Shown piece by piece: positions 1-64,000 of a stretch of DNA of 64,000 nucleotides. The position numbers and the translations under genes are program-made. The DNA is from Phreatobacter stygius. GTDB lineage: Bacteria > Pseudomonadota > Alphaproteobacteria > Rhizobiales > Phreatobacteraceae. Where the stretch lies: NCBI RefSeq assembly GCF_005144885.1, contig NZ_CP039690.1:1426001-1490000 (forward strand). The letters are read 5' to 3'. A model generated the notes under the pieces. That model ran no database searches, was not told the DNA's origin, and saw only the letters and a program-made list of their open reading frames with translations. Within the stretch, counting starts at the first letter, position 1; each line of letters opens with the position of its first letter.

Positions 1-465
1 GGCGAGTGGCCAATGCGCTGGATCGGGCCGGCGACCGGTCCCTGGCAGCTGGGCGACGAGGCTGTCGTGCCGCTGGCGACCTTCGAAGCACCGTGCCTGA
101 TGCGCACGGCGGCGACGACGGCGCTCGATCATGCCGGCCTCGCCTGGCGATCGGCCTTCATCAGCCCGAGCCTTGGCGGCCTCTGGGCTGCCGTGTCGGC
201 CGGCCTGGGTTTGAGCGTGCGCACCGAGATGGGCCTGCCGGCAAGCGTCCGCGCGCTCGATCCCGGCGAAGCCGGCCTGCCGGCCTTGCCGTCCATCGCA
301 CTTGCCCTCTGCCAGGCCGAGGCGGAGCCGGCGCCCGCCACCGCCCGTCTCGCCACCATCGTGCTCGAAACCCTGGAAGGCGCCCGGGCCCGCCGGCCGG
401 AGGCGACCGGCCAGTCCGCCACGATCGGAACCACGACCGACACCATAAAAAGGGGCCCGGCATGA
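1..465 (+). CDS. LysR-family regulator, C-terminal part (5' end outside window)
   Basis: The open frame is continuous from base 1 and codes about 154 residues, so the start and the DNA-binding domain lie upstream of the window. What remains resembles the second half of a LysR effector-binding domain: a short hydrophobic run (SLGGLWAAVSAGLGLSVRTE) followed by a positions-of-control type segment, as in the strand-helix motif where LysR proteins read a small effector. The tail after about residue 125 is low-complexity and charged. The stop codon TGA sits inside the loop of a perfect hairpin (452-475). Family assignment rests on half a protein only; the effector cannot be guessed. Confidence 0.6.
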   Translation, partial: GEWPMRWIGPATGPWQLGDEAVVPLATFEAPCLMRTAATTALDHAGLAWRSAFISPSLGGLWAAVSAGLGLSVRTEMGLPASVRALDPGEAGLPALPSIALALCQAEAEPAPATARLATIVLETLEGARARRPEATGQSATIGTTTDTIKRGPA

Positions 466-475
466 GCCGGGCCCC
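452..475. terminator. Bidirectional rho-independent terminator
   Basis: A perfect 10-bp GC stem (452-461 with 466-475) closes a 4-nt loop that contains the stop codon of the LysR gene. On the minus strand the stem is followed by a T-run (TTTTTAT), so it is an ideal terminator for the phytase-like gene ending at 500. On the plus strand it is followed by only TCTGT. Confidence 0.85.
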
Positions 476-499
476 TCTGTCGTCCTGAACGCCGGGACT

Positions 500-1837
500 T
501 CAGCGGGCGCGCAGGAATTCCGGCACGCGCAGCAGCGCCATTTCGTTGTCGTCGGCCTGGTTCGGATCGCGGCTCGACGAGAACGGCAGGTTGTTGTCAT
601 TGCCGACGATGATGTGGTCGGCATCGACCACTTCGACATTCTCGATGGTGAAGAACGGGAACTGGAAGGCGCCGCCCGACAAGGGCTTGCGGGCGCGATT
701 GTTCGGGTCCTGGATGCGCAGGAGGTCGATGAAGCCGATCTTGCGCACCGCGCCGCCGGCATTGGCATCGGTCATTTCGATCTTCCAGATCCGCTTGATG
801 CGCGGCAGCGCATGGAAGCAGGTCTCGGCCCGCTGGCCCTGCGGGCAGGCGCGCTCCGGCACGCCTTCATTGTCGTCGCGCACGATGATCATGCCGGTGG
901 TGGCGTCGATCATGTTGAAATCGCCGATCGACAGGTTGTTCTCGTCGAGCACGAACTTCCAGTGCCGGCCGGTCCAGCGGCCCGCCTGCACGTCGAATTC
1001 GAGAATGCGCAGATATTGCTTGCCGTCGAGCATTTCGAGCGCATTGGTCTGGCTGTCCCAGAGCGCGCCTTCGAGCAGCGGGTAGAGGAAGCGGCCATCG
1101 GGCGAAGCTGCCATGCCCTCGAAGCCCTTCGAGCGGCGTACCCGGAAATCGACCGGACCGCCGGGAACCGCAGGGGTGGTGACCGCCGGATTGTCGGGCG
1201 AGCGCACGACCTGGCCGTCGACCAGCGTGTCGAACACCGCCTCGACCTTGCCGGTCATGTCGATGCGAATGAGATAGGGACCGAACTCGTCGCCGATCCA
1301 GATCTTGTCGCCAATGATCTGGAAGCTCTCCAGGTCGAAATCCGAGCCGGTCAGATAGCGCCGCTCGGTCGCCTCGTTGGCAATGCGGAACGGCACTTTC
1401 TTGTCCGGATCCGACAGGAAAATGGTCTGCAGCCGTTCAAATGCGCCCTTCTCCCAGTCGATCCGGTAGCGGTTCAGATAGAGCATCGAATCCGGCGAAT
1501 TGGCCTTGGCGCCGAAGCCGTTGTCGGTGATCACCCAGAACGTGCCGTCGGGCATGCGCTTGATGCCCGAATGACCCTGGGCCGGCTGGCCGCGGAACGG
1601 CAGCGACAGACCGGTCGGGCGGCCGGCGGATCGGCCCATCACCGAGCCGACGGCCTCGTTGCGCGCCGCGCCGGTGAACTTGCCCGGCGTCGCCAGGTCG
1701 GCGGGCGCATCCGCCGGCGGCTGGATGAAGGTCGCCGCCGGCAGCAGGGCATGACCGGCGAGCGTCGCCGGGAATTCCTGCTGGGCGAAGGCAGGCGATG
1801 CCGCAAAAACCGCGGCGGCGAGGACGAGAGCGCGCAT
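500..1837 (-). CDS. Secreted esterase-like activity of phytase family protein
   Basis: The protein is 445 residues from ATG 1837, chosen because a GGAG box precedes it and because it opens with a clear Sec signal (MRALVLAAAVFAASPAFAQQ). The longer frame to 1939 only adds non-signal sequence. The mature part matches the phytase-like esterase domain family (PF13449 type): repeated short beta motifs such as SGIKRMPDGTFWVITDNGFG, DFDLESFQIIGDKIWIGDEF and KGFEGMAASPDGRFLYPLLE, as expected of a beta-propeller. Families of this kind are periplasmic or secreted and their substrate is often unproven. It is monocistronic and ends at the strong terminator at 452-475. Confidence 0.8.
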   Translation of the reverse strand: MRALVLAAAVFAASPAFAQQEFPATLAGHALLPAATFIQPPADAPADLATPGKFTGAARNEAVGSVMGRSAGRPTGLSLPFRGQPAQGHSGIKRMPDGTFWVITDNGFGAKANSPDSMLYLNRYRIDWEKGAFERLQTIFLSDPDKKVPFRIANEATERRYLTGSDFDLESFQIIGDKIWIGDEFGPYLIRIDMTGKVEAVFDTLVDGQVVRSPDNPAVTTPAVPGGPVDFRVRRSKGFEGMAASPDGRFLYPLLEGALWDSQTNALEMLDGKQYLRILEFDVQAGRWTGRHWKFVLDENNLSIGDFNMIDATTGMIIVRDDNEGVPERACPQGQRAETCFHALPRIKRIWKIEMTDANAGGAVRKIGFIDLLRIQDPNNRARKPLSGGAFQFPFFTIENVEVVDADHIIVGNDNNLPFSSSRDPNQADDNEMALLRVPEFLRAR

Positions 1838-2093
1838 CGAAGGCTCCAGGAAGGTGGTCGAAGAGGGGGATCCAATGGGTGGTCGAACCCGCGTTCCCTG
1901 CGGGATCAGCCTGACAGGCGCGTAACGGTTCGGTGACACCGCGATGACGATGGCCGTGCTGCTCTCGCTTGCGACGCTCGGCCGCAGCGACCGGTAACAG
2001 GATGCCGGTCCGGACCGAATGAGCTCTCGACAGTGCCGGAAAGCCGGTCGACAAAGAAGCAGCGCTCAAGCCTCCCGACGCCGAAGGACGCCC

Positions 2094-3518
2094 GTGCCGG
2101 AAACCCTCTCCCCCGATGTCTGCGTCATTGGCGCCGGTTCCGGTGGCCTGACGGTCGCCGCCTTCTGCGCCATGCTCGGCGCGCCGGTCGTGCTGGTCGA
2201 AAAGGACCGGATGGGCGGCGACTGCCTGAATGCCGGCTGCGTGCCCTCCAAGGCCTTGATCGCGGCGGCAAGGCGCGCCCATGACATCCGCCAGGCATCG
2301 GGTTTCGGCATCCGCGCCGGCGAGCCGGCGATCGATTTCGCCCAGGTCATGCGCCATGTCCGCGATGCGATCGCAACCATCGCGCCGAATGATTCGGTGG
2401 CCCGTTTCAGCGCCCTCGGGGTCAAGGTGATCAAGGGCGAGGCGCGCTTCCTGGGCCCCGGGGCAGTCACCGTCGGCGACACCACGATAGCGGCGCGGCG
2501 CTTCGTCATCGCCACCGGCTCGCGGCCGCTGCTGCCTGATATTCCCGGCCTCGACGCCCTGCCCTTTCTGACCAGCGAGACGATCTTCGACCTTGCCGCC
2601 TGTCCTGGTCATCTCGGCGTGCTCGGCGGCGGGCCGGTCGGCCTTGAAATGGCCCAGGCCTTCCGCCGGCTCGGCGCCGAGGTCACCGTGCTGGAGCGCG
2701 ACCGCCTGCTGCCCGGCGAAGACCCGGAAATGGTCGACGTGGTCAGGCGGCAATTGCAGGACGAAGGCATCGCACTTCTCGAAGGCGTCGAACTGACGCG
2801 GGTCGAGGGCGAGCCGGGCGCGCTGCGGCTGATCGCCCGGCGCGGCGACGACGACGGCGCGATCGGGGTGTCTCATCTCTTGGTTGCGACCGGCCGGCGG
2901 GCCAATGTCGAAAATCTCGGGCTGGAGGCCGCCGGCGTGGCTTTCACCAGCGCCGGCATCACCGTCGACAAGACCTTGCGAACCTCCAATCCGCGCATTC
3001 ATGCCATTGGCGATGTCGGCGGCGGCCCGCAATTGACCCATGTCGCCGGTTGGCACGGCCAGATGGTGGCGCAGAACATCCTGTTCCGCCGTCCCGTCGA
3101 CACCGGCGGCACCGCGGTGCCGCGGGTCATCTATACCGACCCCGAGCTCGCCCAGGTCGGCCTGACCGAGGCCGAGGCGCGCAAGCTGGACCCGAAGGCC
3201 CGGAGCTTGCGCTGGCCCTTCGCCGAAAACGACCGGGCGGTCACCGCGCGCCGGCGCCAGGGCCATATCAAGCTCGTCATATCCGCCAAGGGCCGGCTTC
3301 TCGGCGCTTCGATCGTTGGTGCCGAAGCCACTGAATTGATTGGCCTTTACGCTCTGGCGCTAGCCAAGGGCGGGACCGCCGCCGAGCTTGCCGCCATTGT
3401 TCTGCCCTATCCAGGCTTATCAGAGGTAGGCAAGCGCGCCGCGAGTACCTATCTCCAAGCGCGCCTCGGCAACCCCTGGATTGGTCGAATCATGCGCCTT
3501 CTGCGGCGGTTCGGCTGA
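2094..3518 (+). CDS. FAD-dependent pyridine nucleotide-disulfide oxidoreductase (MerA/Lpd-like)
   Basis: I place the start at GTG 2094 (474 aa) because GAAGGA lies just upstream and the family begins right there; the frame to 2019 adds a basic non-family stretch. Visible motifs: N-terminal FAD Rossmann (VIGAGSGGLTVA), redox disulfide CLNAGC (Cys44/Cys49), second Gly-rich NAD(P) site (GVLGGGPVGLEMA), FAD site AIGDV near residue 303. The C-terminal catalytic His of dihydrolipoamide dehydrogenase (HPT) is replaced by Tyr (LPYPGLSE), as in mercuric-reductase-type branches, so it is probably not a lipoamide dehydrogenase. No MerA heavy-metal domain is present. A sensor kinase follows 36 bp downstream. 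Confidence 0.85.
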   Translation: MPETLSPDVCVIGAGSGGLTVAAFCAMLGAPVVLVEKDRMGGDCLNAGCVPSKALIAAARRAHDIRQASGFGIRAGEPAIDFAQVMRHVRDAIATIAPNDSVARFSALGVKVIKGEARFLGPGAVTVGDTTIAARRFVIATGSRPLLPDIPGLDALPFLTSETIFDLAACPGHLGVLGGGPVGLEMAQAFRRLGAEVTVLERDRLLPGEDPEMVDVVRRQLQDEGIALLEGVELTRVEGEPGALRLIARRGDDDGAIGVSHLLVATGRRANVENLGLEAAGVAFTSAGITVDKTLRTSNPRIHAIGDVGGGPQLTHVAGWHGQMVAQNILFRRPVDTGGTAVPRVIYTDPELAQVGLTEAEARKLDPKARSLRWPFAENDRAVTARRRQGHIKLVISAKGRLLGASIVGAEATELIGLYALALAKGGTAAELAAIVLPYPGLSEVGKRAASTYLQARLGNPWIGRIMRLLRRFG

Positions 3519-3554
3519 GACTATGATCCCCACGTGCCTATCGGATCCTGACAC

Positions 3555-5084
3555 ATGTCGCGAGAGACGCCACAGGACCAGACCCGGGACGCGGCGGCGC
3601 AAGCCCTCGCCGAGCAGCGGCGCGCCGATCTGGACGTCGCGGCGCCGGTGCCCTCGCGCGGCATCGGCCTGTCTGGCAAGCTGCTGATCCTGACCGGCAT
3701 TTTCGTGACGCTGGCGGAAATCCTGATCTTCCTGCCCTCCATCGCCAATTTTCGGACGCGGCTGCTAGACGATCGACTGTCCTCGGCGCGCACCGCCGCC
3801 CTGGTGCTGGAGGCAGCGCCCAGCGGCATGGTGCCGGAAGCGCTGGTGCGCGAGCTCCTGAACAGCGCCGGCGCCCAAGCCGTGGCCCTGAAGACCGGAC
3901 CGGCGCGCCGCCTGCTCGCCGTGTCCGAACAGCTGCCTGAGATCGATGTCACCGTCGACATGCGCGAGATGACCCTGCTCAGCTCGATCGGCGATGCCTT
4001 CGAAACCTTGTTTGCCCGCAACGGCCGGACGCTCAGGGTCATGGGCACGGCGCCGCGCGCCGGCGATTTCGTCGAGATCATCATGGACGAGACACCGCTC
4101 AGACGGGCCATGTTGCGCTTCTCGAAGACCATCCTGCTGCTGTCGCTGTTCATTTCCGGCATCACCGCGGCGCTGGTCTACCTGACCCTGCACCTGATGT
4201 TCGTCCGCCCCATGGCGCGCCTGACCAAGACGATGATCGCCTTCCGCGAGAACCCCGAGGATCTGAGCCGGGTGATGGTGCCGAGTGGGCGCAAGGACGA
4301 GGTGGGCGTCGCCGAATATGAACTGCAGACCATGCAGCAATCGCTGCACGACATGCTGGCGCAGCGTTCCAGGCTCGCGGCCCTTGGCCTGGCGGTCTCC
4401 AAGATCAACCACGACCTGCGCAATCTGCTCGCCTCGGCGCAGCTGTTCTCCGACCGGCTGGCCGATGTGCCGGATCCGACCGTGCAGCGCTTCGCGCCGA
4501 AGATGATTCAAGCGCTCGACCGCGCCATCGCCTTCTGCCAGTCGACCCTGTCTTATGGCCGCGCCCATGAGGCGCCGCCCCAGCGCAGCGCCGTGCTGCT
4601 GGCGGTTCTCGCCGACGAGGTGCGCGACACCATGGGCCTCGGCCTCGAGGCCCGGATCGCCTTCGTCAACGCCGTGCCTGACGACCTGACCGTCGATGCC
4701 GACCCAGACCACTTGTTCCGGGTGCTGCTCAATATCGGCCGCAACGCCCAGCAGGCGCTGGAGGCGCGCGCGCCCAACGATCCGGTGCGTGACCAGATCC
4801 GGGTGATCGGCCGGCGCGAGGGCGCGGTGGCGGTGATCGAGATTTCCGACACCGGTCCCGGCATTCCCGAGCGGGCGCGGGCCCATCTGTTCGAGGCGTT
4901 CCAGGGCTCCACCCGCCCCGGCGGCACCGGGCTTGGCCTTGCCATCGCCTCCGAACTGGTGCGCACCCATGGCGGCACCATCACGCTCGCCGAGGGGACC
5001 TTGGGCGCGACCTTCCAGATCTCCATTCCCGACCGGCCGATCGATCTCGCCGCCATCCGCAAGACGCAGAGGCGGCGCGCCTGA
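3555..5084 (+). CDS. HAMP-domain sensor histidine kinase
   Basis: A 509-residue inner-membrane kinase. First membrane span about residues 36-56, a periplasmic region of roughly 135 residues, second span about 194-216, then HAMP. The phospho-acceptor is His286 in an INHDLRNLLAS H-box, followed by N-box (NIGRNAQQAL), G1 (DTGPGIP) and G2 (GGTGLGLAIA) of the HATPase domain. The NHDLRN variant is found in a Rhizobiales subgroup. There is no cognate response regulator next to it. It lies 36 bp after the flavoprotein gene, so the two are probably co-transcribed; the signal it senses is unknown. Confidence 0.9.
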   Translation: MSRETPQDQTRDAAAQALAEQRRADLDVAAPVPSRGIGLSGKLLILTGIFVTLAEILIFLPSIANFRTRLLDDRLSSARTAALVLEAAPSGMVPEALVRELLNSAGAQAVALKTGPARRLLAVSEQLPEIDVTVDMREMTLLSSIGDAFETLFARNGRTLRVMGTAPRAGDFVEIIMDETPLRRAMLRFSKTILLLSLFISGITAALVYLTLHLMFVRPMARLTKTMIAFRENPEDLSRVMVPSGRKDEVGVAEYELQTMQQSLHDMLAQRSRLAALGLAVSKINHDLRNLLASAQLFSDRLADVPDPTVQRFAPKMIQALDRAIAFCQSTLSYGRAHEAPPQRSAVLLAVLADEVRDTMGLGLEARIAFVNAVPDDLTVDADPDHLFRVLLNIGRNAQQALEARAPNDPVRDQIRVIGRREGAVAVIEISDTGPGIPERARAHLFEAFQGSTRPGGTGLGLAIASELVRTHGGTITLAEGTLGATFQISIPDRPIDLAAIRKTQRRRA

Positions 5085-5087
5085 AGC

Positions 5088-5105
5088 GCCGGGTCACGTC
5101 CCGGC
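5088..5105 (+). terminator. Possible terminator hairpin after the kinase
   Basis: GCCGGG / CCCGGC with a 6-nt loop starts 3 bp after the kinase stop codon. There is no T-run, so termination strength is uncertain. The rest of the gap to the tRNA (5106-5330) shows no gene. Confidence 0.4.
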
Positions 5106-5216
5106 CGCACGAATCATCTGTGCCGGAGATGTCGGTCGCCATATCTCATCGCCGACGATATCGCGGCAGCCGCCACGTTCCGATAAAGCCCTCGCTCGGG
5201 CGCCGATCCGGCGGTT

Positions 5217-6863
5217 TCACGCAAGCCGACAAATCATCCACAAGCCGCTGGACACACTCTTGCATTCCTCCGCGAAACAGCTTATTCGACCGCCTCCGTT
5301 CGAGGCGCTCGTCGCTTCCGAACGCGGCGCGCGCCCGTAGCTCAGCTGGATAGAGCACCAGACTACGAATCTGGGGGTCAGAGGTTCGAATCCTTTCGGG
5401 CGCGCCATTTCACTTTCTCCCCCGCCGAGCCTTTCTAACACCTTGAACGGCAAGGTGGTTTTTGCGGTTCGAAATCCGTTTTCGGGGCAATAGGCCAACC
5501 GATCCGCAAAGGTCAGTCTGAGCACCAGTTTCTGGTACTCAAACTTGCCAAGATTCCAAAGTTTGGAAGGGTTTGCGAGGAACCGGCAGGCGAGTTCGAA
5601 CAACTCCTCGAAGGCAGCCTGCCGTTGGCCGCTTTTTTGGCACTTCTCTTCGAGCGCGACCTTTCTGCGCTCCATCTCCACAATGCGGTTCTCATAGGCG
5701 GCCACAACCGATCGCGCGTTGGATTCGATCAGTCGATCGACCAGCGCAGCGATGTCCTGGTCCATTTTCGCGATTTCGCGCTTGTAGGTTTGAGCAAGGT
5801 TGGCGGACTGAGCAAGACGCTGATCCCATGCGTTCTTGAACATCGCCCGCGCCAGATCGAACAGAGCCTTGCTTGGCGTGAGCCTTTCGAGCAGAGCCGC
5901 AAATTCACCTTCGATGATTGCGCGCTTCACCGACTTCCGATAGCGCAGGCACCCTTTGCCAAAACACATGTAATAGGGGTGCTTATCGCCGCTCCTGCTG
6001 GTGGACCAGCAGGAGGTCATCAAGGTGTTGCAGCGGGCGCAGGTCACCATGCCGCGCAGCGGGAAATCCTGTCGGATATCGACGCGCGTTGGAGCTTTCG
6101 CCCCTTCCGTCAACCGATGCTGAATCCGCTCATGGGTGCCGAAATCAATTAGAGCCTCGTGACGCCCCTTCAAAAGCGGCACGTCCCATTTTCGCGCCTC
6201 GACATATCCCGCGTAAACCGGGCGCGTGAGAATGTCGTAGACCTGCTGATATCGGACCTTGCCGAAACGATTTTTCGGAAACGACGGGTTTGATTCAAGG
6301 AAGCGCAAAACCTCCCCTTGGGATTGAAACCGTCCAGAGGCATAGCCTTCCAGTGCTTCCTGCACGAGCGATGCGGTCGGTTCGTCCCGAACGAGCACCA
6401 TGCCTTCACCAGGACGACGTTCGTGGCGATAGCCGACGCAGGCAGCAAACGGCCAATAGCCATTGAGCACGCGGCCCCGCATCCGGGACTTGGTCTGTTC
6501 CGCGTTCTTCTGCCGCTGATGTTGGGCCGAACTTGCAAGAATGTTCTCGCGGAAAACGGAGTCCGCATCATCCGCAAACACGATGCGCGGACTTTCCAAT
6601 AGCCCGCCCGCAGCTTTCAGCTCATCGCGCAACGCCAGATGGCCTCGGAGATCGCGGGCGAAGCGGCTGATATCGTCGATAATGACGATACGGCCTTCCT
6701 TCTTATGCTTGCGCAGATAGGAAAGAAGCAAAGTCATGGCCGGCCGGTCCTGTTCTCCGCCGGTCAGCACCTCCCGGAAAACGTCAACAACCTCATACCC
6801 TTTGAAGCGCGCATACTCACGGCAGCACGCTTCCTGAGAAGCCAGGCCGCTTCCACGTCTCTC
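5217..6863 (-). pseudogene. Large serine recombinase, catalytic N-terminus lost
   Basis: The readable frame starts inside the resolvase domain at SGLASQEACCREYA (next to the IS end at 6864) and runs through the rest of the catalytic domain (IVIIDDISRFARDLRGHL), the recombinase domain (QVYDILTRPVYAGYVEA), a zinc ribbon (CARC ... CFGKGC) and a coiled coil. The conserved YxRVS segment with the nucleophilic serine is absent and I did not find it on the other side of the IS, so the protein should be inactive. Its C-terminus is odd: after FKVLERLGGGESEM the frame reads antisense through the tRNA-Arg gene and stops only at 5217 in old chromosomal sequence. The tail is therefore host-derived. Confidence 0.85.
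5331..5407 (+). tRNA. tRNA-Arg (anticodon ACG)
   Basis: The 77-nt gene folds as a full cloverleaf: acceptor stem GCGCCCG/CGGGCGC, discriminator G, encoded CCA, D-arm TAGCTCAGCTGGATAGAGC, anticodon stem CCAGA/TCTGG with loop CTACGAA (anticodon ACG, read as inosine after TadA editing), variable loop GGGTC and a T-loop of TTCGAAT. It serves as the attachment site of the island that starts directly after it: the recombinase frame of the island runs antisense through this gene. Confidence 0.97.
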
Positions 6864-8228
6864 GGTCGTGTCCCGATTGGTGGTGTAACTGACGGGTGGT
6901 CATCGGCGGTTGCCGGTTAGGTTTGGGTTGCGACGACCAACCCCGAACCGAGAGATCCACCGATGACCGACGAGATGATGAACCTGCGCGGGCTGCTGGA
7001 GAAGAGCCCCGACGCCGATTTGCTGCGCGAGATGATCGGCTTTGCCGCCGGGCGGCTGATGGAGCTTGAGGTCAGCGGCCTTGCCGGCGCCGGCTTCGGC
7101 GAGAAGAGCCCGGACCGCCTGGCCCAGCGCAATGGCTATCGCGAGCGGGATTGGGAGACCCGCGCCGGCACGGTCGAGCTGCGCATCCCGAGGCTACGCA
7201 AAGGCTCCTACTTTCCGGGCTTTCTGGAGCCGCGCCGGCTGGCCGAGAAGGCGCTGACCGCGGTGATCCAAGAGGCTTACATCCAGGGCATCTCGACCCG
7301 CTCGGTCGATGACCTGGTCAAGGCGATGGGCATGAGCGGCATCTCGAAGAGCCAAGTCAGCCGGCTCTGCGAGGAAATCGACCAGCGCGTCCATGCGTTC
7401 CTCGACCGGCCGATCGAGGGCGACTGGCCCTATCTGTGGATCGACGCGACCTATGTGAAGGTCCGCCAGGCCGGCCGGATTGTCTCGGTGGCGGTGATCG
7501 TGGCGGTCGGTGTAAGCGGCGACGGTCGGCGCGAGGTGCTGGGCATGGATATCGGCCCCTCCGAGGCAGAGACGTTCTGGACGGCGTTCTTGCGCAAACT
7601 GGCCAGACGCGGCCTGCGCGGCGTAAAACTCGTCGTCTCCGACAGCCACGAAGGCATCAAGGCGGCGGTCTCCAAGGTGCTCACCGCGACCTGGCAGCGC
7701 TGCCGCGTGCACTTCATGAGGAATGCGCTCGCCCATGCCGGCCGCAGCGGGCGGCGCGTTGTCTCAGCCTTCATCGCCACCGCCTTCGCCCAGAACGATG
7801 CCGCCGCCGCCAGCCAGCAATGGCGCCGGGTCGCCGACCAGCTCAGGCCAACGGTGCCGAAACTGGCGGCTCTGATGGATACCGCCGAGACCGACGTGCT
7901 GGCCTATATGACCTTCCCGACGCAACATCGGGCGAAGCTCCACAGCACCAATCCGCTGGAGCGCGTCAACGGCGAGATCAAGCGCAGGACCGAGGTGGTC
8001 GGCATCTTCCCCAACGAGGCCGCCATCGCCCGGCTCGTCGGCGCGATCCTGCTCGAACAGAACGATGAATGGGCCGTCCAGCGGGCCCGCTACATGACCC
8101 TGGAAACCATGGCCGGCCTGAGCGATGATCCTAGTGTCGGCCTGCCAGCCGTGGCAGCCTGACCAGCCCGGCCTATGCCGGCGATCGTGGGGCCTTGCGC
8201 CAGCTACACCACGCTACGGGACATGACC
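6864..8228 (+). mobile_element. IS256-family insertion sequence
   Basis: A single transposase gene lies between imperfect 31-bp terminal inverted repeats (6864-6894 and 8198-8228). The inner 15 bp match at 13 positions (GTGGTGTARCTGRCG) and the outer 12 bp at 11 (GGTCRTGTCCCG), with 4 mismatches between them. Length is about 1365 bp, normal for the family. The usual 8-9 bp target duplication is not visible: left flank ACGTCTCTC, right flank GGTCAGGAT. Loss of the recombinase N-terminus on the far side supports an IS-driven deletion or recombination between two copies. Confidence 0.85.
6963..8162 (+). CDS. IS256-family transposase
   Basis: A 399-residue DDE transposase, full length for the family, starting at ATG 6963. 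The catalytic triad is in place: Asp161 in [10 protein letters not shown], Asp227 in [10 protein letters not shown] and Glu333 in [18 protein letters not shown]. The Cys/His motif after the second Asp ([11 protein letters not shown]) typical of IS256 Mutator-type transposases is present. No frameshift or internal stop, so the element may still move. It is the only gene of the IS and is transcribed away from the truncated recombinase. Confidence 0.97.
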
Positions 8229-8459
8229 GGTCAGGATTGAAGAAGGAGCAGCTTTTCTGCCGAGCAAAGAGGGCATGCCATTGATCGAAGACCGTCACCC
8301 GGGCATCCACGCCTTCGTTATCGTCGTGGGGTCGGAGGAGCCGCTGAAGGCAATCTCCCAAGCATGGAAACCAGGCGCGCCGATCTCGCCCACTCAGCTT
8401 GAGGCTATTCCCGCCATTTTGAGCGCATCACATTCCCGATGGGCCATCTGTCAAACGAA

Positions 8460-8520
8460 CGTGCTTTTTTCGTGAGATCAGAAGCACGCAAGATGTGTGC
8501 GGTAGTACCGCACAATCTTG
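8460..8520. promoter_or_regulatory. Two adjacent dyad symmetries (operator-like)
   Basis: CGTGCTT (8460-8466) and AAGCACG (8482-8488) form one dyad with a 15-nt spacer. Directly after it, a 32-bp dyad covers 8489-8520: CAAGAT / ATCTTG outside, and TGTGCGGTA / TACCGCACA inside around a single central G, with one unpaired G at 8495. This may be a repressor operator or a cruciform; no adjacent gene start explains it. Confidence 0.5.
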
Positions 8521-8603
8521 GCAAGGGGACCCGCTGGCGCGTCCCCGTTGCATCCCCCCGGCGCGTGGCGCGGTTCCGGCATCGAGCCGTCACCACGCCA
8601 TTC

Positions 8604-8721
8604 AACCGTATCTCCGGTTGATCACTCGCCGGACCTGGAGCCTTCCCGCTCCACCGGCGCCGAACCATGGACGAACGACTGGCCGTTCGGTCACCACATC
8701 AGGGGAGCCTCCGCGCTCCCC
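8604..8721. repeat. Array of four hairpins, each with a 6-nt loop
   Basis: Four perfect inverted repeats follow one another: AACCG/CGGTT (8604-8619), TGGAGC/GCTCCA (8636-8653, with GCCGG/CCGGC outside it at 8628-8658), CGAACG/CGTTCG (8672-8689) and GGGGAGC/GCTCCCC (8702-8721). All four loops are exactly 6 nt. A fifth, GGGGAC/GTCCCC with a 10-nt loop, lies at 8525-8546. Stem sequences differ while the geometry is kept, which suggests selection on structure. Confidence 0.55.
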
Positions 8722-8831
8722 CGAGACCCCCATGGCCAACGCATCGCCGTTGGATCACGACCGAGTGTCTTGCCGTTGGATCACGGGTAGGGCTGCGGCT
8801 TCCCATTCGCTGAATGAGCCAACGAATGTCC

Positions 8832-8864
8832 TTGACATCCGACGCCTTACAACAATATTGTTGT
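8832..8864 (+). promoter_or_regulatory. Promoter with palindromic operator for the DUF6932 operon
   Basis: A consensus -35 TTGACA (8832-8837) is followed at 17-18 bp by an ATATTGT -10 region. The -10 lies inside a perfect 16-bp palindrome, ACAACAATATTGTTGT (8849-8864). The predicted transcript start falls on the ATG codons at 8865/8868, so the mRNA would be leaderless. A repressor bound to the palindrome would block RNA polymerase; the XRE-type protein of the same operon is the obvious candidate. Confidence 0.7.
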
Positions 8865-9347
8865 ATGATGATTCCATCACTCGTCACGCTGTCCGGCTCG
8901 CCTTGGGATGTTCTTCCCCCGGGCATCTATCCGGCGACATTCGCCGAGATCGAGCATGGGTACGCTTACAACGAACGCCGTCGCTTCTTGTTTGCGGGAT
9001 TGATCGACGCTTCGCTGCACTTGGCAAAGGCGGGATGCCAGATCGTTTTCCTCGACGGCAGTTATGTCTCCGCGAAGCCTATCCCTGGCGACTATGATGC
9101 GTGCTGGGATCCTGTCGGCGTGGATTTCACAAAACTCGACCCCGTATTTGACGATTTCGACAACGGGCGGGCCAACCAAAAGGCGCGGTTTGGCGGCGAG
9201 TTTTTTCCGTCGACTCTTATGTCGTTGGATATCGGAGCTGTTTTTACAGAATTTTTTCAGATCGATCGCTTCACCGGAAAGAAAAAAGGAATTTTACGCA
9301 TCACACTTTCCACCGATGAAACGATCATAAGGAGGATGACATCATGA
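8865..9347 (+). CDS. DUF6932 family protein (nucleotidyltransferase-like signature)
   Basis: First gene of a tight operon; 160 residues from ATG 8865 (or 8868). No Shine-Dalgarno precedes it; the ATG sits at the predicted transcription start. Residues 63-80 read LDGSYVSAKPIPGDYDAC, where Gly65-Ser66 and Asp76/Asp78 resemble the GS...DxD metal site of pol-beta-type nucleotidyltransferases. I believe this is the DUF6932 family, common in defence and toxin-antitoxin surroundings; function is not established and the enzymatic reading is inference. It overlaps the next gene by ATGA. Base composition is less GC-rich than the chromosome, indicating transfer. Confidence 0.65.
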   Translation: MMIPSLVTLSGSPWDVLPPGIYPATFAEIEHGYAYNERRRFLFAGLIDASLHLAKAGCQIVFLDGSYVSAKPIPGDYDACWDPVGVDFTKLDPVFDDFDNGRANQKARFGGEFFPSTLMSLDIGAVFTEFFQIDRFTGKKKGILRITLSTDETIIRRMTS

Positions 9348-10621
9348 TCTTCAGTGATCGCCAGTATGCCGTTTCGATGGAGCAAGCGAATAAGCTAAAA
9401 GCTGCTCTCGGACATGTACACAAAGACAATGAAAAGCACGAACGCCTGCGGAAGATCGAAGCGAAGGCACTTGAGAGTCAAGTGTCAGATATCGAACGGG
9501 AGATCGCCGATTACGAGCTGCTGAAATCGGGTTCGGTCTCGTTCACCGAAAGCTTTTCTCTCGGTGACTTACCGCGCGTCCTTATACAAGCACGAATTGC
9601 CCAAGGCCTTAGCCAAACTGATTTGGCTGAGCGGTTGCGTATGAAGCCGCAGCAGGTGCAGCGATATGAGGCGACTGAATATATGAGTGCCAGCCTTTCA
9701 CGTATTATCGAGGTGGCCGACGCGTTGCACGTTCGGGTTTCCCAGTCGTTCTCCTCTGCCCAAGCCCCTGCAGAGAATGCGCTTTATGCGTGGTCGGATG
9801 CAGGAGACGTTGATTGGTCGAGATTCCCTTTGAGGGAAATGGCCAAGCGCGGCTGGATTCGGGGCGCAAATCTCGCTGAAGCCGCGCGTTCCTACTTCTT
9901 TTCGGCCGCCGGTCCACAGTTTGCAACTGCATTACATCGAAAGAAAGTTCGCAGCGGAAACGCGCCAGATGAGTTTTCTCTCCTGGCATGGCAAGCTCGT
10001 GTTCTTGAGATCGCGCGCATCGAATGCGAAGCGAAAGACATTGGAGAGTTTCAACTCAATGATAGTTGGCTATCCGAACTCGTAGTTCTAACTCGCGATC
10101 ATGATGGCCCGATAAAGGCGCGCGAATGTCTGAAGCGTAATGGCATCGTTCTCGTCGTCGAACCGCATTTGCCAGGAACATATCTTGATGGAGCTGCAAT
10201 GTTATCACCAGCAGGCCATCCTGTCGTTGCGCTGACGTTGCGTTATGATCGACTAGATAATTTCTGGTTCGTGCTCTTTCACGAGCTTGGGCATGTATTT
10301 CTGCATCTTTTTACAGCGTTACGCCTTGACTTCTTTGACGAAGAGGACGGGACAGGGAACGATTATGTCGAGAATGAAGCGGATAAATTTGCTTTAGATC
10401 GACTAATTCCCGAAGTCCTTTGGAAGCAATGCTTGTCGCGTTTCGCGTTAACGGAAGAAGCAATCCTGATTGACGCAGAGAGAATTGGCGTTGATCCTAG
10501 CATCATTGCAGGACGCATTCGGAAGGAGCGGGGAAACTATCAGATGTTTAACAATCTTATTGGCTCCGGAAGCGTTCGGAGTCAATTTTGGAGGATCGAA
10601 AATGATAGTCACGCCAGATAG
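9344..10621 (+). CDS. XRE-family HTH / ImmA-IrrE metallopeptidase-domain protein
   Basis: A 425-residue two-domain protein. An N-terminal coiled segment (to about residue 60) is followed by an XRE helix-turn-helix (about 82-135: LIQARIAQGLSQTDLAERLR ... VQRYEA) and a C-terminal ImmA/IrrE-type zinc peptidase domain with the HELGH site at residues 313-317. Such proteins act as antitoxin-like repressors or as regulators that cleave a partner repressor. It starts within the stop of the DUF6932 gene (ATGA), preceded by AAGGAGG, and overlaps the next gene by 20 bp. It probably binds the palindrome in front of the operon. Confidence 0.85.
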   Translation: MIFSDRQYAVSMEQANKLKAALGHVHKDNEKHERLRKIEAKALESQVSDIEREIADYELLKSGSVSFTESFSLGDLPRVLIQARIAQGLSQTDLAERLRMKPQQVQRYEATEYMSASLSRIIEVADALHVRVSQSFSSAQAPAENALYAWSDAGDVDWSRFPLREMAKRGWIRGANLAEAARSYFFSAAGPQFATALHRKKVRSGNAPDEFSLLAWQARVLEIARIECEAKDIGEFQLNDSWLSELVVLTRDHDGPIKARECLKRNGIVLVVEPHLPGTYLDGAAMLSPAGHPVVALTLRYDRLDNFWFVLFHELGHVFLHLFTALRLDFFDEEDGTGNDYVENEADKFALDRLIPEVLWKQCLSRFALTEEAILIDAERIGVDPSIIAGRIRKERGNYQMFNNLIGSGSVRSQFWRIENDSHAR

Positions 10622-11684
10622 CTATGTGCCATCGCTGCGATGGCGCCAAGGTGAGTATCAAGCCCTGGCTTCGCTTAGCGATGTCGCCAAAAGCCGTGTG
10701 ATACCTTTCATTGTCATTCCGGAAATTGAGTTCGATTTCGAGGAATGGTGCGACAAGAAGACGATGCAAGAGCACCTCGAACCCTTTCCTCGGCGGTTCA
10801 AGGACAAATGGGGGATGCGGCCCGCTTGGATTGATATTCACCCGAAGGTCCAGTCCCAGAAGATGGATGACGGAAAACTTCCGATCGCTTACGTCTTTGA
10901 CGAGCTGAGCGTGCTCGGGAACAAGGCCGTTCCTGTTACGTCTCTGGACGCGACCGCTGCGATTAACGCAGCCGTCGCAAAAATTGTGAAACGAGATGGG
11001 CGAGGACTGGGTCTCCGACTTCGTATAGAGCATGTCATGAAGCCGGGCTGCAAAACCGCGTTGGATGCTTTAATACTAGCGTCTGGCGTTACGCCTGACC
11101 AAGTGGACCTGATCGTCGATCTCGGTGCACCAAATTATCAGCCCTACACCGACTTTGCTGATGCGCTGATCTACGCTCTTTCGCTGCTCGGTGACCTTTC
11201 CGTCTTTCGAAGCTACGTGCTTATGGGATCGGCATATCCAGAAACGGTTCCATTGGACAAGCCGGGTGGAGAACTCCCGAGGCACGACTGGTTATTCTAT
11301 AAGACATTCGTTGGAATGCTTGGACCCTCAATGCGGGTACCAAACTACGGTGACTACACAATCGTGAATCCTGAATTTACGCCAAAGGACATGCGTCTCA
11401 TAAAAGCCGGGGGAAAAGTAGTTTACACCCTTCCGGCGAGCTGGTTCATTCGGAAAGGGGGCGCGTTTCGCGATAGCCCTACTCAGATGCACGATCATTG
11501 CAAAACGATTGTCAGTTCGGGCAATTTTCGCGGGGCATCGTTCTCTGACGGCGACAGCTACATCGATCAGTGCGCAAAGCACCTAAAAGGCCCCAGCACT
11601 CTAAGTTATTGGAAACGCGTGGCGATTAATCACCACATCACACATGTGCTGGACGATCTCGCCATGACCGCCTTAGCTGCATAA
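10602..11684 (+). CDS. Beta family protein (T4 beta-protein-like)
   Basis: 360 residues from ATG 10602, chosen over the longer frame because GGAGG lies 7 bp upstream and the family begins with MIVTPDSYVPSLRWRQGEY. The conserved start (xxYxPxLRWRQGEYQAL) and the spaced motifs DLGAPNY and GSAYPETV match the beta family (PF14350). These proteins are found in phages and in defence islands; no catalytic residues are known to me. It is translationally coupled to the XRE/ImmA gene (20-bp overlap) and overlaps the convergent sce7726 gene by 47 bp. The pair beta + sce7726 recurs in other genomes (the sce7725/sce7726 pair of Sorangium gives the names). Confidence 0.75.
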   Translation: MIVTPDSYVPSLRWRQGEYQALASLSDVAKSRVIPFIVIPEIEFDFEEWCDKKTMQEHLEPFPRRFKDKWGMRPAWIDIHPKVQSQKMDDGKLPIAYVFDELSVLGNKAVPVTSLDATAAINAAVAKIVKRDGRGLGLRLRIEHVMKPGCKTALDALILASGVTPDQVDLIVDLGAPNYQPYTDFADALIYALSLLGDLSVFRSYVLMGSAYPETVPLDKPGGELPRHDWLFYKTFVGMLGPSMRVPNYGDYTIVNPEFTPKDMRLIKAGGKVVYTLPASWFIRKGGAFRDSPTQMHDHCKTIVSSGNFRGASFSDGDSYIDQCAKHLKGPSTLSYWKRVAINHHITHVLDDLAMTALAA

Positions 11685-12228
11685 ATTCGCGAATGGCGGC
11701 TGTGAGTTGCTGGATATCCATCGTCTCAGCAAGGGCTGTGTAAAGCTCCTTGCGCGATTTTTTTGACGCGGTTTGCGAAACGCCCTGCCGAACTAGCAGC
11801 TCAAGAGCCTCAGGCCGCCAAAGCAAATGAGCGAGCTGAAACGCGTCAATTTGTGGATTCTGGCGAGCGCGACGAACCGTCGAAAAACTGATCCCACCCC
11901 GAGGGCCTTTCTCAACTTTTATGATGCCACACCAATCGGGCGCCAGCTTATCAACTTGTTCAATGTGGCGAGCGGCGCAAACCAGGGTCAGTTTTTCGAG
12001 GCACTGTCCATAGAGCTCTAACTGGGCAGGCAAACGCACGAGCGTGTCCATGCCGCTCTTAATTTCGTATCCGTGGATACAGCCGTTGATGACTGCCACG
12101 TCAATGCGAGCTTTGGCGTGCGCCAATCCCAGCTCGTCAATCACAATCGTGTTGGGAGCAGATTTGATCGCGCTCAGCCGCTTCAAGTGAAGGGCCTCGC
12201 GAATTTCTTTGTCGTTGGTGACAGCCAT
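11638..12228 (-). CDS. sce7726 family protein, PD-(D/E)xK nuclease-like
   Basis: A 196-residue protein on the strand opposite to its beta-family neighbour, tail to tail with 47 bp overlap. Residues 40-58 read ARIDVAVINGCIHGYEIKS; Asp43, Glu55 and Lys57 have the spacing of a PD-(D/E)xK nuclease core (D...ExK), with Glu32 upstream as a possible fourth residue. That is a direct observation; nuclease activity is inference. Family members sit beside beta-family proteins in variable regions, which supports a role in phage or plasmid defence. The start at 12228 is followed by the highly charged MAVTNDKEIREALHLK typical for the family. Confidence 0.75.
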   Translation of the reverse strand: MAVTNDKEIREALHLKRLSAIKSAPNTIVIDELGLAHAKARIDVAVINGCIHGYEIKSGMDTLVRLPAQLELYGQCLEKLTLVCAARHIEQVDKLAPDWCGIIKVEKGPRGGISFSTVRRARQNPQIDAFQLAHLLWRPEALELLVRQGVSQTASKKSRKELYTALAETMDIQQLTAAIREFMQLRRSWRDRPAHV

Positions 12229-12510
12229 GATCGGGAGTGTACGTGATTTGCGTCGGCATGGATGCCCGAATTCTGATGCCCTCGGAAGCCCCGTAAACGC
12301 ATTCTTTCTATGCCGGGTCGTCGCTCGTTGATGGGGCTATTCCGGAGCCAAACCGCTATGCGCGGGACAAGTTCTTATCGTTATGAAAATCGTGCGTGGC
12401 CCTACAGCTCGCAGCCATCGTCGCAACATAGATCGAGTGAGTCGCCACTTAGTTCAGCCCACATGTTCTAATCGAGATTATCGATACGTAGCGGTCCGCC
12501 CCTCGCATTT

Positions 12511-13107
12511 TTATGCCCGGGCAAACGCCAACAGCGGCCCAATATCGTGATTGTCCGCCGCCTGGAGCGCGGCGACATATCGCGCGCGCAGTTCGCCGAC
12601 ATCGGCAAGCCCGCCGCCGCCCCAACTGAACGGTTCGCCGCCAAGTCGCTGGATTAGCAAATCCGCCATCAGCCGCGCGTGCCTTCCGTTGCCGTTCGGA
12701 AACGGATGGATCGCGACCAGACGGTGATGCAGGCGCACGGCGATTTCATCGGGCGGATAGGTGGCGTGCTCGACCCAATAGCGCACGTCGTCGAACATGG
12801 TCGCGAGATCGTTGGCGATCCGGTACGCGTCGACGCCGATATTGCGTTCCGTCTGCCGGTAAGTCCCGGCCCATCGCCACACGTCGCCGAACATGCGCTT
12901 GTGCAGGGTTCTGGCGAAGGCGTCATCGAGCAGGCCCGTTGCGCTTAAGGCTCGGCTGCGGCGCGCCCAAGCCGCGCCTTTGACGATGTTTTCCTGTTCG
13001 GCCTCGTTGAGATCGCGGCGATGCGTCACCCAGGTTTGCAATAGCCCCTCACGCTCTTCGGGCGCGAGGGGCGTTGCGTCGTCCGGTTCCTGGAACAAAT
13101 CCGTCAT
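12511..13107 (-). CDS. Mobile mystery protein B (Fic/DOC domain)
   Basis: 198 residues from ATG 13107, which overlaps the stop of the upstream HTH gene (ATGA). The Fic active-site motif HPFPNGNGRHAR begins at His134, with Asn where AMPylating Fic proteins usually have Asp/Glu, as is usual in this subfamily (TIGR02613 type). Fic enzymes transfer AMP or other nucleotide or phosphate groups to target proteins. With the HTH partner it forms the widespread mobile mystery A/B pair, found almost only on mobile DNA and resembling a toxin-antitoxin system. The start at 13119 adds only four residues and lacks the coupling. Confidence 0.88.
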   Translation of the reverse strand: MTDLFQEPDDATPLAPEEREGLLQTWVTHRRDLNEAEQENIVKGAAWARRSRALSATGLLDDAFARTLHKRMFGDVWRWAGTYRQTERNIGVDAYRIANDLATMFDDVRYWVEHATYPPDEIAVRLHHRLVAIHPFPNGNGRHARLMADLLIQRLGGEPFSWGGGGLADVGELRARYVAALQAADNHDIGPLLAFARA

Positions 13108-13565
13108 GGCTGATCCCACAGATCGCGGTCCTTGAGGGCGTCGCGGATATAGGCGCCGATCCGCGCTTCCAGATCGGCGTCGCCGGTGCCCTGCGCTTCA
13201 AGCTTCATCGTATGCGCGACGCGGCCAAGATCACGCAGCGCGATCCGGCGGGCGCGATCGCGCACCGTGCCCTCAAGCGAGTTGTTCGGCACGAGCGCGT
13301 AGACCAGCGTGCAGTCGAGAGCCTCGGCCGCGCGGCGCAGCGACTCCAGCTTGATCGAGCCGGTAGCCTCCGACTTCTCCAGCGCGTCCACGCTCTGCGG
13401 ACTGACGCCGAGACGCTTTGCGAATTGGACGCCCGTCATGCCCAAAGCGTCGCGCACCGCCCTAATCCAGCCCTTGGGCGGAGCCTTGAATCGGTCGGTG
13501 GGTTTAAGCGGCAGCAGCCGCTCGTCGAGCCTGTTTCGGGCCTTGTGGCGGAGGTCGGGTTTCAT
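13104..13565 (-). CDS. Mobile mystery protein A (HTH regulator)
   Basis: A 153-residue protein of the TIGR02612 type. An XRE-like helix-turn-helix occupies about residues 35-90 (VRDALGMTGVQFAKRLGVSP ... VDALEKSEATGSI). It precedes and overlaps the Fic gene by 4 bp, so the two are co-translated, and it most likely represses its own promoter: two near-identical 18-bp elements lie just upstream (13593-13610 and 13625-13642). The divergent side holds no gene for about 570 bp. Confidence 0.88.
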   Translation of the reverse strand: MKPDLRHKARNRLDERLLPLKPTDRFKAPPKGWIRAVRDALGMTGVQFAKRLGVSPQSVDALEKSEATGSIKLESLRRAAEALDCTLVYALVPNNSLEGTVRDRARRIALRDLGRVAHTMKLEAQGTGDADLEARIGAYIRDALKDRDLWDQP

Positions 13566-13592
13566 GGCGGAGCCTGATCGTTGTGGTTTTAT

Positions 13593-13642
13593 ATCATACT
13601 ACAGTCTGATATTTATCTCTTAAAATCATATCACAGTTTGAT
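13593..13642 (-). promoter_or_regulatory. Promoter/operator of mobile mystery A/B operon
   Basis: Two 18-bp elements, ATCATACTACAGTCTGAT (13593-13610) and ATCATATCACAGTTTGAT (13625-13642), agree at 14 positions and lie 32 bp apart (three helical turns). Each has ATCA/TGAT ends, and a partial third copy (AATCAGATTGCA) follows at 13656. The stretch is AT-rich in a GC-rich setting and lies 28 bp before the HTH start codon. Confidence 0.65.
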
Positions 13643-13779
13643 TTTTGTAGCGAGAAATCAGATTGCAGGCTTATTTTTCGTAAGATCGGTGCTGCGCGTC
13701 GATCCCAAAAGCCGCAGAGAAACAGGCCTATCGCTCAATGATGGACCGATTCCTGAGCTATAGAATGCTCTTCTATGCC

Positions 13780-14010
13780 TCGGGCGCGCCGGCTTCGCCG
13801 GCCGGGCTCTCGTGAACGGAACCCGCTGCGCTGGTTTCCGCCATTCGGCTTCGATCCCTCGCGCAAGTCACGCGCAGCCGGACGGCTGCCGATCGGGGCG
13901 TGCCGCCCCAGCCGTCAAAGGCAATCCTTTCGGGCGCGCGTGAACGCATGGCCTGTGACGGCTTTCCCTGGTTCATTGCCGCTGGGCTAGCCGGTTTGCG
14001 GGCGCAAACC
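13780..14010. repeat. Island leader module, copy A
   Basis: Non-coding, rich in small hairpins: GCCGGC/GCCGGC, GCAGCC-GGAC-GGCTGC, GGGGCG-TGC-CGCCCC and GGTTTGCG/CGCAAACC near 13992-14009. It shares an ordered set of blocks with copy B at 15195-15415 (for example GACGGCTGCCGATCGGGGCG, CCTGTGACGGC and the GCT.GGCTAG.CGGTTTGC block). It lies upstream of the 14134 gene. Probably structured 5' regions typical of this element family. Confidence 0.55.
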
Positions 14011-14133
14011 CAACCTCAGGCCTTAAACCAGCCGTTAACCATAACGCCTTACTTCCATGCGTACCCGAGTCCGCGTTCCCCCCGCGGGCTCGTTTGATTC
14101 TGCGTTCTCTCCGCCACGGAGCCGATCAACGCA

Positions 14134-14733
14134 ATGAACGCGAAACGCCTCAAAAAATTGCCGGAACGACCCGATCCCGCTACGGTCGAAATGAACGCTG
14201 TTCATAAACTGAGGGAGCTCGTCCAGCGCGCTTTTCCTCAAGGGGGTCGTATCAAGCCGAATTTCGCCAAAGCCGCATTGACGGGGTCATTGGGAATTGT
14301 TCAGGAAATCGCGCAGAACGCATCGCTTCCGACCAAGACGAAGATCGAACTCCTCTCGAAGATTTACGCGGCAGCGAACCGCGCCGTCGAAGAGCTTGCG
14401 AAAGTCCCAACCGATATTCCGCTCTGGGCCGAGCGGACGGAATGGCGCATGTCGCCCTGCGACTTCGTAAAAATCAACTTTCCCACGTACGGCAAGGGAC
14501 TGAGCAGCGGCGATATCGAGGATAAACAGCTCACCCAGGCTCTTCTGAATTACAAGAAAAGATATGGTTGGCCGGAGGATTTCGACCTGCCAACCAAAGC
14601 CCAAGCAATGAATCGAGTGATCGCTGAGCAAGGCCCAGACATCAATCTTCGGGGGTTGGCCGCCGAGCCCCCCGCTGTCCAGCGGGAACGCGTCCGCATT
14701 TGGAAAGCGCAGACGCGCCGACTCAAGAAATAG
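14134..14733 (+). CDS. Island protein of unknown function, KGLS/GWP paralogue 1
   Basis: A soluble 199-residue protein with no recognisable domain. It is a paralogue of the gene at 15995: both have a basic N-terminus, a helical middle with a KTKIELLSKIYAAAN / KEKIGILAEIYKAAAN block, and a conserved C-terminal half with SPCDFV / SPCQFV, TYGKGLS / TYKKGLS, ALLNYKKRYGWPEDFDLPT / ALENYKTKHGWPADFDLPT. Each copy is followed by a small one-span membrane protein, so this is a duplicated two-gene module. No strong ribosome site is visible; the ATG at 14134 is the first. Function unknown. Confidence 0.75.
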   Translation: MNAKRLKKLPERPDPATVEMNAVHKLRELVQRAFPQGGRIKPNFAKAALTGSLGIVQEIAQNASLPTKTKIELLSKIYAAANRAVEELAKVPTDIPLWAERTEWRMSPCDFVKINFPTYGKGLSSGDIEDKQLTQALLNYKKRYGWPEDFDLPTKAQAMNRVIAEQGPDINLRGLAAEPPAVQRERVRIWKAQTRRLKK

Positions 14734-14860
14734 CTTCTTACCGCAAAAAGAGATTCTGAAGCTTATAACTGACCGCGATCGACAGGGTCTTTAACGGTCC
14801 TTTAGCGGGTGCGCGCGCCACATGATCTTGAGCGTTGGTCGAGTAAAGGCGCCAAAGATC

Positions 14861-15142
14861 ATGAGGAGCCAGTTCTACGTAAGACAAAAACAACGGGCGC
14901 GGGATGCGGTTCAAGCTGCGCGCGCCGGTTGGAAAAAGTCCGCCGCCATGTTGAAGCCGCTGAGAGGATTCAGGGCTTTTCGCAATGCCATGGGACGCTT
15001 CAAGCGGAACCTATGCGAACCCACATCCAAGATTAGGCGCATCTGTCAGTTCAGTGATTGGGCGGCGAGCAGGATCGTTATTTACGGGACGCTCGCCACC
15101 TGGCTTGTGCTCATAGTCGCTTCGGTCACTCGCAAGGGATGA
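14861..15142 (+). CDS. Small basic single-span membrane protein (module partner 1)
   Basis: 93 residues from ATG 14861; the ATG at 14822 would add 13. The N-terminal two thirds are very basic (RQKQRARDAVQAARAGWKKS), the C-terminus is one membrane span (VIYGTLATWLVLIVASV). The pattern DWxxxRxVxxGTxLxWLxL is shared with the 62-residue protein at 16684, so both modules carry the same type of partner. Basic N-terminus plus C-terminal anchor suggests a nucleic-acid or phospholipid contact at the inner face of the membrane, which is inference only. Confidence 0.6.
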   Translation: MRSQFYVRQKQRARDAVQAARAGWKKSAAMLKPLRGFRAFRNAMGRFKRNLCEPTSKIRRICQFSDWAASRIVIYGTLATWLVLIVASVTRKG

Positions 15143-15194
15143 CCCGCCCGTAGGACGGATCACCCCCTTGGAACTAGAGACGAGGCGCAGTCCC

Positions 15195-15415
15195 TCGCGC
15201 ATGCGATACGCAGCCAGACGGCTGCCGATCGGGGCGTACCGCCCGCTCGTTCGTTTGGGGCGTGCCGCCCCCAGGCGCGTCAAGGCCAAGCCCTTCGGGC
15301 GAAAAACGCCGGACCGTGTTGTCGCTCATCGCTCCGGCCCGCGCCATTCCGGCGTTTCCCGGCCTGTGACGGCCACCCCCCGCTCATCGCCGCTTGGCTA
15401 GTCGGTTTGCAGCGA
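15195..15415. repeat. Island leader module, copy B
   Basis: Homologous to copy A (13780-14010), with a GCAGCC-AGAC-GGCTGC hairpin, GGGGCG-TGC-CGCCCC, and a perfect 10-bp stem AAACGCCGGA (15304-15313) / TCCGGCGTTT (15348-15357) enclosing 34 nt. It precedes the 15449 gene by about 35 bp. It fills the 306-bp gap between genes and contains no reading frame I believe in. Confidence 0.55.
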
Positions 15416-15448
15416 ATGCCGCAACCCGAACAGCAAGGAGAGAAGGCC

Positions 15449-15778
15449 ATGGAAAACAAAGTCGATGACCGCGAGACCCGCACGGAAGAAACCTACAGCG
15501 CATCATGGGAAGGGATCACCCTCACCATCACCTGGACGCCGGTATGGGCGGTCATGAACGACGGCGCATACTGCGTCGCCGATCTTGAGATCAAATCCGA
15601 AAATCGCGCCGAACTGCCGATCACCAAGACCGGCTACCGTTCGCATTTCGTGCAGCGCGACGATGTGGAAAAGCGCGGCGGTCCCGTCGCCTACGCCATG
15701 GCGTGGCTGGACCACGCCGCGAAATCATCTGAATGGAAGGCGAGGCAAGCGAAGGTGCGACAACTTTCGCTGTTCTAA
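15449..15778 (+). CDS. Conserved plasmid/ICE protein of unknown function
   Basis: 109 residues from ATG 15449, preceded by AAGGAGAGAAGG. The frame from 15407 would start inside the leader module. The sequence WEGITLTITWTPVW ... ADLEIKSENRAELPITKTGY resembles a small beta-rich protein often seen in alphaproteobacterial conjugative elements; I know no function. No signal peptide, no membrane span. Monocistronic between leader module B and the second paralogue module. Confidence 0.7.
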   Translation: MENKVDDRETRTEETYSASWEGITLTITWTPVWAVMNDGAYCVADLEIKSENRAELPITKTGYRSHFVQRDDVEKRGGPVAYAMAWLDHAAKSSEWKARQAKVRQLSLF

Positions 15779-15994
15779 ACCGCGCTGACGCGCCGGATAG
15801 AGCGTGCCGTCTATCACTGGAATGGACACTTCGCCCAATCCATGCTGACATTCGTTCTTATAGACGAATCAAAAGGTTAATGCCCTTTTGAGGCGACGAG
15901 CCAAGAGTTTGTTTGCCTGTATCCAGAGTCCGCGCAAGCGGGCTTTTTGATTCCAGCAGCCAGATTCCTCGGAACCGGACAACGGGCCAGCTTG

Positions 15995-16615
15995 ATGAAC
16001 AGCGCGAAAAAATTGCAGCCGGAGTCAGGCGCGAGTAAAGTCGAAAAGCACCCTGTCCATGAATTCGTGGCCAGGTTAAAAAAAGAATTTGAGAGAGAGG
16101 CGCTTATTCAGCGCGATTTTCGCAACGCAGTTCTTGCTGGCTCTTTGGAGTTTATAAAGCAGGTCTCTGAAAAGGACGATATCTCGACTAAAGAGAAAAT
16201 CGGCATTCTTGCAGAGATATATAAAGCCGCCGCAAACGCTTTCAAAACGCTCACGAGCGAGGAAACCCCTGCGCCGAAAATGCTATGGGATGACCGCCCC
16301 AATTGGAAGTACAGCCCCTGCCAATTCGTCGTGGAGAATTATGCGACTTACAAAAAGGGACTGTCGCTGAACGGCGTCCGGCAAGCGGATCGCAAACTTG
16401 CCAAGGCCCTAGAGAACTACAAAACGAAACATGGCTGGCCCGCCGACTTTGACCTTCCCACGAGGCTGGACGCGCTGGATCAGATCAATGATCCCGTAGA
16501 ACCCATATCTCTCGCCGGTCTCGAATATCTCCCGCCTCATGAGCGCAAGGAACTGCTTCGACGCTGGCGAGCGCATGACCGCCTGCAAAAAGTCGCAGGC
16601 CTCAATAAAAAATAG
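15995..16615 (+). CDS. Island protein of unknown function, KGLS/GWP paralogue 2
   Basis: 206 residues from ATG 15995 (the 15947 start adds 16 residues not shared with the paralogue). Same architecture as the gene at 14134; identity is concentrated in the C-terminal KGLS...GWPADFDLPT block, while the N-terminus has diverged and is lysine-rich. The upstream DNA of the small partner genes also aligns (CTCCTTTAAGAG..GTGCGGG versus GTCCTTTAGCGGGTGCGCG), so the duplication covers gene, spacer and partner. Confidence 0.75.
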   Translation: MNSAKKLQPESGASKVEKHPVHEFVARLKKEFEREALIQRDFRNAVLAGSLEFIKQVSEKDDISTKEKIGILAEIYKAAANAFKTLTSEETPAPKMLWDDRPNWKYSPCQFVVENYATYKKGLSLNGVRQADRKLAKALENYKTKHGWPADFDLPTRLDALDQINDPVEPISLAGLEYLPPHERKELLRRWRAHDRLQKVAGLNKK

Positions 16616-16683
16616 TGACTGTCGTTTTGTTAGCCCTCCTTTAAGAGAGTGCGGGCAATGGTGGCTCAGGAAGGAGCCACCGC

Positions 16684-16872
16684 ATGTCGCCGTTTCACAG
16701 GTTGAAAGCCGCCCTCGCAAGAATCGCAGATCGCCTCAAACAGCAAGCCAAGACGCTCAAACCGCATCTTCGTCGAGCGTGGTTCGTCTGCGATTGGATC
16801 ACTGATAGAGTTGTTAGGTTCGGCACGATCCTGGCGTGGCTATGGTTGCTCTATGCCGCTGCCTTCGCGTGA
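16684..16872 (+). CDS. Small basic single-span membrane protein (module partner 2)
   Basis: 62 residues with GGAGCC 6 bp before ATG 16684. Basic amphipathic N-terminus (HRLKAALARIADRLKQQAKT) and C-terminal hydrophobic span (VRFGTILAWLWLLYAAAF). Homologous in layout to the protein at 14861. Follows its KGLS/GWP partner after 68 bp. Confidence 0.6.
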   Translation: MSPFHRLKAALARIADRLKQQAKTLKPHLRRAWFVCDWITDRVVRFGTILAWLWLLYAAAFA

Positions 16873-16926
16873 TCCGGCCTGGATGAAACGACGACGGCGC
16901 GTATGGCAGCCGTCGTCGTGATCCGA

Positions 16927-17790
16927 TCAGAGCCGTGGCGTCGCCGCCCGGTTTTGGTTTTGCAGACCTTGCATGACCTCTTTGGCGTAGGCTTCGATGA
17001 AGGCGTAATCCGCCGTCGCATTGACCTTGGCCCGCTCGTTGTCGCTGAGGACGAACTCGACGCGCTGGATATGATCCGGCGAAATCCCCGTCGTCACCGT
17101 CATGTTCAGAACCACGTCGCAATTGCCCGCCGTGTTGATGCTGGCGATCGATGATGCGGCGGTGATCGTGGTTTGCGCCATGCACGACGACATCAGGTTG
17201 CCGTCCGCAGGCGCGATGGCGCGGCCATTGTCATACTGGATGCGCAGATAGCGCGTGCGCTGATCGCTGCCGGTCAGCACGCGCGGCTCCGCGCCGAACT
17301 TGGCCTTGAGCTGGGCCAGCACTTCCGAGAGACGCGGTTCGTCGGCGGAATTCTGGTAGGTCAGATTGCGCGATACCGCGACCACCTGATGACCCGACGC
17401 GGGCGCGCTGAACCTCACGGAGAGCGATTCCGAAATCCGACCCGCGCCGCCCGTTCCGGGCAGCGGACGGATCATGATGATGTCGCTCACGAATGACGCC
17501 AGCAGGCCGCCGGTTGAGGTGTGGTGCAGAATCTCCGTCTTTCGCTCCTGCGGCGGAGGGCTGGTGGGGCCGGCTTCCGTCCGCAAGCGCGCCAGCGCGG
17601 CCGTCGCCTCCGCATAGGTATCGCCAAGTCCGATGCCGAGAATATCGGCCTTCACGCCAGACGGCAGATTGAGGCCCTTGGGCGTATTCGCCACCTGCCG
17701 CCACTGGACTTGAGGCGTCTGCGCGTAAACCGCCGTCATGACAGCGCAGGCCAACGTCGCGCCCGCGAGCGCGCCTTTCATACGAGACAT
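16927..17790 (-). CDS. Exported protein of unknown function
   Basis: 287 residues with an N-terminal Sec signal (MKGALAGATLACAVMTAVYA, cleavage after AYA-type site near residue 23 followed by QTPQVQWRQ). The mature protein has no recognised domain: a segment GVKADILGIGLGDTYAEATA early on looks like the start of a repeat found in periplasmic proteins that compare calcium or metal dependent loops, but I do not assign it. Two cysteines (SSCMAQT and GNCDVVL) could form a disulfide in the periplasm. Upstream on the same strand is a 56-residue charged protein. Confidence 0.65.
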   Translation of the reverse strand: MSRMKGALAGATLACAVMTAVYAQTPQVQWRQVANTPKGLNLPSGVKADILGIGLGDTYAEATAALARLRTEAGPTSPPPQERKTEILHHTSTGGLLASFVSDIIMIRPLPGTGGAGRISESLSVRFSAPASGHQVVAVSRNLTYQNSADEPRLSEVLAQLKAKFGAEPRVLTGSDQRTRYLRIQYDNGRAIAPADGNLMSSCMAQTTITAASSIASINTAGNCDVVLNMTVTTGISPDHIQRVEFVLSDNERAKVNATADYAFIEAYAKEVMQGLQNQNRAATPRL

Positions 17791-17855
17791 TGATTTGCTC
17801 CCTGATGTTCAAAAAGGCCGGCGGCGGGGATCGCCCGCGCCGCCGCGCGTGCGTT

Positions 17856-18026
17856 TCAACCCTGCTTGCGACGCGCTTCTTCGAGCCGCCGCTGTCGCTC
17901 CAGTTCGGCGTTGTAGGCGTTGCGCTCTTCAGAATTCCGGATGGCCTGTTCAGTCGCCATCTGCGCTTGCTGGTTGCGACGATGATCTTCTTCCGCTCGG
18001 CGGCGGGCTTCTTCCACGTCAGACAT
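17856..18026 (-). CDS. Small highly charged helical protein
   Basis: 56 residues from ATG 18026, with GGGAG 8 bp upstream. Almost entirely Glu, Arg, Gln and Ala (EEARRRAEEDHRRNQQAQMA), predicted as one long helix or coiled coil. It precedes the exported protein gene by 66 bp and may be co-transcribed with it. The longer frame from 18476 runs over recombinase sequence on the other strand and is not credible. Confidence 0.5.
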   Translation of the reverse strand: MSDVEEARRRAEEDHRRNQQAQMATEQAIRNSEERNAYNAELERQRRLEEARRKQG

Positions 18027-18119
18027 GATGCAACTCCCATCGGTCGCGCTGGAATCAAAAAAGCCCCCGGATTGTCCGTGAGGCTTTGGTTCGTTGCGGG
18101 AGTTCGGGCCTCGACAGAA

Positions 18120-18291
18120 TTGCCTATTCTGTCGCGTTAAGGGCAATTCCGTCGCGTGAAGGACGATTTGGCCGTCAAATCGTTGCCACAGTGTGGCGCC
18201 CATGATAGAAAATCGCAGCGTTTGAAACGCCAAAAACGCACGAATTGCGCGGTGCTCGCGGTAACTCAACAGAATAGGCAAAACTGTCGCG
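18120..18291. repeat. Iterated motif region in front of the XerD-like recombinase
   Basis: TTGCCTATTCTG (18120-18131) is repeated in inverted orientation as CAGAATAGGCAA (18270-18281). In addition, the motif CTGTCGCGT / CCGTCGCGT / CTGTCGCGT occurs three times (near 18130, 18149 and 18284). Ordered inverted and direct copies just upstream of a recombinase gene are what a resolution or recombination site, or an autoregulatory operator, would look like. Confidence 0.5.
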
Positions 18292-18326
18292 TCCCATCGT
18301 CGGCCTTGCCCGAAGGGACGATTGAA

Positions 18327-18953
18327 ATGCCAGTTTCCTATCAGCAGGCGACAAGCCTCTACACGCCGCGCGGCCTGCGCAAATATCTCACCGCCGACGA
18401 ACGCGCCCGGTTCCTGCGCGCGGCCTGGTCCTGCCCCCGCGCCGATCTGCGCGCGCTCTGTCTTCTTCTCGTGCACACCGGATGTCGGATTTCCGAAGCG
18501 TTGGCCCTGACGGCGGCTTCAATCGAACCCGCATCCGGGTTCATCGCCGTACGCAGCCTCAAAAAGCGCAAGCGCGTGATCGTCATTCGCGAAGTGCCCG
18601 CGCCCCCGGACCTGTTGCGCGAACTCGCGACCGTTCACGCGCTCGATGACGGCCCGAAGGATCGCCGCCTTTGGCCGCTCTCACGCAGCCGCGCGTGGTC
18701 TCTGGTAAAGCAGCTCATGCGCGAAGCTGGAATCGCGGAAGGACCGCAGGCGACGCCGAAAGGTCTGCGCCACGGCTTCGGCGTTCACGCCATCCAGTCC
18801 GGCATTCCGCTCAACCTCGTCCAGCGTTGGCTTGGGCATGCGCGCATGGAAACCACCGCCATCTATTTGCAGGTCATGGGCGACGAGGAACGTCAGATCG
18901 CAGCGCGCATGTGGATCGCGCCTCGCGATGAACCAGTTGCGCCGCGCATTTAG
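18327..18953 (+). CDS. XerD-like tyrosine recombinase
   Basis: 208 residues from ATG 18327, consistent with compact plasmid-type recombinases that lack the N-terminal core-binding domain; the frame from 18156 would begin inside the repeat region. All catalytic positions are present: Arg54 (TGCRISEAL), Arg148 and His149 (PKGLRHGFG; the usual first His of HxxR is Lys, common in this group), His171 (WLGHARMETT) and nucleophile Tyr180 (AIYLQVMG). It may resolve multimers of the element in circular form. The repeats directly upstream are candidates for its target or operator. Confidence 0.9.
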   Translation: MPVSYQQATSLYTPRGLRKYLTADERARFLRAAWSCPRADLRALCLLLVHTGCRISEALALTAASIEPASGFIAVRSLKKRKRVIVIREVPAPPDLLRELATVHALDDGPKDRRLWPLSRSRAWSLVKQLMREAGIAEGPQATPKGLRHGFGVHAIQSGIPLNLVQRWLGHARMETTAIYLQVMGDEERQIAARMWIAPRDEPVAPRI

Positions 18954-19012
18954 GAACCGTTCGCTTCAACGTCTCCGGATCGAAGGTGGCGGACGCCGCA
19001 TCCGGCCTTGAA

Positions 19013-19131
19013 GGATGGGGTCTGACCGCGCCGGGACGCGGGGATCAACCGGTTGCCCGCTCCATTCGCTGCGCTCCCGTGTTGCCGGTGTGACCCCTCG
19101 TCCCTGCGGCGCGGTCTCTGTCGTCCCCATC
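19013..19131 (+). other. Long structured leader (about 120 nt) of a small gene
   Basis: The sequence folds back over its full length: GATGGGG (from 19014) pairs with CCCCATC (to 19131), GACCGCGCCG with CGGCGCGGTC, then GGACG with CGTCC, GGGG with CCCC and CCGG with CCGG, leaving an apical region around 19060-19080. It ends 40 bp before the start codon of the 19172 gene, so it would be the 5' leader. No known riboswitch class fits. It may be related in function to modules A and B. Confidence 0.5.
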
Positions 19132-19171
19132 AGGCCGGACGCGGTGTCCGCCAAAACAAAAGGAGACGAAC

Positions 19172-19363
19172 ATGAAAAACACGAACGAACCCAACCGCCC
19201 CAGCCACATCATCTGGCAAGTGATCGGCGAAACCGGCAAGGCGCGCTGGATCAGGGTTGGCGCAGGCTGGGCCAACAAAGACGGCAAGGGCCTCACGCTG
19301 AAATTCGACGCATACCCGGTCGCTGGCCGCACGGTCATCCGCGAACTGACCGAACAGGAATAA
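19172..19363 (+). CDS. Small conserved plasmid-type protein
   Basis: 63 residues, with AAAGGAG 8 bp upstream of ATG. The sequence WQVIGETGKARWIRVGAGWA followed by NKDGKGLTLKFDAYPVAGR is a short beta-sheet protein that recurs in alphaproteobacterial plasmids and integrative elements; function unknown. It is preceded by a long structured leader and followed 6 bp later by a strong terminator, so it is an independent transcription unit. Confidence 0.75.
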   Translation: MKNTNEPNRPSHIIWQVIGETGKARWIRVGAGWANKDGKGLTLKFDAYPVAGRTVIRELTEQE

Positions 19364-19368
19364 GCAGG

Positions 19369-19390
19369 AGGCCGGGCGTGAGCCCGGCCT
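19369..19390 (+). terminator. Rho-independent terminator
   Basis: Perfect 9-bp stem AGGCCGGGC / GCCCGGCCT with GTGA loop followed by TTTTTATT. It closes the 63-residue protein gene. Confidence 0.9.
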
Positions 19391-19405
19391 TTTTATTCCA
19401 CCGGC

Positions 19406-20092
19406 CTAATCGATCTGCCGCGCGCCGGAAATCTCGCCGCTCAGCGGCGCATGGGTCGCGCCGACGTGCTCGTTCGAGCGATCCGTGCGCGCAATGGACA
19501 AGCGCAGCTCATCCAACGCCTGCGACAGGCCAACTGTGACTAAGCGGGCTTCCTCGGGATGAAGCCGGGCAGCGATGGTGATCGTGTCGCCCGCAAGGGT
19601 AATGATGTTCACCCGCTTCACCCAATTCCATTGCTTGTAGTCAGGTCCGATCTCGATGCTTTTGACCTTGAAATGCGGAATGGAAAGCGACTTCACGCGT
19701 CGATAATCGGGAGTGCCTTGCGGCGTCGCGATCGTTCCAACCCGGAAAAACAGGACCGAGCGTTTGGGGAACGGCATGAAAATGTGGACGAACGTTTTGA
19801 CCGTGAAGAACAGCACTCCGGCCAAAACGAGGATGCCTGCAATCAACAAGCCTAAATTGTAGGGATTGGAGATATCGTCGAACAAGAGCGGAGGCGGATT
19901 GCGCATCGAACGGATAGCGACGAACGCGAGCGCATACGCGCCGAGCACCGCAATCGCCATGAGCACAGTCCCCAGGAACATTCCGACTCGGCGTCCCCGC
20001 TTATTCGTCGCGAGTTCTTCCTGCCATTTGCCGCCGATGCAGAGGATTGTTCCATCCTCGCTCCGGGTTTCAAGCTTCTCGTAAAAGCTCAT
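19406..20092 (-). CDS. Membrane protein of unknown function next to coupling protein
   Basis: 228 residues from ATG 20092; the frame further upstream overlaps the traG-like gene and is not real. Two membrane spans (about residues 38-60 and 80-104) are followed by a C-terminal cytoplasmic part with a PH-like beta pattern (RSVLFFRVGTIATPQGTPDY ... VNIITLAGDTITIAA). It lies 38 bp downstream of the VirD4-like ATPase gene on the same strand. Since the ATPase lacks its own membrane anchor, this protein may supply one, which is inference. Confidence 0.65.
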   Translation of the reverse strand: MSFYEKLETRSEDGTILCIGGKWQEELATNKRGRRVGMFLGTVLMAIAVLGAYALAFVAIRSMRNPPPLLFDDISNPYNLGLLIAGILVLAGVLFFTVKTFVHIFMPFPKRSVLFFRVGTIATPQGTPDYRRVKSLSIPHFKVKSIEIGPDYKQWNWVKRVNIITLAGDTITIAARLHPEEARLVTVGLSQALDELRLSIARTDRSNEHVGATHAPLSGEISGARQID

Positions 20093-20130
20093 CGGCGCAT
20101 CACCTATTCTTTGCCGAGCAAAGCTGATCG

Positions 20131-21573
20131 CTATTTGTCTCTTTCCGATCGCTGCATGTAAATGGGCGGGCGACCCGGAACCAAGATGAGCTGGCGTTCG
20201 CTTTCGCGAGAAAAATGTTGCGTGATCTCGCTTGGGTCCATCAGCCTCACATCCCGGATGTGTTCCCGCCTGCCCGTATCGCCTTGATCCATCGCCGCGG
20301 ATGAAATCCACGTATCCTGAGATTGGATCACCTGGGTATTGCTCAGCCTTTTCGACAGGTACTCCGTCGTCGTGAAATCCGCATTGCCGAAGGCCTGGAC
20401 GACGCCGGCATTGCCCAAAAATGTTTCCCACGAGCGCGGATAGTGCGCTTTGAGCTGCGATAAATCCTGCAACACGGCCCAAAGACGAACGCCGAAGCCT
20501 GCGAAGAATCCCGCCGCCCGCTCGATAGGACGAAGGCGTTCAAGCGCGGCAAACTCCTCAAGCATGAACAAGACGGGATAGGGCGGAATTGTCGGGTCGC
20601 GTTCCAGCTCGATCAGCCCGAGGCTGATGACAAGCCGAAACCATCGGGCATGCGTCGCCAGTCGTCCGGCCGGCAGGCACAGATAGATGGTCGAAGGCTC
20701 CCGCTTGATGTTCCGAAGTCGCAGGGGCGACGGTTTCAGGACCCGCCCCAACGGGACTGAATCGAGAAAGGTCAGTTGCTCCCGCGCCGTGGACGCGATC
20801 GAGTCCATCTCCTTCGAGGTCTTTTCCTTGAAGGAAAGTCCAAGTCTCGCCACCAGGCCGCCGAAGGCGTCCTCTTCCGCCGCCATACGAAAGAAAAGAT
20901 ATTCGTCGGCGTGCCCGATTCTTGTTTCAGGCCCAATGAGTTTGCCTTCAGACCCCAACAGGATCGCTCGCAAGCGCATCAGCGTCTTTTCGCCGCCGAC
21001 CGCGAACATGAACAGGATGATCGCCCGCACGAGATTTTTGGCGGAGTCGCTCCAATGCCGATTTTCTCCCTCTTGATCGATGATCAGCGCATCCGCCACG
21101 AGCGACACGTCATCAACGAACGTGTCCGATTTGACGTTCAGCTCGCTCAAGGGATCGTAGGAGGAAGACGGCAGGCCTGAGGTATTGAATGGATCGATGA
21201 CATAGACCTCGTGGCCGAATGCGGCTTTGCGATGCTGAGCCGTGGCTTTGGCGAGTTCGCCCTTGGGGTCGATAACGATCACGGAGCCGGGATAGCGGTT
21301 CAGGTTCGGGATAAGCACCGTTGACGACTTTCCGGCGCGCGATCCGGCCACCGTCACGATATGCCGGTCGTCGCCGCGCCCCTTCCTCTCAGGTCCGTCT
21401 GGATCACCGAGATTGCGCCCCTGCCACCGCCCCAGAAGTATCTTTCCGGCAGCATAGTCCCAGCCGGTACTCAGTTCCCACGGATGCCCCCAGGTCGCGG
21501 AGGGCGGGGTTTCGCGTCGTCCGGGGACGCCCGATCCTCGCGGCGGGAAATCGATCTTGCCTGAACCGGACAT
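20131..21573 (-). CDS. Type IV coupling protein (TraG/VirD4-like), soluble form
   Basis: 480 residues. Walker A VAGSRAGKSST (residues 75-85), Walker B LFMLEEFAAL, and the C-terminal AFGNADFTTTEYLSKRL region of VirD4/TraG ATPases. Coupling proteins are hexameric ATPases that bring the relaxosome to the type IV secretion channel. The two N-terminal membrane spans of classic VirD4 (about 650 residues) are missing; the protein begins with a Gly/Pro-rich stretch. Such short forms are known on mobilizable elements with MobC and a relaxase, as here. The gene is downstream of the relaxase in the same direction. Confidence 0.88.
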   Translation of the reverse strand: MSGSGKIDFPPRGSGVPGRRETPPSATWGHPWELSTGWDYAAGKILLGRWQGRNLGDPDGPERKGRGDDRHIVTVAGSRAGKSSTVLIPNLNRYPGSVIVIDPKGELAKATAQHRKAAFGHEVYVIDPFNTSGLPSSSYDPLSELNVKSDTFVDDVSLVADALIIDQEGENRHWSDSAKNLVRAIILFMFAVGGEKTLMRLRAILLGSEGKLIGPETRIGHADEYLFFRMAAEEDAFGGLVARLGLSFKEKTSKEMDSIASTAREQLTFLDSVPLGRVLKPSPLRLRNIKREPSTIYLCLPAGRLATHARWFRLVISLGLIELERDPTIPPYPVLFMLEEFAALERLRPIERAAGFFAGFGVRLWAVLQDLSQLKAHYPRSWETFLGNAGVVQAFGNADFTTTEYLSKRLSNTQVIQSQDTWISSAAMDQGDTGRREHIRDVRLMDPSEITQHFSRESERQLILVPGRPPIYMQRSERDK

Positions 21574-21666
21574 GGCGCAATTCCAACTGCGAGAAAGGAA
21601 CAGGCTATTTGAGACTGAGGAATTCGATTGACGCGGTAACGCTGCGCTCGCCCGTTCTCTCGCCTC

Positions 21667-21960
21667 TCATTTCCCGGTCGTCAATAGAACCCATTGGCGC
21701 CCAAAGGCCATAATCCCGGCCTTGAAGAGTTCATCAAAATGCTCCTCAAAGTTGGTGCCAGGGGTATCGGCAATGACATTTAGCGCGTCTTGCGCGACAT
21801 CTTCCAATGGCTCGCCGCGTTCAGCAATGAACAGGAGGACGTGCCAATGCAGCATGTCCATTTCGATGTAATGCTGTGATCCGTCCGGTAGCGGGACGTA
21901 ATCACCAACGACTTTATCGAAGTCGACGGTTTCCCAATCTACCTTCTCAATGGCCTTCAT
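21667..21960 (-). CDS. Small acidic protein between relaxase and coupling protein
   Basis: 97 residues from ATG 21960, which follows the relaxase stop (21962) by one base. Acidic N-terminus (IEKVDWETVDFDKVVGDYVP), then a helical segment. No domain recognised. Its position inside the mob operon suggests a relaxosome accessory role, but there is no sequence support for a particular activity. Confidence 0.6.
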   Translation of the reverse strand: MKAIEKVDWETVDFDKVVGDYVPLPDGSQHYIEMDMLHWHVLLFIAERGEPLEDVAQDALNVIADTPGTNFEEHFDELFKAGIMAFGRQWVLLTTGK

Positions 21961-21961
21961 C

Positions 21962-23644
21962 TCACCTCTCGAAATCTGGACCTTTAATTTTAGGGCCGCC
22001 CGGCCCGTCCGGTCCAATATAATTTTTATTGAATTCGTTCATAAGGTCGTATTTGCGCCACTCACGTCGCACCACTTTGGTTGCGCGATCCTGACCAGGG
22101 CTCAGCATCTTTCGTAACGCCTCTTCCATGGCCGGACCCCCGATCGTCGTTACAGGCTTATCGGCGATACCTTTTGGGTTGGAACCGGCACGCTGTTCCG
22201 CCAGAGCCGGTCCGTTGGATGGCCTGTGCAGCGTTGAACCGGAGCCGCCAAGTCGCGGAGGTCGAATTGCCATCCGATGGGTGGCCGCTTTGCCAAGTTT
22301 TGCAATGGTCGGCGGAGCCTGGATGGGCTCTCGCCGCGCCTTGTCAAAATCCGTCATGACTTTTTGGGCTGAGGCGCGCTCTTCTGCGGAATATGTATGC
22401 GCCTTGTATGATTCAGGAACCCAACGTCCACTCACATCCTTCGGCATGGCAAACTCCCATTTGTCAGATTTATTCATCTGATTTTTCCGATGTCCATATA
22501 TCGTCTGCTCAATTCGTTTCTGAAGTTCTTCCCTGTCTTTCATTTGGGCCGTAACCAGGGACTCGCGTTGCGTCCGATCGCGCATCAACCCTTCATACGC
22601 TTCCAATTCATTCTGGCGGCGGATCGAAAAGACCTTGCCGGTCAGGATGTCGAACACCTTCCCAAATCCGGTGCGGAATCGTGCGGCCCGTTCCTTCGAC
22701 TCACGCTCCCAACGCGCAGTTTGCCCATCGTCGAGACGCGTTCGCTCTTCACGCTGGATCGTCACCATGCGCCGCCGCTCATCCCACAAGGGCTTCAGCT
22801 CGGCGCGCTTTTGGTTTCGGTCTTCGGCAACGAGCTGCCGCTTGCGCTGCGTCGCCTGCGACTGGACGCTTTCGCGGGTCTCTTCAAGGGAGGACAACGC
22901 GTCGAGCGAGCCCAATCGATCGCGAAGCTCCTTTGGACTGACCCCCGTCCATCGCGACGCGGAGAACACTTCGCCGTTGATATCGACCGCGACGACGCCG
23001 CGACGATCACCTTTGGCAAGGTAGTAGCCGCTTTCCTCAAGCGCGTTTCGGAATCCAGCAAGCCCGTCCGAGCGATCCCATGCCTGACGGAACACCTGTT
23101 TGACTTCACGCGGATCGAGATCGAAACGCTTGGCCTGCTGGCATTCGGCAAGGCTGAGCGTAAGGGGATGTCTCCAGCCATTGGTTTTGTAACCATCCGG
23201 TAGGTCCCACTCATTCTCGAGGTAGAGTTCGCGCGACAGGGCATTCAACTTCCGCTTAAAGAAGGGAAGGTTGATTGCCCGCATCTCCGTCGGGTCGATG
23301 CGCCCCCAAACTGCATGGGCGTGCCTGCGCCCGGCCTTTTCGTGAATGATAAGGGCGCGGGGTTGACCTGTAAGGCCCAACGCCGCTTCCGCACGATCAG
23401 CCGCAACGACAAGGTCGTCGAGGCTGGCACTCGCGTCCTTCGGCGGATTGAGGCTTAGCGAAAAAACGCATTGCCGACATTTCGTTCCGGTCGCGACCGC
23501 GTGCGCTTCAGCCATCGCGCCGTGCAGGTCGTCGGCGACGAACCCGCGCAATTCCTGAATCGTCACATGATCGTTGTCGTGATCGTTGAGCAGGTGCGCC
23601 GCAAGCTGCCGCGCGCCGCCTCGCTGCGAACCCTTCAGGATCAT
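21962..23644 (-). CDS. Relaxase / mobilization nuclease
   Basis: 560 residues. The N-terminal domain carries the metal-binding three-histidine motif HEKAGRRHAHAVWGRID (His101, His108, His110) and starts MILKGSQRGGARQLAAHLLN, as in a relaxase group common in Rhizobiales. Residues about 260-400 are a long charged coiled coil, and the C-terminus is basic and low-complexity. Relaxases nick one strand at oriT and pilot it to the recipient. The ATG overlaps the stop of mobC (ATGA), so the pair is translationally coupled. An obvious catalytic Tyr near the N-terminus is not visible. Confidence 0.88.
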   Translation of the reverse strand: MILKGSQRGGARQLAAHLLNDHDNDHVTIQELRGFVADDLHGAMAEAHAVATGTKCRQCVFSLSLNPPKDASASLDDLVVAADRAEAALGLTGQPRALIIHEKAGRRHAHAVWGRIDPTEMRAINLPFFKRKLNALSRELYLENEWDLPDGYKTNGWRHPLTLSLAECQQAKRFDLDPREVKQVFRQAWDRSDGLAGFRNALEESGYYLAKGDRRGVVAVDINGEVFSASRWTGVSPKELRDRLGSLDALSSLEETRESVQSQATQRKRQLVAEDRNQKRAELKPLWDERRRMVTIQREERTRLDDGQTARWERESKERAARFRTGFGKVFDILTGKVFSIRRQNELEAYEGLMRDRTQRESLVTAQMKDREELQKRIEQTIYGHRKNQMNKSDKWEFAMPKDVSGRWVPESYKAHTYSAEERASAQKVMTDFDKARREPIQAPPTIAKLGKAATHRMAIRPPRLGGSGSTLHRPSNGPALAEQRAGSNPKGIADKPVTTIGGPAMEEALRKMLSPGQDRATKVVRREWRKYDLMNEFNKNYIGPDGPGGPKIKGPDFER

Positions 23645-24042
23645 AACGCGGAACGACCCTCGTTCTTGAGACCCAATGCCGTCATCAGGAGCTGCCGAAT
23701 CGCGATGATTTCGGCGCAGCCGCGTTGCAGGTCCGCTTCGGTTTGCTCATTGACCGGGAGGCAGCCGAGGTTCACCGCCTTAGCGAGCTGATTGAAGTTG
23801 CTCGCAAGGCGTGACTGACCGAGGATCGCCAGGATTTGGGCGAGCCGCGCGCGATCGGCATGCGAATTTCTCGACACCCGCCGAGCGGGCAGTTCGGAGC
23901 CCAGCGCGACTTGTTTCAGGTAGGTCGAGAGCGGCACGCTTCCGGCTCGTCGCCTAAGGGCTTCAAGTTCGTCGGGGTTCAGCCGAACGGAGAGCGGAGG
24001 CGGACGACGCGCCGGCGTGATGCGGGCGGGAGGATTGCTCAT
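23641..24042 (-). CDS. mobC: MobC-like relaxosome accessory protein
   Basis: 133 residues. N-terminal ribbon-helix-helix region (LSVRLNPDELEALRRRAGSV), then a MobC domain (LAQILAILGQSRLASNFNQLAKAVN). MobC proteins bind near oriT and assist strand opening and nicking by the relaxase. It overlaps the relaxase start by 4 bp. Its own start codon overlaps the stop of the chimeric integrase frame upstream (ATGA), which ties the mob operon to the integrase remnant. Confidence 0.85.
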   Translation of the reverse strand: MSNPPARITPARRPPPLSVRLNPDELEALRRRAGSVPLSTYLKQVALGSELPARRVSRNSHADRARLAQILAILGQSRLASNFNQLAKAVNLGCLPVNEQTEADLQRGCAEIIAIRQLLMTALGLKNEGRSAL

Positions 24043-24470
24043 AGGCGCAATCCCCGAGGCTGCTTCTGGGCTTGCTTAAGCTGATGATTCCAGTCTTCTA
24101 AGGCTTGGAAAAGGTTCGAACACTCTTCGAGAGAGTGCGCCATTCTTTTCAAGCACTTGGCTCGTTCCTTCCGGACCTTTTGAGGGCCGGTTTGCAAACG
24201 GTTTGCAAACTTCGTTCCTTTGGCGTTCTCGAACCATACAATCGCCGGCTCGGCGAGAAGGCGTGTTCGCGACAGGTACTATTCGCGGATCGCGTGCACC
24301 GTCTTCATCGAGTGGCCGGTGATGGCAGCGATCTGCGGAACCGTGCAGCCCGCCTCGCGAGCGGTACCGCGCAGGCCGAACTGTTCTGGCAGCAAGCAAC
24401 TCCGTCGCGGCCCGTACTGGTGAGGGCAGGCGATCGAGACAAGGCGAATTGCCAGCCTTGAAGCGGTCAA
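24039..24470 (-). pseudogene. C-terminal remnant of tyrosine integrase fused to a mob-operon leader peptide
   Basis: The minus-strand frame shows the end of a phage-type integrase: FGLRGTAREAGC (with about five residues deleted relative to the usual LRGTAxxRLAxAGC), VPQIAAITGHSMKTVHAIRE, then an in-frame TAG at 24281-24279 and the continuation YLSRTRLLAEPAI ... KFANRLQTG. The N-terminal three quarters are gone. After LQTG the frame continues into about 48 residues unrelated to integrases (GPQKVRKERAKCLKRMAHSL ...) that end on the mobC start codon. So the remnant joins an old integrase end to a small mob-operon gene. Confidence 0.75.
24190..24210. repeat. Two tandem 10-bp palindromes
   Basis: GTTTGCAAAC occurs at 24190-24199 and again at 24201-24210, separated by one G. 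They code for FANRLQT of the integrase remnant and sit where integrase homology ends. A possible recombination core, or part of oriT upstream of mobC. Confidence 0.5.
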
Positions 24471-24568
24471 AATAATGCCAGGTGCTTCTCAATAGGCTCC
24501 ACGAGGCACATGATGTGGCTCAATCGATCGTGATCGGCCTGGATTCCACCGTGTCCGCCCAAGGACGA

Positions 24569-25489
24569 TCAGTCTGCATTGATCAGATCAGCACCTTGTG
24601 GCCGTTGCGAGAGCTCAGCGATCAGATGGTCGGCAACGACCCGAACGGAGGGAAGCTGCCCGCGACGATGCGGCATCAACAGAGTCGTCGCCACGCCACG
24701 CGCTGTCCAGCCTGGTAAGATGCGGACGAGCGCGCCGGATTCGATCAGCGGCGCACAGAAGCTGCTCGCCAGACAGGCCACCCCGAGCCCCGCCCTGGCG
24801 GCTTCCCGCAAGGAGACGGTTTCGTTGGCGACATAGCGCGACGATGGCGCGATCTCGGCAACGGCGCCCTCCCCATCGTGAAGCGTCCAGACCCGGTCCG
24901 ACGACGATGCCATGAGCCCATCGAGCCCATTCGCTTCCTGGGGTCGAGAAGGCATGCCCTTCTCCCGAATGTAATCGGCCGAGGCGACGAGCCAGGCGGG
25001 GTCGTAATAGATGCGGCGTTGCACGAGATCGGTATCCGGTAACGGGGCGAAGTGGTTGCGGATGGCGATATCGAAGCCTTCCTGCACGATGTCCACGAAC
25101 CGGTCGGAAACGTCGAGCATGATGTGCACCTTCGGATAGCGCGTTGCGAGGCGCGGAAGCAGCGCCGCCAAACGGAACTGAGCGATTGGCAGCGATGCCG
25201 TGATCCGCACAGTTCCGCTCGGCTCCGCCAGACGCCCCTTGATGACATGCTCCGCCGCCTCCGCTTCGATCAGCATGGCGGCCGCATGGCGATGAAAATC
25301 TCGGCCAATCTCGGTCACGGCGAAGCTGCGCGAGGTCCGCTGGACCAGACGTACGCCGATCGCCTTCTCCAGTTCGGAGAGCCGCTTGCTGAGAGTGGAC
25401 TTGGGGATGCCCAAGGCACGCCCGGCCGCAGCGAAACCGCCATGATCCACCACCTGAACGAAAACGAGGAGGTCGTTGAGATTCAGCAT
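24569..25489 (-). CDS. LysR-family transcriptional regulator
   Basis: 306 residues from ATG 25489 (the frame to 25663 adds sequence absent from the family). The winged HTH is clear (DHGGFAAAGRALGIPKSTLS), followed by a full effector-binding domain. The start MLNLNDLLVFVQVVDHGGFA is typical of the AaeR/DsdC-like subgroup that controls small redox genes. It is divergent from the oxidoreductase gene at 25629, with a perfect dyad in the 139-bp intergenic region, so it most likely regulates that gene and itself. It is the first intact chromosomal gene to the right of the island. Confidence 0.92.
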   Translation of the reverse strand: MLNLNDLLVFVQVVDHGGFAAAGRALGIPKSTLSKRLSELEKAIGVRLVQRTSRSFAVTEIGRDFHRHAAAMLIEAEAAEHVIKGRLAEPSGTVRITASLPIAQFRLAALLPRLATRYPKVHIMLDVSDRFVDIVQEGFDIAIRNHFAPLPDTDLVQRRIYYDPAWLVASADYIREKGMPSRPQEANGLDGLMASSSDRVWTLHDGEGAVAEIAPSSRYVANETVSLREAARAGLGVACLASSFCAPLIESGALVRILPGWTARGVATTLLMPHRRGQLPSVRVVADHLIAELSQRPQGADLINAD

Positions 25490-25511
25490 CGGAGCTTCAT
25501 CGTTCCTAAAT

Positions 25512-25528
25512 GTAGACGATAGGTCTAC
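25512..25528. promoter_or_regulatory. LysR operator dyad
   Basis: GTAGAC-GATAG-GTCTAC, a perfect 6-bp inverted repeat with 5-bp spacer, lies 22 bp before the LysR start codon in the divergent intergenic region. Its form fits a LysR recognition site. Confidence 0.6.
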
Positions 25529-25628
25529 GGATAGCCCGCTACTGCTTCTGCGTCCAATGTCGCATCTCTTGGTAGCCACCGCCGTCGAGGCGGGGCTGCA
25601 ACTCGGACGTAGAAGGACACACACGTCT

Positions 25629-26507
25629 ATGGCCAATATTTCGATCCTCGGCCTCGGGGCCATGGGGCAGGCGCTGACCGCCCGATTTCTTCAACAGGGC
25701 CACACGGTCACGATCTGGAACCGCACGCCCGGCAAGGCCGCCTCACTGGTCGCCAAAGGGGCGCGCGAGGTGAAGTCCGCCGCCGGCGCCATCGCCGCAA
25801 GCGACGTCACCGTGATGTGCGTGCTGGACTATGCCGCGTCGGATTCGGTGATCGATGAAGCGGCTTCGGCGCTCTCCGGGCGGGCGCTGGTCAATCTCAC
25901 CAACGGTACGCCGGCACAGGCGCGCGCCGCCGCCGGGCGAGTCGCCGGGCTCGGCGCTGCCTATCTCGACGGCGGCATCATGGCGACGCCTCCGATGATC
26001 GGCGGCGAACACGCGCTCATTCTCTACAGCGGATCGAAGGCGACCTTCGATGCGCATGCCGGTGCGCTCGAGGGACTTGGCGCCGCGAACTATTTGGGTG
26101 CGGATGCCGGGCTGGCGTCACTGCACGATCTCGCGCTTCTCAGCGGCATGTATGGCCTTTTCGCGGGCTTCTTTCATGCCAGCGCGCTCATCGATTCCGA
26201 AGGCATCCGCGCGGCTTCGTTTCTCAAGCTTCTTAGCCCATGGATGACCGCGATGATGGGCGCGCTGCCCGAATATGCGGAGAAGATCGACAGCGGCAGG
26301 CACGGCGTGAACGTGGTGTCGAACCTCGGCATGCAGGCCGCCTCGCTGGACAACATTCTCACCGCGAGCCGTGAGCAGGGCGTCGCCACCGATCTGCTCG
26401 ATCCCATGCTGGAACTGTTCCGCAAGCGGGCCGGTGCCGGGTTCGGAGACGAAGATATTTCAGGCCTATTCGAGCTGATCCGGCGAAAGAGCGGGCAAGG
26501 GCGGTGA
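25629..26507 (+). CDS. NAD(P)-binding beta-hydroxyacid dehydrogenase / imine-reductase-like protein
   Basis: 292 residues from ATG 25629, with AGAAGGA upstream; the 25476 start extends into the LysR gene. N-terminal Rossmann motif ILGLGAMGQALTARFLQQGH and the NRTPGKAASL loop after beta-2 (Arg-Thr, favouring NADPH) mark the 6-phosphogluconate-dehydrogenase superfamily. The C-terminal all-helical dimerisation domain (ALLSGMYGLFAGFFHASALI) is of the imine-reductase / GLYR type; the conserved catalytic Lys of beta-hydroxyacid dehydrogenases appears to be absent, which also favours the imine reductase side. Divergent from its probable LysR regulator. Confidence 0.85.
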   Translation: MANISILGLGAMGQALTARFLQQGHTVTIWNRTPGKAASLVAKGAREVKSAAGAIAASDVTVMCVLDYAASDSVIDEAASALSGRALVNLTNGTPAQARAAAGRVAGLGAAYLDGGIMATPPMIGGEHALILYSGSKATFDAHAGALEGLGAANYLGADAGLASLHDLALLSGMYGLFAGFFHASALIDSEGIRAASFLKLLSPWMTAMMGALPEYAEKIDSGRHGVNVVSNLGMQAASLDNILTASREQGVATDLLDPMLELFRKRAGAGFGDEDISGLFELIRRKSGQGR

Positions 26508-26597
26508 AGCCGTCGTGGATCGCGCGATGTCCCCATCGCTGCCGACCCCCCGGCCTCGCAGCGACAATCCAGAATGAAGCCAGCTTAGGAGTTCAGC

Positions 26598-27320
26598 ATG
26601 CCCGCGCTGCATTTGCTGCATATAGACGCAAGCGCCCGCCCCGGTGTTTCCGGCATCCACCCGCATGGTTCGCACACGCGGCGGCTGACCAGGCATCTTG
26701 TCGATCGCTGGCGCGCCGTCCGACCGGCGGACCGGGTTATCCATCGCGATCTGAGCCGCGAGCCGCCGTCCCCTGTCACTGCGGAATGGATCGCAGCCGC
26801 CTTCACCCCGCCGGAGCGACGCGACGCCGGCATGAATGCGTACCTCGCCGAGAGCGATCGCCTGATCGAGGAGCTCAGGCGGGCCGATCTCGTGGTGATC
26901 GGCGTGCCGATGTACAATTTCGGCGTTCCGGCCACGCTCAAGGCCTGGATCGACAACGTGGTCCGCGTCGGCGCCACCTTCGGCTTCGATCGCGCGCGTG
27001 CCGAAGGTCCCTATTGGCCGATGCTTCCCGCTGGCAAGCGGCTCGTCATCCTCTCCTCGCGCGGCGATGCGGGATACGATCCCGGCGGTCGGCTGGAGTC
27101 CCTGAACCTGGTGGAACGCAGCATCACAATGCCGATGTCCTATGTCGGGCTCACCGAAACCTACTGCATCGCGATCGAGTACGACGAATTCGCCGATGAT
27201 CGCTTATCGGCCTCCATTGCCAAGGCCGAAGGTGCCGTCGACGCTCTGGTGCAAAAACTCACCGCCGAACCGGTGGAGGTATCGCCGGGCACCATGTCAG
27301 ATGAAGTTGCCACGCCGTGA
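26598..27320 (+). CDS. FMN-dependent NAD(P)H azoreductase-like protein
   Basis: 240 residues, GGAG 6 bp before ATG 26598. Flavodoxin-like fold: N-terminal beta strand and phosphate loop (HIDASARPGVSG ... SHTRRLTRHL), then the family signature PMYNFGVPATLKAWIDNVVR, which holds the FMN and dimer contacts in AzoR enzymes. The insert between strand 1 and helix 1 is somewhat longer than usual. These enzymes reduce azo dyes and quinones with NAD(P)H. It lies 90 bp after the imine-reductase-like gene in the same direction and may belong to the same LysR regulon. Confidence 0.88.
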   Translation: MPALHLLHIDASARPGVSGIHPHGSHTRRLTRHLVDRWRAVRPADRVIHRDLSREPPSPVTAEWIAAAFTPPERRDAGMNAYLAESDRLIEELRRADLVVIGVPMYNFGVPATLKAWIDNVVRVGATFGFDRARAEGPYWPMLPAGKRLVILSSRGDAGYDPGGRLESLNLVERSITMPMSYVGLTETYCIAIEYDEFADDRLSASIAKAEGAVDALVQKLTAEPVEVSPGTMSDEVATP

Positions 27321-27483
27321 GGGCAGCATGCGTCAGGGTGGGGATTGGGAGCGGCCACGATGCCTGTCGCCCAAACACCCGCGACTTACGTCGCGGTTCG
27401 ATGGATCGGCAGCGCCGCCGCCCTCTCGGCCATTTCCGCCACCTTCAGCGAGCGTCCGCACCCAGGGCAGGCGCAGCCACGCT

Positions 27484-27846
27484 TCAGGCCCGCGCCTTTC
27501 GGAATGCGTTTTTCTTCGCAATCATGTCGCCCTCGAATTCGAGCAGGTCGCAGCCGGCCGTGCTGACCCTTTCTCCGCTTGCCGAGGAGGCAATGAAATC
27601 CCACTCGAAAGTGCCGATATTGCCAGCGACGACCACCTTCAGGTTCTCGAACCTGCCATCAGGAAAACGATCGAAGAAAGCCTTTACGCCGCGGCGGATC
27701 TCTTCCTTGCCAATGTAGGTCTTGCCAAGTTGGTCCGGCCCGACGGAGGCATGATAGACCCCGTCGGCAGTGAAGAAGCTTGTCACCAGGTCCGGATCGC
27801 CACTGTTCCAGGCCGATCCGAATGCGGTGGCCCGCTCCAACGTCAT
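27484..27846 (-). CDS. SnoaL-like / nuclear transport factor 2-fold protein
   Basis: 120 residues from ATG 27846 (GGGAAAGACG before it); the much longer open frame upstream has no family similarity. The sequence shows the NTF2-like pattern: AFGSAWNSGDPDLVTSFFT, GKEEIRRGVKAFFDRFPDGR, and a final DLLEFEGDMIAKKNAF strand. Such small barrels act as isomerases, lyases or binding partners. Same strand as, and 200 bp downstream of, the amidohydrolase operon, so possibly its last gene. Substrate unknown. Confidence 0.75.
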   Translation of the reverse strand: MTLERATAFGSAWNSGDPDLVTSFFTADGVYHASVGPDQLGKTYIGKEEIRRGVKAFFDRFPDGRFENLKVVVAGNIGTFEWDFIASSASGERVSTAGCDLLEFEGDMIAKKNAFRKARA

Positions 27847-28048
27847 CGTCTTTCCCAATGTCTCTCTCCCCGACTTCGCGCCAAGAATTCTCCAGCGACA
27901 ATGTCTACCTGAGAAGCGTCCGACATGCATCGGCGCCGACGACCATCGCCTGCGCAATCCCGGCAGGCCCCGGCGCGCTCGGCGGCGACCTCGAACGGGA
28001 TCGGCAAGGCTGCGGCAGCCGCCTCCGCGCGCCGCAGATTTGGCCTGG

Positions 28049-28915
28049 TTACGCTGCGGTCTCCAGCGGCAAACCGAGAAAGCGCCGCGCGTTGTCGTAG
28101 AGCCAGAGGTGGCGTACGTCATCGTCGATCGGGAGCGATCGAATCTCGTCAATCGCCCGGCCGATCGGCCCCAGCGGATAGGCGCTTCCGAAGATGATCC
28201 GGTCTTTCAGCACGGTGCGGCCATATTGCAGCAGCGGCTCGTAGCCCGACCCCGCGACCGCCAGATATTTGGGGCGCACCGCGACGAGGCCAATGCTGAC
28301 ATTGGCATGGCGCCAGGCAACGCCGATCAACTCGTGAACCCAGGGAAATCCCGGCGGTGACGCGCAAACCCGCAGTTCCGGAAAATCGACCATCACCTCG
28401 TCGAGCAGCGAGGGATGGCCAAAACGCATCAACGTCGAGGTGGCGAAGTTGATCGAGCAGTGGATGTTCACCGGAATGTCCAGCTCGATGCATTTGGCAT
28501 AGAGCGGATACATGCGCCGGTCGTTGATCGCCATCTTGTGTTCGAAGCACTGCAGGTTGAGCCCGCGCAAGCCGAGATTGCGGATGGCATGGTCGAGTTC
28601 ACGCACCGCCGTCATGCCCTTGTTCGGATCGACGCCGGCAAAGCCGATGAAGCGCGGTCCCTGGCTCTGGCAGAATTCCGCGACGTCCTCGTTGCGGATG
28701 CGCCAGCCATAGGTCGTCTCGAGGTCGCGCGCCTTGACGCAGATGTGGCTGACATTGGCCTTGTCATATTCGGCAAGGTAGCCCTCGAGATCGCCCTGCA
28801 GCGCTTCCGCCGCGCTCTCGCTGCTGGAATAGACCTGACGGTAGCGGGCAAGGTGCTGCGCGCCCTTGGGACCGAAGGCCGGCACCGGCGGCCGGCTGCC
28901 ATAGTCGATGATCAT
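28049..28915 (-). CDS. Amidohydrolase-2-like protein with altered metal site
   Basis: 288 residues, TIM-barrel type (PF04909-like): FIGFAGVDPNKGMTAVRELD, LGLRGLNLQCFEHKMAINDR, VNIHCSINF, the FGSAYPLG block and a C-terminal DNARRFLGL. Canonical members start with an HxH metal motif; here the equivalent reads IIDYGSRPP with no His. The late metal Asp (FGSDYP) is Ala. The enzyme may therefore be metal-independent, bind metal differently, or be non-catalytic. The start overlaps the amidase stop (ATGA). Third gene of the ligase-amidase operon. Confidence 0.8.
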   Translation of the reverse strand: MIIDYGSRPPVPAFGPKGAQHLARYRQVYSSSESAAEALQGDLEGYLAEYDKANVSHICVKARDLETTYGWRIRNEDVAEFCQSQGPRFIGFAGVDPNKGMTAVRELDHAIRNLGLRGLNLQCFEHKMAINDRRMYPLYAKCIELDIPVNIHCSINFATSTLMRFGHPSLLDEVMVDFPELRVCASPPGFPWVHELIGVAWRHANVSIGLVAVRPKYLAVAGSGYEPLLQYGRTVLKDRIIFGSAYPLGPIGRAIDEIRSLPIDDDVRHLWLYDNARRFLGLPLETAA

Positions 28916-30360
28916 GATGCCTGTCCTTTGCCGGCGAGCGGGGCCCAGCGCCCGGCCCAGGGTTGCAGTGCTTCAAGCGCCGCCGCGACGGCGAGAAGGC
29001 GCGCCTCGTCGTGCCAGCGGCCGGCGATCTGCAGGCCGATCGGCACGCCGCCCGACGACAGGCCGCAGGGGATCGAGATGGCGGGGTGGCCGCTGGCATT
29101 GTAGGGAATGGTGTAGGGATACCAGGCGTCCCGAAGCAGGCCATGGCTTGTACCGTTGACCACCAGCGGCTCATCGGCGGCCTGCCCGACGGGCAAGGCC
29201 GGATAGGCCACGGTCGGCGTGATGAAGATGTCGGCGCCGTCGAAAAGCCGCTCGACGTCGCGGAAGATGTCGGTGCGGGCGCGGGTGGCCGCGGCCAGGC
29301 GGGCATAGGTCTGGGTCTCGGGCTGGGGGGTGAGACCGAGGCGCGCGGTGCCATCCATCCGGCTGCCGAACTCATCGAGCAGCGAACCGAAGCGGGCATG
29401 TTGATAGGCGCGCATCAAGACCAGGGCGGACCCGGTGTCGATGGCGAGGTCGTCGGGCATCGCGACCTGCTCGGCACCGGCGGCGAGAAGACGGTCGACC
29501 GCGGCCCCGACGGCGGCCTCGATGTCCGGATCCACCCAGCGGTTCACCGTCGTCGGCACATAACGCAAACGAAGCCCGCGCAACGCGGCCAATGGGTCTT
29601 CCGGCAACACGACGGGCTCGAACGAGCCGCCATGCGACCAGGGATCGCGCGGATCCGGTCCCTTCATTGCGTTGAACATCATGGTGACGTCGCCGACGGT
29701 GCGCCCCATTTGCCCGATGCAGGTGAGCGAACCGAAGAGATCGGTGGTGGTCTCATGTGGAACCGCGCTCCAGGTCGGCTTCAGGCCGACAATGCCGCAA
29801 CAGGAAGCGGGGATGCGTCCCGACCCTGCGCCATCGGTCGAGACGTGCAGCGGCCCGAACCCCATGGCCGCCGCGATCGCCGCGCCGCCGCTGGACCCGC
29901 CACAGCTGAGCGCGGGGTTCCAGGGGTTGCGGCTGACACCCTGGCGCGGGCTGTCGGTCAGCACCTTGTGACCGAATTCGGGTGTGGTGGATTTTGCGAA
30001 AACAAGGGCACCGGCGCGACGCAGCCGGCTGACGGCCAGGGCATCCTCGCCGCTCACCTCGCCGGCGAAGGCTTCCGAGGCATATTCGAGCGGCATGCCC
30101 TCGACCGCCAGCAGGTCCTTGACGCTGAACGGGATGCCGTGGAGCGGCCCCGGCGTCCGGCCGTCCGCCAGATCACGGTCTGCCCGGCGCGCGGCGGCGA
30201 GGGCGCCCTCCGCGTCGACATGAGCAAAGGCATTGACCGGACCGTTGCGGGAGGCGACCTGGTCGAGCACCGCCTGCATGAGCGTCTCGGCCTTCAGGAC
30301 GCCCGACCTGAGATCAGGCAGGAGATCGGCCGCGCTGCGGCTCCATAACGGTTCGCTCAT
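28912..30360 (-). CDS. Amidase signature family enzyme
   Basis: 482 residues from ATG 30360, which overlaps the ligase stop (ATGA); the nominal earlier start would be TTG. Catalytic Lys in PFSVKDL, the Gly/Ser-rich signature SCGGSSGGAAIAAAMG with the cis-Ser, and the nucleophilic Ser in DGAGSGRIPAS are present. The motif is DGAGSGR where most members have DTGGSIR. These enzymes hydrolyse carboxamides to acid and ammonia. Flanked by an acyl-CoA ligase and an amidohydrolase-like gene in one operon: an acid released from an amide could be activated to a CoA ester. Confidence 0.92.
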   Translation of the reverse strand: MSEPLWSRSAADLLPDLRSGVLKAETLMQAVLDQVASRNGPVNAFAHVDAEGALAAARRADRDLADGRTPGPLHGIPFSVKDLLAVEGMPLEYASEAFAGEVSGEDALAVSRLRRAGALVFAKSTTPEFGHKVLTDSPRQGVSRNPWNPALSCGGSSGGAAIAAAMGFGPLHVSTDGAGSGRIPASCCGIVGLKPTWSAVPHETTTDLFGSLTCIGQMGRTVGDVTMMFNAMKGPDPRDPWSHGGSFEPVVLPEDPLAALRGLRLRYVPTTVNRWVDPDIEAAVGAAVDRLLAAGAEQVAMPDDLAIDTGSALVLMRAYQHARFGSLLDEFGSRMDGTARLGLTPQPETQTYARLAAATRARTDIFRDVERLFDGADIFITPTVAYPALPVGQAADEPLVVNGTSHGLLRDAWYPYTIPYNASGHPAISIPCGLSSGGVPIGLQIAGRWHDEARLLAVAAALEALQPWAGRWAPLAGKGQAS

Positions 30361-32063
30361 CGCCAAATTCCTTCCGCCCGGTCGAAGGCACCGATCCGCA
30401 AGTCGTCCTGGCCGGCGGTCAATGCCGTCTTGGCGACCTTCTGCGAAGCGGTGCGCGGGATATCGTCAACGAAGGCGATGTAGCGAGGGATCTTGAACGA
30501 GGCGAGATTGGCCTCGCAGTGGCGGGCGATCCGCTCGATCAGGCTGCCGTCCGCAATGACGCCAGCGGCGGGCAGGACATAGGCCTTGACCTCCTCGCCC
30601 CGCCGGTCGTCGGGAACCGCGACGACCGCCACCTCTTCGAGCTCGTCCATGTTGCGCAAGACGGTCTCCACCTCGCGGGCGGCGATGTTCTCGCCGGCGC
30701 GGCGCACCATGTCCTTCAGCCGGCCAACGATGTAGAAATAGCCCTGCCCGTCCTGGCGAAACAGGTCGCCGGTGCGCAACCAGTCGCCGAAGAAGCTGTC
30801 GCGGTTGGCCTCGGGCCGATTATAATAACCGAGCATCAGGCCCGATCCGCGCAGCACCAGTTCGCCGATCTCGCCACGCGCCACGTCCTGGCCGTCCTCG
30901 TCGACAATGCGCGCCTCGCGGAACGGCGATGGGATGCCGCAGGAGCCGGATCCGACCATGTGAAGCGCATCAAGCGGCATGTAGAGGCCCGGCCCGACCT
31001 CGGTCATGCCGAAGGCCTCCATGGCCGGCGCGTTGAAGCGGCGGCGGAGCGCGGCGTTGATCTCCTTGCGATGGCCGTAGATGTTCGCCCGGCGCAATTC
31101 GGTCTTGCCGTCATCGGGCGTTTCGGGCTGCTTGAAGACGATCTCCGGAAACAGGCAGAAATTGATCCGGTGCTCGCGCAGCCAGGCGGCGAAGCGGCTC
31201 GCGCTCTGGCGCTTGGCGACGAACAGGGTCGCGCGCTGGTAGAACGACAGCAGCAGCAGCCATTGCGGGTCCATGTAGAAGAACGGCGTCGACGCCAGGA
31301 CGCGGTGGAACCGCTGGGCATCCCTGAAGCCGTTGACGAAGGCCGCGCCCAGCCAGTAGCGGTGAGTGAGCATGCAGCCCTTCGGAAAGCCTGTGGTTCC
31401 CGAGGTGTACTGGATGTTCATCAGGTCGCCGTGCCCGGGTTCGGTGCCGTCGTAGCGGGCATCTGCGGCAACCGAGGCGAACAGTTGGTCGAGCGTCACC
31501 GCTTCGGCCGGCAGGAGGCTGGCTGTCCCGGCTTCACCGACCATCCGGACCACCCGATCCCGCGCCGGAAACCGTCCGGGTTGCGCCAGTTCGATCGCCT
31601 CCTTCCACTGCGGACCGCATTCGTCGTGAATGACCAGCACTTCGGCTTCGGCATCGCCGAGCACATAAGCGAGCTCGCGGCCGGTGTAGCGCAGGTTCAC
31701 CGGCACCATGACCGCGCCGATCCGCGCGAGCGCCAGCCATGTCGTCGGCATTTGCGGGCAGTTCGGCAGCATCACGCCAACCCGCGTGCCGCGGCCGACG
31801 CCAAATTTCGCCAGCGCCGCCGCCATGCGATCGACCGCGCCATCCAGAGCGCGATAGGTGATCGTCTCGCCGGTCTCGAAGAAATTCCAGGCGAGTACAT
31901 CAGGTGTTTCGGCCGCGGCTTCGCGAAGCAGAGTGCCGATATTGGGCGGGAAGCTGAAGGCCTCCATCTCGCGATGCCGGTCGGCCACGTTCAGGCTCGC
32001 CAGGCGGGCCAGATAGGCATCGGCCCATACCGGCTGCGTCGTCTCGATAGGCTCTTGCGTCAT
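30357..32063 (-). CDS. AMP-forming acyl-CoA synthetase
   Basis: 568 residues from ATG 32063. Signature motifs: P-loop YTSGTTGFPKG, the adenylate pocket AFGMTEVGPG, the GRLKDMVRRAGENIAAREVE hinge and a C-terminal catalytic Lys in RTASQKVAKTAL. It belongs to the medium/long-chain or aryl-CoA ligase branch (similar to carnitine-CoA ligase type CaiC); the substrate is not readable. It is the first gene of an operon with the amidase and amidohydrolase-like genes and is divergent from a LysR gene across a 262-bp intergenic region that is its likely control site. Confidence 0.92.
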   Translation of the reverse strand: MTQEPIETTQPVWADAYLARLASLNVADRHREMEAFSFPPNIGTLLREAAAETPDVLAWNFFETGETITYRALDGAVDRMAAALAKFGVGRGTRVGVMLPNCPQMPTTWLALARIGAVMVPVNLRYTGRELAYVLGDAEAEVLVIHDECGPQWKEAIELAQPGRFPARDRVVRMVGEAGTASLLPAEAVTLDQLFASVAADARYDGTEPGHGDLMNIQYTSGTTGFPKGCMLTHRYWLGAAFVNGFRDAQRFHRVLASTPFFYMDPQWLLLLSFYQRATLFVAKRQSASRFAAWLREHRINFCLFPEIVFKQPETPDDGKTELRRANIYGHRKEINAALRRRFNAPAMEAFGMTEVGPGLYMPLDALHMVGSGSCGIPSPFREARIVDEDGQDVARGEIGELVLRGSGLMLGYYNRPEANRDSFFGDWLRTGDLFRQDGQGYFYIVGRLKDMVRRAGENIAAREVETVLRNMDELEEVAVVAVPDDRRGEEVKAYVLPAAGVIADGSLIERIARHCEANLASFKIPRYIAFVDDIPRTASQKVAKTALTAGQDDLRIGAFDRAEGIWR

Positions 32064-32325
32064 GTCATTTCCAAAGGCGATCTGCGTTCGAACAAGCTCG
32101 GACGTTATGAATATTGCGGCCGCGTCGGGAAGCCGGAACAGGCTGTGACGGCGGGCTCCTGGGGTCGGTGAACTGTCCGTCATTCCTGGATATCGACGGC
32201 GGCTTTCGGGACTCGCGGGCGACTGCAATGCGAAGTATTCCGTGCCCGGTCAAAAGCTGCAAATTTCTTTTTTGCCGTAAATCATTCTCTCAGGTTATGT
32301 TGGTTTGCAGACATGCGAGGACGCC

Positions 32326-33420
32326 GTGCGGATCACTCATCGCCAGCTCGAGGCCTATATCCAGTTCATGGAGACCGGCACGGTCACCGCCGCCGCCGAG
32401 CGCATGCGGCTCTCCCAGCCGGCCATGAGCAAGATCCTGGCGGGTCTCGAGATCGACCTGGCGCTCACCCTGTTTCAGCGCAAGCGCAAACGCCTGGTGC
32501 CGACCAACGAGGCGCATCTGCTCTACAAGGAGGTTCGCCGGCTGTTCGCTGCGCTGGCCGATGTCGAGCGTTTCGCCCAGGACCTGCGCAGCTTGCGCAT
32601 GGGCGAGTTGCGCATCGTCTCGGCGGCGTCGATCGGCCACACCCTGGTGGCGGATGCCTTGGTCGATTTCGCCAAGGCCAATCCTTCGGTCTCCGTCTCG
32701 CTCGATGTCTCCAGCGTCGTCGGCACCGACGTGCTGGGGCAGAATGTCGATGTCGGCTTCTCGGTCAGCCAGTTCCACCACCCGGACCTGCTATCCTACC
32801 CGCTGTTCCACGCCGGCGCGGTCTGCGTCATGACCGATGACCACCCGCTCGCCACACGCGAGGTGATCGTCGCGCGCGACCTGGAGGGTGCGGAGTTCAT
32901 CTCCTTCACCCGCAACAGCCGGATGCGTCATCTCACCGACGCGGTGTTCGAGCAGCAACGGGTTTCGCGCAAGATGCGTGCCGAAGTCTTCTCGTCGGTC
33001 GAGGCCAATGCACTGGTGTCGCGTGGCTTCGGCATCGCCATCGTCGAGCCCATGAGCGTCCACGAGGGATTCTGGCCGGGCCTGGTCGCACGCCGGTTCG
33101 AACCCGCGATAGAATTTACCTTCAATGCGGTCCTGCCGCGCGGCCGGCAGGTCTCGCCGCTGACCAGGGCCTTCCTGCAGCAGCTGCGGCGGCGGATCGA
33201 GGGCTTAAGCCGCGGCGAGGATCCGCGCGCGGCGGCCAGCCTGTCGATCCGGCTGCCGCAGCGCCGCGGGCGGGACGGCTATGCCTCAGGCGCCGTCGCG
33301 CCGGACGAAGAAGGCGAGGCCGGCGACCCGATCGAGAACGAGCACCGCGATGAAGGTGACCAGCACGCAGATCGTCGAGATGGCGGCAAGCACCGGCGTC
33401 GCGGAATCCTGGACGAATGA
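32326..33420 (+). CDS. LysR-family regulator with extended C-terminus
   Basis: I choose GTG 32326 (364 aa), preceded by GAGGA; the 32305 start is TTG. HTH: METGTVTAAAERMRLSQPAM, followed by a full effector domain ending near position 33200. Beyond that comes about 60 residues of Arg/Glu/Gly-rich sequence that overlaps the 3' end of the ABC permease gene on the other strand (33286-33420); this tail is probably only the absence of a stop. It lies between the ligase operon and the ABC importer and is divergent from the first, so it likely controls uptake and degradation of the same compound. Confidence 0.9.
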   Translation: MRITHRQLEAYIQFMETGTVTAAAERMRLSQPAMSKILAGLEIDLALTLFQRKRKRLVPTNEAHLLYKEVRRLFAALADVERFAQDLRSLRMGELRIVSAASIGHTLVADALVDFAKANPSVSVSLDVSSVVGTDVLGQNVDVGFSVSQFHHPDLLSYPLFHAGAVCVMTDDHPLATREVIVARDLEGAEFISFTRNSRMRHLTDAVFEQQRVSRKMRAEVFSSVEANALVSRGFGIAIVEPMSVHEGFWPGLVARRFEPAIEFTFNAVLPRGRQVSPLTRAFLQQLRRRIEGLSRGEDPRAAASLSIRLPQRRGRDGYASGAVAPDEEGEAGDPIENEHRDEGDQHADRRDGGKHRRRGILDE

Positions 33421-34083
33421 GAATATCTGCACCGGCAGGGTCGTGATGTTGGGGCCGATGAGGAACATCGTCACCGTCACCTCGTCAAAAGAGATGATCC
33501 CGGCGAAAAGCAGCGACGTCAGGATGCCCGAGCGGCACATCGGCAGCACGATGTCGTTGAGCGCCCGCCATTCGCTGGCGCCCATCACATTGGCCGCCCG
33601 GATCAGGTCGGGGTCGATGCTGCGCAGCGCGACATGGATCGGCCGGTAGGAGAACGGCAGGGTCACGATCAGATGGGCCAGAATGATGCCCGGCGCCGTG
33701 CCGATCAGATCGAGCTTGGCGATCAGCGCCACCATGGCGACGCCCATCGCGGCATGGGGAAAGAACAGCGGCGAGAAGATGGCCAGTTCCAGCGCCGAGG
33801 CGATCCGCGGCGCATAGCGCTGGGTGTAGTAGGCGGCCATGAAATTGAACGCGGTGACGATCACCGCCGTGACCGCGGCAATGCCGATGCTGATGGCGAA
33901 AGCGCGTGGCCAGCGCGGGTCGATGATGGTCTCGCGATACCATCTCAGGCTCAGCGCTTCAGGCGGAAACTGAATGTAGCTGCTGTCGCTGAAAGAGGCC
34001 CCCGCGACGATCATGATCGGCGCCGGCAGGGAGGCGAGGAGGACGATGCCGAGGACCTTGGCAAGGCGGTTCATCGATGACAT
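33286..34083 (-). CDS. ABC transporter permease (PotC-like)
   Basis: 265 residues from ATG 34083. About six membrane spans and the EAA loop (AANVMGASEWRALNDIVLPM) characteristic of binding-protein-dependent permeases, here of the spermidine/putrescine group. It begins 5 bp after the stop of the first permease. Its 3' end overlaps the LysR gene by 135 bp on the opposite strand. Last gene of the importer operon. Confidence 0.92.
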   Translation of the reverse strand: MSSMNRLAKVLGIVLLASLPAPIMIVAGASFSDSSYIQFPPEALSLRWYRETIIDPRWPRAFAISIGIAAVTAVIVTAFNFMAAYYTQRYAPRIASALELAIFSPLFFPHAAMGVAMVALIAKLDLIGTAPGIILAHLIVTLPFSYRPIHVALRSIDPDLIRAANVMGASEWRALNDIVLPMCRSGILTSLLFAGIISFDEVTVTMFLIGPNITTLPVQIFSFVQDSATPVLAAISTICVLVTFIAVLVLDRVAGLAFFVRRDGA

Positions 34084-34088
34084 GGCTC

Positions 34089-34925
34089 TCACTCCTGGCC
34101 CTTGATCAGGCGCCGCTCGATCAGCTTGAGCAGGAGCAGCGACAGGAAGCTGATCGACAGGAGACAGATCGACCAGGCGGCGGCCTTGTTGATGTTGAAG
34201 GTGTACATGACCTCCTGATAGATCTGCGATCCGACGAACTGATGCGACATGCCGCCGAGCAGGATCGGCGTGACGATCGCGCCGATGCTGGCCAGGAAGA
34301 TCACCATCAGTGCGGTGAAGGCGCCCGGCAGCGACAGCGGCAGCACGATGTAGCGGAAGGTCTGGTAGCCGCCGGCGCCGAGCACGCCCGACGCCTCTTC
34401 CAGATTGGCTTCGATCGCCAGCAAAGACGACAGGATCGAGATCACCGCGAAGGGGATCAGGACATGGGTCAGGCCGATGATGATGCCGAGGTCGTTGAAC
34501 ATCAGCGCCAGCGGCTGATCGATCACGCCGACCCAGGCCAGCATGGCATTGATCACGCCCTTGGGGCCGAGCAGGACCAGCCAGCCATAGGTGCGCACCA
34601 CCAGGCTCACCAGCCATGGCACCAGCACCACGATCAGCAGCGTGTTGCGCCAGCGGTCGGTGCGCCAGAGCAGCAGCGCAATGGGATATGACAGAACCAC
34701 CGACAGGACCGAGACGACCAGCGACGACAGGATCGTGCGGGCAAAGACGACGTGGTAGTCGGGCCGGTTGACGATCTGCCTGAAATAGCGGAGCGACCAG
34801 CCATTGTCGTCGGTGAAGCCGCTGCTGAACAGGTGGATCGCCGATGCGAAGAACATGGCGAGCAGCAACAGGACCGGCAGGAGCAGCAGCGCCTTGGCCG
34901 GCGAAGCGGGTTCTGCTTCGGTCAT
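34089..34925 (-). CDS. ABC transporter permease (PotB-like)
   Basis: 278 residues, about six spans, EAA-like loop EASGVLGAGGYQTFRYIVLP. Hydrophobic start LLLLPVLLLLAMFFASA as in PotB-type permeases. The ATG overlaps the ATPase stop (ATGA), so the order binding protein, ATPase, permease, permease is translationally tight. Confidence 0.92.
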   Translation of the reverse strand: MTEAEPASPAKALLLLPVLLLLAMFFASAIHLFSSGFTDDNGWSLRYFRQIVNRPDYHVVFARTILSSLVVSVLSVVLSYPIALLLWRTDRWRNTLLIVVLVPWLVSLVVRTYGWLVLLGPKGVINAMLAWVGVIDQPLALMFNDLGIIIGLTHVLIPFAVISILSSLLAIEANLEEASGVLGAGGYQTFRYIVLPLSLPGAFTALMVIFLASIGAIVTPILLGGMSHQFVGSQIYQEVMYTFNINKAAAWSICLLSISFLSLLLLKLIERRLIKGQE

Positions 34926-36100
34926 TCCGGCTCTCCGAAGGCGGTCGCCATCTCGCCCGCGAGCGGCGCGAAGATCTGGGCGTCAGCGGGGTCGAATTCC
35001 ACGATGCAGGCCGCGCCGACCTCCGGCAGGGCCTGGCTGTCGCGGGCGAGCCGGACAGCGGTCATCCGGCTCTCGCCGCAGCGCACGGCGACCCGGATGA
35101 CCGGGCCAAGCGCGATGCGGTCGACCACCGTCGACGGCAGGGCGACGCGACCGGGCGTGGCCTCACCTTCGCGCCGCACGTCGATATGTTCGGGGCGCAG
35201 GCAGACCAGGCATGCCGATCCCGCGGAGGCCACCAGGCCGCGCGCGATGGCCGCCGGCAGGGTGAGCCGGCCGACCGCCGTGTCGATATCCAGGGCGCCG
35301 CCGCCTGCCGACACGACCGAACCGGCGATCTCGTTCAGTTCGCCGATGAACTTGGCGACGAACAGGTTTTCCGGCCGCGAGTAGATGGTCTGGGGCGAGC
35401 CGAATTGCTGCACCTTGCCCGCGCTCATCACGACGACGCTGTCCGACATCAGGGTCGCTTCCTCCTGGTCGTGGGTGACGAAGACGAAGGTGGTCTTGAG
35501 CTTCTTCTGGATCTCCTTGAGGCTGACCTGAAGCTGCTTGCGCAATTGCAGATCGAGCGCCGAGAGCGGCTCGTCCAGCAGCAGGATCGACGGCTCCAGC
35601 ACCAGCGCGCGGGCCAGCGCGACGCGCTGCTTCTGGCCACCCGAGAGCTGGGAAATGCGGCGACCGCCGAGGCCGACGAGGCCGACGAGGTCGAGGAACA
35701 GCTCAACTTTGCGGCGCATCTCCTCGGCGCCGACCTTCCGCAGCCGCAGGCCATAGGCGATATTCTCCTCGACGGAGAAATGCGGGAACAGTGCGAGGTT
35801 CTGGAACACCATGCCGATGGGCCGGCGCTGCGGCGGCAGGCCCGCCATGTCGCGGCCATCGATGGCGATTTCGCCGGCGCTCGGTTCGATGAAACCGGCG
35901 ATCAGGCGGAGCAGCGTGGTCTTGCCGCAGCCGGAAGGACCGAGCAGCGTCAGGAACGTGCCTGAATCGATCGCCAGGTCGACATCCGACAGGACTCGTG
36001 TGTTTCCGTAGTGCTTCGATACGCCGGCGATGTGAATGGATCCCTGGGGCGCGGGGCCGGGATGGGCCACTGCGCGCGGCCCAGACGTGGCATGAGACAT
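34922..36100 (-). CDS. ABC transporter ATPase (PotA-like)
   Basis: 392 residues from ATG 36100. Walker A LLGPSGCGKTTLLR, Q-loop MVFQNLALFPH, signature LSGGQKQRVALARAL, Walker B ILLLDEPLSALD, switch His in VFVTHDQEEA, and a C-terminal TOBE domain (from about residue 290). It energises import through the two permeases. The longer frame to 36253 covers intergenic sequence and the 3' end of the binding-protein gene. 82 bp separate it from the binding-protein gene. Confidence 0.95.
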   Translation of the reverse strand: MSHATSGPRAVAHPGPAPQGSIHIAGVSKHYGNTRVLSDVDLAIDSGTFLTLLGPSGCGKTTLLRLIAGFIEPSAGEIAIDGRDMAGLPPQRRPIGMVFQNLALFPHFSVEENIAYGLRLRKVGAEEMRRKVELFLDLVGLVGLGGRRISQLSGGQKQRVALARALVLEPSILLLDEPLSALDLQLRKQLQVSLKEIQKKLKTTFVFVTHDQEEATLMSDSVVVMSAGKVQQFGSPQTIYSRPENLFVAKFIGELNEIAGSVVSAGGGALDIDTAVGRLTLPAAIARGLVASAGSACLVCLRPEHIDVRREGEATPGRVALPSTVVDRIALGPVIRVAVRCGESRMTAVRLARDSQALPEVGAACIVEFDPADAQIFAPLAGEMATAFGEPE

Positions 36101-36182
36101 GGATTGATCACCAACCGAACGATGGAGAAGCAGGAGGCGGACGTGCCGCCTCCCCCGAGAGGGAAAGCTGTCGAAAGCCGTC

Positions 36183-37214
36183 TCAGCGGCGCGCGCCGGC
36201 CGCGATCTGCTCGACCTGATTGAGCCGGTCCTCATAATTGCTGACGACGACATTCCAATCCGGAATGTACATGCGCTGCATCAGGTCGGCGCGGGTCATG
36301 CCGAGGCTGCGTTCGACTTCCGGTGGCAGGACCGCCATATTATTGGATGGGATCGAGCCGTTCTGGGCGGACATGCGGGTCTGCGCCTCGGCATCGATCA
36401 GGGCATTGAGATAGGCGAGCGTCTGGGCGCGGTTGGCCGACCCCCTGGGCACCACCACGACATAGGGCAGCATGAGCGCGCCCTCTCGCGGAATGACCAT
36501 GTCGATCGTCATCTGACCTTCGCGACGCAGATTCCAGACACGCGTGGAATAGAAGGGCACCGCGGTCACCTCGCCCCGCGCCAGCAGCGTGTTCATGTGG
36601 GCGAGCGAGGTATAGGTCGTCAGCGCATTGCCGAATATGGCGCGCAGCGGCGGGATCCCAGGCTCGACATTGCTGGCACTGCCGCCATTGGCATGCGCCA
36701 TGATCGTCAGATCATAGGACGTGGCATAGATGGGCCTGGTGACCGCCAGCTTGCCTTTCCAGCGCGGATCCGCGAGGTCGTTCCAGGATTGGAAGTCGGA
36801 TGCCTTGGCAAGGGTCGTGTTGAAGGCGATCGCGTAATAGGCGAAATGCGTCGACAGGCCGACGATCCTGCCCTGCGCATTGCGCACCACGAGCTCCCTG
36901 GGCAGGTTGGCGATGCCCGGGATCTCGCGGTCATCGAAAGTCTCGAGCAGGCTGGATTTGGCAAGCCCGATGGCTTCGAAATAGGTCACTTCGACCACGT
37001 TGTACTGGGCGGCTGTCGGCGACCTGACCAAGCCGGCCGTGTTGGGGACCTCGGCCATCCGGGCCGCGATGCCGGTCCGCTGGGTGAACGGTGCCTGAAA
37101 GTGATCGCGCAATACGGCCGCGCCGCCACCGCCCCAGGTCGCGTGGATGATGTCGGCCCGCGCGACGCCGACGCCCATCGCCAGAACCGCGAAGGCCCAG
37201 ACCCATTTCTTCAT
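36183..37214 (-). CDS. Periplasmic substrate-binding protein of ABC importer (PotD-like)
   Basis: 343 residues with a Sec signal (KKWVWAFAVLAMGVGVARA). The mature protein has the type II binding fold: ADIIHATWGGGGAAVLRDHF at the start, and WNDLADPRWKGKLAV, a hallmark of spermidine/putrescine-type binding proteins. Conserved acidic ligands for polyamines cannot be confirmed by eye, so the substrate may be another compound, possibly the amide degraded by the neighbouring operon. First gene of the importer operon; the 356 bp upstream (37215-37570) must hold its promoter. Confidence 0.9.
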   Translation of the reverse strand: MKKWVWAFAVLAMGVGVARADIIHATWGGGGAAVLRDHFQAPFTQRTGIAARMAEVPNTAGLVRSPTAAQYNVVEVTYFEAIGLAKSSLLETFDDREIPGIANLPRELVVRNAQGRIVGLSTHFAYYAIAFNTTLAKASDFQSWNDLADPRWKGKLAVTRPIYATSYDLTIMAHANGGSASNVEPGIPPLRAIFGNALTTYTSLAHMNTLLARGEVTAVPFYSTRVWNLRREGQMTIDMVIPREGALMLPYVVVVPRGSANRAQTLAYLNALIDAEAQTRMSAQNGSIPSNNMAVLPPEVERSLGMTRADLMQRMYIPDWNVVVSNYEDRLNQVEQIAAGARR

Positions 37215-37570
37215 TTGGCTTCTCCCAAGCTTCCGTGCGAGCCATTCTCCGCTGCGGCTCCTTCAGACAGGAAGAGTCATCTGCGCTCAACGCCATTGCA
37301 AATTCAAAGAGGCGAGCACTTCATTCCCACAGGTTATGAATGGCCCAGGTCCGGCAGCGCCCCGGACGGTTCCCCCGAGACGTCGCGACGCGTGACATGT
37401 TTCCCGATGCCGCGACGGCGCTGAACAGGGGATGGCCAGACAGCGTGCGGGCAGCCTCCGCCCGCCGGTCGACGGAGGCTGCAAGGTCCGTCAGGCGCAC
37501 CTGCGCGCGCCTCCGGCTTTCCTCGATCCGCGCCTTCATCGGCATGACGGAGCCCCGAACGCGCGCGATC
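37215..37570. other. Intergenic region with a possible short gene
   Basis: It contains the upstream region of the ABC operon. On the minus strand a 74-residue frame (37321-37545, starting MPMKARIEESRRRAQVRLTD) could be a small gene after the pseudo-caspase, since it lies 26 bp past its stop and is helical and basic in the same style. It has no clear ribosome site and no recognisable family; I do not call it as a gene. Confidence 0.4.
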
Positions 37571-39331
37571 CTACCGTCTCTGGCGTTCCGCCGCCTCACG
37601 CGCTCTCTGCTCGGCCTCGCGCGCCCGCTGCTCAGCCTCGCGCGCCCGCTGTTCGGCCGCATCCCGGGCTCTCTGCTCAGCCTCACGCGCTCTCTGCTGG
37701 GCGGCCTCGCGCGACCTCTGTTCGGCGTCGCGAGCCCTCTGTTCGGCGGCCTCGCGCGCCCTTTGCTGGGCTGCCTCACGCGCCCGCTGTTCAGCCTCGC
37801 GTGCCCTTTGTTCCGCTGCCTCCCGAGCCCTCTGCTGGGTCTCTCGTGCTCTCTGTTCCGCAGCCTCGCGCGTCCGTTGCTCGGCGGCCTCGCGCGTCCG
37901 TTGCTCGGCGGCCTCGCGCGCCCGCTGCCGGGCGGCCTGTTCGGCCTGCTGGACCCTCTCGCGGGCGGCCTGCTCGGCCGCCTGAGCCCTTTGCTGCGCG
38001 GCTTGCTCGGCGGCTTGCACCCTCCGGCGGGCGGCCTGCTCGGCCGTCTCCGCCCGCTCGCGCGCGGCTTGCTCAGCCGCCTGCTGGGCCCTCTGCCTGG
38101 CGGCCTGCTCGGCCGTCTCGGCCCGCTCGCGCGCGGCTTGCTCGGCCGCCTGCTGGGCCCTCTGCGTGGCGGTTTGCTCGGCGGTCTGGCCCCTCTCGCG
38201 GGCCGCTTGCTCGGCCGCCTGCCGGGCCCTCTCGCGTGCGGCCCGTTCGGCCGCCTGCATCCTCTCTCGCGCGGCGTGCTCGGCCGCCTGCGCACGCTCG
38301 CGAGCCGACCGGCGTTCCGCCTGCACGGCCTGCTCGGCAGCTTGCTCGGCCGCTTCCGCTCTTTCGCGAGCGGCTTGCTCAGCCGCCTCCGCCCATTCCC
38401 GGGCGGACCGCTCGGCCGCTTCTGCCCGTTCGTCGGCGATTTGTTCGGCCGCCCGCTGCGCCGCTTCCAGCTCGATGGCCCTTTGCCGCAGCGACCGTTC
38501 GGACCGCGGCTGGGCGGCGGGGGCGCGAGAAGGACCTGTTCGACCCGGTACGGCCGCGGCGGCGGGGCGCTGGAACAGCATGACCGGCGGCCCGCTGAAC
38601 AACGTATTCCAGGGGAGCTGCGCGCCCTTCGCCGATTCGTTGACCCGCTCGCGAACCTGCGCGAACAGCGCGTCGAGCGACACCCCACTGACCTTGATCA
38701 CGTCCGACAAAGCCACCGCATAGAGGCCGTAAGCGGCTCCGCTTTCCACGCCGACCGTCCCCGGTGTGGCATTGAAGGCGATCAGCGTGCCGGCGGCGGA
38801 CCGTATCGCGGCCAGGCCCTCGACCAGCCGCCGACCTGAAAGGGCGAAGCTGTTCGCGCGCGCGGCGTCGAGCACGACGATACGCGCCTTCAGGGGAATC
38901 GCGGCCAGCGGTCCGGTGATATCGGTCAGGCGAACCGCCTGCAGCGGCACGTCGCTGACGTCGACGATGCGCGCATTCACCTGGACGAGATAATTTTCGC
39001 CCTCCAACTGCAACCCAAGGCCGGCGAAATAGACGAAGGCGATGGTATCGGGACCCGATGAACGGGCCTTGTCGAGGAATTCGCGGAATGTGGATCGCAA
39101 GGCGCCAGCGTCGAGGTCGCGCGCGCCGATCACATCGAAACCGGCGGCCCGCAAGGCCTGCTCGATCAGGCCGGCATCGTTCGCTGCCGTCGCGATCGGG
39201 CCAGCCCGCTCGGCGCTGTTGCCGATGACCAGCGCAATCCGCTTTTCGATCTGCTGGGCTTGGCCGGGACCGGGGCCGTATAGGAAGACGAATAATACAC
39301 AGGCAAGTTGAAGAATTCGGGCCCCGAGCAT
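37571..39331 (-). CDS. Exported caspase-fold protein lacking catalytic His and Cys, with long AREQ repeat tail
   Basis: 586 residues with an N-terminal signal (LQLACVLFVFLYGPGPGQAQ). Residues 30-255 are a caspase/metacaspase p20 fold: RIALVIGNSA, then YFAGLGLQLEGENYL and VVLDAARANSF. In active members these read YYSGHGxQ and LDACR; here His is Leu105 and Cys is Ala157, so it is a pseudo-caspase. Residues about 290-586 are a nearly unbroken repeat (variants of EQRAREAA), rich in Ala, Glu, Gln and Arg, predicted as a very long coiled coil. The start at 39331 gives the signal. It is likely a periplasmic scaffold; function unknown. Confidence 0.85.
   Translation of the reverse strand: MLGARILQLACVLFVFLYGPGPGQAQQIEKRIALVIGNSAERAGPIATAANDAGLIEQALRAAGFDVIGARDLDAGALRSTFREFLDKARSSGPDTIAFVYFAGLGLQLEGENYLVQVNARIVDVSDVPLQAVRLTDITGPLAAIPLKARIVVLDAARANSFALSGRRLVEGLAAIRSAAGTLIAFNATPGTVGVESGAAYGLYAVALSDVIKVSGVSLDALFAQVRERVNESAKGAQLPWNTLFSGPPVMLFQRPAAAAVPGRTGPSRAPAAQPRSERSLRQRAIELEAAQRAAEQIADERAEAAERSAREWAEAAEQAARERAEAAEQAAEQAVQAERRSARERAQAAEHAARERMQAAERAARERARQAAEQAARERGQTAEQTATQRAQQAAEQAARERAETAEQAARQRAQQAAEQAARERAETAEQAARRRVQAAEQAAQQRAQAAEQAARERVQQAEQAARQRAREAAEQRTREAAEQRTREAAEQRARETQQRAREAAEQRAREAEQRAREAAQQRAREAAEQRARDAEQRSREAAQQRAREAEQRARDAAEQRAREAEQRAREAEQRAREAAERQRR
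37580..38440 (-). repeat. Degenerate tandem repeat coding for the AREQ coiled coil
   Basis: About 860 bp of imperfect 21-24 bp units (GCCTCGCGCGCCCGCTGCTC and variants) encode 7-8 residue helical units. Such DNA can change length by slippage or unequal recombination, so tail length may vary between strains. Confidence 0.85.
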
Positions 39332-39514
39332 CGCAGAACCTCCCAGTCACGCTCGCTTTTTCGGTCTCCAATTCTTCGCGATTTGTTGTGAATGGCGGTT
39401 GAACCAAAGATGACGGAAACCAGGCGACAATATCGCCGGCGCGTGTCATCCGACACCGCGCACGGCGCGCGGGCGGCCGATGGGGCGGGCGCGCGGACCT
39501 GCTCTGCTGCCCTC

Positions 39515-40522
39515 TCAGGCGTCCAGCGCCAGAACGGCGAAGCTCGCCAGCCAGTGTTCGCCCATATAGTCGCCGGCGATATGCGGCAGCCCGGCGGCCA
39601 GATGGCGCTCCGCCGCGCCCTCGGCCACGACCTGGCGGGGGTCGTCCAGCGGCAGCGCCGCGGCGATCGAACGCCAGCACCAGGCGCGGCTGAGGTTGAG
39701 GCCATCGAGATGGGCGATCTTGCCGTCCGAGCGGTCCGAAACGGTTGCCGGCCGGAACAGAGTTGCCGGCTGGCTCTGCGCAAGCTGCGGCAGGAACCGA
39801 TCGAACCAGGGCAGGAACTCCTCCGCCGACAACAGGCGACGCATGCATTCGGCTTCGATCAGCGCCGAGGACTGAAAGTCGTCGCCGCTCGGCTCACCCC
39901 AGGCCGGGCAATCGACGTCGGCGCCGTACCAGCGCCGGCCGGTGTCGCGAAGCAGTTCGGCAAGCGGAACATCCGTGGTTGCGGCGGCATAATCGGCCGC
40001 CATCCTGAGGCCGAAAGCGGTGTTGAAATGGGTGCCGACGCGCACCGGATAGGTCGCCAAGGGCAAGAAGTCGCGGAACCGCTGCGCGAAGATCTCGGCG
40101 AGCGGTGCCAGCGTCCGCGCCCAGCGCTTGTCGTCATGCAGGTTCAGCTCTTCGGCGAGCTTGAGGAGCCAGGCCCAGCCATAGGGGCGCTTGAAACCAC
40201 GGGCGGTCGGGGTGGCCAGATAGGCGCATTCGACCGCGACCTTGTCGGCGACGAACTGGGCGTCGAACAGACTGCGGATCTCGGCGGCCGCGGGCATGGC
40301 CGGGAAACGCCTGAGCAGATGCCCCAGCATCCAGTAGCCGTGTACGCAGGAATGCCAGTCGTAGCTGCCATAGAACACCGGGTGCAACGCGCTCGGCGTC
40401 TGGGCGTCGGCCGGACCGGCCAGCACATGATCGGGCTTGTTCGGATATTCGCGCCGGACATGGCCAAGCGCGATTGTCGCGAAGCGGGCGGCGAGATCGG
40501 GGGTGAGGCTCAGTCGTTCCAT
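39515..40522 (-). CDS. DUF2891 family protein
   Basis: 335 residues from ATG 40522 (AAGGAACG upstream; the 40561 start adds 13 residues that are not conserved). Rich in Trp, His and aromatic residues: HPVFYGSYDWHSCVHGYWML, PYGWAWLLKL, GTHFNTAFGL, AWCWRS and DYMGEHWLASFA. This is the pattern of the DUF2891 family, an alpha/alpha-barrel-like fold resembling glycoside hydrolases. Function is not established. Predicted cytoplasmic (no signal). Next upstream on the same strand is a remnant SDR gene. Confidence 0.85.
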   Translation of the reverse strand: MERLSLTPDLAARFATIALGHVRREYPNKPDHVLAGPADAQTPSALHPVFYGSYDWHSCVHGYWMLGHLLRRFPAMPAAAEIRSLFDAQFVADKVAVECAYLATPTARGFKRPYGWAWLLKLAEELNLHDDKRWARTLAPLAEIFAQRFRDFLPLATYPVRVGTHFNTAFGLRMAADYAAATTDVPLAELLRDTGRRWYGADVDCPAWGEPSGDDFQSSALIEAECMRRLLSAEEFLPWFDRFLPQLAQSQPATLFRPATVSDRSDGKIAHLDGLNLSRAWCWRSIAAALPLDDPRQVVAEGAAERHLAAGLPHIAGDYMGEHWLASFAVLALDA

Positions 40523-40547
40523 CGTCGTTCCTTTGCCGGTCTTCCCG

Positions 40548-40760
<213 letters not shown>

Positions 40761-41720
40761 TCAACCCCCTTTCGCGTGAACGGCCGCCGCAGCGGCGGGC
40801 GCGGACAGGACAAGCGCGCGGATCTGTTCGATCAGGTCGCCGTGCTGGTCGACCGGGATGCGGTCGACGCTCATCTGCAGGCTGCCCAGCCGGTCGATGC
40901 GGCTGTCATCGATCGCCTGGCCGACATCGACCGCAGCCGCCAGGAACTCACGCTCGCGGTGCCGGTCGAAACAGCCGAGCAACGCGGATGTCAGATCTGG
41001 CCGCAGGCAAGCGACCGCGCCCAGCAGGCCATAGGCGCCCCAGTTGGACACGCCCGCGACGATCAGGTGGTCGCTCGGCGTCTGGGCCGCGATCAACGGG
41101 CCGTTCGGGATGTCGTCCTTGACGATCTCTGATGGCAAGGACCCCATGCCGATCTCATTGCCGCCGTCGCCAATGCCGATCGTCGTCCAGGGCCGCTGCC
41201 AGCCGGCCTCGTGGAACAGAAGATGCAGCGGCGCGGTTTCGCGCGACATGTCCCAGCCATGCTCGCGATGCGGCTTGCCGTCCGAACCCGGCGCGACCCG
41301 CTCGATGGCGACCAGATGGGTCAGCGGCGCCTCGTCCGCCGCCAGCCGCTGGCGCAGGCGCCGGACCGCCGCCTCGGTGACGTCGACGATTTCGAGCTCG
41401 ACCTTGAGCGGCAAGGCATCGAGCACCGCCCAGACCGCCTTGGCGCAGGGCGCGTCGGTAATGACAGTGACGCGGAACCCGGCGGCCGCGAAGCCGGCGG
41501 CGAGATGGGCCATGCCGTTCAGGCCGTCGGTCTCGGGCGACGGCGGATTGGCGTGGCGGATGAAGAAGCCGACGACGATGCCGACATGCGGCGCCGGCGT
41601 CGTCGCGATCGACCGGGCGGCCCGGCCGAGATTGCCCCTGGCGAAGTCGACCAAACGAGAAATGTCGCGCCGGACATGCTGGCCGACCACGGCCTCGATC
41701 CTTGCGATCCGCTCAGTCAT
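40761..41720 (-). CDS. D-glutamate cyclase-like protein (DUF4392)
   Basis: 319 residues. The segments GIVVGFFIRHANPPSPETDG, THLVAIERVAPGSDGKPH and TTIGIGDGGNEIGMGSLP are hallmarks of DUF4392, the C-terminal half of animal D-glutamate cyclase (DGLUCY), which converts D-glutamate to 5-oxo-D-proline. The N-terminal half (DUF1445) is encoded by the gene directly upstream. Pairing of the two domains in adjacent genes supports a joint role in D-glutamate or related D-amino-acid breakdown. The stop is followed directly by a truncated SDR. Confidence 0.88.
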   Translation of the reverse strand: MTERIARIEAVVGQHVRRDISRLVDFARGNLGRAARSIATTPAPHVGIVVGFFIRHANPPSPETDGLNGMAHLAAGFAAAGFRVTVITDAPCAKAVWAVLDALPLKVELEIVDVTEAAVRRLRQRLAADEAPLTHLVAIERVAPGSDGKPHREHGWDMSRETAPLHLLFHEAGWQRPWTTIGIGDGGNEIGMGSLPSEIVKDDIPNGPLIAAQTPSDHLIVAGVSNWGAYGLLGAVACLRPDLTSALLGCFDRHREREFLAAAVDVGQAIDDSRIDRLGSLQMSVDRIPVDQHGDLIEQIRALVLSAPAAAAAVHAKGG

Positions 41721-41755
41721 GACACCTGCTCATCGTCGGTTCCTTGGGCCGGTCT

Positions 41756-42562
41756 TCAGACCGACAGCTCGGCATTGCGCCGGTCGGTGATCAGCATGGA
41801 AGCCGGCTTGTGGGTGATGCAGAAGGGCAGCGCGGCCTGTTCCACGGCCTGCTGCGAGGTGACGCCGCAGGCCCAGAATACCGGCACCTCGCCGGCATGG
41901 ATCGGCACCGCATCGCCGCCATATTCGGGCTTGGCCAGATCAGCGATGCCGATCGCCGCCGGGTCGCCGAAATGGATCGGCGCGCCATGCACCTGCGGGA
42001 AGCGGCTGGTGATCTGGATCGCGCGGATCGCGCCGGCCGGCGTGAATGGCCGCATGGTGACGACGACAGGCCCCTTGAACGGGCCTGCCGGCGTGGTCGC
42101 GATATTGGTCGTGTACATCGGGTTGACCAGGCCGAGCTCGTTATGGCGGATGCCGAGACCGGCCTCCTCGATCGCCTCCTCGAAAGAAAACGAGCAGCCG
42201 AGCGCGAAGCTGACGAGGTCGTCGCGCCAGTGACTGGTGATGTCGTGGACAATGGCGGTTTCCCGCCCGTGCTCGACGATCCGATAGGCTGGCACGTCGG
42301 TGCGCATGTCGATGTCGTTGCCGAGCATCGGCAGCGACGGATCGCCCGGCCGTCCCATCGCGAGCAAGGGACAGGGTTTTGGATTGCGCTGGCAGAAGGC
42401 CAGGAAATCCGCGGCATGGCGCTCGGGCAGGATGACGATATTGGCCTGCACGAAACCGCGGGCCAGCGTGCCGGTCTGGCCGCGATAGCTGCCGGCCCGG
42501 ATCGGTCGGCGTGCCTCGGACGCGGCTGGGCGCATAGCGGCCGGTGTCGCCCTTTCGGTCAT
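41756..42562 (-). CDS. DUF1445 family putative hydro-lyase (D-glutamate cyclase N-terminal half homologue)
   Basis: 268 residues from ATG 42562, which overlaps the stop of the truncated binding-protein gene (ATGA). The sequence [53 protein letters not shown] and [20 protein letters not shown] is diagnostic of DUF1445. In animals this domain is fused to DUF4392 in DGLUCY. The first 18 or so residues are poorly conserved; a start a little downstream is possible. Followed after 35 bp by the DUF4392 gene. Confidence 0.9.
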
Positions 42563-42741
42563 CGGACAGCCGCCGCTTCGATCGCGTGCCGCGCATCGAC
42601 GCCGATCTGGGCATTGGCGCCCGACAGTGGATAGATCACGCCAATACGGACCTCCGGCGGCTGGGTCTGAGCCCGCACCTCCAGGCCCGCCAGCATGGCC
42701 GCTCCCCCAAGCATCATTTCGCGTCGACCGATTGCCCGCAT
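42559..42741 (-). pseudogene. N-terminal stub of a branched-chain amino acid ABC binding protein
   Basis: 60 residues: a twin-arginine-like leader ([14 protein letters not shown]) and the first strand of a LivK-type periplasmic binding protein ([20 protein letters not shown]), after which the gene ends. A real protein would have about 400 residues. The stop overlaps the DUF1445 start by ATGA. It may persist only as a translated leader that couples initiation of DUF1445. With the SDR fragment at 40548 it shows that an ABC transporter operon was deleted around the cyclase genes. Confidence 0.8.
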
Positions 42742-42802
42742 TTTGGTCCTCCCGTCGTTTCCGCCGGCCCAGGCGAGCCCGGCTGCCTTGTTGGAGATTT
42801 AG

Positions 42803-42818
42803 TATACGTGACATATAT
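42803..42818. promoter_or_regulatory. GntR operator 1
   Basis: TATACGTGACATATAT, 14 of 16 bases identical to the site at 43851-43866. It lies between the GntR gene and the divergent stub/DUF1445/DUF4392 operon. AT-rich, partly dyad (ATAT...ATAT). Confidence 0.7.
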
Positions 42819-42949
42819 TTCATTCAAGCAGTTTCTTTGAGCACGCGGATATGCAACGTCTTGGGCTGCGCAGAGCCTTGTTCCGCTTAAGGAATCGCGC
42901 CGTTGACGGCATCGGGACACGGCCCGCTGCGGCACATGACGAGGACAAA

Positions 42950-43780
42950 ATGAGCCGATCGAGCAAGGTTGAAACGGCAGGGAAAGCGGGCACCGCGCAG
43001 CCGCGGCGCGACCCGGCGGCGCCTGCCAGGGCCGCCAAGAGCGCCAAGGGCGCGCCACGGGCGAAGCCCTCCCAGACCGATGCCGCGCTCGACCTGATGC
43101 GCTCGAAGATCATCGACCTGACGCTGGAGCCAGGCAGCCGGATCGACGAACCCCTGCTGATCAAGGAGTTCAAGCTCGGCCGCACGCCGGCCCGCGAGGC
43201 GATCAACCGGCTGGTCGCCGAAGGCCTGGTCAATATCGTGCCGAACCGTGGCGGGACCTATGTTCGCGGCCTGGACTTCCGCGAGATCGGCGAGGTCGTC
43301 GCGGCTCAGCAACTGGCTGAATCCATTCTCGCCCAGCTTTGCCGTTTCGAGGACCCGACACTGGTCGTCGACCTCGAAGCGATCCAGGACCGCTATATCC
43401 GCGAGGTCGAACAGCGCACCTATCTCGGCATCACCTCGGTCAACGAGGAGTTCCACCTGCGCATGCACCGGTCGATCGGTAATTCGTTCTTTTTCGAATT
43501 CGCCCAGTCGACCCATCGGCACGTCCGCCGCCTGCTGGTGCTGATCTACAAGATGGAGGAAGCCGAGCAGAACGTGCTCGACGACCAGTTCGAGATGAAC
43601 CTGGATGAGCACCGCCAGATCATCGAGGCGATCCGCAAGCGCGATCGCGCCCGCCTGAAGGACCTGCTGCCGGCCCATGCCCGGCAAGCCCAGCAACGCC
43701 TGCTCCGGCTGTTGAGCGGCAAGGCCATCGGCCCCTTGTCACTCGACCTGCGCCCGCTCGACCTCACCGATCGGACCTGA
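42950..43780 (+). CDS. GntR-family (FadR/VanR type) transcriptional regulator
   Basis: 276 residues from ATG 42950, preceded by GAGGA; earlier starts at 42851 add an unrelated leader. A basic Ala/Lys-rich N-terminal arm of about 35 residues precedes the winged HTH (EPLLIKEFKLGRTPAREAIN ... GLVNIVPNRGG), followed by the all-helical FCD effector domain (EEFHLRMHRSIGN, LDEHRQIIEAIRKRD) whose His and Asp residues usually bind a metal and a carboxylate. Near-identical 16-bp sites flank it on both sides, so it most likely controls both the cyclase operon and the aldolase operon. Confidence 0.93.
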   Translation: MSRSSKVETAGKAGTAQPRRDPAAPARAAKSAKGAPRAKPSQTDAALDLMRSKIIDLTLEPGSRIDEPLLIKEFKLGRTPAREAINRLVAEGLVNIVPNRGGTYVRGLDFREIGEVVAAQQLAESILAQLCRFEDPTLVVDLEAIQDRYIREVEQRTYLGITSVNEEFHLRMHRSIGNSFFFEFAQSTHRHVRRLLVLIYKMEEAEQNVLDDQFEMNLDEHRQIIEAIRKRDRARLKDLLPAHARQAQQRLLRLLSGKAIGPLSLDLRPLDLTDRT

Positions 43781-43850
43781 CCGCGCAAGACCGTTCGGCC
43801 AGCGATGCATCACGCCGGCGACAAGGATCTTGCGTTGGCGCCTGGATAAA

Positions 43851-43866
43851 TATACGTCAGATATAT
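43851..43866. promoter_or_regulatory. GntR operator 2
   Basis: TATACGTCAGATATAT, 20 bp before the start codon of the D-threonine-aldolase-like gene. Matches operator 1 (42803-42818) at 14 of 16 bases. Confidence 0.7.
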
Positions 43867-43885
43867 CTAACTGGAGTTCATTGCC

Positions 43886-45025
43886 ATGACCGAGCATGTC
43901 CGCCCGCCAGTCGCCGCCGCCGCCGTCGCGGGGACGCCGTCAGACACCCTGCCGCTGCCGCCGTTCCCGGTCGAGACGCCCTGTTTCGTCATCCTGGAAG
44001 ACGCCGTGCTGCACAATCTCCGCCAGACGGCCAAGGGCGCCGGCGGGATCGGCCGGCTGATGCCGCATATCAAGACCCATCGCGCGCCCTGGCTGGTCGC
44101 GGTCATGCTCGCGGAAGGCGTGCGGGCCTTCAAGGCGGCGACGCCGGCGGAGGTCGAGATTGCCGCAGCGGCCGGCGCGCCGCTCGTGGTCTGGGCCTAT
44201 CCGACGGTCAACCCGCTGGCGATCGCCCGGGTCGCGCGCGCCGCCCGGGCCTGTCCTGCGGTACGGATCGAGGCACTCGTCGATTCACCCGAAGGGCTCG
44301 CCGCCTGGCGGAGCGAACTCACGACGGCACCGGCCGCCAACCTGCGCCTGCGGCTCGATCTCGACCCCGGCCTCGGCCGGACCGGCGTCGCCATTGGCCC
44401 GGCGGCTTACGACCTGGCATCGGCAATTCAGGCCGCCGGCCTGTTCGCCGGCTGGCACGCCTATGACGGCCACATCCAGAACCCCGACCGGCAGCAGCGC
44501 ATCGCGCGCGTGACCGAACTCGGCGGCCGCATTCGCGACCTCATCGCCGGCGGCCAGGAGCACGGCCTTGAGGGCGATCTCATCGCCGCCGGCAGCTATT
44601 CCTTCGACCTCTGGCCGAGCGAGCTTGCCCGCTGGGTCTCGCCCGGCAGCTGGACCTATTCGAGCTCGCAGCATGATGTCGACCTTGCCGATGTCGGCTG
44701 GCAGGTCGCCGGCTATGTGCTGGCGACGGTACTGTCGGTGCGCGACGGCACCGCCACGCTCGATGCCGGCTCCAAGGCGATCTCGCCCGACATTCCGCTC
44801 GCCGACCGGTTCCGCGGGCCCGGCCCGATCCGGCTGATGAAGGAAGAGCATGTGGTGATCGCCACCGACAGCCTCACTGTCGGCCAGCAGGTTCCCCTGA
44901 TCCCGCGCCATGGCTGTACCGCCGCCTATCTTTATGATCGCGCGCTGGTCAGGCTGCGCGACGGCAGCTGGCAATACCGCGCCCAGCTCGGCGCATCGCG
45001 CCAGGGCCCGGCAACGACGGAGTGA
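43886..45025 (+). CDS. D-threonine aldolase / D-serine dehydratase-like PLP enzyme
   Basis: 379 residues, fold-type III PLP enzyme (alanine racemase N-terminal barrel). The PLP lysine is Lys63 in LMPHIKTHRAP, and the C-terminal metal site HGCTAAYL (near residue 343) is the His-x-Cys found in D-threonine aldolases and D-serine dehydratases. The family cleaves D-3-hydroxyamino acids to glycine plus aldehyde, or deaminates D-serine. It starts 20 bp after GntR operator 2 and its stop overlaps the next gene. The context with D-glutamate-cyclase homologues argues for D-amino-acid catabolism. Confidence 0.92.
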   Translation: MTEHVRPPVAAAAVAGTPSDTLPLPPFPVETPCFVILEDAVLHNLRQTAKGAGGIGRLMPHIKTHRAPWLVAVMLAEGVRAFKAATPAEVEIAAAAGAPLVVWAYPTVNPLAIARVARAARACPAVRIEALVDSPEGLAAWRSELTTAPAANLRLRLDLDPGLGRTGVAIGPAAYDLASAIQAAGLFAGWHAYDGHIQNPDRQQRIARVTELGGRIRDLIAGGQEHGLEGDLIAAGSYSFDLWPSELARWVSPGSWTYSSSQHDVDLADVGWQVAGYVLATVLSVRDGTATLDAGSKAISPDIPLADRFRGPGPIRLMKEEHVVIATDSLTVGQQVPLIPRHGCTAAYLYDRALVRLRDGSWQYRAQLGASRQGPATTE

Positions 45026-45924
45026 CCGCGATGATCCAGCCCCCTCACGGCACCATAGCGCTTGGCGGCAAGCCGTTCGAACACCGGATGGTGACCGCCG
45101 CCGGTCTGCGCTTCCACACCGTCGAAGGCGGCAGCGGCGCGCCCGTCGTGCTGCTCGCAGGCTTTCCGCAAAGCTGGTACGCGTGGCGGCGGGTCATGCC
45201 GCTCATCGCCGAACGGCACAAGGTCATCGCCATCGACCTGCCGGGCCAGGGCGATTCCGACAAGCCGGTCGACGGCTATGACACGCGCACCACCGGCGAA
45301 CGTATCCACGCCCTGCTGCAGACGCTCGGCCATGACCGCTATTTCATCGGCGCCCATGATATCGGCGCCTGGGTCGCCTATCCCTATGTCGCGCGTTACG
45401 CCGACGAGGTGCGCCGCCTGGTCCTGCTCGATGCCAATATCCCCGGCGTGACGCTGCGCCCGACCGTCGATGTCGGTCCGGACAATTGGAAGAGCTGGCA
45501 CTTCTTCTTCCATCCGGTGCCGGACCTGCCGGAAGCTCTCATCACCGGCCGCGAGCGGCTCTATATCGAGTGGTTCTTCCAGCGGAAAACCGCCAATCCC
45601 GCCGCGACATTCTCGGCCCAAGACGTCGACGAATATGAGCGGGTCTATCGCATGACCGGCAACCTACGCGGGGCGCTCGGCTATTACCGGGCAGTGTTCG
45701 AGGACATCGAGCAGAACAAGCACCTGGCCAATATCCGGCTGAAGACGCCGATCCTGGCGCTTGGCGGCGATGTCGGCATGTCGCCGAACATCTACGACGC
45801 CATGAAGCCGCTCGGCGAAAACGTCCAGGGCGGCATCGTCGCCGACTGCGGCCACTACATGCCGGAGGAACAGCCCGAAGTCATCGCCGAGCGGATGCTC
45901 GCCTTTTTCGGCGAAGACCGGTGA
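45022..45924 (+). CDS. Alpha/beta hydrolase with Asp nucleophile (epoxide-hydrolase-like)
   Basis: 300 residues from GTG 45022, which overlaps the aldolase stop (GTGA); ATG 45031 is an alternative. Oxyanion segment AGFPQSWYAW, nucleophile elbow GAHDIGAWVAY with Asp113 in place of Ser, and final His in DCGHYMPEE. An Asp nucleophile is the mark of epoxide hydrolases and haloalkane/haloacetate dehalogenases. Why this enzyme is co-translated with a D-threonine-aldolase-like enzyme is unclear; it might deal with the aldehyde-derived product or the substrate precursor. Confidence 0.88.
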   Translation: MTAMIQPPHGTIALGGKPFEHRMVTAAGLRFHTVEGGSGAPVVLLAGFPQSWYAWRRVMPLIAERHKVIAIDLPGQGDSDKPVDGYDTRTTGERIHALLQTLGHDRYFIGAHDIGAWVAYPYVARYADEVRRLVLLDANIPGVTLRPTVDVGPDNWKSWHFFFHPVPDLPEALITGRERLYIEWFFQRKTANPAATFSAQDVDEYERVYRMTGNLRGALGYYRAVFEDIEQNKHLANIRLKTPILALGGDVGMSPNIYDAMKPLGENVQGGIVADCGHYMPEEQPEVIAERMLAFFGEDR

Positions 45925-46065
45925 CTTCGCGGTGAGGCGCGGGGTTCGCCGCGCGGCGAGGTCGAACCGGTTGCATCGGGCCTGAGGGCTGGCTGCGACC
46001 CTTGGCGTGGCGCGCGGCCTCGCCGGTTCCCGACGGGCCGCGCGCCTTGCGAAAACTCAGCCGCC

Positions 46066-47796
46066 TCAGCCGGCCGGCACTGGCGCCATGCCGCTGTCCG
46101 GGGCCGGCCTCGGCCGGTCGACGACCACGTGTCCCGGCGAGACGACCGGCGCCGGCCGCGCCACCGATTTCCGCTCCGCATCGATGCGGCGGATCAGGAA
46201 GTCGGCCCGCTCGACGCTGCCGAGCAAGGTCAGGATGGTGCCGCGCTCGCCGGCGCCGGCGCTCGGTCCGAGCGCCAGGGTCTTGGCCCGAAGCGCGTCG
46301 AGCTCGGGGAAGGCGACATGCATCGCCGGCATGCTCGCCTGGCGCAGGCCGTAGGACGGCAGGATGTCGCGCAGCGAGAATTCGAGCTTGTCGAGCGCGG
46401 TCTTGACGATCTCGAGAGCCTCCGGGCCGAAGCTCTCGCGCTTCACCCGACGCGCCACCTGATGCAGTGATTCGGTCAGGGCGGCAGTGAAATCGGCCTC
46501 CTCGATCAGACTGGCGACCAGGTCGAGCTGTTCGTGCGGCAGGTCGGACTTCAGCAGCGAGGCGGTATAGGCGCGGATGTCGCGGCTGAGGATATCGGTG
46601 GCGAGATAGTGCTCACCCGGGTCGGACGGCGCCTTCTTCGAGCCGCGGGCGATGTCGAGGAACATGGCGCCGGCCTCGAGATGGCGCAGCGTCTCCTTCT
46701 GCACGGCCGGCACCGCCCGGGCGAAGTCGCCGGCGATCTCGGCGGAGAGGAATTTCGGCGTCGAATAGTCCTCGATGTCCTCCGCATCGGTGCGGCCGAC
46801 CCGCGACAGCACCCGCTCGAACATGCCAACGAAGGGGAACAGCAGGAAGGTGTTGAAGATGTTGAAGAAGGTCGAATAGAGGCCGACCGCCACCGCCACC
46901 AGCGGGAAGGTGTCCTTGCCATTGACCAGGACGGCTACGCCCGGATCGCCGCCGAACCACTGCATGACATATCGCAGCACGTCCATGGAGACGAAGAACA
47001 AGGGGATCGTCACCAGCACGCCAATGATGTTGAACGATATATGCGCATAGGCCGCGCGCTTGGCGTTCCTGGACAGATTGAGCGAGGCCATCCACGAGGT
47101 GATCGTGGTGCCAAGATCGGCGCCCAGCGAGAAGGCCACCGCGGTCTGCCAGTCGACGATGCCGGCGCCGCCGAGACCCATGACGATGCCGATCGTCGCC
47201 GACGACGAATGGATCATCGCGGTGACCAGCGCGGCGATGACGACGCAGACCATCAGGTTGACGAAGGTATCGGCTTTCAAGCCGCCGATCATCGCCATGA
47301 CTTCGGGCATGTTGCGCAGCGGGCGCAGGCCGCCGGTCATCAGGTTCAACCCGTAGAAGATCAGCGCGAAGCCCATGCAGGCGAGCGCAATGTTGCGCAC
47401 CTTCTCGCTCTTGGCGAAGACATAGACCAGCGCGAAGAAGCCCGACAGGATCAGGCCGACCGGACCGAGCGGCAGGGCGATCAGGCCATTGCCCAGCGTC
47501 GTGCCGATATTGGCGCCCATGATGACGCTGATCGCCGGCCTGAGGCCAACCACACCGGCATTGACCAGCCCGACCACCATCACGGTCATCGCGGTCGAGG
47601 ACTGGATGACGCCGGTGATCAGCGTGCCGGCCAGCACGCCCTTGATCGGCGTGCCCGCGGCCTTGGCCAGGAAGGCGCGCATCTTGTTGACCGACAGCGA
47701 CTGGATGCCGTTCGACATGAATTCGAGGCCGAGCATGAAGATGCCCAGGCCGCCGATCACGGGGACCAATATGTCCTTGAAAATATCGATGTTCAT
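46066..47796 (-). CDS. Na+/phosphate cotransporter with PhoU-like tail
   Basis: 576 residues from ATG 47796 (GTG 47805 is possible). Two inverted NptA/PNaS repeats, each with the hallmark motif: GVIQSSTAMTVM and MIHSSSATIGIV, about eight to nine membrane spans in residues 1-310. Residues from about 350 on are cytoplasmic and PhoU-like helical, ending in a Pro-rich tail. Imports inorganic phosphate with sodium. Encoded 90 bp downstream of a PstS-like protein, with a Pho-box-like site upstream of both. Confidence 0.92.
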   Translation of the reverse strand: MNIDIFKDILVPVIGGLGIFMLGLEFMSNGIQSLSVNKMRAFLAKAAGTPIKGVLAGTLITGVIQSSTAMTVMVVGLVNAGVVGLRPAISVIMGANIGTTLGNGLIALPLGPVGLILSGFFALVYVFAKSEKVRNIALACMGFALIFYGLNLMTGGLRPLRNMPEVMAMIGGLKADTFVNLMVCVVIAALVTAMIHSSSATIGIVMGLGGAGIVDWQTAVAFSLGADLGTTITSWMASLNLSRNAKRAAYAHISFNIIGVLVTIPLFFVSMDVLRYVMQWFGGDPGVAVLVNGKDTFPLVAVAVGLYSTFFNIFNTFLLFPFVGMFERVLSRVGRTDAEDIEDYSTPKFLSAEIAGDFARAVPAVQKETLRHLEAGAMFLDIARGSKKAPSDPGEHYLATDILSRDIRAYTASLLKSDLPHEQLDLVASLIEEADFTAALTESLHQVARRVKRESFGPEALEIVKTALDKLEFSLRDILPSYGLRQASMPAMHVAFPELDALRAKTLALGPSAGAGERGTILTLLGSVERADFLIRRIDAERKSVARPAPVVSPGHVVVDRPRPAPDSGMAPVPAG

Positions 47797-47886
47797 GCTC
47801 GGCACCCCTCGCTCGACCCTGCCAAGGGTCTCGTCATGTCGGTCTGTACCGGCGGCCTGTGGCGCGCCGGCGGGAATGGATCCGGA

Positions 47887-48945
47887 TCAGCCACCGGTGC
47901 GCGCGGCGTTCCCCCAGGAACGCTTGATCTGGTCGACCAGCGGCGCCGGCAAAGGCAGGTAGCCGAGCGCGGTGGCGTCGTCGGCACCCGTCTCGAAGGC
48001 AAGCCGGAACAGGTCGTGGACGCGTGCGATGCGTCCGGCGGCGCGATTGCGCGGCACGACCACGAAGGTCGCGGCGGCGATCGGATAGACGCCCTCGCCG
48101 GAAAGGTCGGTCAGCTTGACGAAGAAGTCCCGGGCATTGGCCCAGTCGGCAGCCTCCGCTGCGCGGCGGAAACCGACGGCATCCGGCTGGATGAACTGCC
48201 CGTTGCGGTTCTGCAGCGTGGCAAAAGCCAGGCTGGCGCGCCGCGCCTGGCCGAACTCGACATAGGCGATGCCGCCTTTGGTCGCCGCGACCGCCCGGAC
48301 GATGCCCTGCGATCCCTCGGCACCGGTTCCCGACGGCCAGGCGATCAGCGTGTCGGCGCCGAATTTCGCCTTCCATTCCGGGCTGACCGAGGAGAGATAT
48401 TCGGTCAGGGCGAAGGTCGTGCCGGAGCCGTCCTTGCGGTGCAGCAGCGCGATCCTGAGATCGGGCAGGGTCAGGTCCGGATTGAGCGCCCTGATCGCCG
48501 GATCGGACCAGTTCTGCAGCCGGCCGAGAAAGATATCGGCGAGAACCGGGCCGGAGAGCCTGAGCTTGCCGGCGGCGACACCGTCGATATTGGTGACGAT
48601 CGCGACGCCGCCCAGCACGATGGGGAACTGCGCCAGATTGCGCTGGGCGAGATCCGCTGGTGGGATCGGCGCATCGGTCGCCGCGAAATCCATCTCCGGC
48701 TGCGCCAGCCGCATGATGCCGGCCAGCGACCCGACCGGCTCATAGTCGACTGTCCAGTCCGGCGACGTATAGCTGCCGCCATCGGTGCGCGCGGTCTCGT
48801 AATTCTTCGCCCAGCGCCCAATCACCGGCGCTGCGAACGTCGATCCCGCGCCGCGGATGGGCTCGGCCTGCGCCGGCAAAGAACTGACTGAGGCAATGAG
48901 AACGGCAGCCAGCGCGCACAATAACCGAGAGCTGATCGCACGCAT
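47887..48945 (-). CDS. PstS-like phosphate-binding protein
   Basis: 352 residues, Sec signal (LLCALAAVLIASVSSLPAQA). Mature start GAGSTFAAPVIGRWA and the blocks YEPVGSLAGIMRLAQPEMDF and HRKDGSGTTFALTEYLSSVSP carry the phosphate-binding Ser/Thr/Asp/Arg residues of PstS. No pstCAB genes follow; instead the next gene is a Na/Pi cotransporter, an arrangement that suggests the binding protein feeds or senses phosphate for that carrier or works with a distant ABC complex. Likely PhoB-controlled. Confidence 0.9.
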   Translation of the reverse strand: MRAISSRLLCALAAVLIASVSSLPAQAEPIRGAGSTFAAPVIGRWAKNYETARTDGGSYTSPDWTVDYEPVGSLAGIMRLAQPEMDFAATDAPIPPADLAQRNLAQFPIVLGGVAIVTNIDGVAAGKLRLSGPVLADIFLGRLQNWSDPAIRALNPDLTLPDLRIALLHRKDGSGTTFALTEYLSSVSPEWKAKFGADTLIAWPSGTGAEGSQGIVRAVAATKGGIAYVEFGQARRASLAFATLQNRNGQFIQPDAVGFRRAAEAADWANARDFFVKLTDLSGEGVYPIAAATFVVVPRNRAAGRIARVHDLFRLAFETGADDATALGYLPLPAPLVDQIKRSWGNAARTGG

Positions 48946-49067
48946 GGCAGATCTTTCACTTTACAAGACGAGGCATGATTACGCAGCGTCCGCACGTACA
49001 AAGGACAACAACCCGCTGACCTGATCAGTCAGGTTTTCATCACTATTTCTCGACTATGGCGCAGCGA

Positions 49068-49086
49068 TTTGACATCGCGGTGACAG
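49068..49086 (-). promoter_or_regulatory. Pho-box-like site
   Basis: On the minus strand the sequence reads CTGTCACCGCGATGTCAAA: two TGTCA direct repeats at 11-bp spacing, the 7-4-7 layout of a PhoB site. It lies about 125 bp before the PstS-like start codon. A small dyad ACCTGA/TCAGGT at about 49019-49034 lies between. Confidence 0.7.
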
Positions 49087-49180
49087 GTGTCTTGCGCTTG
49101 CGATTTTTCCCTTGCGACAAGGGACGGGTATCCGGATCTGACCCCATCCGGCCGGGATCGCCCTCACGGGTGGCGGGCTG

Positions 49181-49983
49181 TCACGCCGGCCGACGGGCCT
49201 TGACCGCCCAGGCCCGCGCCACGAGGCGGATCGGGCCATGACCCCCCAGCGTGCCGGCAAGGCGCGCTTTCAGGCTTGCGCGATGATCCTCGGCGAGGCT
49301 GGCGCAATAACCGGGAGCTGGCCCGGCGCCGAGCGTGAAGGGGCGCCAGAACGCCTCGAAATCAGGAAAGCGGGTTTCGATGTCGATCGGCTCCACGGCA
49401 AGCGACCGCAGATCGGCTTGCCGGCAGATCACCAAGAGGCCGTCGCCTGTGCAGAAGGGAAACCGGCTCGCCTCGTCCAGGGCGCTGGCCGCGGGATCGA
49501 TGTCGGCTGCCGCCTTCCAGAAGGCATCGATGAAGCCGATGCCGCCGCCGGGATAGTCCCAGACATAAAATGACAGCGGCCGTCCGGCTTCAGCACCCGT
49601 TGCATCTCTCGAAGTGCGGATGCCCGGTCCGCAATGAAGTTCATGACGAGCCCGGAGGTGACGACGTCGATGCTGGCGTCCTCGCGCGGCAGTTTCCGCG
49701 CGTCCGCCATTTCGGCCTGGAGGCGCGGGTCATCGACCACGGAGCGGAGATGGGCAATGAAATCCGCCGAGGGGTCGATCGCCAGGATCGATCGCGGCTC
49801 CGCTTCGGCCAGGATGGCTGCCGTCAGCGCGCCCGTGCCGCACCCAATCTCGAGCCAGGCGGCATCGCGCGGCGGCGCCAGCCAGGCGACGAATTTCGCC
49901 GCGATCCGCCGGCTCCAGCGACCCATATAGTGGTCGTAGCTCCGTGCCGCGCTCCAGCCGTCGAATGCGTCAGGTGCCTTCAT
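49181..49983 (-). pseudogene. SAM-dependent methyltransferase with one frameshift
   Basis: Residues 1-136 (from ATG 49983) hold a class I methyltransferase domain: motif I WLEIGCGTGALTAAI, the post-I Asp in LAIDPSADF, and IDVVTSGLVMNFIADRASAL. At the AAAA run 49567-49570 the frame slips: one extra base would give RCHFYVWDYPGGGIGF and continue without a stop through LVICRQADLRSLAVEPIDIE to the stop at 49181. So one base is missing in a homopolymer. The protein would be about 267 residues. It could be a real recent mutation or a sequencing error. Confidence 0.85.
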
Positions 49984-50185
49984 CGTCCGCTCACATTGAC
50001 GGAATCAATGGTGCTCGTCTGCCGCCAAACGATGTGCTCATTCGGGATGGTCGTCCATCCCGCCGGCGCGTTGGCGCTAGCGCGACGTCCATGTGGGCCA
50101 GACCACCGCGGCCAATGACGATGGCGACCCGAACAAGCCCAGTTCGGACCGAAGGCCCGGGACGCTGCAACCGCGGTCGCCCGTC

Positions 50186-50737
50186 TCAGCTCCGGCGACG
50201 GCCTCTGAATACGGCCTCGGCCCGCCACGAACCGTCCGCCTGTTCGGCCTCGCCGATCCAGCGGAACGACACCGCGGTCAGCTGATCGAAGCTCCACCGG
50301 ATCGGCTGTCCGTCGGAGCCGGTGCCGGTCTGGACGATGCGCCCCGCTTCGCCATGGGCCTGCAGCACGTCCAGGGTTCCCGACACCGGGTTGAGCCAGA
50401 CGACCTGCCAATGCCGGGTCGCGGGATCCAAGGTTCGCAGGCTGGTGCCGTAGCGGCTGTGCGGATGGCTTTGCCGCGCTCCGCCCGCGCCACGCGGCGG
50501 CGCGATCCAGACATCCTGCACCGCGCGGCCCTCCAGCACGCGGCAGAACAGCCACTCGCCCCGCCCCTCGATCGTCGCGCCGGCGGTGGTGAAGTCCCAG
50601 GTGTCGACATCCCAGATGCCGAGCAGCGGCGCATAGATGTCATCGCTCGCCAGCATGTCGGACGACCGCCCCGCGGACAGCAAGGCTGCGGAAAAATCAC
50701 GCTGCAACGCCCTGACGTCACCGCGCCTGGCCGTCAT
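50186..50737 (-). CDS. Conserved hypothetical protein (lipocalin-like, DUF1579 style)
   Basis: 183 residues from ATG 50737, which overlaps the stop of the upstream gene (ATGA). The sequence PLLGIWDVDTWDFTTAGATI, GEWLFCRVLEGRAVQDVWIA and a late SFRWIGEAEQADGSWRAEA resemble proteins that bind a lipid in a small beta-barrel. I cannot name the family with certainty. Co-translated with the glycolipid-binding-like gene, so both probably act on a common ligand. Confidence 0.65.
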   Translation of the reverse strand: MTARRGDVRALQRDFSAALLSAGRSSDMLASDDIYAPLLGIWDVDTWDFTTAGATIEGRGEWLFCRVLEGRAVQDVWIAPPRGAGGARQSHPHSRYGTSLRTLDPATRHWQVVWLNPVSGTLDVLQAHGEAGRIVQTGTGSDGQPIRWSFDQLTAVSFRWIGEAEQADGSWRAEAVFRGRRRS

Positions 50738-51342
50738 GGCTCGACGCTCCACCGGCCGGTCCTGATCCAGATGCCCTCGTAGTCGACCGGCATGCCCCGG
50801 GGGTCGACCGTCAGGATCGCGGTGAACCCGCTCGGCACATTGGTGTAGCGCACCCGATCCGCGGCGATCCGTTCATATCTCTGGTGCGTCGGTTCGATCG
50901 CGAGACCCGGCAGGCGCACCCAGGCCGCGGTCACGTCGAGCACCGATCCTGGCGCGGCGGCGAGCCTGCGAATGGGCAGCAGGTTTGTCGCCGGTGTCCA
51001 CTCGATATCGATGTCGGTGCAACCATCGAGCTGAGCTGCGGGCAGGTCATCGACAAGCCACGAGGCGGCAGCCGAGCGACGCAGCCTGAGGCTTGGCTCG
51101 CGCCCGCGATGAGCGCAGGTGAGTGTCAGTGCGAATGCCTGGTCGAGGTCAGCTGAACAGGTCAGCTCGTAGTGGCAAAGGGCTGGCGCATCGCCGGAAA
51201 CGGCGACGATGCTGCCGCAGACGACCAGCCCGCCGCCAACCTGTTTCACGCTGCAATGTTCATAAGCCTTGTCGTCGAGGACGCGACGCCAGACCGTGCT
51301 GGACAAGACCACCGCCGGAAATTCACGATCAGCGTCCGCCAC
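50734..51342 (-). CDS. Putative glycolipid-binding family protein
   Basis: 202 residues. The pattern LTCSADLDQAFALTLTC, WTPATNLLPIRRLA, AAWVRLPGLAIEPTHQRYER and GFTAILTVDPRGMPVDYEGI matches the putative glycolipid-binding family (PF06475 type), of unknown function with a duplicated beta-roll. No signal peptide. First gene of a two-gene unit; the 209 bp before 51552 on the other strand separate it from the kinase operon. Confidence 0.8.
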   Translation of the reverse strand: MADADREFPAVVLSSTVWRRVLDDKAYEHCSVKQVGGGLVVCGSIVAVSGDAPALCHYELTCSADLDQAFALTLTCAHRGREPSLRLRRSAAASWLVDDLPAAQLDGCTDIDIEWTPATNLLPIRRLAAAPGSVLDVTAAWVRLPGLAIEPTHQRYERIAADRVRYTNVPSGFTAILTVDPRGMPVDYEGIWIRTGRWSVEP

Positions 51343-51614
51343 GACCGCCCCCGTCCCCAGTTGCGTGCCAATCTATCGCAAACCGCCGCCACCCGATCTT
51401 GGCGAAAATTGCTCCGTGGTTCGACCCGCGAACAGCTTTGCAGCGACGCCGGCGCGCCGCAGGCCCATCGATCGCGGGCCATTGCAATCCCTGGCGGGAT
51501 TGCCTACCAAGGTCCGGGCGATGGGCGCTAAATCATTGAATTAGCTTCACATTGACGATGGCTGCAGCCACCTCGGGGGCCGCCGCCGGATCTGCCGCTG
51601 GAGAGGGCCCGATC

Positions 51615-54275
51615 ATGCCTCAGGGAGCGCGCGGCGTCACGGACACCTCACGGCTGCCGGCCCTGCGGTCCTATCAGTCGTGGATCGCCAACGAGACGCT
51701 CGAGGATTATTCGCTGCGCTACGCGGCCCGCTCGTTCCGCCGCTGGTCGCCTTTCGTCATTGCCAATACCGCGCTTGGCGGCATCTCCTTCCTGGCGCTG
51801 GAAGCCATCGGCGGCGCCATCACGCTGAGCTACGGCTTCGCCAATGCCTTTCCGGCGATCCTGGTGGTCTGCTTCTTCGTCTTCGTCACCAACCTGCCGG
51901 TCGCCTATTATTCCAGCCGCTACAATATCGACATGGACCTGCTGACGCGCGGCGCCGGTTTCGGTTACATCGGCTCGACGATCACCTCGCTGATCTACGC
52001 GACCTTCACCTTCATCTTCTTCGCGCTCGAAGGGGCTATCATGGCCCAGGCGCTCCAGCTCTACGCCGACATACCCCTGGTCGTCGGCTACATCATCTCG
52101 TCCCTGGTCATCATCCCCATCACCTTCATGGGGGTGACGATGATCTCGAGGCTGCAGATGCTGACCCAGCCGATCTGGATCGCCATGCTGCTGACGCCCT
52201 TCGCCTATATCGCGATCGGCCATCCGCAGGTGTTCAAGCAATGGCTGGCCTTCACCGGCAGCGACCAGGGCGGCGGCCAGTTCGACGCCCTGGCCTTCGG
52301 TTCGGCGGTGGGCGTGCTCTGCGCGCTGGCGATCCAGATCGGCGAGCAGGTCGACTACCTGCGCTTCCTGCCGGACAAGACCCGGCAGAACCGGTTCCGC
52401 TGGTGGCTGGCGGTGATTGCCGCGGGTCCGGGCTGGATCGTCATTGGCGGCTTCAAGATCTTGTGCGGCAGCCTGCTGGCGGTGCTGGCGGTCTCCGCCG
52501 GCCTGCCCCGCGCCACCGCGCTCGAACCCATCCACATGTATATCAAGGCCTATGAGTTCGTCAGCGCCGATCCGGCCATCGTGCTGGCAGCGGCGGCGAT
52601 CTTCGTGCTGATCTCGCAGGTCAAGATCAACGTCACCAACGCCTATGCCGGCTCGCTCGCCTGGTCGAACTTCTTCGCCCGGGTCACCCACTACCATCCC
52701 GGCCGGGTCGTCTGGCTGGTTTTCAACATCCTGATATCGCTTCTGTTGATGCTGCTCGGCATCTTCCAGACGCTGGAACTGGTGCTCGCGGTCTATTCGA
52801 TCATCGCAACCGCCTGGATCGGCGCGCTGTTCGCCGACTTGGTCATCCTGAAGCCGCTCAAGATCAGCCCCTCCTTCATGGAGTTCAAGCGCGCCCATCT
52901 CTACGACTTCAACCCGGTCGGTTGCGGCGCGATGGTCCTGGCGTCGGTCGTCGGGGTGATCTGTTTCACCGGCCAATGCGGCGCGCTGGCGCAGGCCTAT
53001 GCCGCGCCGATGTCCTTCGTCATCGCGGTGGCCAGCGCCACGCTGATCGGCATCGCCACCAAGGGCCGCTACTATCTGGCCCGCACCCCGGTCGCCATGA
53101 CCGGCACCGGCCAGGCCAGCATTCGCTGCGAGATCTGCGCCCATGACTACGAGCGCCCCGACATGGCCTATTGCTCGTTCTACGAACGGCCGATCTGCTC
53201 GCTCTGCTGCAGCCTGGAATCGCATTGCCACGACGCCTGCAAGACCTCGCTGAGCGCGCTGGAGACGTCGCGGTCGCTCTATCTCGGCCGCTCGTTCACC
53301 GCCAAGATCGCCCCCCATATGGGCCAGCGCCTGCTCAAGGTCGGCGGCGTCCTGGTCGCGCTGGCGGTGGTCACCGCCGCCGTCTTCCTGTTGACCTACC
53401 GGCTGATCGAGCCGCGCCTGGACGGACCGCATCTCGACAACGGGGCACTGCTGCTCCGGGTCTTCCTCGCGGTGCTGCCGCTCCTGTGCATCGGCGCCTG
53501 GTGGATCGTGCTGTCGCACGAGAGCCGCGAACTGGCGGAGCGCGACCTTGTCGCTTCGCTGGAAAAGCTCGGCGAGACGCAGCAGGAGCTGGCGCGCAAC
53601 GAACGGCTGGCCGCGATCGGCCAGATCACCGCCACCGTCAGCCACGAACTGCGCAATCCACTCGGCACGCTGGTGACCTCGGCCGATATCCTGCGCCGGT
53701 CGCTGAAGGATATCGGCGAGCCCGCGGCGGGCGAGTTGCAGCGGCTTCAGCGCAATGTCTGGCGCTGCGTCCGGATCATCGACGACCTCCTGGATTTTTC
53801 GCGCAGGCAGGCACTGGTCCTGGCGCCCATTGCCATCGACGCCTGGGTCGAGCAGCAGGTGGCCGACCAGGACATGGTCAAGGGGCCGACCCTGACCTTA
53901 GACCTTGAAGCCGACACCCATGTGCCGGCTGACGGAGAACGCTTGCGCCAGGCTTTCGTCAACGTGCTCCTGAACGCCGCCCAGGCTTGCGAAGGCCGCG
54001 CGGCCGGCAGCGCCCGGATCGTCGTTTCGACCCGCCGCGACGGCGGCGAGGTGGTTCTCGCCATATCCGACAATGGCGGCGGCATGCGCCCTGATGTCGC
54101 CCAGCGTGTGTTCGAGCCACTGTTCAGCACCAAGGCCTTCGGCGTCGGGCTCGGCATGCCCCTGGTCAAGCGTATCGTCGAGCAACATGGCGGCACGGTC
54201 GCGATCGACACGACCGAAGGCCGGGGAACCACCGTATCGCTCCACCTGCCGGGCAAGCCTGCGAGGCCACAATGA
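51615..54275 (+). CDS. NCS1-type transporter fused to a histidine kinase (transceptor kinase)
   Basis: 886 residues from ATG 51615, chosen for GGAGAGG just upstream; ATG 51558 is possible. Residues about 40-470 are a purine/cytosine permease-like (NCS1) membrane domain with about 12 spans (ANTALGGISFLALEAIGGAI, TRGAGFGYIGSTITSLIYAT, KINVTNAYAGSLAWSNFF). Then a cysteine cluster (CEIC at 505, then CSFYERPICSLCC ... HCHDAC), two more spans (about 580-640), and a kinase core with phospho-acceptor His677 (VSHELRNPLGT), N-box, DNGGGM and GVGLGMPLVKRI. The transporter part probably senses its substrate. Overlaps the next gene by ATGA. Confidence 0.93.
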   Translation: MPQGARGVTDTSRLPALRSYQSWIANETLEDYSLRYAARSFRRWSPFVIANTALGGISFLALEAIGGAITLSYGFANAFPAILVVCFFVFVTNLPVAYYSSRYNIDMDLLTRGAGFGYIGSTITSLIYATFTFIFFALEGAIMAQALQLYADIPLVVGYIISSLVIIPITFMGVTMISRLQMLTQPIWIAMLLTPFAYIAIGHPQVFKQWLAFTGSDQGGGQFDALAFGSAVGVLCALAIQIGEQVDYLRFLPDKTRQNRFRWWLAVIAAGPGWIVIGGFKILCGSLLAVLAVSAGLPRATALEPIHMYIKAYEFVSADPAIVLAAAAIFVLISQVKINVTNAYAGSLAWSNFFARVTHYHPGRVVWLVFNILISLLLMLLGIFQTLELVLAVYSIIATAWIGALFADLVILKPLKISPSFMEFKRAHLYDFNPVGCGAMVLASVVGVICFTGQCGALAQAYAAPMSFVIAVASATLIGIATKGRYYLARTPVAMTGTGQASIRCEICAHDYERPDMAYCSFYERPICSLCCSLESHCHDACKTSLSALETSRSLYLGRSFTAKIAPHMGQRLLKVGGVLVALAVVTAAVFLLTYRLIEPRLDGPHLDNGALLLRVFLAVLPLLCIGAWWIVLSHESRELAERDLVASLEKLGETQQELARNERLAAIGQITATVSHELRNPLGTLVTSADILRRSLKDIGEPAAGELQRLQRNVWRCVRIIDDLLDFSRRQALVLAPIAIDAWVEQQVADQDMVKGPTLTLDLEADTHVPADGERLRQAFVNVLLNAAQACEGRAAGSARIVVSTRRDGGEVVLAISDNGGGMRPDVAQRVFEPLFSTKAFGVGLGMPLVKRIVEQHGGTVAIDTTEGRGTTVSLHLPGKPARPQ

Positions 54276-55501
54276 GCCAGGACCGCCAGCAACCTTTGGC
54301 CCGCGCCGGCGCGGATGGCGCTGCCGGCCCCGACGCCGGCGGCACCAGGCGCAGCGTACTGGTGGTCGATGACGACATCGATTTCGCCGCCAGTCTCGCC
54401 GGCCTGCTGCAGCTCGACGGTTACGACGTCGCGGTGGCCCATGATCCCGAGGCGGCGCTGACTTGCCTCGACCGGCAATCCATCGCGGTGGCGCTGGTCG
54501 ATGTCCGCCTCGGCCTCGGCAACGGCATCGACCTGGTGCGCAGCCTGCGCCGGCGCGATCCGGACCTGGTCTGCGTCATGGTCACCGCCTTCGCCTCGAT
54601 CGATACCGCGGTGGAGGCCCTGCAGGCCGGCGCCTATGACTATCTCTGCAAGCCTTTCCACAGCGAGGACCTGCTCGCGACGCTGGCCCGCTGCTTCGAA
54701 CGCATCACGCTTTATGCCCAGAACCGGCGCGCCGCCGAACGGCTGGGCCAGATCCAGCGGATGGAGGCGGTCGGGCAATTGACCAGCGGTGTTGCCCATG
54801 ATTTCAACAATGTGCTGGCGGTGCTCTACGCCAATCTGCGCCTGCTGCAGGAGCGCGTCACCGATCAGCCCGCGCTGCTCGAGCTGGTCGACGACGCACT
54901 GGATGCGGCCGGCGCCGGCACCGAACTGACCGAACGCCTTCTGGCCTTCGGCAGGGTGCAGCCGACCAACACCACCGTCACCGACCTGCGCGAGCAGCTG
55001 CCGCCGCTGATGCGCATGTTGCGCCGGACGCTTGGCGAGACCATCGCCATTTCGCTGCGCATGGACGGCGATCTCGATGCTCTCGACATCAATCGCATCC
55101 AGCTGGAAACAAGCCTGCTCAACCTCGCCATCAATGCGCGCGACGCCATGCCCGACGGCGGCGACCTACGCTTCGACGCGCGCAACACGATCATCACGCC
55201 TGACCATGCCCATGCCGTGCCGGGCCTCTTGCCTGGCCGCTATGTCGTGCTGTCGGTGATCGACACCGGCCACGGCATGTCGCCAGCGGTACGCGGCCGG
55301 GCGCTCGAGCCGTTCTTCAGCACCAAGACGCCGGGGCACGGCAGCGGGCTCGGCCTGGCCATGGTCGACAGCTTCGTGCGCCTGTCCGGCGGGCGCCTCG
55401 CGATCGACAGCGCGCCGGGTCAGGGCACGACCGTCAATCTCTATCTGCCCAGGGCCGCGGCCGGCGCCGTTCAGGCCTCGGGCGGCGGCGCGAACATGTA
55501 A
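54272..55501 (+). CDS. Receiver domain - histidine kinase protein
   Basis: 409 residues in unusual order: receiver first, kinase second. REC domain about 28-145 with acidic pocket VVDDD and phospho-acceptor Asp77 (VALVDVRLGLG), Lys in YLCKPFHS. The kinase core has His176 (GVAHDFNNVLAV, the type of PAS-less NtrB-like and hybrid kinases), N-box NLAINARDAM, DTGHGMS and GSGLGLAMV. It overlaps the transporter-kinase gene (ATGA), so the two meet in equal amounts; Asp77 is the likely first acceptor of a phosphorelay. Convergent with the OmpR-type gene, 31-bp overlap. Confidence 0.93.
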   Translation: MSQDRQQPLARAGADGAAGPDAGGTRRSVLVVDDDIDFAASLAGLLQLDGYDVAVAHDPEAALTCLDRQSIAVALVDVRLGLGNGIDLVRSLRRRDPDLVCVMVTAFASIDTAVEALQAGAYDYLCKPFHSEDLLATLARCFERITLYAQNRRAAERLGQIQRMEAVGQLTSGVAHDFNNVLAVLYANLRLLQERVTDQPALLELVDDALDAAGAGTELTERLLAFGRVQPTNTTVTDLREQLPPLMRMLRRTLGETIAISLRMDGDLDALDINRIQLETSLLNLAINARDAMPDGGDLRFDARNTIITPDHAHAVPGLLPGRYVVLSVIDTGHGMSPAVRGRALEPFFSTKTPGHGSGLGLAMVDSFVRLSGGRLAIDSAPGQGTTVNLYLPRAAAGAVQASGGGANM

Positions 55502-56208
55502 CCGACACCCCGAATGGTCTTGATGAACTGAGTGTCGCGCGCGTCATCCTGCAGCTTGCGCCTGATCTTGCCGATCAGCACGTCGATGCTGCGGTCATAA
55601 GGCGTCCAGTCCCGGTTCGCGACGATGTCCAGGATCTGCTCGCGCGACAGGATGCGGCCGCGGCGGCTGACCAGCGCTGTCAGCAGCTGGAATTCCTGGC
55701 TGGTCAGCCTGACCTCCTCGCCTCCGGGCGACGACAGCCGATAGCGTGCCGGATCGAGCCGCCAGCCGGCGAAACTCATGACCTGCGACGCATGCTGCGC
55801 GGCCGGATCGCCGGTCGCCACGCGATTGCCGAACCGGCGCAGGACGGTGCGGATGCGCGCCAGGAGCTCGCGCGGTTCGAACGGCTTGGTGACATAGTCG
55901 TCGGCGCCCATCTCCAGGCAGACCACCTTGTCGATCGTCGTGTTCTTGCCGGACAGCATGATCAGCGGCAGGTCGTATTGCAGGCGCAGATTGCGCGCCA
56001 GCGTGATGCCGTCCTCGCCGGCCGGGAAGGTGAGGTCGAGGATGATCAGGTCGAACGACATGTCGGCCAGCGCGCGCCGCATGGCGCGGCCGTCATGGGC
56101 GGCGGCGGTGACATAACCTTCGCTGGTGAAAAACTTGCTCAAGAAACCGCACAGCCGACGGTCATCGTCGACGACAAGGATCCGCGATTTGGCATCGGCA
56201 GCCGACAT
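55471..56208 (-). CDS. OmpR/PhoB-family response regulator
   Basis: 245 residues from ATG 56208; the frame to 56373 adds a Gly/Ala-rich non-family leader. Receiver with Asp58 (LIILDLTFPAGEDG), Lys in DYVTKPFEPRELLAR, and a C-terminal winged helix (VRLTSQEFQLLTALVSRRGR, DRSIDVLIGKIRRKLQDDAR, IKTIRGVGYMF). It is the only DNA-binding member of the surrounding signalling genes and stands divergent to the formamidase gene. A TTACAAA direct repeat lies between them (56430-56446). Confidence 0.95.
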   Translation of the reverse strand: MSAADAKSRILVVDDDRRLCGFLSKFFTSEGYVTAAAHDGRAMRRALADMSFDLIILDLTFPAGEDGITLARNLRLQYDLPLIMLSGKNTTIDKVVCLEMGADDYVTKPFEPRELLARIRTVLRRFGNRVATGDPAAQHASQVMSFAGWRLDPARYRLSSPGGEEVRLTSQEFQLLTALVSRRGRILSREQILDIVANRDWTPYDRSIDVLIGKIRRKLQDDARDTQFIKTIRGVGYMFAPPPEA

Positions 56209-56429
56209 GTCCGAACGATAATCGCAAATCGGCGCGCCGGTCGAGCCGGGCGAAGCACCGACACGCGCCGTAGCCATCCCGGCTCCGGCCGTCGCCGGGC
56301 CGTTGTGCCTGCTCGCGACGCCATTCGGTCCGGCTCCCCGGCCAGGAAAGACCCGATAACCGGCTGAAATCATGCCGCTATCCTTTTCAGCCCCGGCCGT
56401 GCCGGCAATGACGGCACCGGAGCCGGCCT

Positions 56430-56446
56430 TTACAAAAAATTACAAA
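56430..56446. promoter_or_regulatory. Candidate response-regulator site (TTACAAA direct repeat)
   Basis: TTACAAA at 56430-56436 and again at 56440-56446, a 10-bp period that fits tandem binding of an OmpR-type dimer. It is the most AT-rich spot in the 394-bp gap between the regulator and formamidase genes; the rest of the gap (56209-56602) shows no gene. Confidence 0.5.
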
Positions 56447-56602
56447 GCCTCGGGTCTTCGGATTCATCGCGGTTACACGCCCAACCTAGCCTTCCGGTCA
56501 AGACGGCGGCGGCGATCGGGCATGTGTGATGCCCGGCGCCGATGACACGGGGGCGCGGCAAACGTGACCTCCAGTGCGCCTCGAGGTCCTGGGAGGGACA
56601 CC

Positions 56603-57829
56603 ATGCCGAAAACCGTATTCTCGGTGGATCTGAAAAAGGCGCCTGAACAGCAGGCGATCAAGACCCACAACCGCTGGCATCCCGACCTGCCCATGGTCGA
56701 AACCTTCAAGCCCGGCGATGTCTTCCGGGTCGAATGTTACGACTGGACCGGCGGTCAGATCGGCAACAATGACAGCGCCAACGACGTCCGCGACGTCGAC
56801 CTGACCCGTGTCCACTATCTCAGCGGGCCCTTCGGCGTCGAAGGCGCGGAACCGGGCGACCTGATGGTCGTCGATATTCTCGATATCGGCGCCTTCCCCG
56901 AGTCCGAATGGGGCTTCAACGGCATTTTTGCCAAGGAGAACGGCGGCGGTTTCCTCACCGAGCACTATCCGGAGGCGCGCAAGTCCTGCTGGGACTTCCA
57001 GGGCATCTACACGACCTCAAGGCATATTCCACGGGTCCGTTATCCCGGCATCATCCATCCCGGCTTGATCGGCTGCCTGCCGGACCACAAGCTTCTGGCC
57101 GAGGCCAACCGCCGCGAGGCTGCGCTGATCGCCACCGATCCCGAGCGCGTCCCGCCCTTGGCCGCCCCGCCCCATGCGGCGACCGCGCTGATGGGCCAGA
57201 TGAGCGGCGACGCCGCCAGAAAAGCGGCAAGCGAAGCCTGGCGCACGGTGCCGCCGCGCGAGCATGGCGGCAATTGCGACATCAAGAACCTGTCGCGCGG
57301 CTCCAAGGTCTATTTCCCGGTTTATGTGAAGGGTGGCGGCCTCTCGATGGGCGACATTCACTGGTCCCAGGGCGACGGCGAAATCACCTTCTGCGGCGCC
57401 ATCGAAATGGCCGGCTGGATCGATATCGGCGTTGGCCTGATCAAGGGCGGCATGGCCAAATACGGCATTACCAACCCGATCTTCAAGCCGAGCCCGATCG
57501 ATCCGCATTTCGACGACTACCTGATCTTCGAGGGCATTTCCGTCGACGAGCACACCGGCGAGCAATATTACCTCGATGCCCATGTCGCCTACCGGCGCGC
57601 CTGCCTCAACGCCATCGAATATCTCAAGAAATTCGGCTACACTGGCGAGCAGGCCTATATGATCATCGGCACCGCGCCGGTCGAAGGCCGGATCAGCGGC
57701 ATTGTCGACATTCCCAATGTCTGCGCGACGCTCGCCATCCCGACAGCCATTTTCGACTTCGACATCAACCCCAATTCAACCGGGCCCACCCGCCAGGTCT
57801 CCGGGGTCGACGTCGCCAGGACGACCTGA
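56603..57829 (+). CDS. fmdA: Formamidase (FmdA/AmdA family)
   Basis: 408 residues from ATG 56603, preceded by GGGAGGGA; the 56564 frame adds 13. Typical segments: HNRWHPDLPMVETFKPGDVF, FAKENGGGFLTEHYPEARKS, REHGGNCDIKNLSRGSKVYF and SMGDIHWSQGDGEITFCGAI. The enzyme hydrolyses formamide or acetamide to formate or acetate and ammonia in the cytoplasm. The following genes encode the AmiS/UreI channel and FmdB, as in known formamidase operons, and the genes before it form a signalling chain. A nitrogen-scavenging role is very likely. Confidence 0.95.
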   Translation: MPKTVFSVDLKKAPEQQAIKTHNRWHPDLPMVETFKPGDVFRVECYDWTGGQIGNNDSANDVRDVDLTRVHYLSGPFGVEGAEPGDLMVVDILDIGAFPESEWGFNGIFAKENGGGFLTEHYPEARKSCWDFQGIYTTSRHIPRVRYPGIIHPGLIGCLPDHKLLAEANRREAALIATDPERVPPLAAPPHAATALMGQMSGDAARKAASEAWRTVPPREHGGNCDIKNLSRGSKVYFPVYVKGGGLSMGDIHWSQGDGEITFCGAIEMAGWIDIGVGLIKGGMAKYGITNPIFKPSPIDPHFDDYLIFEGISVDEHTGEQYYLDAHVAYRRACLNAIEYLKKFGYTGEQAYMIIGTAPVEGRISGIVDIPNVCATLAIPTAIFDFDINPNSTGPTRQVSGVDVARTT

Positions 57830-57915
57830 ACCGCAGCATCCGCCAATGGCGGGAATGCGTCGCCGGCCGGGGCATGCCCCGGCCCGGGGGATCTGTCTCG
57901 GGGGGAGGTGCAGCC

Positions 57916-58428
57916 ATGCTGCTCGGTCTGAATCTGCTCTATGTCGGCGCCGTGCTGTTTCTCAACGGCCTCTGGCTTCTCGGCAAGGTCGACGACAAGG
58001 AGATCGTCGTCATCAACATCGTCTCGGGTTTCGTGACGCTCTGCGTTTCGCTCTCCTTTGCCTTCGGGCCGGGCGCCAACGCGGCCTCGATCAAGGCCGC
58101 GGCCCTGATCCTGCTGTTCACCACGACCTATCTGTGGGTCGCCTATAACCGGTTCGTCGCGGTCGACGGGCGCGGGCTCGGCTGGTTCAGCCTGTTCGTC
58201 GCCATCACCGTCACCCCGATTTCGGTGCTGAGCTTCACCTCGGCCCAGAGCACCATCGACGTCTGGCTCGGCTTCAACTGGGCCATATGGGCGATCGTCT
58301 GGTTCATGTTCTTCCTGCTCCTGGCCCTGAAGCGCCCGATCCAGCACGCCACCGGTTTCGCCACCCTCGCCGCCGGCGTGGTGACCGGCTGGCTGCCGGG
58401 CTTCCTGCTGCTTCAGGGCAAGCTTTGA
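57916..58428 (+). CDS. amiS: AmiS/UreI family amide or urea channel
   Basis: 170 residues from ATG 57916 with GGGAGGTG upstream. Six membrane spans, starting LLGLNLLYVGAVLFLNGLWL and ending TGWLPGFLLLQ, as in AmiS and UreI, which form hexameric channels for short amides or urea. It follows formamidase by 86 bp. It probably lets formamide or acetamide enter. The predicted pore motifs TYLWVAYN and FNWAIWAIVWF are present. Confidence 0.92.
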   Translation: MLLGLNLLYVGAVLFLNGLWLLGKVDDKEIVVINIVSGFVTLCVSLSFAFGPGANAASIKAAALILLFTTTYLWVAYNRFVAVDGRGLGWFSLFVAITVTPISVLSFTSAQSTIDVWLGFNWAIWAIVWFMFFLLLALKRPIQHATGFATLAAGVVTGWLPGFLLLQGKL

Positions 58429-58484
58429 TCCGTGCCGGGCGGGCGCCAGGTCCGCCCGGCCGCTTGTCGTTCCAGGAGACGGAA

Positions 58485-58784
58485 ATGCCGCTCTACAATT
58501 ATGTCTGCAACGCCTGCGGCCCGTTCGAGTCGTGGTCGTCCATGTCCGAGGAAGACCGCGGCTGCGCCTGCCCGGACTGTTCGGGTGCCAGTGAGCGCGA
58601 TGTCGCAGCCCCTCATCTCGGCCTGATGAACACCACGCTCAGGCGGGCGCTCGCCCGCTCGGAAAAGAGCACCAGCGAGCCGAGCGTCGTCAAACGCAGT
58701 CATCTCGCCGGCTGCGGCTGTTCGCTCTGCAAGGTCAGCAAGAAGCCGCCGTCGGTGCGCCGGCGCTGGATGATCGGGCATTGA
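58485..58784 (+). CDS. fmdB: FmdB-type zinc ribbon protein
   Basis: 99 residues from ATG 58485. N-terminal zinc ribbon: MPLYNYVCNACGPFESWSSM, with a CNAC ... CACPDC pair, as in FmdB, first described as a regulator of formamidase in Methylophilus. A second Cys cluster (GCGCSLCKV) lies near the C-terminus. It follows amiS by 56 bp. FmdB was proposed to regulate fmdA; a role in maturation is also conceivable. Confidence 0.9.
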   Translation: MPLYNYVCNACGPFESWSSMSEEDRGCACPDCSGASERDVAAPHLGLMNTTLRRALARSEKSTSEPSVVKRSHLAGCGCSLCKVSKKPPSVRRRWMIGH

Positions 58785-58806
58785 TATCAGGCATATGATG
58801 CCCGGC

Positions 58807-58842
58807 GAGGCACCCGCTCGGCCAAGGCCAGGCGGGTGCCTC
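58807..58842. terminator. Bidirectional terminator hairpin
   Basis: A perfect 11-bp stem GAGGCACCCGC / GCGGGTGCCTC with 14-nt loop lies between the convergent fmdB and dadA genes. No T-run on either side, but the position is ideal. Confidence 0.65.
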
Positions 58843-58863
58843 CGATTGCGGCCCCAAGATCGC

Positions 58864-60129
58864 TCAGGCCGCGTTGCTCCGCGAGGTGGCGAGCGCGCCG
58901 ATCGCGTCGGCGGTCGCCGCCGACAGGGTCCAGCCGAGATGGCCGTGGCCGGTATTGTAGAGCACACGCGGGTTCCGCCCGCGCATGACGCGCGGCAGCA
59001 TGTCCGGCATCATCGGACGCAGGCCGGCCCAAGGCACCACCTGGCGGGTGTTGATGCCCGGGAAATGCGCCCGGCACCAGGCGATCAGCGGGTCGATGCG
59101 CTCGGCCCGGATGTCCTTGTTGGCGCCGTTGAACTCGGCCGTTCCGGCAACCCGGAAACGCGCCGCGCCCAGCCGGCTGGTGACGATCTTGGCCTTGTCG
59201 TCGAGCAGGCTGGTCCAGGGTGCCGCATCCTGGTCGGCCTGGTCCGGCAGGTTCACCGTGATCGAATAGCCCTTGACCGGATAGACGTTCACCCGGTCGC
59301 CGACCTGCCGGCCGAGCTCGCGCGACATGACGCCACCACAGACGACGACCTGGTCGAACCGGTCGATCCCGACCGGCGCATCGCCGGCTTCCGTCGTAGG
59401 CTCGACCGACCGGCTGGAAATGCTGACCGCCAGATCGGTCGCGGCGACATGGGTGACCTCGGTCGCCAGCCGCATGGTGACGCCGAGCCGCTCGCAGGCG
59501 CGCGCCAGGCCATGGGTGAACTTGTGAATGTCGCCGGTGAAATCGGACGGCGTGTAGAAGCCACCGTAGAATTGGCCCTTGAGCGCCGGCTCGATCGACC
59601 GGATTTCCTCCGGCGTCACCGCGCGCCGTTCGAGCCCGCCCTTGGCGAGCAGTTTCGAGACACGCGCGGCCGCCTCGAAATCCGCCTTGGTGTGGTAGAA
59701 GTGCAGGATGCCGCGGGTTTCGCAGTCGAAGTCGATGCCCTCTTCCACCGCCATGCGGATGAGATGGGCCCGGGCTTCGACAGCGAGGCGGGCCGTCGAG
59801 ACGGTGTTCTCTTCATATTTCGGGATCGCCGCGACGAACTCGGCCATCCAGGACAGCTTGTGCCAGGACGGCGTCGGGTTCACCAGCAACGGCGCCCCTG
59901 GCGTGAACATCCATTTCAGCCCCTTGAGCACGGTCGCCCAGCTGTTCCAGACCTCCGCATTGGACGCCGACAGCTGCCCGCCATTGGCGAACGACGTCTC
60001 CATCGCGGCATAGGGGTGGCGGTCGAAAACCGTCACGCGGCAGCCGCGCTTGGCCAGATTATAGGCTGTGGTGATGCCGGTGATGCCCGCGCCGATCACG
60101 GCGACCTTGGGCCCTTGCTCTGAATACAT
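58864..60129 (-). CDS. dadA: D-amino acid dehydrogenase small subunit family (DadA)
   Basis: 421 residues. N-terminal FAD motif VAVIGAGITGITTAYNLAKR, the family ANGGQLSASNAEVW segment, and C-terminal GLRPMMPDMLPRV ... YNTGHGHLGWTLSAATADAI. It oxidises D-amino acids to 2-oxo acids and ammonia, passing electrons to the respiratory chain. It sits behind a tandem glycine riboswitch, so its expression responds to glycine; this suggests that glycine, or a compound that accompanies it, is the physiological substrate. RBS GGAAGGAG before ATG 60129. One-gene unit. Confidence 0.93.
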   Translation of the reverse strand: MYSEQGPKVAVIGAGITGITTAYNLAKRGCRVTVFDRHPYAAMETSFANGGQLSASNAEVWNSWATVLKGLKWMFTPGAPLLVNPTPSWHKLSWMAEFVAAIPKYEENTVSTARLAVEARAHLIRMAVEEGIDFDCETRGILHFYHTKADFEAAARVSKLLAKGGLERRAVTPEEIRSIEPALKGQFYGGFYTPSDFTGDIHKFTHGLARACERLGVTMRLATEVTHVAATDLAVSISSRSVEPTTEAGDAPVGIDRFDQVVVCGGVMSRELGRQVGDRVNVYPVKGYSITVNLPDQADQDAAPWTSLLDDKAKIVTSRLGAARFRVAGTAEFNGANKDIRAERIDPLIAWCRAHFPGINTRQVVPWAGLRPMMPDMLPRVMRGRNPRVLYNTGHGHLGWTLSAATADAIGALATSRSNAA

Positions 60130-60162
60130 AGGCGCTCCTTCCCGCTCATGCGGGTTCGAACG

Positions 60163-60370
60163 CCCCCTCTGTCATTGGCCTGAGAGCATCACCGCCGCTC
60201 ACGGACTGAGCAGCGACTTACACCGTCGGCGGGAGCATGCGGCTCCACTTTTCAGAGTCCAAAATCGAACGCGGTCTTTTTGCCTGAGAGTTTCCGGGGC
60301 GGTTGCTCCGTCGGCGCCTTCCTGTCGACCATGACAGGACGGTCTCTTCCGCGTCGACTGGCTCTTCCGC
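60163..60370 (-). promoter_or_regulatory. Tandem glycine riboswitch
   Basis: On the minus strand two glycine aptamers follow one another. Aptamer 1 (about 60352 to 60270): GGAAGAGACC ... GCGCCGACGGAGCAACCGCC ... AACTCTCAGGCAAAAAGACC. Aptamer 2 (about 60260 to 60165): GACTCTGAAAAG ... GCCGACGGTGTAAGT ... GCTCTCAGGCCAATGACAGA. CTCTCAGGC is the signature of the class; the pair gives cooperative glycine binding and usually turns expression on. It lies 35-240 nt before dadA. Confidence 0.9.
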
Positions 60371-60593
60371 CTTCCGGCACCGCCTGTCAAGACCGACATA
60401 GGCCGGAGGCCCTATGCCTGCCGGATGGGGGTCTGGCAGCTGGACCGGAATGCCATAGTCTGCGAGGTCAGGGCCGTGCCCGCTTCCGCGTCGATGCGCG
60501 CTCGCTTCATGCCTTCCGACGATCATTGAGCCGTCACTTTTTCAATTGATCCGTACGACCACCCCATTGATCGAACCCGTGAGCCTTCCAAGA

Positions 60594-61640
60594 ATGTCCG
60601 CCGCCCCATCAGACAACGACATCATCTATCCGGTCCTGACCCCGCCCGAAGCGGGCGAAGTCATCGAGATCGCGCCGGGTGTCCTGTGGACCCGTCTGCC
60701 GCTGCCGTTCCGCCTGAACCACGTGAACATCTATCTGATCGAGGATGGCGACGGCTGGGCGGTGCTGGACACCGGCATCGACGATCGTGTGACCCGCGCG
60801 GCCTGGGAAGCCCTGGTCTCTGGCCCGCTCAGAGGCCGGCGCCTGACCCGGCTGATCGTCACCCATTTCCATCCCGACCATATCGGCCTTGCCGGATGGC
60901 TCGCCGAACGTTTTCAGATCCCGCTGATCACCAGCCAGACCTCCTATCTGAGCTGCCTCAACATCTCGCTCAGCCCCAACGCGCTCGATGCCAAGCTCTA
61001 TCGCGACTTTTATCTGAGCCATGGGCTCGGCGCCGAACTGACCGAGCTGGTCAGCACGCAGGGCAACGAATATCTCCGGATGGTGGCAAACCTGCCCGGA
61101 ACCTTCCTGCGCATTGTCGGCGGCGATACCATCGAGATCGGCGGGCGGGTGTTTTCCGTGCGCGTCGGCGACGGCCACGCAGCCGAACAGATCATGCTGC
61201 ATTGCCCATCCGACAAGATCCTGTTCGTCGCCGATCAGGTGCTCGCCAAGATCACGCCGAATGTCAGCGTCTGGGCGGTCGATCCGCATGGCGATCCGCT
61301 CGGGCTCTTCCTGCGCTCGCTGCGTGCCTTGAACGCCGATATCCCGGATGACACCCTGGTCCTGCCCGGGCATCAACTGCCCTTCATCGGCATCCATCTG
61401 CGCAGCGCTCAGCTCATCGCGCATCACGAATCCCGCTGCGCGGCGCTGCTCGAAGCCTGCCGCGAGGCGCCGCGCTCCGCCGCCGATCTCATCCCCATCA
61501 TCTTCCCGCGCAAGCTTGACGCGCATCAGACGAGCTTTGCCTTCAGCGAGGTCCTGGCGCATGTCAATTACACGCTCAACCAGGGCCAGTTGGTGCGCAC
61601 CGGCAAGAGCGACGTGGTCGAATATTTCGCGGCCGGGTGA
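60594..61640 (+). CDS. Metallo-beta-lactamase-fold hydrolase
   Basis: 348 residues from ATG 60594; GTG 60579 and TTG 60546 are alternatives. Metal motif THFHPDHIG (residues about 99-107), later His in VGDGHAAEQIMLH and Asp in LFVADQVLAKITP, all of the MBL fold, with a C-terminal helical domain. Related to glyoxalase-II-like and SLY-type proteins of unknown substrate. It is divergent from the dadA riboswitch transcript and independent of it. Confidence 0.88.
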   Translation: MSAAPSDNDIIYPVLTPPEAGEVIEIAPGVLWTRLPLPFRLNHVNIYLIEDGDGWAVLDTGIDDRVTRAAWEALVSGPLRGRRLTRLIVTHFHPDHIGLAGWLAERFQIPLITSQTSYLSCLNISLSPNALDAKLYRDFYLSHGLGAELTELVSTQGNEYLRMVANLPGTFLRIVGGDTIEIGGRVFSVRVGDGHAAEQIMLHCPSDKILFVADQVLAKITPNVSVWAVDPHGDPLGLFLRSLRALNADIPDDTLVLPGHQLPFIGIHLRSAQLIAHHESRCAALLEACREAPRSAADLIPIIFPRKLDAHQTSFAFSEVLAHVNYTLNQGQLVRTGKSDVVEYFAAG

Positions 61641-61794
61641 TCGCGCCGGACCAGCCTCAAGGCAGGTCTTCGCCTTTCGGGGCTTATGAAGCGGCCGCCG
61701 CCGCGCTATGACGGCGGTATCCGCCGGGCCGTGGCGCTCTGCCCCTGCCCCGCGTCGGAAGCCCTGAGCCAAGGGACGCCGCAGCGGAGCCCAG

Positions 61795-63027
61795 GTGCCG
61801 AATGAACGAAAGACCGAACCGGCGATGACGGCCTCAACCGAAGGCCCGGTGCGAACCAGGCGCGGCGAGACATCGCTGCTCGTTCATGTGTCGATGGCGC
61901 ATCTGGTCAGTCATTTCCACATCATGACGCTGCCCGCGCTGATTCCGCTGCTGCCGGGCTATCTCGGCGTGAGTTTCGTCGAAGTCGGCGTCGCGCTTGC
62001 CGTCTTCAACCTGGTATCGCTGGTGGTGCAGACGCCGATCGGCTTTCTCACCGACAGGTTCGGCGCGCGCCGCATGCTGGTCGGCGGCCTCATGCTGGGC
62101 AGCGCCAGCTTCCTGTCGGTGGCATTGTTCGACAGCTATCCCTGGCTGCTGGTCGCCATGGCCGCGGCGGGTTTTGCCAATGGCGTCTATCATCCCGCCG
62201 ACTATGCCTTGCTGTCCTCCGGCATTGATGAGGACAGGATGGGCCGCGCTTTCTCGATCCATACCTTCGCGGGTTTCCTCGGCACGGCGATCGCCCCCGC
62301 AGTCCTGCTCGGCATCGCATCGCTGACCAGCGTCAAGATGGCTTTTGCGACCGCTGGCCTGCTCGGCCTGGCGGTCGCGGCCTTGCTGCTGACCGGCTCG
62401 TCCCGGCCGTCGGCCGCCAAGAGCCGTGTTCCGGCCAGCCCGGCGGGCGGACGATCCGGCCTGTTCACGCCCGCGGTCATGACCTTGACCGCCCTCTTCA
62501 TGCTGCTCAACCTCAGCACCGCCGGCATCCAGAACTTCTCCGTGGCGGCCTTTGTCGCCGGTTATGGCGTCGACCTGGCGCTGGCCAATCTGGCGCTCAC
62601 CGTGTTCCTGTTCTCGAGCGCCTTTGGCGTTCTGGCCGGCGGCACGCTCGCCGACCGCACCAGCCGCCACGGCCATCTCACGGCCGGCGCCTTCCTCGCC
62701 ACAGCACTTCTGGTGTCGATCATCGCGCTGGTCCGGCTGCCGCCCGTCGCCCTGGTCCTGCTGATGGCCGCGGCCGGCTTCCTGTCGGGCGTCATCACCC
62801 CCTCGCGCGACATGCTGGTTCGGGCTGCGGCCCCGCCCGGCGCCGAAGGCCGGGTCTTCGGCATCGTCTCCACCGGCTTCAATATCGGCGGCGCGGTCGG
62901 CCCGCTGCTGTTCGCCGGTCTCTTGGACCATGGCTATCCCCAGGGCGTGTTCGGCACGGCGGTGGTCTTCATGTTGCTGACCGTCGCCTTGGCCCTGTAC
63001 CAGGAGCGCGGACGGACGACCCGATAG
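61795..63027 (+). CDS. MFS transporter (fosmidomycin-resistance-like)
   Basis: 410 residues if GTG 61795 (GGAG 7 bp upstream) is used; ATG 61825 would give 400. Twelve spans and the loop motif GFLTDRFGARRMLVGG between spans 2 and 3. The beginning SMAHLVSHFHIMTLPALIPL and GFANGVYHPADYALLS resemble the Fsr (fosmidomycin efflux) branch. Substrate unknown. It lies 154 bp after the MBL-fold gene on the same strand, but that gap holds no clear promoter, so an operon is possible. Confidence 0.88.
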   Translation: MPNERKTEPAMTASTEGPVRTRRGETSLLVHVSMAHLVSHFHIMTLPALIPLLPGYLGVSFVEVGVALAVFNLVSLVVQTPIGFLTDRFGARRMLVGGLMLGSASFLSVALFDSYPWLLVAMAAAGFANGVYHPADYALLSSGIDEDRMGRAFSIHTFAGFLGTAIAPAVLLGIASLTSVKMAFATAGLLGLAVAALLLTGSSRPSAAKSRVPASPAGGRSGLFTPAVMTLTALFMLLNLSTAGIQNFSVAAFVAGYGVDLALANLALTVFLFSSAFGVLAGGTLADRTSRHGHLTAGAFLATALLVSIIALVRLPPVALVLLMAAAGFLSGVITPSRDMLVRAAAPPGAEGRVFGIVSTGFNIGGAVGPLLFAGLLDHGYPQGVFGTAVVFMLLTVALALYQERGRTTR

Positions 63028-63071
63028 GCGTACCGGCGCGGCGCGGTTGATCAAGCCCACGCCAGACCCGA

Positions 63072-64000
63072 TCAGCCGCCCCGGCCGATCCGGCGGAGAA
63101 TGACGAGCCCGATCAGGGTCACGACCGCGACATGACCGAAGGCCAGGACCCAGCCGAAGGCGCTCGCCGGGCCGGCCAGGTCCAGCGCGATGCCGACACC
63201 CAAGGGCCCGAAAAAGCCGCCGGCGTAACCGCACATGCTGTGCAGGCCCATGGTCGCCCCGCGCCGGCCCGGCGTGGCGGCCTGGACGGTGCCTGCCGTC
63301 AAGGCCGAGCTGTCGAGATAGATCGCCGCGTTCCAGAGCAGCACTGAGATCGCCGCCAGTGGCGCCGAGATCATGCTGGACCAGCCGGTGACCAGCGCCA
63401 GGACCGCGGCCGCCCCCATCGCCACGGCAACCACACGCGCCCGGCCGAACCGCTGCGCCGTCTCGTTGCCGAGGATCGACACGGCGATGCCGACAAGGCC
63501 GGCCACGGTGAAGATGATCGTCGGGCCGGGCAGCCAGCCCGGCGCCCCGTCCCGCGCGATCGTCAGGCCAAGAAAGGTCACGGCCCAGGCGCGCAAGGCC
63601 GCGAGCTCCCAGGTATGCACGGTATAGCCGGCGATCCAGGCCATGGCGGCGCGGTTCTTGAAGACCGGCCGGAAGTCCAGCAGCGCTGATGGCGCCGGGG
63701 CGTCCGCAAGCCGGAGCGGAACGCTGCGCGGCATGACCGCGACGCCAATGCCGAAGGCGATGGCTGCCGCCGCGGCGCCAAGCAGGAAGGCCAGGACGGG
63801 GCCGCCGATCGCATCGAGCATGCCGGCAATCGCAAAGGACACGGCGCCGGCGATGCCGACGCCGGCGGCGTGCCAGGAGACCGCGCGCGACTGGGCGTCG
63901 CCCTCCAGCCGGTCGGCGATCGCCTTCAGTCCAGGCATATAGCAGCCAGCCCAGCCGATGCCGGCGACGGCCCGAAGCGCCAGCCCGCTCCAGAAACCCT
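63072..64000 (-). CDS. MFS transporter, 5' end outside window
   Basis: The frame is open from the window edge (64000) to the stop at 63072, and codes for at least 309 residues including the FWSGLALRAVAGIGWAGCYM segment of span 4 just inside the edge. About eight spans are visible, with the loop RLEGDAQSRAVSWHAAGVGI. It belongs to a general MFS group with no clear substrate. The nominal ATG at 63938 is internal. Tail to tail with the Fsr-like gene, 44 bp apart. Confidence 0.85.
   Translation of the reverse strand, partial: GFWSGLALRAVAGIGWAGCYMPGLKAIADRLEGDAQSRAVSWHAAGVGIAGAVSFAIAGMLDAIGGPVLAFLLGAAAAAIAFGIGVAVMPRSVPLRLADAPAPSALLDFRPVFKNRAAMAWIAGYTVHTWELAALRAWAVTFLGLTIARDGAPGWLPGPTIIFTVAGLVGIAVSILGNETAQRFGRARVVAVAMGAAAVLALVTGWSSMISAPLAAISVLLWNAAIYLDSSALTAGTVQAATPGRRGATMGLHSMCGYAGGFFGPLGVGIALDLAGPASAFGWVLAFGHVAVVTLIGLVILRRIGRGG

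Follow-up and report, generated by a model that had tools for sequence, protein, structure and literature searches.

An NCS1-type transporter-histidine kinase beside a formamidase operon in Phreatobacter stygius: a candidate sensor of short amides or urea

What signal would a transporter fused to a histidine kinase detect when it is encoded next to a formamidase operon, and does it control that operon? We addressed this question in a 64,000-nt stretch of the Phreatobacter stygius genome (NZ_CP039690.1), referred to here as the window, in which we confirmed the observation of a six-gene set. All six predicted genes are present, encoding a permease-cysteine cluster-kinase chain, a REC-kinase, an OmpR-type regulator, a formamidase, an amide channel and FmdB, with the following features:

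51615..54275, + strand: NHK (working name), an NCS1-type transporter-histidine kinase of 886 aa; HisKA and HATPase_c by Pfam
51726..53018, + strand: NCS1 (nucleobase-cation-symport-1) transporter domain, NHK residues 38-468, assigned by hhalign and predicted fold
53127..53243, + strand: cysteine cluster C-x2-C-x11-C-x7-C-x2-CC-x5-C-x3-C of NHK, C505 to C542, conserved in alignment A2
53319..53555, + strand: two predicted long helices of NHK, residues 569-598 and 609-647, between the cysteine cluster and the kinase (AF2 model)
53619..54254, + strand: HisKA (PF00512; His677 in HELRNP) and HATPase_c (PF02518) of NHK
54272..55501, + strand: REC-kinase with receiver (Asp77), HisKA (His176 in HDFNN) and HATPase_c
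55471..56208, - strand: OmpR/PhoB-type response regulator (Asp58; PF00072 and PF00486); longest ORF from 56373
56430..56446, + strand: direct repeat TTACAAA-N3-TTACAAA with a 10-bp period, putative site of the OmpR-type regulator, conserved in relatives
56473..56477, + strand: a further conserved half-site (TTACA), the third, lying downstream of the repeat; its TTAC does not vary among the 10 rows of alignment A6
56603..57829, + strand: fmdA, formamidase (NF045496, E 3.9e-229, 760 bits against a cut-off of 500)
57916..58428, + strand: amiS, amide/urea channel of the AmiS/UreI family (PF02293, E 7.9e-59, 198.9 bits against a cut-off of 25)
58485..58784, + strand: fmdB-like gene for a zinc-ribbon protein (TIGR02605, 47.7 bits against a cut-off of 31.3)

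The four residues named in the original prediction, His677, Asp77, His176 and Asp58, agree with the translations when Asp58 is counted from a start at 56208. This start entails a small correction, as the OmpR-type gene likely begins there (MSAADAK) rather than at 56373, because relatives match from about that point. The same gene had been described as convergent, which holds with respect to the REC-kinase, whose 3' end it overlaps by 31 nt, but it is divergent from fmdA. For NHK, an alternative TTG start at 51552 would give a protein of 907 aa; we favoured 51615 because the nearest relative, L009, likewise has MPQG there. The REC-kinase start overlaps the NHK stop codon (ATGA). The regulator belongs to the OmpR/PhoB group by its REC (PF00072) and Trans_reg_C (PF00486) domains, and no named NCBIfam member scored above its cut-off in the best 25 of 89 matches. 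The fmdB-like protein reached 76 bits against NF053663, under the cut-off of 120.

Identity of the transporter domain and its possible coupling module

Single-sequence searches did not place the N-terminal domain of NHK. PF02133 gave no match to the single protein, even at E 10, the NCS1 label was not obtained from PDB sequences with either the single protein or the profiles A1 and A2 as query, and comparison of the domain with one NCS1 sequence gave a non-significant E-value of 0.23. Profile-profile comparison by hhalign against eight PF02133 members, in contrast, gave an E-value of 7.6e-15 across 394 columns, compared with 0.17 for the SSF control and 0.38 for AA_permease_2. An AF2 model built from the 40-sequence alignment was usable (pLDDT 76, pTM 0.80), and its five best PDB matches were all Mhp1 or CodB, with TM-scores by target of 0.66-0.76; an earlier model from 21 close sequences was discarded as too poor (pLDDT 50). 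Since the profile-profile and fold tests support it, we retained the NCS1 label after the single-sequence failures. By profile and predicted fold, the N-terminal domain is thus NCS1-type with a Mhp1/CodB-like LeuT fold. Membership of SLC5 found no support, with no PF00474 match in Pfam and the SSF profile value given above. One ordinary NCS1 permease, distinct from this locus, was detected elsewhere in the genome by PF02133, and the same search of 20 relatives returned no match. Alignment A1 omits L020, whose kinase is frameshifted; A2 comprises 40 rows, 16 short-form and 24 hybrid kinases, and omits L011, L013, L015, L018, L020, L027 and L055 together with the window's own entry, L030.

Lys337 of NHK is invariant in all 40 rows of A2 and falls at Ser312 of Mhp1 in the hhalign register or at Ala309 in the ungapped register, a position of the Na2 site. 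None of eight ordinary NCS1 proteins has a lysine in the corresponding stretch. Lying at this position, Lys337 would argue against Na+ coupling of transport, and it may stand in for the Na+ ion.

The eight cysteines of the cluster are likewise invariant across the 40 rows. The cluster has no significant match in Pfam, and its PDB matches were two zinc-finger chains with non-significant E-values of 2.7 and 3.4; it is possibly a metal site. The two helices between the cluster and the kinase are probably membrane helices, as modelled with a block pLDDT of about 43-76. Across NHK, Pfam reports HisKA and HATPase_c only and no STAC linker domain, for which Pfam may contain no model.

Conservation of the gene block and of the upstream repeat

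All six genes occur in the same order in 17 of 21 relatives, a set that includes close kin (six Nitratireductor and two Stappia). Strains with the block include Nitratireductor aquibiodomus, Stappia indica and Labrys sp. KNU-23. The block is broken off by contig ends in L012 and L028. In L011 (Nitratireductor pacificus) its second half is located elsewhere in the genome; with neither an OmpR-type gene nor fmdA downstream, this locus at first looked like a counter-example, and we rejected it as such once a genome search had located fmdA, amiS and fmdB at another place, together with the OmpR-type gene and a perfect box. The split may be a real rearrangement or a matter of assembly. The L012 block was likewise completed by a search of its genome. 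The betaproteobacterial locus L026 is a real variant, with a GerE (LuxR-type) regulator between fmdA and the kinase, and there the REC-kinase, the OmpR-type gene and the box were not found.

The direct repeat noted in front of fmdA is present at 56430-56446 and conserved. In each of the 21 places with an OmpR-type gene (the window, 18 loci, L117 and L118), a box with up to 2 mismatches in 14 positions adjoins it, and the box occurs in none of the three stretches that lack this gene (L011, L012 and L026). In alignment A6 the box is preserved although the surrounding region averages 50% column identity. The complete blocks number 18, those of the window and of 17 loci, and A6 draws its 10 rows from these; among others it omits L023, L024 and L029, which have no box upstream of fmdA, as well as L009, L015, L018, L020 and L027. 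In those first three, out of 21 relatives, the box lies at an inserted LuxR-type gene and not directly before fmdA. We infer that the OmpR-type regulator binds the TTACAAA box.

The search detected no box ahead of the kinase gene in the window, and in 20 hybrid loci a box with at most one mismatch appeared only once, at a distance of about 8 kb from the L073 kinase. The exact core pattern occurs a single time in the whole 7.35-Mb genome, and thus no wider regulon is visible via that site. A backwards control pattern also occurs once, so the single match reflects rarity, not function. Separately, we considered a general LuxR site. A palindrome near CACCCCTAGGGGTG (up to 2 mismatches) was present in L023, L024 and L029 only, of 42 sequences, and because it is confined to these loci and absent from L026, such a site is unsupported.

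Genomic company, likely signal and proposed circuit

We scored FmdA by NF045496 in a phylum sample (398 genomes) and a class sample (385 genomes). In the phylum sample, 39 genomes had both the kinase and FmdA, 15 the kinase only (G615 and G665 being counted positive by short partial matches), one FmdA only and 343 neither, so that the kinase family is present in 39 of the 40 fmdA genomes. The corresponding numbers for the class sample were 17, 9, 4 and 355, with 4 of 21 FmdA genomes lacking the kinase; Fisher values for both samples ignore shared ancestry, and the two samples share genomes. FmdA copies lay within 15 kb of a kinase copy in 39 of 43 cases in the phylum sample, at a largest distance of 11.8 kb, and in 12 of 22 cases in the class sample. 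The distance count took 57 of 62 kinase match rows and dropped five fragments or second pieces. In genome G480 there are two kinase copies, and a separate fmdA lies near each of them.

Regular occurrence of the signalling genes without an amidase operon would speak against a link between them, and for the short form this was not the pattern: 20 six-gene-type relatives have fmdA in their genomes, L028 among them only as pieces below the cut-off, and the kinase accompanies both fmdA and amiS in the genomes of all 21 relatives. In the wider family such separation does occur: of the kinase-positive genomes, 15 of 54 in the phylum sample and 9 of 26 in the class sample have no FmdA. Since there are also FmdA genomes without the kinase, what is sensed may be urea or a general nitrogen cue. 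The kinase-positive genomes without FmdA would also suit a nitrogen-limitation sensor that merely travels with the fmd genes and controls something else. We regard this positional inheritance as highly improbable, given the closeness of kinase and FmdA in the phylum sample in two architectures, the pairing of the box with the OmpR-type gene and the preservation of the box amid diverged sequence. Conserved gene order, the box with its OmpR-type gene and the proximity of kinase and fmdA instead support, at the level of conservation, the predicted control of the fmd operon by the signalling genes.

The second architecture belongs to a sister group, in which the kinase is a hybrid (NCS1-Cys-HK-REC) accompanied by a REC-LuxR protein. 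Of the 25 positive class-sample genomes besides the window's own, 20 had their neighbourhoods fetched, all but G033, G230, G246, G326 and G343. FmdA together with a urea/amide-type ABC transporter adjoins the kinase at 11 of 20 sister-group loci, and a urea-type ABC transporter alone at 6. From the nine FmdA-less class genomes, seven loci were fetched, six of them beside urea-type transporter genes. At L068, one of these six, the transporter's binding protein scores above cut-off as NCBIfam UrtA, and those of the other five loci without FmdA are 69-98% identical to it. The urea-type transporters and UrtA raise the alternative that the transporter domain senses urea throughout the family and that formamidase belongs to a linked urea/amide regulon. 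This we consider doubtful, because the short form keeps company with fmdA and amiS and because the binding protein beside FmdA is of a different class, with 38-42% identity to L068 UrtA.

Purines and hydantoins had also been put forward as signals. Judging by their PDB names, NCS1 proteins of solved structure transport hydantoins and cytosine, and both fold and profile of NHK match NCS1, as would be expected if the domain were a true carrier of nucleobases, hydantoin or allantoin, with the kinase reporting that compound and fmd being one of several nitrogen targets. However, the neighbours that we scored are formamidase, the amide channel and urea-type ABC genes, the exact box core is single in the genome, and the lysine at the Na2 position is invariant. 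A nucleobase carrier is therefore improbable, and a purine or hydantoin signal is not supported. We favour a short amide or urea because the genomic company consists of formamidase and urea/amide-type transporters.

Computation shows that the transporter domain is related to NCS1, that anatomy and gene block are conserved, that kinase and fmdA are associated and that a box accompanies the regulator gene. On this basis we think it likely that the locus encodes a nutrient-sensing circuit dedicated to short-chain amides, with formamide as the most likely signal and urea as a possible one. In this circuit, for which we infer the ligand, any transport and every phosphotransfer step, sensing would fall to the NCS1-fold domain, which might in addition be a low-capacity carrier. 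On binding its ligand, the domain would shift its alternating-access state, and this change would pass through the cysteine module and the two extra helices to the kinase. NHK (His677) would act on the co-translated REC-kinase at its receiver (Asp77), and that second kinase would determine how far the OmpR-type regulator is phosphorylated (Asp58). The regulator would then bind TTACAAA-N3-TTACAAA and turn on fmdA-amiS-fmdB, with the amide entering via AmiS and FmdA splitting it into formate and ammonium. The original prediction ran the signal in a line from His677 through Asp77 and His176 to Asp58. Passage of phosphate from a receiver aspartate to the DHp histidine of its own kinase would be unusual, and control of the second kinase by its own phosphorylated receiver is likelier than such a relay.

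Comparison with known sensor kinases and amide systems

Because NHK is usually found beside formamidase with a conserved DNA switch, it is probably a detector of small amides or urea, of a kind undescribed in the literature searched. Among the matches listed, in a body of literature with few subscription papers, no title or opening of an abstract mentioned an NCS1-kinase fusion or a formamidase two-component system. The terms NCS1 and Mhp1 do not occur in a CbrA paper (PMC13022988), nor do 'two-component' and 'histidine kinase' in a review covering formamide use (PMC10781810). That review describes fmdCABDEF of Methylophilus methylotrophus, which comprises formamidase, a putative regulator and uptake genes and is induced by formamide and urea. 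As described there, the cluster has porin and binding-protein transporter genes, whereas in the window the corresponding company is an AmiS channel with genes of two-component type. NHK is a named candidate sensor for formamide use, and the fmd locus, with a single box and a single operon, a compact reporter.

The REC-kinase resembles LvrB of Leptospira in having its receiver ahead of the kinase, but it scores 67 bits against the LvrB model NF047466 (cut-off 500), a similar layout in a different family. Mhp1 (2jln, 4d1a) and CodB (7qoa) share fold and profile with the NHK domain, which differs from them in its fusion to a kinase, in Lys337 at the Na2 position and in lying below Pfam detection. 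The 5TMR sensor kinases, which share the fold of ECF S-components and are termed prokaryotic transceptors (PMC11109136), also use a transporter fold as kinase input, but a small S-component rather than a LeuT/NCS1 fold.

Close parallels are the SLC5/SSS sensor kinases CbrA, CrbS/MxtR, RpuS and PrlS, which likewise fuse a LeuT-fold transporter to a histidine kinase. In CbrA the Na2 site is occupied by a lysine (K196), and transport needs the proton motive force, not sodium (PMC13022988, PMC7918813), a likeness to the position of Lys337; RpuR also acts via a direct repeat before one operon (PMC9100948). With transporter and histidine kinase in one chain, NHK may therefore work like an SLC5 sensor kinase without being a member of that group. 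It differs in its NCS1-type transporter, in a linker composed of a cysteine cluster and two predicted helices, in a predicted output route of REC-kinase plus OmpR-type regulator, and in its genomic company of amide use.

Taken together, we see an even chance that NHK represents a separate, widespread class of bacterial transceptor-kinases. In such a class the NCS1 fold would serve to recognise urea or a very small amide, the Na2 cation would be replaced by a lysine, and coupling would run through the cysteine module. Its two architectures, split (REC-kinase and OmpR-type output) and hybrid (REC-LuxR output), would track the uptake route, AmiS channel or ABC transporter, and the lysine replacement would be independent of that in the SLC5-type CbrA. 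In the parts of the literature covered, LeuT-fold transporter-kinase fusions are of SLC5 type. An NCS1-type class, if true, would be a second LeuT-fold family recruited as kinase input, in which sensing by transport as opposed to sensing by binding could become testable with a very simple ligand.

The six-gene block and its relatives

The window spans positions 1,426,001-1,490,000 of a genome that consists of a single contig of 7.35 Mb. NHK, our working name for an NCS1-type transporter, a cysteine cluster and a histidine kinase in one chain, is encoded there within a block of six genes:

51,615-58,784: six-gene block
First gene: NHK transporter-kinase, 886 aa
Overlapping the NHK gene: REC-kinase, 409 aa
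Start taken at 56,208, strand opposite to the rest of the block: OmpR/PhoB-type regulator
Remaining three genes: fmdA, amiS and an fmdB-like gene

The residue numbers in the original prediction are correct, namely His677, Asp77 and His176, as well as Asp58 if the regulator begins at 56,208. A similarity search with NHK returned many matches to its kinase half within the same genome. Apart from the match of the locus to itself, none starts before residue 577, so the search revealed only this one copy of the transporter half. Downstream of fmdB, and convergent with it, lies a D-amino acid dehydrogenase gene (58864-60129, minus strand; NF009074 above cut-off), which has a match in the same position in the relative L009 and none kept in the other 20 relatives.

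These 21 relatives were found by a pattern-based scan of genome contigs, which detects close relatives only. All six genes occur in order in 17 of the 21 and the block is inherited as one unit; the 17 include L020, a Nitratireductor MAG (isolate pb3), though its NHK gene is frameshifted (L020:11779-11796) with the rest of the block present. In the four incomplete loci, the block is interrupted by contig ends (L012 and L028), lacks its second half in the fetched locus (L011), or has NHK adjoining fmdA-amiS-fmdB with no match to the REC-kinase or OmpR-type gene (L026, from a Betaproteobacterium). The genomes of all four contain fmdA, that of L028 only as pieces below the cut-off, and in those of L011 and L012 the fmdA stretch also has the OmpR-type gene, the TTACAAA box, amiS and fmdB. 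In L026, a GerE-type regulator stands in place of the two missing signalling genes (L026:8503-14052), the H-box is the variant HEINTP, and a downstream reading frame translates into what looks, by eye only, like a receiver with an EAL-like stretch after it. Deeper relatives have a larger second kinase: in L024, L019 and L022 the kinase lies between two receivers, and the latter two also have PAS and GAF matches (the GAF match is strong for L022, weak for L019).

The box before fmdA, a putative site of the OmpR-type regulator, was scored as TTACAAA-N3-TTACAAA with at most two mismatches of 14. The window has it adjoining the OmpR-type gene, as do 18/18 loci holding that gene, and it was not found in the three loci without it; the missing halves of L011 and L012, located later, added two more boxes beside this gene. 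In an alignment of 10 of the 18 complete upstream regions, mean column identity was 50%, with TTACAAAA, TTACA and the third downstream TTAC columns invariant. TTACAAA-N3-TTACA has one exact occurrence in the window's own genome, at fmdA, and the backwards control also gave one.

Three relatives carry extra DNA with a LuxR-type frame between the OmpR-type gene and fmdA (L023:6916-8527, L024:14966-16526 and L029:15987-17745). Pfam identifies GerE in the L024 frame, and the C-termini of the other two frames are similar. The box has kept its place near the OmpR-type gene in all three, lying ahead of the LuxR-type frame in L023 and inside the longest possible frame, whose true start is unsure, in L024 and L029. 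A palindrome close to CACCCCTAGGGGTG precedes fmdA in these three loci but was absent from the 39 other sequences scanned. The frame, the position of the box and the palindrome suggest the insertion of a second regulator into the signalling chain.

NCS1 kinship of the membrane half

In the transporter half, Pfam recognised no transporter family even at a threshold of E 10, and PDB sequences gave no match, with a single protein or with profiles; a PDB search with A2, the profile of forty NHK sequences, gave just two zinc-finger chains over the cysteine cluster (E 2.7 and 3.4). Profile-profile comparison was more informative. A3, built from eight PF02133 proteins and itself able to retrieve Mhp1 and CodB (E 4e-69 to 5e-49), aligned with A2 over 394 columns in hhalign (E 7.6e-15, probability 98.4), compared with E 0.23 for one single PF02133 protein and, as controls, E 0.17 for sodium-solute symporters and 0.38 for AA_permease_2. 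The structure predicted from A2 (mean pLDDT 76, pTM 0.80) has its first core helix broken at residues 56-59. Mhp1 and CodB account for its five best PDB matches, at E 4.9e-9 to 9.9e-8 and with TM-scores of 0.66-0.76 normalised by target length, with non-NCS1 families below them at E 4.4e-6 and worse. Thus, computation shows that the membrane half of NHK is akin to NCS1.

Lys337 is invariant across the 40 rows of A2. In our reading of the alignments it falls on Ser312 of Mhp1 by the hhalign register and on Ala309 by the ungapped register; both registers place it in the Na2 site because this site in Mhp1 comprises Ala38, Ile41, Ala309, Ser312 and Thr313 (PMC3812048). All eight ordinary NCS1 proteins compared lack a lysine in the aligned stretch. 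In CbrA, an SLC5-type transporter-kinase, the K196 side chain occupies the Na2 site and the uptake of histidine requires the proton motive force (PMC13022988). NHK may likewise be Na+-independent.

C-terminal of the transporter are eight cysteines, invariant in the 40 rows, and the model also predicts two further helices after the transporter. The transporter part is better conserved than the kinase part: relatives that share about 77-81% identity with the window's NHK in the first part share 41-51% over the kinase part, wherever a kinase match was kept, and the figures for L009 are 95% and 64%.

The wider family and its association with FmdA

We searched samples of the class (385 genomes) and the phylum (398 genomes), scoring FmdA by NF045496. 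The NHK profile was found in 26 and 54 genomes, FmdA in 21 and 40, and both in 17 and 39, respectively (Fisher values 9.7e-20 and 1.9e-40, uncorrected for ancestry and from partly overlapping samples). Of the 43 FmdA copies in the phylum sample, 39 had an NHK copy within 12 kb, and of the 57 NHK copies counted, 39 were near FmdA; the class sample had 12 of 22 FmdA copies near an NHK copy.

The short form, without a fused REC, occurs in the class sample only in the window's genome, alongside 24 longer frames (1120-1243 aa) and one fragment elsewhere; both longer frames scanned had a HisKA-HATPase-REC layout. The phylum sample added two short frames, in G577 and as one copy in G480, about 3 kb from fmdA. 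In G480 a short and a long kinase occur together, each with its own fmdA copy nearby (contigs C3 and C4). When 40 transporter parts were placed in a tree, all 16 short forms, among them that of L026, fell on one side of a branch with 100/100 support.

For the hybrid form (NCS1-Cys-HK-REC), we read the neighbourhoods of 20 class-sample cases out of the 25 with a long frame or a fragment. All 20 had a REC-LuxR regulator match near the kinase, in many cases divergent from an ABC operon of the urea or amide type, and none had an AmiS match. FmdA and a urea-type ABC transporter were present in 11, the transporter without FmdA in six (in one, L074, UrtA alone is visible in the 13 kb read) and neither in three. 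Relative to the urea-type UrtA of L068, identity was 38-42% for the FmdA-linked binding protein and 69-98% for the other five loci without FmdA. An FmdA-linked Urt-like transporter of Bradyrhizobium was read earlier as probably moving another amide (PMC3098086). The architecture of the sensor seems to follow the route of uptake.

Proposed mechanism and comparison with known sensors

Judged from gene neighbourhoods, what the NHK family has in common is that formamide, short amides or urea are taken up and used. A transceptor kinase is the most economical mechanism: the NCS1 pocket would bind one of these compounds, NHK would hand the signal to its own regulator, and the regulator would act on the box before fmdA. 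The putative linear relay of the original prediction, His677 to Asp77 to His176 to Asp58, is possible; on general grounds, it is likelier that the REC-kinase is controlled by its own phosphorylated receiver.

Among known transporter-fold sensors, 5TMR kinases share the fold of ECF S-components (PMC11109136), and the known transporter-kinase fusions CbrA, CrbS/MxtR, RpuS and PrlS are SLC5-type (PMC7918813, PMC9100948). The literature matches listed include no NCS1-type transporter-kinase, which is not proof of absence since subscription journals lay mostly outside the search. Transporter-kinase fusion as such is therefore known, and it is the NCS1-type version, with no earlier description among those matches, that appears new.
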